DNA from: a virus
Direction: 5' to 3' (one strand)
DNA: 20,926 nt
Virus record (IMG/VR): IMGVR_UViG_3300033064_001703
Coordinates: 1-20,926 of that record
Within the stretch, counting starts at the first letter, position 1. Every line of letters begins with the position of its first letter. The position numbers were made by a program, and so were the translations under genes. A model generated the notes under the pieces. It worked only from the letters and a program-made list of their open reading frames with translations, was not told where the DNA came from and did no database searches. Of the stretch, positions 1 through 20,926 are shown piece after piece.

Positions 1-1129
1 CTCCACTAGCAGACCCTTTGTCGCTGATCTGTGAGGACGCGATTGTTATAGATGCCTGATGCTGAGTAACGTTAGATGAAGCAATAAGGGCATCAGCAAA
101 AGTACCTGATGTTATTTCACTACTAGCGTGGTTATGAGCAGATGGTGCAAATGTTGATGGAACGCTAGTGAGTTGACTCCAAGGAACGGTTCCAGTTGCT
201 AATGCACCAGTAACATCAGTAGAAAGGTCAACGGCATTGCGCGTGAGTACCTGTCCTACCAACGTGATATAGTCGGGAGTACCCGCAAGCGTAACACCTG
301 TCGAGTTATCTGTACCTACTGGATCAAAGTCTACGCCCGATTCAACGTCAAGCAAAGTACGCATCGCCGCATAATCAGCAGCAGTAACTAAAGATTGTGC
401 ATTGGCAGATGGCGTAAGACCTGCCCACGTTGTCAGGTCGGCATCATACGCTTGAACGTTGACACCTATGTCAGCGTCAACTAAATAAGTAGCATCATAC
501 GCCTGAACGTTGACTCCAATGTCAGCGTCAACTAGATAGGTAGCGTCATAAGCCTGAACGTTCGTTCCAATGACAAGCCCAAGGGTTGTGGGCGTTACGT
601 TGCTATTTAGAAGGGTCGAAGTAGATGTGAGACCCGTACCACCGTTACCGGCAGGTAGCGTTCCTGTAACGTCCGTTGCAAGATCAATCAATCCCCTAGT
701 CAATACTTGTCCAACAAGCGTCAAGTAATCGGGAGTCCCTGCAAGAGATACGTTAGTAGAGTTGTCCGTTCCTGCCGCATCAACACCTAAAGACGTTCTA
801 GCCGTTGCGCCTGACTCAGCCACCCACGCCGTGCCGTTGCCAACAATAAAGTTACTGTCCGTCTTAGCAAGCGCAGCGATAGCATCTAGGTCAGCATCCC
901 AAGCCTGTACGTTTGTGCCAACGGTGAGCCCGTTGTCTAGCAATATCTCGGCCAAGATATTAGTCCACTGAATGAACGAAGGGACGCCGGCCACCATAAC
1001 AGGCATGGTGTTTGCGCTTGCAAGGGTGGTGACCTCTACGGACGGACTGGTTCCAGAAACAGATCCCCTGACGGCGGCAATCGCCTCGTCAATTTCGGTA
1101 TAGATAAAGTCGCTTTGTACAGCAGCCAT
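1..1129 (-). CDS. Phage tail fibre / receptor-binding-type protein, C-terminally cut by window edge
   Basis: Reading from an ATG at 1129 towards base 1 the frame stays open for 376 codons and leaves the window, so only the N-terminal part is seen. It shows the low-complexity style of phage tail fibres: two copies of a segment starting GTDNST and continuing through AGTPDY and LVGQVLTR to DVTG, a GNGGTG turn, tandem 17-residue repeats (NVQAYDATYLVDADIG), and a late SAHNHASSEITSGTFADA stretch. That HxH motif followed by a small-residue helix is typical of trimeric tail-fibre shafts. The start overlaps the stop of the upstream 63-residue gene as TAATG, so it is probably translated by coupling. 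Inferred role: host-surface binding at the tail tip. The receptor-binding end lies outside the window. Confidence 0.8.
   Translation of the reverse strand, partial: MAAVQSDFIYTEIDEAIAAVRGSVSGTSPSVEVTTLASANTMPVMVAGVPSFIQWTNILAEILLDNGLTVGTNVQAWDADLDAIAALAKTDSNFIVGNGTAWVAESGATARTSLGVDAAGTDNSTNVSLAGTPDYLTLVGQVLTRGLIDLATDVTGTLPAGNGGTGLTSTSTLLNSNVTPTTLGLVIGTNVQAYDATYLVDADIGVNVQAYDATYLVDADIGVNVQAYDADLTTWAGLTPSANAQSLVTAADYAAMRTLLDVESGVDFDPVGTDNSTGVTLAGTPDYITLVGQVLTRNAVDLSTDVTGALATGTVPWSQLTSVPSTFAPSAHNHASSEITSGTFADALIASSNVTQHQASITIASSQISDKGSASG
441..575 (-). repeat. 51-bp tandem repeat inside the tail-fibre gene
   Basis: Two adjacent 51-bp units begin at 441 and 492 and a partial third at 543 (GCATCATACG, GCATCATACG, GCGTCATAAG on the plus strand). 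Each full unit encodes a 17-residue repeat, NVQAYDATYLVDADIG plus Val. The first two units differ at only a few bases, which suggests recent duplication or gene conversion. Confidence 0.85.
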
Positions 1130-1320
1130 TAGACAATCCTCACGTAGATTCTATTCCCATTGGCGTCATAGATAGGATCGTTATTAACGTCGTTCCAACC
1201 CACGAGAGCAGATGTGCTCAAGGAGCCGTCGCTCGTTTGCTGTGTGACACTCGCATCACTCGTCTGCTGCGTAAGTGATGCGTTTGCCGTAATGTTGGTA
1301 CCCTTCTGAGCATGACTCAT
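1129..1320 (-). CDS. Small hypothetical protein between tail-fibre module genes
   Basis: A 63-residue protein with no family I recognise. Its N-terminal half contains a short internal duplication (SLTQQTSDA then SVTQQTSDG), and its C-terminus is polar and ends YDANGNRIYVRIV. Both ends are TAATG overlaps: its ATG overlaps the stop of the 102-residue gene upstream, and its stop overlaps the ATG of the tail fibre. No Shine-Dalgarno site is needed if translation is coupled. The position suggests a small virion or tail-assembly component made in step with the fibre. That is inference from context only. A tail-fibre chaperone or a particle-surface peptide are both possible. Confidence 0.65.
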   Translation of the reverse strand: MSHAQKGTNITANASLTQQTSDASVTQQTSDGSLSTSALVGWNDVNNDPIYDANGNRIYVRIV

Positions 1321-1628
1321 TACGATCTCCGTTTACGAATGTAGTAATGTCCGTCCGTGTCGTTCGGCATAAGCGTCTCCGTCGGGCTCTTGCACTGGAT
1401 CTCCCACGTTATACCCGCCGTTATTCCACTAGAATCTGCCACGATCTGTCGCTGCGTTCCAGCTGCTGCGCCGGCCACGGTACCTAGCTCCACGGTCGTC
1501 TCTCCAGGAGACAGCGCGTACGCCGTGATCGTTTCATTCAACGTACTTGGCGTAGGACTAGCAATCGTGATAGTCCACGTTCCCGTGTTGGGTACATAGT
1601 CGTACGAATATGTTTCAGGTACTGGCAT
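1320..1628 (-). CDS. Hypothetical beta-rich protein in the tail module
   Basis: A 102-residue protein rich in Thr, Ser, Ala and Gly with alternating beta-type segments (TWTITIASPTPS, TTVELGTVAG, ITWEIQCKSP) and a basic end (YYIRKRRS). I do not recognise a family. The pattern would fit a small immunoglobulin-like or jelly-roll virion domain, but no diagnostic motif is visible. It is coupled at both ends by TAATG to the 517-residue carbohydrate-binding-like gene upstream and the 63-residue gene downstream, and its ATG has no clear ribosome-binding site of its own. Context points to a tail or capsid-surface accessory protein. Confidence 0.65.
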   Translation of the reverse strand: MPVPETYSYDYVPNTGTWTITIASPTPSTLNETITAYALSPGETTVELGTVAGAAAGTQRQIVADSSGITAGITWEIQCKSPTETLMPNDTDGHYYIRKRRS

Positions 1629-3181
1629 TAGATATAATATCCCAGCGCAACGCCGGTCTTGATATCAACGGTTGTAAAGCGTCCGCGATGGCTTTCGCCT
1701 TCAAGAATGCGGTCATCGACCAGTGGTATGTCGCCAATCGATGCAACGCAGGTACCCGCGTAAACAGTGTTGCCGTTGAGCGCTACTATCTCAATAAACT
1801 CTGCCACGTCCGTGTAAAGGATCAATAGCTTCCAGTTCGTCGACCACGACCCACCGACTCCGGGTTCAGTTGCGGCACTTCCTGAATGAGCTAATATACA
1901 GATGTAATCTGATCCTCCGTTTGAAGCATAATCTCCGATGGCATACACGGCTGCAACCTTGATGGACACATCATCGACAACCCCAACAAAAGTGGAAGAT
2001 GCTCTAATGTCGATGTCTGTCCCCGCACCTGCCGTGATGGTTTCGTCAAAAGTAGCTACCGTAGATCGATCGGTACCCTCCGTATCACCCACGACAGGCG
2101 TAACAACACCTGCTGATCTAGCCGTAACCTTGAAGTTCACGTTGTAGTCCGTGGAAGTAACCGCCGTCACGTTCTGTGTTAAGTCAGCGTCAGCGCCCTG
2201 CGTACCGTCAGAAGCAGCTCCACCAACAATCGTCCAGCCTGTGCCTTTTGTCCAAGTTGCGTCAGTTGTCATACCACCATTCACAACTAGGTCAACGCCT
2301 AGTGTTACAAGTTTCACGGTCACGTTGTCAATGTTACCAACAAAGTCAAGGTCAGCGCGAATATCAATATCCGTTCCAGCGCCAGCGATGATATACTCAG
2401 TGAATGTACCGTTGGCAGCACGGTCTGTACCCTCGGTGTCGCCCACGACGGCGGTCACATTCCCCGCCGAGTAGCCTGAAACAGTAAATACAACTTGATA
2501 AATAGAACTTGTAACGGCCGTGATATCCTGCGTGAGATCCGAATCAGCAACTTGTGTACCATCACTTGATGCTACCCCCGCCGCAATCGTCCATCCAGTA
2601 CCCTTTGTCCAATCCGTGTCGGCAGCCATGGCCCCGTTGGTCACAAGGTCACTGCCGGGAGTTGCCAACTTAGCAGTAACTGTATCAACACGGCCAACAA
2701 AGTCTGCGTCGGCTCGGATATCAATGTCCGTCCCCGCACCACAGGTAATGTATTCCGTGAACGTGGCGTTCGAGGCGCGATCGGTACCTTCTTGGTCGCC
2801 AATCACCATCGTCACGTTTCCAGCCGAATATGCCGCAACAGTAAATACAGTCTGGTAAATAGAGCTAGGAACAGCAGAGATGTCTTGTGTCAAGTCAGCA
2901 TCCGCAGCCTGAGTGCCATCACTTGCCGTATAACTCTCCGGCCCAATTGTCCAGCCTGTGCCCTTCGTCCAGCTTGCATCAGTGGTGAAAGCGCCATTCG
3001 TAGCCAGCTCTGCGCCCGTGGTTTTAGACCACGCCGCAACGGTGGTAGTAGCGCCGCTACCAGCACTAGCCTTGTCTGCCACATGGGAGATGGCCGTGGC
3101 GAGGCGCTTATAGCCAAGGGCCCCGCGAGATGCGTTGAGCGCCTCAGTCATTGTAAGTTGGTTCAATCCGTTATCAGCCAT
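1628..3181 (-). CDS. Virion protein with three carbohydrate-binding-like repeats
   Basis: A 517-residue protein. After about 55 N-terminal residues come three consecutive repeats of about 120 residues (roughly 56-174, 176-294 and 295-410). Each opens with (A/V)TNG.(F/M)..D..WTKGTGWTI and contains ASDGTQ, ADLTQ, SAGNVT-like, GD.EGTDR and AGTDIDIRA. The N-G-x-F/M...W-T opening followed by a beta sandwich is characteristic of carbohydrate-binding modules of the CBM4/9-like type found in phage structural proteins. Residues 411-453 (IGDYASNGGSDYICILAHSG and the following EPG..GSWST.WKLL) resemble the small aromatic carbohydrate-binding motif of many tail proteins. Likely role: binding a host or environmental polysaccharide from the virion surface. 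ATG at 3181 follows a weak AGGT site, and the stop overlaps the next ATG (TAATG). The fold is inferred. Confidence 0.7.
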   Translation of the reverse strand: MADNGLNQLTMTEALNASRGALGYKRLATAISHVADKASAGSGATTTVAAWSKTTGAELATNGAFTTDASWTKGTGWTIGPESYTASDGTQAADADLTQDISAVPSSIYQTVFTVAAYSAGNVTMVIGDQEGTDRASNATFTEYITCGAGTDIDIRADADFVGRVDTVTAKLATPGSDLVTNGAMAADTDWTKGTGWTIAAGVASSDGTQVADSDLTQDITAVTSSIYQVVFTVSGYSAGNVTAVVGDTEGTDRAANGTFTEYIIAGAGTDIDIRADLDFVGNIDNVTVKLVTLGVDLVVNGGMTTDATWTKGTGWTIVGGAASDGTQGADADLTQNVTAVTSTDYNVNFKVTARSAGVVTPVVGDTEGTDRSTVATFDETITAGAGTDIDIRASSTFVGVVDDVSIKVAAVYAIGDYASNGGSDYICILAHSGSAATEPGVGGSWSTNWKLLILYTDVAEFIEIVALNGNTVYAGTCVASIGDIPLVDDRILEGESHRGRFTTVDIKTGVALGYYI

Positions 3182-3189
3182 GGTCTTAC

Positions 3190-5346
3190 CTAATAGTCTA
3201 CGTGTCTAACATTGATTGGACGATGGCGGCGGAATGCCACCTCGTACGAAGCTTTAGCCGCTAGATACAGCCTACCCACGCGGTCGCGGTCCATGGCATA
3301 CATCTTCAGCTTCTCTGATCTAGTGTCCCTGTCGGCCACCTGTTGGTCCAAGACGGCCCTAACTTGGGATGCGTAGGACTGAACGTCTTGCGCATGCTTC
3401 TGAAGAACAGCTTGCTGGTCAGAGATGGCCGCCTCTAGGGTGCGAGCCTCATTCTGAACAGCTACATTTGTTGACTGGGAGGCTGTTTGATTGGCTTCCT
3501 CGCGGGCAATCTGTGCAGCCAAGGCGTTCCTGCCTACACCAGCATTAAATATGGAGAGGTCCTCCTCAAACGCAGCCCGGGCGTTGGCCACCGAGGCTTG
3601 GTATCTGGCCACGTCGCCGGTAATGTCTACCTCCTGTAACCGAATAGAAAGTTCGATCTTTCGAACGTACTGCTGAATAACAGCCTCAACCTCGGCTTGG
3701 TACAGAGCGATCTTTCGCTGAAACAGGTCAAGCGTTAGTTGATAGTCAACGACCAGCGCCTCGAGCGTCTTAGCTTCGTTCTGAATGCCCACATCCGTGG
3801 AGGCCCGCATGTCAGCGAGTGCTTCTTGGGCCGTGATCTGTGCTTGTTGAATCTTATGCTGCGCATCTGTCTGATAGGCAGCGAGCTCCTTGTTGAACTC
3901 ATTCAGCTCGCTCTGGATGTCTAACCCGTACTGCTGGGTATACTCGCGCTGCTGCGCAATCCAAGGATCGAACGCCTTCCTGAAGGCAGCCTCGTACTCC
4001 TGAACCTGTGCTTGGGTGTCAGCGACGTAAAGCGCAATATCCTTATCAAACTTAGCGAGAACGCGGTCATAGTTGGCAACGGCAGCCGATAACGTCTGTG
4101 CTTCATTTTGAATGGCTACATCCGTAGACGCCCTCATATTGGCCAAAGCTTCCTGAGCGGTGATCCTTGCCTGTTCGATCTTGTGTTGAGCGTCTGTCTG
4201 ATAGACGGACAACTCTTTCTGATATTCGTTTAACTCGTCCTGCACGAGTAGGTGAGAAGCTTGTATCTCAACACCCGCCTTGCGCATAGTCTCGGCCATC
4301 ATCTCTGGATCTTCTGCGGCAGATCCGTCGAAGTAAGTGTCCCAGTCCGTGTAGGCAGGGGCGGCGGCGCCCTTCGTGTACGCGGGAGGGGTGCCGAGCG
4401 CAGCTACCGTAGTAGCGGCAGTAGTCGCGGCAGTCGAGTCAGAAAACGCAATACTAGGCGCGGCCGGCGTGGTAGGCAGGGGATTGGCCGTTACACCGTC
4501 GAGCTTGGTTTCTAGGTCCAAAGTCGGGAATGTAGGTAGCGAAAGGCTCCCTCCAAACGATGGCTTCGTATATGTAGGGGCGGTTCCTAATGCAGCAACT
4601 GTGGTCGCAGCGGCCGTAGCAGCCGTAGCGTCGACGTACGCAATGACAGGATCGCTTGGAGCCGTTGGCGCGGTAAGCGCCGTGACGCCATCCACCTTCT
4701 TGGTCAGGTCGAGCGTGCCTACTGTGGGCGACGTTGTTCTAGTGGCCAGTGTCGGCGGAGTGTAGACAGGGGACGTAGGCAGGGCCGCGACGCTAATGGC
4801 TCCGGGTGCCGTGGCCGTAGCGTCTATGTAGGCAATACTAGGAGCAGAGGGCGTGGTGGGCGCCGTAGGTAGCGTAACCGTCTCCACCACATGCTGCGTA
4901 ATTTTTGTCATCAGGTGCTGAAGCGTCTTCTCTGTAGAGCGCAGCACGAATAGGTTCATCAACCCTTCCGGAACATTAGTTACGGTGATTGACGATAGTT
5001 TAATAGTCGGCACGAGAGCCGCCAAGATGGTACCACCATCGGGGATGACATAGGTCAAGCCCCCGATGGAGTACACACCCGGGTTAGCGTCGGTAATTCT
5101 CGTATTGGTACGGTACGATGGAGATAGGTAGCCAGCTTTCTGGAGCACTTTACGGGCTTCGATAAAACGATAATTCGTTAAATTGACGCCCGTTCCGCTA
5201 TCCGTGAGCTCTACCCATAGCTGATTCAGCGCGTCTATATCCACGTCGGATATGACTTCGTTCACTGAGTCAAGCAATAATTGGTAGACAGGTGTGGTTT
5301 CCCACAGCTCGCCGGTCCAAACCTCTATGCGTTCCTGTACGGTCAT
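3190..5346 (-). CDS. Large virion structural protein with proline-rich repeats and long coiled coil
   Basis: A 718-residue protein with three visible parts. Residues 1-157 are mixed and probably globular. Residues 158-330 are Pro/Ala/Thr-rich with a three-fold repeat (P..P..PSIAY.DATA..., VAALGT.P.YTKP). From about 360 to 700 it is strongly predicted to be coiled coil, rich in Ala, Gln, Glu and Tyr. Inside the coil a 50-residue block at 370-419 is repeated at 479-528 (ELNE..KEL..YQTDAQHKI then TAQEALA.MRASTDV), with a shorter related copy at about 624-650 (STNVAVQNEARTLEAA). I do not recognise a named family. It lies between the head genes and the tail-fibre genes, which fits a head-tail joining, tail-tube or ejected internal protein. 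The ATG overlaps the upstream stop (TAATG). Confidence 0.7.
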   Translation of the reverse strand: MTVQERIEVWTGELWETTPVYQLLLDSVNEVISDVDIDALNQLWVELTDSGTGVNLTNYRFIEARKVLQKAGYLSPSYRTNTRITDANPGVYSIGGLTYVIPDGGTILAALVPTIKLSSITVTNVPEGLMNLFVLRSTEKTLQHLMTKITQHVVETVTLPTAPTTPSAPSIAYIDATATAPGAISVAALPTSPVYTPPTLATRTTSPTVGTLDLTKKVDGVTALTAPTAPSDPVIAYVDATAATAAATTVAALGTAPTYTKPSFGGSLSLPTFPTLDLETKLDGVTANPLPTTPAAPSIAFSDSTAATTAATTVAALGTPPAYTKGAAAPAYTDWDTYFDGSAAEDPEMMAETMRKAGVEIQASHLLVQDELNEYQKELSVYQTDAQHKIEQARITAQEALANMRASTDVAIQNEAQTLSAAVANYDRVLAKFDKDIALYVADTQAQVQEYEAAFRKAFDPWIAQQREYTQQYGLDIQSELNEFNKELAAYQTDAQHKIQQAQITAQEALADMRASTDVGIQNEAKTLEALVVDYQLTLDLFQRKIALYQAEVEAVIQQYVRKIELSIRLQEVDITGDVARYQASVANARAAFEEDLSIFNAGVGRNALAAQIAREEANQTASQSTNVAVQNEARTLEAAISDQQAVLQKHAQDVQSYASQVRAVLDQQVADRDTRSEKLKMYAMDRDRVGRLYLAAKASYEVAFRRHRPINVRHVDY

Positions 5347-5582
5347 TACTTTTTACGTGATGTCGCCTTTTTAGGAGCAACGGTTTCTTCTGCAGAAGCT
5401 ACAGGTTCCTCAACTGCGGGTGCCGGTTTTGGCGGTGCCGGAGTTGGTGACAACCCTAGCCTCCGCTCAAGTTTAGAAACTCTCTCTTCGAGATCATTGT
5501 GGGCAGGAATGACCTTAGTCATAACAGCCTGAATGATGTCTCCGGGGGCATTACTAATTCCGGCGCGATTGATTGGTCCCAT
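5346..5582 (-). CDS. Small protein with short coiled coil and Pro/Ala/Lys tail
   Basis: A 78-residue hypothetical protein. Residues about 22-44 form a short heptad-like helix (DLEERVSKLERRLG). They are followed by a Pro/Ala/Glu linker and a basic end (APKKATSRKK). The start is well supported: a strong AAGGAGG Shine-Dalgarno site at 5588-5594 precedes ATG 5582 and overlaps the stop codon of the upstream 132-residue gene. Its own stop overlaps the ATG of the 718-residue gene (TAATG). This could be a small head-completion or assembly factor, but nothing in the sequence fixes the function. Confidence 0.7.
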   Translation of the reverse strand: MGPINRAGISNAPGDIIQAVMTKVIPAHNDLEERVSKLERRLGLSPTPAPPKPAPAVEEPVASAEETVAPKKATSRKK

Positions 5583-5592
5583 ATTAACCTCC

Positions 5593-5991
5593 TTATACGG
5601 ATCCCATCACCTTGACAGCGATGGTGTTGGCTGACTCATCCGCGTCGGCGGTCCACGCCAAGTAGTAGAAAGCAGCCGGGTACGCATTGAGGTCGATCAA
5701 TCCTGCCACGGTTCCCGTAGCGGTGATGTCGGCCACAACGGCGTCCTTTAGAAGAAACTTAGTTCCGCCATCTGAACTAGCCCCGTAAAGAGCAATGTCC
5801 AGATTGGTGCCGGTCACTGCGCTCGCATTGAAGCTCGCGCTGATCCAGCGGTTGTTGTTGTCGAGATTCGGGCCAAAATCGTCGATCACAGTGGAGTAGC
5901 CAATCGTCGCGCTTGCGGGCAGCGTAAAGGTTTCTTCCAATAGTGTGATGTTCCGTTTTTTTCCCGTCACTCCCGTTGATGTCCAAGACAT
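5593..5991 (-). CDS. Putative capsid-accessory (decoration-like) protein
   Basis: A 132-residue protein, Ser/Thr/Ala/Asp-rich and largely beta-type (ETFTLPASATIGYSTVIDDF, WISASFNASAVTGTNLDIAL, AFYYLAWTADADESANTIAV). It has no membrane segment or signal peptide. I do not recognise a family. It is the first gene after the major capsid gene, separated from it by a terminator-like hairpin. It has its own good AGGAGGT site just before ATG 5991. Phages often place small head decoration or cement proteins here, so that is my working call from position and composition. A start further upstream is ruled out by the hairpin and non-coding bases. Confidence 0.55.
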   Translation of the reverse strand: MSWTSTGVTGKKRNITLLEETFTLPASATIGYSTVIDDFGPNLDNNNRWISASFNASAVTGTNLDIALYGASSDGGTKFLLKDAVVADITATGTVAGLIDLNAYPAAFYYLAWTADADESANTIAVKVMGSV

Positions 5992-6009
5992 AGGTTTACC
6001 TCCTATGGT

Positions 6010-6055
6010 AAAAAACTAGACCGGCCCGGCAGGGCGTCATGCCCCACCGGGTGGT
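6010..6055 (-). terminator. Rho-independent terminator-like hairpin after the major capsid gene
   Basis: On the minus strand bases 6051-6025 form an 11-bp stem (CCCGGTGGGGC with GCCCTGCCGGG, two G-T wobbles) around a 5-base loop. An outer ACC/GGT pairing is possible. Six T residues (A-run at 6010-6015 on the plus strand) follow about eight bases later. It begins 8 bases beyond the capsid stop. It could terminate partially, trimming transcription of downstream genes relative to the capsid, or protect the 3' end of the capsid message. Confidence 0.7.
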
Positions 6056-6063
6056 CAATAGTA

Positions 6064-7413
6064 TTAGGTGAGTTTAATCCATGAGTGTGATTCCATCAGC
6101 GTCAGCTTAATGCCGGAGTAGGAAGAGTACTCGTCCTTGATCACTCGCGGATTGTCATCCGTCTTGATGTTGGTAGAGTAGCTGTCCTGCTCGTATCGCA
6201 CAAGCTCGGCGTTGTCGGGATCGATGACCAGCGCGTCGCTAGAGTACGGAGTACCACGAAGCAATGGGTCAGGGATCAGACGGAATGTTCCGTGCGGAGT
6301 ATCAACATACTGGTAGCGCAGACCGATACGGCTTTCCTGCGGCTCACCCATCTTGATCTCCATGCGAGTGTTGTTCAGCTTGGTTACAAGACCTTCAGAT
6401 CCGGCTTTCGCCATGAAGGTCATGAAGCCCGGGCCGCCATACACATCTTTGACTCCACCAGAGGCAGAGTACTGGAACACTTTTTCCATGATCTCAACGA
6501 AGTCGTTGTACGACATGGCGCTTTTGGCATGCGAGAACACGTTCTGTTGATCACCACTTGTGCGGCCGTAGCGGCGCAGAGCAGGGAAAATACCCATCGT
6601 GGTTCGAACGGTTTTGCCATTCGCGCCAGTCAGGTGATTAACGAACGTGGAGTCTGTTCCACCGCCAGCACCGTGAGCCACGCCACCAATACCGCCGGGG
6701 CGGTTGGCAAAGTAGTAAGCACGCGCTTGGTGAATCTTGTGCTCCTGCGCTTTCAGCTCGCGAAGACGAGCAAGTTCATCGCCGTCACCGCGCAAGGCGG
6801 CGGCCTGCAATGTCTTGCCAATCTCAACAGCGGTACGCTTGTTGTAGCAAGAGTTGAACACGACTTCGAGCTCGTCACTAGCCGCTTCTGGAGCAGTAGC
6901 TTCTTCTTCGTGGGCCGTGGTCAGGATGTAGAATTTGTCATCGTCTGCTAGGGCCGAAACATACTCACTGGCATGCTCTGGATTACCCGCAGAAACCAAC
7001 GTCACGTTAGTGGCACTGGTGACAGCCGTGATCATGACGGTGCCTTTGTAGGCGCCAGCAGAGGATCGAACCTCACACAGGGCGCCGAGGTAGGCAGACG
7101 ACATGGTTAACCCGGTAACACCATCGATGGTGACCGTGGTCGCGAGTGTATCTCCCGGTTCGCCGTTAGAGGCCCACGCTGGTGGGCTCGCGTCGTTCTG
7201 GGAGAAATACTGATACCTCCATCCTGCTCGGTGCTCGAAGAACTTAAAGTCTGGAGCGGGAAGCATCATGGAGTTGGGATTATACCGAGCCTGAACAGCA
7301 CTTAGGAAAGGCGTTACAGATGGGTATAAGGAGGCGAATTGTTGCGGTTGCGGATAGAAGTCTGTTCTATCCGTCCACAGCACGCCGGAAAATTGAAATA
7401 GCTTGGCAGCCAT
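6064..7413 (-). CDS. Major capsid protein (HK97-fold, probably SU10-like family)
   Basis: A 449-residue protein, a normal length for this role. It sits directly after the scaffold-like gene and before a terminator-like hairpin. The stretch TAVEIGKTLQAAALRGDGDE followed by LARLRELKAQEHKIHQARAYYFANRPGG resembles the long spine helix region of SU10-type (DUF5309-like) capsid proteins. The N-terminal half holds a beta-rich insert (GDTLATTVTIDGVTGLTMSS) that may be an added surface domain. The C-terminal part (HGTFRLIPDPLLRGTPYSSD) is beta-rich, as in the axial domain of HK97-fold proteins. No obvious prohead-protease site is visible. Role: forms the capsid shell. ATG 7413 has only a weak GAGA-type site. 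The family is assigned by pattern and gene order, not by a search. Confidence 0.8.
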   Translation of the reverse strand: MAAKLFQFSGVLWTDRTDFYPQPQQFASLYPSVTPFLSAVQARYNPNSMMLPAPDFKFFEHRAGWRYQYFSQNDASPPAWASNGEPGDTLATTVTIDGVTGLTMSSAYLGALCEVRSSAGAYKGTVMITAVTSATNVTLVSAGNPEHASEYVSALADDDKFYILTTAHEEEATAPEAASDELEVVFNSCYNKRTAVEIGKTLQAAALRGDGDELARLRELKAQEHKIHQARAYYFANRPGGIGGVAHGAGGGTDSTFVNHLTGANGKTVRTTMGIFPALRRYGRTSGDQQNVFSHAKSAMSYNDFVEIMEKVFQYSASGGVKDVYGGPGFMTFMAKAGSEGLVTKLNNTRMEIKMGEPQESRIGLRYQYVDTPHGTFRLIPDPLLRGTPYSSDALVIDPDNAELVRYEQDSYSTNIKTDDNPRVIKDEYSSYSGIKLTLMESHSWIKLT

Positions 7414-7427
7414 TGTTTATTCTCAGG

Positions 7428-8429
7428 TTAGATTGCGAAAGGATCAAGCCCTCGACTAACCGGTGCAACAAGGAAGCTATTGTTTTGAGGCGCAGGAGAA
7501 TTCATTCCACCGGACGACATCGCTGTCGGCGGCATACGGTTTGATTGTCTGTTCTGCGCCGCTACTTGAGCTTGCTGTTGTCGGACAGTGTCGGCACTTG
7601 GACGTTGGTTTGACATGTATGCGCGACCAGCTTCTTGCCAGTTGTCATATATGCCTAGACCACGTTCATGTATGAGATGAACAAACTTCGACGCATCTGC
7701 CGGAGCCATACCCAGTGTGAACTGAGCCTCCTGCACGGCGGAGTTTATTTGCTGTTGTTGCTGAGACATCTGTGTGGTCTGCTGCTGACTCTGACGCAAG
7801 GCATTTATCTCCTGCATAAGAGTCTGGTTCTGCTGAACCAACTGCGGCAAAGCGCCCACGGTTTGTCTTAGCCATTCTTCTCCCTCTGGTGAGTAGAGAT
7901 CGTCGGGGGCCGGCGATAGGTTAACCGATTCCGCAACCGGTGCCTGTGGCGTTTGCCCATTTTGTGGCTGCTGCTGCGACCCGCTCCATCGGGCCGATAA
8001 GTAGGATAAAGCTTCGGGGTCACTCATCAATTCCGACACAATAGGTCGGAATGATCTGAACTCCTCCAAGTCACTGGCATTCTGGGTGTTAAGCGTGTCG
8101 TACTTGCTTTGCCAGTATTTGGAGGCGGCGTAGGCGTGCTCTGCGCTCAAGTGCTCAGGCAAGTCCGCCGGCTCATAAGGAAGCCCCTCGGCCGAAGGCT
8201 CTGCCCCCCGCTCGGATGCAGCAGCCGGGTGTTCACCTGAATTGGTGAAGCCCTTATCGTCTGCAGGGGGTAGAGTAGCGCGTTGTCTAGGTTGACCCTC
8301 AACCACTGGCGAAGCGTCAATCATCTGCTCCTTCGTGGTTGGGGATGCCGGACTTGGCGAACTCAAGAAGTCCACAGGGGCGTCGCCGTCTGTGGAAGAA
8401 TTGTTGCTGTATGGATCGAATGTTGGCAT
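7428..8429 (-). CDS. Putative capsid scaffolding protein
   Basis: A 333-residue hydrophilic protein placed between portal and capsid genes, where tailed phages encode their scaffold. It has a disordered Pro/Ser/Ala-rich N-terminus (1-90) and a helical middle with SDPEALSYL at about 136-144. A Gln-rich coiled-coil segment follows at about 195-240 (QLVQQNQTLMQEINALRQSQ, then a run of Q). The rest is low-complexity and Gln/Asn-rich and ends SRGLDPFAI. There are no catalytic Ser-protease motifs, so it looks like a pure scaffold rather than a protease-scaffold fusion. It starts 14 bases after the portal stop, without a strong Shine-Dalgarno site. Role by inference: guides procapsid assembly and is then released. 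Confidence 0.7.
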   Translation of the reverse strand: MPTFDPYSNNSSTDGDAPVDFLSSPSPASPTTKEQMIDASPVVEGQPRQRATLPPADDKGFTNSGEHPAAASERGAEPSAEGLPYEPADLPEHLSAEHAYAASKYWQSKYDTLNTQNASDLEEFRSFRPIVSELMSDPEALSYLSARWSGSQQQPQNGQTPQAPVAESVNLSPAPDDLYSPEGEEWLRQTVGALPQLVQQNQTLMQEINALRQSQQQTTQMSQQQQQINSAVQEAQFTLGMAPADASKFVHLIHERGLGIYDNWQEAGRAYMSNQRPSADTVRQQQAQVAAQNRQSNRMPPTAMSSGGMNSPAPQNNSFLVAPVSRGLDPFAI

Positions 8430-8443
8430 GGTAGTCTTGCTGC

Positions 8444-10708
8444 TTATTGTGGTTGCTGTCTTTTGGCTGCTGCCGTTTCTTCTGCCTCGACCCGCTTCCG
8501 GGTTTCTTTCAAGCCAATAGAGAAGGTTCTGACATTCGTTTTAACGTCAGCCTCCAACATGGCCAGCTTGGCTTGGAATTTTGAAAGCTCCGTACGCTGG
8601 TTAGCGTGCTGTGCTTCACGTTGTGCGGTCTGTAGGTCTCCCTGCACTTCGGATAGTTGTTGGGCGTAATTCTCAAGTGCTTGACGCTGCTGTGCCAGTA
8701 CTGAGTTACGTTCCAAAATTTCTTCCGTGTCCTCGATGTCGCTTCCGCGAAGCACGGCGATATCATCCACAAGGCCACGATCAAACATTTGCATGAGGTT
8801 ATCGAAGCGGCTCCACCTGTTCTGTGGCAGGGTAGATCCGGCCTGAATAACCATGTCGTACCTACCGATCGTCACATCGTTGATGCGCTCGGCTTGGTAG
8901 TCATAGGTTGTCTGAGGGAACTGCTGGTTAATCGTTGTCTCGACGAGCTCGCCAGACGGGTTCACTAAGCGAATAACCTTCTCCTCGGTATATATTTTCT
9001 GGGCGTAGTCCTTCATAACGTTACCCACGCGCTCGAGCGAGGCATGGGCGCCATCAAGTTTCTGCTTCATGCGGCGTAGGCCCATCTCATCTTGGGCCAA
9101 TACACCGCGGAATGTGCCCTGTCCAGCGTCCGGAGACCCTTGCTGGACGGCGTAGATACCGGCGATGCGCTCCATAAGCGCAATGGCCCGGTCGATGTTG
9201 GCGTATAAGGCTTGCGGCAATGGAGGAAGTGACGCAATGACAACACCGCCCGGACTGCCGGCGCTGGTCCCAAACCCCGGATTGTAAGGAATCATGGCCG
9301 TTCCGGCCTTTGCCCATTCCTGTTCGACGGCGGCGACATCCTTTATAGACCCTTCAGGGTAGAATACCTTCTGGTTTGTGCTCGTCGCAAGGTGGGCCAG
9401 TATCAATGACTGGCTTTTATTGATCAGATCCTGTAGGTCCTTTAACCTATCGACATCAGAAATTGGGTACGGGTTTCTGTTGGAGATGTTAGGAAAAGGA
9501 ATGATCGGAAAATGCTCGGTCGGCAGGTCGTATGGTTCGTAGAGCAACATCATCCCACACGAACAGACAACGCGCACGCGCGTCATCATGAAGGGGATGG
9601 AGGAAATTGTTTTGTTGGCGACGAGTTCGCCGACGGTGACGGGCTGCATGGCGACCGTTGACCCGGGGATAGAATCAGGCGAAGCGTCTTCTGGTCCGGG
9701 AGTAGGAACAGGGTTCTGAGGAACGTATTGACCACTCTCATCCACAACAGGAGGAAGTGCCACCATGTGGAAGACGGGGCCAAGCGCGTTGTACATCTCA
9801 TCGTAGGCGGCAATGCGGTCTTTATCCAAGACGATCTTATCAACGCCAGCTTCTGTAACGATGTAGGCAGGGTCATCGAGGCGTTCTTCGTACTTCTGCT
9901 CATCTAAGATTTCGTCCCTGCTTGTCTCAGGGTTGAACATCCTGTGGTGGCGGCGCTTTACTTTTTCGTAGCGCTCTATGATCTCGTATTGCTCTTGTTC
10001 ACGAGTGAACGTAAACGCGCCAGTCACGTCGTACTGGTGTATCGGAATGCTGTTGGTGCGATCTTTCGACGTGGACCACGGGTAACTATTGCGCTGGTAT
10101 CCATGGAACGGGAGCGCGTCTGCGACATCTTTGCCCCATATCTCGGCCACTTGGCTCTTGGAGAATAACTGCCTAGTCATTACCCATGCCGCATCGTCCC
10201 ATAAAGGGTCCGTGCTCCGGGGGTCGGGGAATACTTCTTTAGGATCGAGGTCTTTAAATAATACCTCGCCTTTCCCGTAGTCAGCGTCCCAGTCTACATA
10301 CACATGAGCCACGCCGCGCCCTTGCACGTAGTTGTCCCTGATGATGTTAGTTATGCGCTGCTGTCCGCGAGACTCGGTCCACATCCACTGGAATAGATCG
10401 CTCCAGACGGCGGCCATCTTGCGATCTGATCCTTCCCGGGGGGTGGCTCGGAACGATGGTTTGTTGGCAGTGAGCATACCCACGGCCTGTTCCACGACTT
10501 GGAAGATGGTCTGAATGGCGATAGGCTGCTGGCCACGTTCGCCTAAAACGGCTTTCTGCTCAGGGGTCCAGTGGTTGCCAAAGAAGTAATCGAGATTGGT
10601 GGCAGCATTTATTGCCCATGTCTGCTGGCTTGACGCAGCTTCTTCATACCAAAGAGTGTTATTCTTGGCCTCGGCATTATTGATGATTACTCGGCCTTGA
10701 CCCGGCAT
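8444..10708 (-). CDS. Portal protein (P22-like)
   Basis: A 754-residue protein, the usual size for P22-type portals, immediately downstream of the large terminase. Recognisable features are the N-terminal helical region, ANKPSFRATPR at about 81-91, the QGRGVAHVYVDWDADYGKGE strand region at about 129-148, and the LDPKEVFPDPRSTDPLWDDA stretch at about 154-173 that is typical of this family. The last 90 residues form a Gln/Glu/Ala-rich coiled coil (LSEVQGDLQTAQREAQHANQ) that would make the barrel or internal extension. Role: a dodecameric ring at one capsid vertex through which DNA is packaged and ejected; it docks the terminase. ATG 10708 is preceded by CGGGAGCAC, so a copy of the repeated GTGCTCCCG motif serves as its ribosome-binding site. 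Confidence 0.88.
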   Translation of the reverse strand: MPGQGRVIINNAEAKNNTLWYEEAASSQQTWAINAATNLDYFFGNHWTPEQKAVLGERGQQPIAIQTIFQVVEQAVGMLTANKPSFRATPREGSDRKMAAVWSDLFQWMWTESRGQQRITNIIRDNYVQGRGVAHVYVDWDADYGKGEVLFKDLDPKEVFPDPRSTDPLWDDAAWVMTRQLFSKSQVAEIWGKDVADALPFHGYQRNSYPWSTSKDRTNSIPIHQYDVTGAFTFTREQEQYEIIERYEKVKRRHHRMFNPETSRDEILDEQKYEERLDDPAYIVTEAGVDKIVLDKDRIAAYDEMYNALGPVFHMVALPPVVDESGQYVPQNPVPTPGPEDASPDSIPGSTVAMQPVTVGELVANKTISSIPFMMTRVRVVCSCGMMLLYEPYDLPTEHFPIIPFPNISNRNPYPISDVDRLKDLQDLINKSQSLILAHLATSTNQKVFYPEGSIKDVAAVEQEWAKAGTAMIPYNPGFGTSAGSPGGVVIASLPPLPQALYANIDRAIALMERIAGIYAVQQGSPDAGQGTFRGVLAQDEMGLRRMKQKLDGAHASLERVGNVMKDYAQKIYTEEKVIRLVNPSGELVETTINQQFPQTTYDYQAERINDVTIGRYDMVIQAGSTLPQNRWSRFDNLMQMFDRGLVDDIAVLRGSDIEDTEEILERNSVLAQQRQALENYAQQLSEVQGDLQTAQREAQHANQRTELSKFQAKLAMLEADVKTNVRTFSIGLKETRKRVEAEETAAAKRQQPQ

Positions 10709-10712
10709 GCTT

Positions 10713-10807
10713 GTGCTCCCGTGATATAGTTACCTCGCGGAAGTTAATCAAGCGTGCTCCCCACAGCAATACAGTTGACTGTAGCATTTAATGCGGGAGC
10801 ACTGTAG
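10713..10807 (-). promoter_or_regulatory. Terminase-portal spacer with three GTGCTCCC motifs and nested palindromes
   Basis: This 95-base spacer is unusually long for the module. GTGCTCCC at 10754-10761 and GGGAGCAC at 10795-10802 form an inverted pair. Between them lie the dyads ACAGTTGACTGT (10771-10782) and GCATTTAATGC (10784-10794). A third copy (GTGCTCCCG, 10713-10721) is the ribosome-binding site of the portal gene when read on the minus strand. The nesting suggests an RNA structure or protein-binding site controlling portal expression. There is no T-run, so it is not a simple terminator. Confidence 0.5.
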
Positions 10808-13537
10808 TTAGACCGTCATCGGATCGATCATCTTTCGACGTGCTCCGTGGGCCTCGGGAGCATCTGTTACTTCGGTATGCCAAGGCGTGCTCCGGATGCG
10901 AACGGCCTTCTCTAAGGCATCGATCCAGTCATCCTTTCCGCGGGGGTAGGCCAAGAGCTGGTCGCGGCCTTCCTCAAACCCTTCAGGTAAATACACCTTC
11001 AGACTAGCGAATAAGGGCTGTAATGACTCGAGCCGAGACCCCTCGCCCTTCTTCTTCTGGGTAGGCTTATCCTTCATGTACACCACCTTGTGGTTCATCA
11101 CGAGGTAGGTCCAGATGTATTCGAACGCGGCCGACACCTCAAGGAGGCCCCTGAATGGTTTTATGACACGGTCGTTCTCCGCAATAGATATCACCACTTG
11201 GTCAGGAGGTAGGCGTCTAAGGACTCCCTCAGTGAGGATATATATATTATCATCCTTGTCAGTGCCCACGTTTACCACCGCCGTACTATCGGCCCCTACC
11301 GCCGTGGATGCCGCGGGGTCAACGCCCGTGGTAATAAGCACAGGAATACGCATGGGGGGTGAAAACTCTTTGCTTCCTCGCTTCTCAACGACCAATATAG
11401 CCTGACCGATCGCGTCGCGCTCGAGCGTACCACGCCACTCCTGAAGATACTCTAGGCGGAATATCTGGTCTTCGTCCCCTATGATCAGCGCCTCCCACTC
11501 CCTGTAGTAGGAACTGAGCATGCCGAGGCTTCTGGCTGTAGATTTCTCTTCCAACAACCTCGTTCGGGTAATATAATTTGGCCACAAGACCCCTTCCTTC
11601 GTGGTCCACTCGCGCGTCGCTGAGTCATACCATGTCGAAGTGTTATCCGTAGCTTGGTTCTTGTACCACAGAACACGCCACCCGGTGGCCTCCTGTAACT
11701 TCACCACCATACACTGAGTATTTATCGGGGTGCCGATAACAATAACGCGGCCCGTGCGGATATTGAGCGACGGAGTTATGGCCTGTAGTAACCACTTCCG
11801 GTTCGCATCCATGGAACCTTCTGTCTTCGTATTGTTCTCATCCTCTGGATCATCGCAATTGTGAGAAAGGCCAATAGGGGACGAATAGGTGCCACCCTCA
11901 GTGGTAATCGGTGAAACGATGGCGCTTCCGTCTGGTTGAGCATCTTTCACCTGTCTCCATGTATGGCCCTCCTCGATCATGCATGGGACGATTTTGTACC
12001 TAGTGGTCGGTGCGATGTCATATCCAAGCATATCTACACCGTCCCTCATGTACAAATCATACTTCGGCTGGGTCACGCTCATTCTTGACCCATCAGAAAA
12101 CGTCTCAAACCGGGTGCCCACACCACGCCTTACATACGACGGAATACCAAGCCTTGATAATGCCCGAGACAGTCTGTATAGCCCCTCTTTATTCACCGAC
12201 GTAAGGCGTATGCACGGGCGCACCTCGGTGTTTTTCACCCACCCATCAGCATCTATGTACCCAACGATGAGCTCTTTTAGATATGCCTCCTCCAAGTGAT
12301 AGATCCACTCAGGAGGGTTCTTAATAGAATTACCACCCTTCTGCGTCTTCAGCCAGCGAGCGATGGCGGCGTGCCTAATGATAACATTCGTACACCCCTG
12401 TCGGTCGTCGTAATGAACGGCATGTCCCCACTTTATCCAGAACGCGGATAAACGGTCCATCACAACATCATTAGAGCAGCTCCAAGATACCCTGCTACCC
12501 CCGATAGTGCCGTCGCCAAGCCAAAGCCCATACACCCACCACCACTCGGGGTCATCAAAGAACTCGGGCACAGTCATCTCTTCCTGCGGGCTTACGCCTG
12601 TTACACGGCCCTTATCACACCGGCTTGTGATATCATTCCCACCAGTGAAGGTATGAACAGGCTCCATGTCGGCCGCGCCAACACGGTTGTACACCACGGG
12701 ATCGCCGATCCAGTGATCACTGGTCAGGTCCTGCGCCTCCACCCAATCGGCTTCCCCAAATCTCCAGTGGCGCCGATGGCCCTTTTCACCCTTTGTCCAG
12801 TACTTAACCTTCTTCTTTGCCCAGAACCGGTGTTCGAGTGTCACATGCTCCGCATCAGGAACTCCCGCTACGCGCACGCGGATGACGGGCGCAAGCTTGT
12901 CAGCTTGCCGTTTTCCTATTTTCTCAACAGGGACGAGTCTACCATCAGCACCCCACACGAGGGTTCCCTTTTTGTGACACACGACCGCTGTCGGGCGAAG
13001 GTGAACCTTCTTCAACCCGCGGGCCTGTGTGCCCGTACTAAGCGCTGTGAGGATTGTACCGTCCTTCAGGATAACTTCCGTGCCCGTCCACTTCTTGGCC
13101 GTCTGGTAGCCCCAGTTGCCGAAGGTTTTCCGTAAACCTTTCGAGTAGTCTCCTTCTCCGCCGCTGTCGCCAAGGATCGCCTTTACGGTATCCAGCCGCT
13201 TAATGGCCTCACTGCGCGTCTTGGAGATAAGGACAATGTGCTTCACCGTCTGCTTCGGGGAGCTCGCTCCACCATTCATGAAGCGCCACCGGTCCTCTAA
13301 GAAAATATGCCAGATAATGTACAGACAGGCGGCAACGGACGATTTTGCATGGCCACGAGGTGCCACTACTACCAAGGATCGCTGCCTAAAATCGCGCATG
13401 TGGCGCTCTAAATCATAATGAAACGGCGGCGTACCGGCCGTCATCATCTCTGGAATAAACACTTTGCCCAACATGATAAGGCTGGACGCCACTTGATTTA
13501 AAAACTTCTCCTTGGTATTGATCTGTGGCGCTTCCAT
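10808..13537 (-). CDS. terL: Large terminase subunit precursor interrupted by an intein
   Basis: A 909-residue precursor. The extein parts (1-186 and 561-909) join to a 535-residue terminase, a normal length. The ATPase domain has Walker A APRGHAKSS at 59-67. After splicing, Walker B reads TAVV-CDDPED, and the coupling motif is VIVIGTP at about 598-603. The nuclease domain has TTGVDPA with Asp740 and the C-terminal YPRGKDDWIDALEKAV with Asp869/870/873. Together these are the acidic residues expected of the RNase H-like headful or end-cutting nuclease. Role: ATP-driven DNA packaging into the procapsid through the portal, and genome cutting. ATG 13537 overlaps the stop of the upstream gene (TAATG). 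The C-terminal codons contain copies of the GGAGCAC repeat (HGARRK). The terminase is inactive unless the intein splices, because Walker B is split. Confidence 0.93.
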   Translation of the reverse strand: MEAPQINTKEKFLNQVASSLIMLGKVFIPEMMTAGTPPFHYDLERHMRDFRQRSLVVVAPRGHAKSSVAACLYIIWHIFLEDRWRFMNGGASSPKQTVKHIVLISKTRSEAIKRLDTVKAILGDSGGEGDYSKGLRKTFGNWGYQTAKKWTGTEVILKDGTILTALSTGTQARGLKKVHLRPTAVVCHKKGTLVWGADGRLVPVEKIGKRQADKLAPVIRVRVAGVPDAEHVTLEHRFWAKKKVKYWTKGEKGHRRHWRFGEADWVEAQDLTSDHWIGDPVVYNRVGAADMEPVHTFTGGNDITSRCDKGRVTGVSPQEEMTVPEFFDDPEWWWVYGLWLGDGTIGGSRVSWSCSNDVVMDRLSAFWIKWGHAVHYDDRQGCTNVIIRHAAIARWLKTQKGGNSIKNPPEWIYHLEEAYLKELIVGYIDADGWVKNTEVRPCIRLTSVNKEGLYRLSRALSRLGIPSYVRRGVGTRFETFSDGSRMSVTQPKYDLYMRDGVDMLGYDIAPTTRYKIVPCMIEEGHTWRQVKDAQPDGSAIVSPITTEGGTYSSPIGLSHNCDDPEDENNTKTEGSMDANRKWLLQAITPSLNIRTGRVIVIGTPINTQCMVVKLQEATGWRVLWYKNQATDNTSTWYDSATREWTTKEGVLWPNYITRTRLLEEKSTARSLGMLSSYYREWEALIIGDEDQIFRLEYLQEWRGTLERDAIGQAILVVEKRGSKEFSPPMRIPVLITTGVDPAASTAVGADSTAVVNVGTDKDDNIYILTEGVLRRLPPDQVVISIAENDRVIKPFRGLLEVSAAFEYIWTYLVMNHKVVYMKDKPTQKKKGEGSRLESLQPLFASLKVYLPEGFEEGRDQLLAYPRGKDDWIDALEKAVRIRSTPWHTEVTDAPEAHGARRKMIDPMTV
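11858..12979 (-). mobile_element. LAGLIDADG-endonuclease intein within terL Walker B
   Basis: Residues 187-560 of the precursor (374 residues) form a complete bifunctional intein. It starts with Cys187 (CHKKGTLVWGADGRLVPVEK, block A) and has a block B T..H pair in HVTLEHRFW (Thr233, His236). It ends in Ser-His-Asn (558-560) and is followed by +1 Cys561, the residues needed for class 1 splicing. Two dodecapeptide motifs of a LAGLIDADG homing endonuclease are intact: VYGLWLGDGTI (Asp342) and LIVGYIDADGW (Asp431). The endonuclease therefore looks active. The element is inserted between VV and CDDPED of Walker B, an essential and conserved site, as expected for homing elements. Confidence 0.92.
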
Positions 13538-14436
13538 TATTCCTCATCATCTTCTATATCTACACCAAATACCGGATTCGAGCGGTTCTCATACACGTCG
13601 AGGTCTGAATAATCCTTAAACTCAACCTGCCCTATATCCTCAGGAAGTTGCTTCTGATCCTCGCCAGCTTCGATGGCGTCAGCAAATGACCAGTCGTCAG
13701 CGTCGTCATCGTTTCGGTTGCCACTCTCCTCCGCATACGCCGCAGCGGACACCAGTTTGTACAAGAAGTCGGCGCCGTCGAGCATGTGCTTCGCGTTCTT
13801 GTTTGCCCTCGCCAGCTGGATAGCATCCTGCACCGTAACCACCACGTTGTCAAAGGTGATGTTCATGTCCCCGAGGGACTCCGCTAATTTTTTCATAAGG
13901 ATGTCCTGTACGATACGCTTCTTAAGTAGCCATTTAGCACGAGCGTTTGGTTTGAAGTCGCCGGGAGAAGCCATTCTACCGAACTCGGTCAGGTCTTTTG
14001 AGGTCAGTTTCCCCTTGCGTAAAAGCCATAGATTAACGTAAAAATCAAACGCCCGTTGACAGTTGCGCGTGCGGACAAAAATCTCAATACGTGAGCGAGG
14101 TGTGTGCGATGAGTACTGAACTCTGTTCTGTGGATAGTCCCTGTACGCAGACCACGATAGCTCAATTCCAGAAATAAAGCGCGGATCGACAATCTTTTTG
14201 GCCCCAGTAAAGTGTATCTCGTACGACCCCACTTCACCAAAAGGATTCTTGCGAACCACCTCCATCACGTATTCGTCGTCCGTGAGGACCCAGTCGCCAC
14301 TCTCCCCAATATACCACGGGGTAACGTAGAGAATACCCATGTCGTCCGCTTCCGCCTTGGTGAGGATCATGAACTCCCGCTTGGGACCGGCAAATTCAGG
14401 CGGCTTAGTAAAACTCCTGTATACGTAGTCAGGCAT
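13537..14436 (-). CDS. Hypothetical protein coupled to terL, small-terminase candidate
   Basis: A 299-residue protein if it starts at ATG 14436 (MPDYVYRSFTK). An in-frame GTG at 14505 would add 23 residues but lies well inside the upstream zinc-finger gene, so I prefer the ATG. The N-terminal half is mixed and aromatic. A helical centre (about 180-250: KDLTEFGRM, AKWLLKKRIVQDILMKKLAE, VQDAIQLARANKNAKHMLDG) is followed by a very acidic tail (DDDADDWSF, EDDEE). Its stop overlaps the terL ATG (TAATG), and the gene before terL usually encodes the DNA-recognising small terminase subunit. No clear helix-turn-helix is evident and the protein is longer than most small subunits, so this is a positional candidate only. 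Confidence 0.55.
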   Translation of the reverse strand: MPDYVYRSFTKPPEFAGPKREFMILTKAEADDMGILYVTPWYIGESGDWVLTDDEYVMEVVRKNPFGEVGSYEIHFTGAKKIVDPRFISGIELSWSAYRDYPQNRVQYSSHTPRSRIEIFVRTRNCQRAFDFYVNLWLLRKGKLTSKDLTEFGRMASPGDFKPNARAKWLLKKRIVQDILMKKLAESLGDMNITFDNVVVTVQDAIQLARANKNAKHMLDGADFLYKLVSAAAYAEESGNRNDDDADDWSFADAIEAGEDQKQLPEDIGQVEFKDYSDLDVYENRSNPVFGVDIEDDEE

Positions 14437-14623
14437 TTGCTTTATTGGGTTTAATCGGAATGTGAGCCCGGGCCCTGCGCATAACAACATCGTAGTGAGA
14501 TGCACAGGGGCGGCAGATGCTGAAGGTCACCGCACCAATAACAACCGAGAAGGCGGCGCCGTCAACCGTCTTATCACAGGCAGAACAGGTGCGGGTGTCC
14601 CCCTTGAACTGGATTTTAATCAC
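14429..14623 (-). CDS. Small zinc-ribbon-like protein
   Basis: A 64-residue protein with two paired cysteines, CSACDK at 18-23 and CRPCASH near residue 42, about 20 residues apart. This is the C-x2-C...C-x2-C layout of a small zinc ribbon or treble clef. The C-terminus is basic (RRARAHIPIKPNK). It starts with GTG at 14623, supported by an AAGGAAG site about seven bases upstream, and overlaps the preceding gene's end by 8 bases (GTGATTAA). It also overlaps the next gene's ATG by 8 bases. Likely a nucleic-acid-binding or structural zinc protein. The exact role is unknown. Confidence 0.6.
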   Translation of the reverse strand: MIKIQFKGDTRTCSACDKTVDGAAFSVVIGAVTFSICRPCASHYDVVMRRARAHIPIKPNKANA

Positions 14624-14894
14624 CTATAGCTTCCTTTACCCACATTTGATGCCAAGCCGTTATGGCCGTGTATAACGCCTTGTACGACGCTTCGTCATCT
14701 AGGATCTTGCCATGCCCGTCTGCAAAGATACCGTCCTTCGTCATGCGCACCATCTCGATGCCGTCGGGCGTGGTGAGCGCAACGGTAGGGTCAGCTACTT
14801 TCTTTGGGCGGAAGATCGCTGTGTCAGTTTCTTCCAGCGCGACCGGGTCTATCTCCATGGGAAAGTCGTCAATGTTTATGTGGTTTATGTTCAT
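14616..14894 (-). CDS. Hypothetical 92-residue protein
   Basis: I choose ATG 14894 (MNINHINIDDFPMEIDP). The frame continues upstream to 15134, but that extension overlaps another gene and has non-phage-like composition. The protein has an acidic N-terminus, a TTPDGIEMVRMTKDGIFADG segment that looks like a short beta hairpin, and a helical C-terminus (DDEASYKALYTAITAWHQMW). No family is recognised. The Shine-Dalgarno site is weak (GAGACGACC). It lies 19 bases after the 78-residue gene and overlaps the GTG-start zinc-finger gene, so all belong to one transcript. Confidence 0.6.
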   Translation of the reverse strand: MNINHINIDDFPMEIDPVALEETDTAIFRPKKVADPTVALTTPDGIEMVRMTKDGIFADGHGKILDDEASYKALYTAITAWHQMWVKEAIGD

Positions 14895-14913
14895 GGTCGT
14901 CTCGTTTAATGAT

Positions 14914-15150
14914 TTACTTCTTACCAAAGATCCGCTTGAATAAGCGAACCACCGCGCCCCGGATCTGGGCCTTCTTTCGGGGCAGCCAATCCTCTTCCCA
15001 CTCCGTGACGGGGTCCTTGATGGGAGGCTGATGAGGAATAGATAAACGGCGCTCAAGAAAAGCCCGTTGCTCCGGCGTCCAGTGGCGGTCATTAATCCAT
15101 TCACGCAGTTCAGCCTTGCGCCGCTCGTAGACATCTTGTTCCTTTGTCAT
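14914..15150 (-). CDS. Hypothetical basic 78-residue protein
   Basis: A charged, mostly helical small protein (EQDVYERRKAELREWINDRH) with a middle segment RHWTPEQRAFLERRLS and a strongly basic end (RGAVVRLFKRIFGKK). The amphipathic basic tail could bind nucleic acid or a membrane surface, but there is no recognised domain. ATG 15150 is preceded by a GGGAG site at a good distance, and it begins 12 bases after the SSB stop. Translation therefore probably continues from ssb in the same message. Confidence 0.6.
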   Translation of the reverse strand: MTKEQDVYERRKAELREWINDRHWTPEQRAFLERRLSIPHQPPIKDPVTEWEEDWLPRKKAQIRGAVVRLFKRIFGKK

Positions 15151-15162
15151 TGCGGTCTCCCG

Positions 15163-15621
15163 TTAAAACGGTAAGCTGTCGTCTGGCTCGAAGGTATAGT
15201 CGTCCTTTTTAGCAGCAGGTGCTCCCGTGCTTCCACCACCGCGTGCTCCGTGCTCCGTGCTCCCGCCTGATGGTGCTCCGTGCTCCCGTGCTCCGCCCAG
15301 CATCATCATCTCCCGAACCTTGATCTCCGTGATATACTTCGTGTTCCCGTCCTTGTCCTCGTAACTCCGCGTCTGAAGGGCGCCCTCAAAGTACGCCTGA
15401 GACCCTTTCTTCAGATACTCATTACAAATCTCCGCCAAGCGGGACCATGCCACCAGATTGTGCCATTCCGTCTTGTCAACCACTTCTCCGTTCGAATCCT
15501 TGTACGATTCGTTCGTGGCAAGCGTGAAGTTACAGACCGCCGTTCCGCTGCCTGTGTAGCGTAATTCAGGATCTTTTCCCAAATTGCCAACCAAAATAAC
15601 CTTGTTAATTCCTTTACTCAC
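15163..15621 (-). CDS. ssb: Single-stranded DNA-binding protein
   Basis: A 152-residue protein with the bacterial/phage SSB pattern. The OB-fold is at 1-110, starting INKVILVGNLGKDPELRYT and containing TEWHNLVAWSRLAEICNEYL and GSQAYFEGALQTRSYEDKDG. The disordered linker is Gly/Ala/Ser-rich, and the acidic tip is DDSLPF, which recruits partner proteins. Role: coats single-stranded DNA during phage replication and recombination. The start is GTG at 15621 with an AAAGGT site; no ATG fits. The linker is odd: it is built from GGAGCAC-type heptamers (EHGAPSGGSTEHGARGGGST), the same motif found elsewhere in the window, so repeat expansion has lengthened it. Confidence 0.95.
   Translation of the reverse strand: MSKGINKVILVGNLGKDPELRYTGSGTAVCNFTLATNESYKDSNGEVVDKTEWHNLVAWSRLAEICNEYLKKGSQAYFEGALQTRSYEDKDGNTKYITEIKVREMMMLGGAREHGAPSGGSTEHGARGGGSTGAPAAKKDDYTFEPDDSLPF
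15219..15294. repeat. Heptamer GTGCTCC array within ssb linker
   Basis: Seven copies of GTGCTCC (variants followed by G or CG) start at 15219, 15243, 15250, 15257, 15273, 15280 and 15288, several directly abutting. Related copies occur at 10713, 10754, 10795 (inverted), 10840, 10887, 15875, 15922 and 15951, and near matches at 15897 and 16079. Confidence 0.9.
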
Positions 15622-15658
15622 TGCTATTTACCTTTGATCTTCTTGTTTAAAATACCCA

Positions 15659-15871
15659 TTAGACGCTATCGTCGCGCCATAATTCTATCGAATCTGTCTG
15701 AATATCGTCATCAGCCACCATTGCCCTGCCGCCATATCTATGCATCTTCTTGGTTGCCTCTCTGACTACCATTTCTGCGATATGGGCTTCTGGAGCCGTT
15801 ACAATATGGGTGGCACTAACGTACCCCATCCAAGACCTATGAGAGAACACGTTTACCATAAATATTTTCAT
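15659..15871 (-). CDS. Hypothetical 70-residue protein
   Basis: A small protein starting MKIFMVNVFSHRSWMGYVSA and containing a helix (EAHIAEMVVREATKKMHRYG) and an acidic end (DDDIQTDSIELWRDDS). No family is recognised. ATG 15871 overlaps the stop of the upstream 80-residue gene as ATGA. The ribosome-binding site is CGGGAGCAC, a copy of the repeated motif that also precedes the portal gene. It lies in the run of small genes upstream of ssb. The function is unknown. Confidence 0.6.
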   Translation of the reverse strand: MKIFMVNVFSHRSWMGYVSATHIVTAPEAHIAEMVVREATKKMHRYGGRAMVADDDIQTDSIELWRDDSV

Positions 15872-16110
15872 GACGTGCTCCCGACCATGCCGAACATGCT
15901 CCGGAGCCTACCCATCACCGTGTGCTCCCGCCTAAATAGAGCCTCCTTCTGTGCTCCCGTAAGTGAGCGCATACGGCGCTGGCGCTGCGTTAGCCCGTTC
16001 TCAAAAACCTCGTACGAACATACGCCCAATAACCGCCGCTTGCCGTGGCGACTGCCTAGCGTGTTCATGTACGCCTGAATGCTCCGGCGAATTGTTCTGC
16101 TGTTACTCAT
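15868..16110 (-). CDS. Hypothetical basic 80-residue protein
   Basis: A very basic small protein (MSNSRTIRRSIQAYMNTLGS, GKRRLLGVCS, TQRQRRMRSLTGAQKEALFR). An Arg/Lys-rich helix pattern suggests nucleic-acid binding, but I recognise no family. ATG 16110 has a GAGAGGAA site. The C-terminal third contains three perfect GTGCTCC-type repeats on the coding strand (REH and GST codons). The last copy also provides the ribosome-binding site for the next gene. The stop overlaps the next start as ATGA. Confidence 0.6.
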   Translation of the reverse strand: MSNSRTIRRSIQAYMNTLGSRHGKRRLLGVCSYEVFENGLTQRQRRMRSLTGAQKEALFRREHTVMGRLRSMFGMVGSTS

Positions 16111-16113
16111 GCT

Positions 16114-16443
16114 TTATTCCTCTCTGTACTGTGGATCATTAGATGAAAGCGATATCATGTTCCCATATAACTCGATCCCATCTAGTACGGGCGCCGAATT
16201 AGGACATCTAAAAACCCCCCTCTCTGATAAATACAACACATCCCTATCTGGTCCCATAGTGAAGGGATCCGCGCTGGTCCTACAAACCACGATCCAGTCC
16301 CCTTCCTCTGGGTCTTCTGTGCGTAAATACCAACCCTCGGTAGGGTCTCTGTTTATCTTAATTGGCTCCGCCAAAAACGCTTTATAGGACACTACTTCCT
16401 GTTCGGCCCTTCTTAGTTTTTCAGTAGCCTCGGCTTTTGTCAT
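16114..16443 (-). CDS. Hypothetical 109-residue protein
   Basis: The first 25 residues form a charged helix (TKAEATEKLRRAEQEVVSYK). A beta-type part follows with GWYLRTEDPEEGDWIVVCRT and DVLYLSERGVFRCPN, ending SLSSNDPQYREE. No family is recognised. The start at ATG 16443 is supported by a good GGAGGT site. It ends 3 bases before the 80-residue gene and starts 15 bases after the alpha-CTD-like gene. Co-transcription with these is likely, while its role is unknown. Confidence 0.65.
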   Translation of the reverse strand: MTKAEATEKLRRAEQEVVSYKAFLAEPIKINRDPTEGWYLRTEDPEEGDWIVVCRTSADPFTMGPDRDVLYLSERGVFRCPNSAPVLDGIELYGNMISLSSNDPQYREE

Positions 16444-16458
16444 ATCAACCTCCGTTTG

Positions 16459-16878
16459 TTAAATAATATACCCCGTTCGTCTCAACTCGGCCCTGATCTC
16501 CCGAATGGTCTCGCGGCCACAGCCTCTAACTCCCTTTAATCTACCAGTCTTAGTCTCAGCAATAAGATCATCCATATCCTTCGATGAGGGGCCGTGGAAA
16601 TACTTATTCTCATTATGGCCAAGACCCCAATGACCATCATTAAAGGCGTATAGTGAAAGGACGTTAAGAGTGCGAGTGCTCATATGACCCACCGCGTCCT
16701 TGACCCACTCCTGTAATGAAATGTCAGACACGGCCTCGGCCTCCGGGACAGGCGATAAGCGGTTCCACCCGCCGTCTCTGTCTATAATCCACACCGTGCC
16801 ATCGTTACAAAGAGCGAACAACGACGATTCATCCGCGCCACCCGGCCACACACCCACCTGTATAATCTTCCTTTTCAT
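16459..16878 (-). CDS. Small protein with RNA-polymerase alpha-CTD-like helix-hairpin-helix domain
   Basis: A 139-residue protein with two parts. The N-terminal part (1-45: KRKIIQVGVWPGGADESSLF, CNDGTVWIIDRDGGW) is a small beta unit common in phage hypotheticals. Residues 66-137 match the pattern of the bacterial RNA polymerase alpha C-terminal domain: MSTRTLNVL, then MDDLIAETKTGRLKGVRGCG and RETIREIRAELRRTG. Against E. coli alpha, Arg69 and Asn72 align with the DNA-contacting Arg265 and Asn268 and Gly121 with Gly296, while Lys298 appears replaced by Glu123. A roughly 20-residue insertion separates the two parts of the fold. It could bind A/T-rich promoter DNA or the host transcription machinery. 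ATG 16878 overlaps the upstream stop (ATGA). Confidence 0.7.
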   Translation of the reverse strand: MKRKIIQVGVWPGGADESSLFALCNDGTVWIIDRDGGWNRLSPVPEAEAVSDISLQEWVKDAVGHMSTRTLNVLSLYAFNDGHWGLGHNENKYFHGPSSKDMDDLIAETKTGRLKGVRGCGRETIREIRAELRRTGYII

Positions 16879-17375
16879 CGTCTTGCCTCCTGAGCCGCCT
16901 TCAACACGGCCGCCGCATATGGTACAAACACCTGCTCATAGAGAGCGAATCGGGCCCCATTGGCGCGTGAGCGCACACTCTCTGGGTTATAATGAGGCTC
17001 GCCGCGCTCGTCCTCTGGAATATCATAGTCAAGCTCCACCAATAAAAGACCATTAACAAGCTCCTCATAATACTCCTCTGAGCCGCACGACACCTCCTGA
17101 CCACTTGAAAGTAGTGCTTCCGCAATAATAACCATTGAGCCTCTTCTGGCGCCTTCTTCATCCTCATGACGTATCCTTACACCGATAATGTCAGAAGCTA
17201 AAACATACGCACCACCCCTATCAAATTGCAGGAATTGCACTACGCCGTCCTTAATAATGGGCTTCGGCCAATAGAGGGGGTCATAGTCCGTATTTCCACT
17301 CCCTCCGCCGTCGTAATAGTCTACATGGAAACCATTCACCCATGACACATCGTCTATTTTAATCTTCTTTTCCAT
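16875..17375 (-). CDS. Hypothetical acidic 166-residue protein
   Basis: I choose ATG 17375 (MEKKIKIDDVSW) because a GGAGGT site lies six bases before it. A TTG six bases further upstream is less likely. The protein is acidic and mixed: an N-terminal DYYDGGGSGNTDYDPLYWPK loop, a beta segment (GVVQFLQFDRGGAYVLASDI), a Glu-rich centre and an Ala-rich helical end (FVPYAAAVLKAAQEARR). No family is recognised. Its stop overlaps the start of the alpha-CTD-like gene (ATGA), so the two are translationally coupled and may act together. Confidence 0.6.
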   Translation of the reverse strand: MEKKIKIDDVSWVNGFHVDYYDGGGSGNTDYDPLYWPKPIIKDGVVQFLQFDRGGAYVLASDIIGVRIRHEDEEGARRGSMVIIAEALLSSGQEVSCGSEEYYEELVNGLLLVELDYDIPEDERGEPHYNPESVRSRANGARFALYEQVFVPYAAAVLKAAQEARR

Positions 17376-17410
17376 CGTCAACCTCCGTTTTTATCGTTTA
17401 AAACCCCGCT

Positions 17411-17746
17411 TCAGCTACCAACCCAGTCGGGCAGCGCCGTTGAAGCCAAATCATGCAGGAATTCTAGTAATTTACCCATGTTTCCACACGCCAAGCGGTG
17501 ACAAAGGTGGATATCGTTCGTGAACTGGGCCTCTAAACACCCGTCAAACTTGACATAGCCCACTAAAAACTCTTCCGCCTCCTCCACATTATGCGTAGAC
17601 ACCCCTCCAAGCCTCGCCGAGCGGTAGATGACCGTGGCCCCGTCCATGCTAATCTCATCAATCTCGCTCACCATGAACACCAACCGCCCGTCCAACACGT
17701 CGTAACGCACCGTGTACCACAAATCCGCTAATATCTTGGTCTTCAT
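17411..17746 (-). CDS. Hypothetical 111-residue protein, first gene of the minus-strand unit
   Basis: A protein with a beta-type first half (DLWYTVRYDVLDGRLVFMVS, GATVIYRSARLGGVST) and a helical end (HRLACGNMGKLLEFLHDLAS). It has two His and two Cys in its last third but no clear metal-binding spacing. No family is recognised. It is the gene nearest the divergent control region on this strand, so probably the earliest transcribed. The Shine-Dalgarno site is poor (AAAGTAAAACGAC before ATG 17746), which may mean a leader-dependent or low-level start. Confidence 0.6.
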   Translation of the reverse strand: MKTKILADLWYTVRYDVLDGRLVFMVSEIDEISMDGATVIYRSARLGGVSTHNVEEAEEFLVGYVKFDGCLEAQFTNDIHLCHRLACGNMGKLLEFLHDLASTALPDWVGS

Positions 17747-17884
17747 GTCGTTTTACTTTTTGAAAAAATTTCGGCCGAGTTAAAGAGGGTGCCACGTTAC
17801 GGACCCCGCCGCTCGAATTCGCTTATGGGGGGACCTCCTCACGTTGAAAAAGCCACCCATCCCCCCCCCTCGTGCGCCGTGAGC

Positions 17885-17910
17885 TGTCAACTACGGAACC
17901 GTGCTTGACA
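17885..17910. promoter_or_regulatory. 26-bp near-perfect dyad, operator candidate
   Basis: The half-sites TGTCAA..ACGG and CCGT..TTGACA are arranged around a central AA. Ten of twelve opposed positions pair perfectly, one is a G-T wobble and one is a C-C mismatch. Each arm carries a TTGACA hexamer pointing outwards. It could be a repressor operator covering divergent -35 boxes. Confidence 0.55.
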
Positions 17911-18002
17911 AGACGCCCTACACATGCCCATATCGCTGATCTGAGCGACCTGTACCAAGATATCCATGCATCATATCAATAGCTATAGGTGTGCCCGTGT
18001 GG

Positions 18003-18097
18003 CCTAAGTCCTGTATTTACATATACTTAGGTCATGGTGGGGGGTGTGGAGAGGGGTTGAATCATGGTGCCCTAAGTCCTTTATTTACAAACACTTA
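18003..18097. repeat. 27-bp imperfect direct repeat, two copies 68 bp apart
   Basis: Copies start at 18003 and 18071 and share CCTAAGTCCT, TATTTACA and ACTTA with three mismatches over 27 bases. The first copy is also a dyad (CCTAAGT at 18003-18009, ACTTAGG at 18025-18031). This is an iteron- or operator-like arrangement. Confidence 0.65.
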
Positions 18098-18263
18098 CCC
18101 TTTGTATTTCACTCACGGGCGCCGGGGTTGCTACAGTAATGGCCTATTCATGCTGGTCCACTGTGCACCTGATGGTGCATGTGTATGATATTCGAAAAAC
18201 CGGAGGGCCCTATAGGGTATATAAGGGCATATCCCCTCATTATGAGTATATATATATATAGTA

Positions 18264-18368
18264 CATACACTACCTGCATAGCACGCTTAAAAGCGTGGCC
18301 CTTGCTATGTTCGAGGGCGTTATTGGGCTAGTGTATGAATGGGATTCTATATACAGACTCATACACTA
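18264..18368. repeat. CATACACTA motif set with compound hairpin
   Basis: CATACACTA occurs at 18264-18272 and 18360-18368 and inverted at 18329-18337. The last two are part of a perfect 10-bp inverted repeat (TAGTGTATGA and TCATACACTA, 20-base spacer). Between them lies a compound hairpin at 18277-18309: CACGCTT/AAGCGTG inside CATAG/CTATG. A (TA)n tract lies directly upstream. Confidence 0.65.
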
Positions 18369-18623
18369 AACGTTGATTCCAGCGAGTGGGATGGGGTAGG
18401 GTAGTGCATGATGTTTATGTAGGTTTGGAGAAGATACGGGTCTATAGTGCCAGACGTGTAGTAGTAGGTGCACCTAGGCGCCGGTTATGCTTGCCAACAA
18501 TCTTTCAACACCCAGTACGAATTCACACTTTCTATACACACTATCTTATCATTCATGCCTATTTAGTGGCAGGCGCAGGAAATGTCGCCCATCACAACGC
18601 TAACATATATAAGGTACACGACA

Positions 18624-18842
18624 ATGACACGCAAAGAATTGATAAACATGATCGCGGACGCACTAGATGAAAGAGCAGAAATGGGCTCATCGGGAAGAGA
18701 AGATTGGAGCATCTTCGATACCGGCTTCAAAGTTGAAACGTGGTCAGACGTCCCAGTTACCGTAACAGACGCAAGCACTGGTGAGTTTTTCACTATTACA
18801 GTCAGTAAGTCTAAAAATTTAGACAAGCGTTTTAGTAAATAA
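18624..18842 (+). CDS. Hypothetical 72-residue protein, first rightward gene
   Basis: I choose ATG 18624 (MTRKELINMIADALDERAEM) because it follows the AGGTACACGACA leader seen before other genes here. A frame open further upstream lacks a site. The protein has an N-terminal helix followed by beta strands (FKVETWSDVPVTVTDASTGE, FFTITVSKSK). The end resembles that of the 81-residue protein at 19262 (F.ITV..KK), so the two may be distant paralogues. No family is recognised. It is followed 12 bases later by the first hammerhead ribozyme. Confidence 0.65.
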   Translation: MTRKELINMIADALDERAEMGSSGREDWSIFDTGFKVETWSDVPVTVTDASTGEFFTITVSKSKNLDKRFSK

Positions 18843-18854
18843 TCACTGCCCTTC

Positions 18855-18905
18855 GTCGAAACGCCTTCGGGCGTCCGTGGGGTTGCCGTCCCACGCTGAA
18901 GAGAC
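18855..18905 (+). ncRNA. Hammerhead ribozyme 1 (open-stem-II permutation)
   Basis: All core positions are present in the order expected when stem II is open. GTC (18855-18857) joins GAA and A (18858-18861). Stem III is ACGCC/GGCGT closed by a TTCG tetraloop (18861-18874). The cleavage nucleotide is C18875, after U, giving a GUC site. Stem I is CGTGGG/CCCACG (18876-18881 with 18890-18895), followed by CTGAAGA (18896-18902). Stem II is GTC/GAC and can be extended outward by TGCC/GGCA (18846-18849 with 18907-18910) across an internal loop. Predicted self-cleavage falls between 18875 and 18876. It lies between two genes on the transcribed strand. Confidence 0.85.
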
Positions 18906-18932
18906 AGGCATTCATTTAAACAGGTTAACGAC

Positions 18933-19265
18933 ATGACCAGATTCAAAACCCTTCGCGGCTTCCGTTCGGACAGCTACGAGACCGCCCCGTACTGTGGGTA
19001 TCATCACGAGACCGGCCGCGACTTCTGGGGCCTCGTCACATGGCACTACCAAGAGGGCGAGGGCTCGAGCGCGTTCCTTGGCGACCGTCTGCCCGGTATC
19101 ATCTGGGGATACGGCGACGGCTCATGGCGCTTCACCCCGGGGTCCTACGTCTTCCGCGCTCGTCGCGTGGTCAGCTTTCTAAGTGACGTACTGGACCGCC
19201 CTGCGGGACGCTTACCGCTATCCAAGATCGTCGAGATCGCCCGTATCGTGTGGGGTGTCAAATGA
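18933..19265 (+). CDS. Hypothetical 110-residue protein
   Basis: Starts at ATG 18933 after the leader CAGGTTAACGACATG. It is Gly-, Trp- and Arg-rich (YCGYHHETGRDFWGLVTWHY, IIWGYGDGSWRFTPGSYVFR) with a helical end (RLPLSKIVEIARIVWGVK). No family is recognised. Its GC content is clearly higher than that of the genes at 18624 and 19543, which suggests mosaic origin. The stop overlaps the next ATG (ATGA), so it is coupled to the 81-residue gene. The ribozyme upstream would place a new 5' end about 57 bases before this start. Confidence 0.65.
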   Translation: MTRFKTLRGFRSDSYETAPYCGYHHETGRDFWGLVTWHYQEGEGSSAFLGDRLPGIIWGYGDGSWRFTPGSYVFRARRVVSFLSDVLDRPAGRLPLSKIVEIARIVWGVK

Positions 19266-19507
19266 AAAATTTCAACAAGCTCACCAAGATCCAGAAGGGC
19301 CGCGAGGCCATCTTCTCCAGCATCATGGACGGCCTAGAAGTGTCCGACTACAGGATCGGAGACGGGGGGGCCTACACCGACGAGATGCAACACATGGCCA
19401 ACGGCCTCGCCTACGGCAGTCTATGGTCGAACTATGGCCGCACCGAGTTGGTCCGGGTCGAGCTCGACGGCATGACGTTCGAGATCACTGTAACGCGCAA
19501 GAAATAA
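19262..19507 (+). CDS. Hypothetical 81-residue protein
   Basis: ATG 19262 overlaps the previous stop (ATGA). A GTG 12 bases upstream is less likely. The protein has a basic helical start (KNFNKLTKIQKGREAIFSSI) and a beta end (LVRVELDGMTFEITVTRKK) similar to the end of the 72-residue protein at 18624. High GC like its partner gene. No family is recognised. After its stop comes AATCACCGCCC, matching the start of the spacer that holds ribozyme 1, but here only a short GC-rich hairpin remains before the next leader. Confidence 0.65.
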   Translation: MKNFNKLTKIQKGREAIFSSIMDGLEVSDYRIGDGGAYTDEMQHMANGLAYGSLWSNYGRTELVRVELDGMTFEITVTRKK

Positions 19508-19542
19508 TCACCGCCCCCCCGGGGGCAAACAGGTACACGACA

Positions 19543-19797
19543 ATGTCACCACAAGCAAAGAATCTTAAAAACACCCTCACCGATCTAGGCATCACTTGCT
19601 TCGGCAGAATGGTATCAGTTAAGACAGAAACCAAACGCATCAAAGACAACGGGATGCCAAACGGTTATTATATCGAGTATGGTTCAGCCGTTGCCGTAAC
19701 AACTCGCTTGACAGACGAGCAGATCACGGGGATCAAAAAACAAAATCCATACGCCAAGATCACGAACGGCGCTGTCGCTTTGATATACTCACACTAA
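19543..19797 (+). CDS. Hypothetical 84-residue protein
   Basis: ATG 19543 follows the recurring leader AGGTACACGACA. The sequence begins MSPQAKNLKNTLTDLGITCF and continues with SVKTETKRIKDNGMPNGYYI and a helical/beta end (LTDEQITGIKKQNPYAKIT, VALIYSH). It is Lys-rich and basic, and lower in GC than the two genes before it. No family is recognised. Ribozyme 2 begins 2 bases after its stop codon. Confidence 0.65.
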   Translation: MSPQAKNLKNTLTDLGITCFGRMVSVKTETKRIKDNGMPNGYYIEYGSAVAVTTRLTDEQITGIKKQNPYAKITNGAVALIYSH

Positions 19798-19799
19798 CG

Positions 19800-19851
19800 G
19801 TCGAAACGCCTTCGGGCGTCTATGGGTCAGCCAAGCCCATACTGAAGAGAC
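19800..19851 (+). ncRNA. Hammerhead ribozyme 2 (open-stem-II permutation)
   Basis: This has the same layout as ribozyme 1. GTC (19800-19802) is followed by GAAA, and stem III is ACGCC/GGCGT with a TTCG loop (19806-19819). The cleavage nucleotide is C19820. Stem I is TATGGG/CCCATA (19821-19826 with 19836-19841) around a 9-base loop, followed by CTGAAGA (19842-19848) and GAC (19849-19851), which closes a short 3-bp stem II. Two base pairs of stem I differ from ribozyme 1 with both sides changed (C-G, G-C become T-A, A-T), so pairing is preserved by covariation. Loop I is unrelated. Predicted cleavage is between 19820 and 19821. Confidence 0.83.
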
Positions 19852-19877
19852 GGCAACAACCCCAAAGGTTAACGACA

Positions 19878-20114
19878 ATGACATTCTACGATGCATACTT
19901 GATTACAGACGGTGCCCAGAGCGCCGACCTCACGCAGACATCCGAGGCCGTGGCTATGCTGCTGGCCGCCGGTGTTCATCCATCCACTGGCACGATGAGC
20001 CGCACGTTTCACAACGTGATTGCTGGCGGGTTCGTGATTCGCGGCGAGGGTGTGACTACTCCCACGGTGGACCACGACGCCATCGATGAGTACGAAGACG
20101 CCTGCGACTGGTAA
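19878..20114 (+). CDS. Hypothetical acidic 78-residue protein
   Basis: ATG 19878 follows AAAGGTTAACGACA, the recurring leader, 26 bases after ribozyme 2. The protein is Ala/Thr/Asp-rich and acidic: MTFYDAYLITDGAQSADLTQ, then VAMLLAAGVHPSTGTMSRTF and VDHDAIDEYEDACDW at the end. No family is recognised. The acidic end and small size are compatible with an early host-interaction or anti-defence peptide, but nothing specific supports that. Confidence 0.65.
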   Translation: MTFYDAYLITDGAQSADLTQTSEAVAMLLAAGVHPSTGTMSRTFHNVIAGGFVIRGEGVTTPTVDHDAIDEYEDACDW

Positions 20115-20208
20115 CAGATCACAGCGACACGTAACTGCATTGATGGTCGAAACATCTGCGTGGTGACGGGGAACACCGTGTATCCCCATCGCAAAAAACA
20201 CGGTAATT

Positions 20209-20300
20209 GAACAGGTAGCTCAGATGGTAGAGCCGGCCTATTAGCCCGTTGCAACTGACGGGACGGCGGAAGGTCGCAGGTTCGAGTCCCGCCCTGTTCA
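20209..20300 (+). tRNA. tRNA-like element with abnormal anticodon region
   Basis: The acceptor stem GAACAGG/CCTGTTC (20209-20215, 20293-20299) is perfect. The D arm is GCTC..AGATGGTA..GAGC and the T arm GCAGG-TTCGAGT-CCCGC has one A-C mismatch. A discriminator A is present, but CCA is not encoded. The central part is wrong: 42 bases separate the D stem from the T stem instead of about 23. No canonical 5-bp/7-base anticodon arm fits. The best stem is CCCGT/ACGGG around the 8-base TGCAACTG. It may be a real tRNA with an insertion, a decayed tRNA, or a tRNA-derived attachment site. I do not assign an amino acid. Confidence 0.5.
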
Positions 20301-20406
20301 CAAGGAGTGCCGCGAAAGCGGACCGCCCACAGAGTGGGGCTTTGGCCGGGTGGTTGGCACCTAACAATGCCACGCTCCCCAACTAACATAACTCATGAGG
20401 TATAAC
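20301..20406 (+). other. Structured leader between tRNA-like element and next gene
   Basis: Three short hairpins stand in a row: CCGC-GAAA-GCGG (20310-20321, GNRA tetraloop), CCCAC-AGA-GTGGG (20326-20338) and TGGCA/TGCCA (20355-20359, 20368-20372). No gene is present. This may be a processed leader or the remains of another intergenic RNA. Confidence 0.4.
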
Positions 20407-20625
20407 ATGGACACACACACACCACGCGAAGAGGCATTGGACAAGATCGAGGACGTCCGGGCCCAGCTACGCGAGATCAACAAGAACGTACGCACGGGGC
20501 GCCTGAATTGGCGTCAGGAACAGGCGTTGACGCGCAGCCTAGACAAGTGCATCTCGGACCTAGCGCCCAAGGTTTCATCCACGACGTATGACATCAGGCA
20601 GGACATTCCAGAGGCATCATCGTGA
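20407..20625 (+). CDS. Hypothetical 72-residue helical protein coupled to a DNA methyltransferase
   Basis: I choose ATG 20407 (MDTHTPREEALDKIEDVRAQ) because GAGGT lies six bases upstream. An in-frame ATG at 20395 overlaps that site. The protein is charged and mostly helical, with LREINKNVRTGRLNWRQEQA and a polar end (STTYDIRQDIPEASS). No family is recognised. Its stop overlaps the GTG start of the cytosine methyltransferase (GTGA), so the two are made together. It might assist or regulate the methylase, but that is only inference. Confidence 0.6.
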   Translation: MDTHTPREEALDKIEDVRAQLREINKNVRTGRLNWRQEQALTRSLDKCISDLAPKVSSTTYDIRQDIPEASS

Positions 20626-20926
20626 GAGTGCTATCGCTCTTTTCAGGTATTGGTGGACTTGATCTTGGTTTCGAGTGGGCCGGGTTTGAAACCGTAGCCT
20701 TCTGCGAGATCGAAAAATACCCACAACAAGTATTAAACAAACATTGGCCCAACGTGCCGATCATTGAGGATGTTAGAAATGTCACAAGAGAATCTGTTTC
20801 AGGACGAATCGATGTCATCGTCGGGGGATTCCCCTGCCAAGACATATCCTACGCCGGAAAGGGGGCAGGAATTGATTACGATCTATCTAGCCAAGAGGGA
20901 ACCAGGTCGGGTCTTTGGTGGGAGTA
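20622..20926 (+). CDS. DNA cytosine-5 methyltransferase, N-terminal part (cut by window edge)
   Basis: 101 codons from GTG 20622 to the right edge. Motif I (SAM binding) is LSLFSGIGGLDLGFEWAGF at 4-22. The motif II-like acidic residue is in FCEIEKYPQ. Motif IV, with the catalytic Cys72, is VGGFPCQDISYAGKG. These identify a C5-MTase that transfers a methyl group from S-adenosylmethionine to cytosine. No matching restriction gene is seen in the window. In a phage it most likely protects the genome from host restriction. An AGAGG site lies eight bases upstream. The target-recognition domain is outside the window, so specificity cannot be given. Confidence 0.92.
   Translation, partial: MRVLSLFSGIGGLDLGFEWAGFETVAFCEIEKYPQQVLNKHWPNVPIIEDVRNVTRESVSGRIDVIVGGFPCQDISYAGKGAGIDYDLSSQEGTRSGLWWE

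Follow-up and report, generated by a model that had tools for sequence, protein, structure and literature searches.

Two type II hammerhead ribozymes between small genes of a phage fragment, and the placement of such ribozymes beside upstream stop codons

Results

Judged by its sequence, the virus fragment analysed here (IMG/VR record IMGVR_UViG_3300033064_001703; the whole stretch of 20,926 bases is referred to as the window) holds a real pair of type II hammerhead ribozymes, in a kind of place where such ribozymes are known. The ribozyme kind itself is known as well; new are this instance, the correction of its pseudoknot and the measured placement of these ribozymes relative to stop codons.

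The structural genes of the fragment (terminase with a LAGLIDADG insert, portal and major head protein) run leftward, and a gene for a single-strand binding protein is found on the same strand. The small ORFs run divergently from them: past a noncoding stretch, the rightward block begins with five ORFs (72, 110, 81, 84 and 78 aa), followed by a tRNA-like gene, a further ORF of 76 aa and the gene of a DNA methyltransferase. The early-type character that had been ascribed to the small genes is a guess. The noncoding region between the divergent gene blocks (17750-18600) is long and is a possible promoter or origin region; it contains an AT-rich tract near 18250 as well as a 31-nt direct repeat (17999 and 18067; 87%). 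The ORF for the terminase large subunit (909 aa, 10808-13537, − strand) contains an intein-like insert with a LAGLIDADG match at residues 422-472. Over residues 189-495, the terminase is similar to part of the ribonucleotide reductases of Lactococcus phages, a part that is probably an intein as well. In the tRNA-like gene (20209-20301, + strand), the acceptor, D and T arms are good, but the D and T arms are 42 nt apart and a canonical anticodon arm is missing; ARAGORN reports a four-base 'ttag' anticodon, and a pattern search for this layout gave no match in viral contigs. Searches with the 110-aa protein (in viral contigs) and with the portal protein confirmed no relatives and yielded no close phage relative that could reveal conservation at the ribozyme locus.

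Copy 1 extends from stem II to the pseudoknot tail at 18855-18910 (+ strand) and scores 53.7 bits (E = 2.9e-13) with an independent covariance model. Read 5' to 3' on the + strand, it consists of GUC GAA ACGCC-UUCG-GGCGU C, the predicted cut, and CGUGGG-GUUGCCGU-CCCACG CUGAAGA GAC A GGCA. Stem II is formed by GUC 18855-18857 and GAC 18903-18905 (3 bp, open), stem III by ACGCC 18861-18865 and GGCGU 18870-18874 with a UUCG loop, and stem I by CGUGGG 18876-18881 and CCCACG 18890-18895; the core comprises GAA 18858-18860 and CUGAAGA 18896-18902. By the hammerhead rule, cleavage is predicted after C17 (18875) of GGCGUC, that is at 18875/18876 on the + strand, the same position at which the original prediction had placed the cut of the common transcript. 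A complete core, with all conserved core bases and stems I and III, had also been claimed for this site and is confirmed here, as is its position between two small genes, on their coding strand. These are the 72-aa ORF (18624-18842, + strand; no family match), whose TAA stop at 18840-18842 lies 14 nt before C18857, and the 110-aa ORF (18933-19265, + strand), the first gene 3' of the ribozyme, whose ATG is 57 nt away from the cut site.

The same spacer element is indeed repeated, as had been proposed. Copy 2 was found by the core pattern at 19800-19854 (+ strand; 51.7 bits, E = 1.1e-12 with the independent model), with a cut predicted at 19820/19821. It lies between the 84-aa ORF (19543-19797, + strand), whose TAA stop at 19795-19797 is 4 nt before C19802, and the 78-aa ORF (19878-20114, + strand), and its leader from cut site to ATG is again 57 nt long. 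In both copies GAA, CUGANGA, the A-U first pair of stem III and H17 at the cut site are all present, and both sequence reading and alignment to the covariance model give loop-closed stems I and III and an open stem II. The copies are identical in stem III, stem II (GUC/GAC) and the core. In stem I, the first two pairs differ on both sides (C-G to U-A and G-C to A-U), and from these two compensatory changes it follows that selection has maintained the fold. The piece between the predicted cuts (18876-19820) is 945 nt long and carries the 110-, 81- and 84-aa genes, the second of which (19262-19507, + strand) has no PHROG or Pfam match.

Within this piece, the 81-aa and 84-aa ORFs are separated by a ribozyme-free spacer (19508-19542, + strand) that was recognised by its repeats: TCACYGCCC follows the stop and AAACAGGTNMACGACA precedes the start, both ends being shared with the spacer of copy 1, and a G+C hairpin lies in the middle. 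A ribosome-binding leader, AGGTTAACGACA, is seen in the sequence at the start of the 110-aa ORF (18922-18933, + strand), its last A being the A of the ATG. The leader sequence AGGTNMACGACA is present in four exact copies, one within 18922-18933 and the others at 18612, 19531 and 19866, and each precedes a small ORF.

The tail GGCA (18907-18910) of copy 1 had been assigned to an outer extension of stem II with TGCC 18847-18850. The inner GTC/GAC stem of that assignment stands; the outer pairing is probably not an extension of stem II. Among 131 family members, such outer pairing is seen in 32 vs 36 expected, and the candidate was rejected for this lack of enrichment. Loop I and the 3' tail, on the other hand, are complementary over at least 4 pairs in 48 of the 131 members vs 17 (maximum 27) with shuffled partners. 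Moreover, the upstream TGCC sits in the post-stop sequence TCACYGCCC, which recurs after the 81-aa gene where there is no ribozyme, and is therefore probably not part of the ribozyme. Folding energy alone cannot choose between the two pairings. From the sequence and the enrichment in the family, the GGCA of copy 1 is more likely to pair with UGCC of loop I (18884-18887), which gives a predicted pseudoknot at 18884-18910 (+ strand). It comprises 4 pairs in copy 1 and 3 (GCC/GGC) in copy 2; at least 4 are common but not universal in type II hammerheads. The loop I-tail pseudoknot of these ribozymes was described by Perreault et al. 2011, and in a tested relative trimming it from 6 to 4 bp decreased the rate about 20-fold (both PMC3088659).

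The family assignment is based on several searches. The pattern CGAAAC-GTC-CTGANGAG occurs at exactly two places in the window, the two copies, and in none of 100 dinucleotide shuffles. The Rfam model RF02276 (Hammerhead_II), which the original prediction had suggested as a check, did match copy 1, with 27.5 bits and an E value of 0.071 when the whole window was searched and of 0.0061 for 1.8 kb; copy 2 was missing from its match list in the searches of the window and of the 1.8 kb. Both copies fall short of the gathering score of 37 bits, which is the curators' cut-off and not a structural feature. A stricter core pattern gave at least 120 stretches in viral contigs and 116 in bacterial and archaeal genomes. 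The independent covariance model was built from an alignment of 67 diverse type II hammerheads, collected from phages and genomes by the core pattern with the window excluded. It gives the two copies the scores named above, with 10.2 bits for the next-best match in the window. Stems and pseudoknot covary in the 67 relatives (256 double-changed cells vs 77 in shuffles), with strong covariation of stems I and II; stem III tells nothing in this respect, since the search pattern had fixed it. Minimum-free-energy z-scores were about 0, which carries no information when a ribozyme is small and has a pseudoknot. ViennaRNA, a program that ignores the pseudoknot and the core contacts, favours alternative folds by up to 5 kcal/mol, and its favoured fold of copy 1 pairs CUUCG (18851-18855) with the catalytic GAAG.

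Scores below the Rfam gathering score and short pseudoknots are what one could expect of inactive relics or of a chance resemblance. However, there are two copies with compensatory changes, and the E values by the independent model are near 1e-12, so that we regard this explanation as very unlikely. Anatomy, family membership, location and strand of both ribozymes are established by these data.

Two further candidates were rejected. A third hammerhead at 20138-20200 has GGTCGAAAC in common with copy 2, but it has no CTGANGA and no model score. This spacer before the tRNA-like gene (+ strand) opens like the 5' end of copy 2 with GGTCGAAAC, continues with other hairpins and is devoid of the catalytic 3' half; a relic or a chance likeness is possible. 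Hammerheads of the other order gave one pattern match in the window vs 0.55 expected, which is chance level.

To see how such ribozymes are placed relative to genes, 274 type II hammerheads were considered, comprising the collected loci (among the matches listed) and the window. An ORF counted as the upstream gene if it was on the same strand, had 40 codons or more and stopped at most 70 nt upstream; ORFs were called mechanically. Such a stop was found for 260 of the 274 ribozymes. In 186 (68%) the gap between this stop and the first C of CGAAAC is 0-5 nt, with 1 or 2 nt as the commonest values. Among the matches listed, the share at 0-5 nt is 72% in viral contigs and 50% in genomes, compared with 2.5% and 2.7%, respectively, for random positions. 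Terminator-like hairpins in the same loci have 5-6% at this distance, their median gap being 28 nt. Leaders, counted from the cut to the start codon, have a median length of 55 nt (quartiles 50-62), and only three of the 274 have an ORF that enters the ribozyme and ends at the TGA of CUGANGA without another upstream stop. Single ORF calls may err, yet the excess at 0-5 nt is too large to be affected. Copy 2 (4 nt) fits the rule, copy 1 (14 nt) follows it more loosely. From the stop distances, the leader lengths and the rarity of ORFs running into the ribozyme, it follows that these spacers contain little beyond a ribozyme and a ribosome-binding site, with the ribozyme outside the translated sequence and as close to it as possible. 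The rule was not found stated in the literature searched, a body of non-subscription papers, nor in the passages of PMC3088659 that were consulted.

Discussion

It is probable that the phage transcript processes itself co-transcriptionally into gene-length mRNAs with hairpin-capped ends. According to this model, two type II hammerheads occupy spacers in an operon that runs rightward and consists of small phage genes. Each would fold on the nascent RNA, with the hairpins of stems I and III, the 3-bp stem II and the loop I-tail pseudoknot, and would then cleave itself 3' of C17. The stem III hairpin would become the 3' end of the upstream message and bear a 2',3'-cyclic phosphate at a distance of 33 nt (copy 1) or 23 nt (copy 2) from the stop codon; the 5'-OH of the downstream message would lie inside the stem I hairpin, with 57 nt between it and the start codon. 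A long transcript would be split in this way into gene-length or few-gene mRNAs, for example the piece 18876-19820, and the message ends would be capped against exonucleases and 5'-monophosphate-dependent decay. In bacterial RNA decay, such ends are expected to slow 3' exonucleases and the 5'-monophosphate-stimulated RNase E. That the RNA is cut, and that this alters expression or stability, is inferred. The model is favoured by the core pattern and the independent model scores, by the compensatory changes and the covariation in the family, and by the location of family members in spacers. Against it speak the other folds preferred by ViennaRNA, the shortness of both pseudoknots and the fact that no close relative was found in which the locus is conserved. 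Processing of long phage transcripts was already proposed by Perreault et al. 2011. In that work (PMC3088659), 14 of 18 tested consensus hammerheads were active, and tandem phage hammerheads cut a native polycistronic RNA of about 2 kb in vitro, the set from A. tumefaciens also in E. coli.

The placement rule suggests another explanation. A ribosome terminating on the upstream gene would mask stem II together with GAA and the 5' side of stem III, and cutting would be timed or tuned by translation of that gene. This would agree with the 68% of ribozymes that begin 0-5 nt past a stop, with the excess over random positions and terminator-like hairpins in both collections and with the mere three ORFs that run in; in copy 1, a terminating ribosome could also reach CUUCG (18851-18855), the strand for which misfolding onto the core is predicted. 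However, plain compaction of the spacer would equally set the ribozyme beside the stop, and copy 1 is 14 nt away from it. For the window, gating by translation is thus an unlikely but tenable reading. It is likewise unlikely that phage type II hammerheads in general abut the upstream stop because terminating ribosomes gate their folding, which would make them translation-coupled and not constitutive cutters. Among the rivals, this is the one most deserving a test. The measured stop-codon rule makes the vague idea of 'processing' specific enough for testing, and two copies with 57-nt leaders together with a nearby ribozyme-free spacer of like design are a compact test case.

It could also be argued that ribozyme and conserved leader serve mainly as short common sequences for the exchange of small genes by recombination, cleavage being secondary. 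The four exact AGGTNMACGACA leaders and the likeness of the ribozyme-free spacer and the copy-1 spacer at both ends would be in line with this. The same is true for arrays elsewhere, in which the copies are of one lineage and yet flank unrelated genes (only 2 homologous-neighbour pairs in 172 within-locus pairs); copies of one lineage within one genome despite unrelated neighbour genes would be expected of a ribozyme that spreads as a spacer module. On the other hand, the most-shared parts are short, and stem I diverges fast with its pairing kept, which fits selection on structure and not on sequence identity. We consider a primary role as recombination boundary to be quite unlikely.

Both copies have the stem II GUC/GAC, and the 3' half of copy 1 could in principle pair via stem II with the 5' half of copy 2; the two ends of the 945-nt mRNA would then be held together or ligated, and a clamped or circular message would result. 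At first sight, the family data would agree: the second pair of stem II is shared by about 90% of ribozymes of the same genome, also in array pairs whose stem I has fully diverged, vs 28% of unrelated ones. However, ribozymes from different phages with homologous flanking genes and low stem I similarity share this pair equally often (80-92%). Since such ribozymes cannot be distinguished from array copies in this respect, the sharing reflects slow change of the second pair and not cross-copy pairing, and the latter was rejected. In addition, Perreault et al. 2011 sought spliced or circular products and found none (PMC3088659). We regard a clamped or circular RNA as very unlikely.

Comparison with known systems

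The repeated use of a hammerhead as spacer between tiny genes had been called striking, but the pattern was known before. Perreault et al. 2011 reported type II hammerheads in clusters flanking single genes in prophages (PMC3088659), and de la Pena 2017 also describes hammerhead spacers between small phage genes (PMC6155905). In the latter, the role of hammerheads in phages is called an open question.

Six type II hammerheads between small ORFs were seen on an Archaeoglobales-binned contig (L138, − strand; G001 contig C31). Five of them are near-identical, and each of these lies directly past an apparent stop codon and has a loop I-tail pseudoknot of about 9 bp. In two other contigs (L121 and L122), a 22-mer in common with copy 2 adjoins an upstream CTGANGAG, an arrangement like that of a hammerhead of another permutation with an apparently open stem I. 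Because of this recurrence, the stem III module may be shared across hammerhead types.

The closest known systems are the (pro)phage type II hammerheads (RF02276; Perreault et al. 2011, PMC3088659). The window copies have the same permutation, core, 3-bp stem II and loop I-3' tail pseudoknot, they lie between phage genes with several ribozymes per genome flanking short gene blocks, and transcript processing is the proposed role in both cases. They differ in that they score under the Rfam gathering threshold, that the pseudoknot of copy 2 has only 3 bp and that the phage of the window is without close relatives in the collections searched. The hammerhead of the haloarchaeal viruses HF1/HF2, upstream of a helicase gene, is likewise viral and closely precedes a start codon. 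There, a transcript 5' end within 3 nt of the cut site is evidence of cutting of a viral mRNA leader in vivo; unlike the window copies, it has a variant core and is 13 nt away from the start codon (PMC3088659). As to the prokaryotic hammerheads that flank ORFs for small, non-conserved proteins (PMC6155905), the ORFs of the window are likewise small and without family match, and there is no essential difference.
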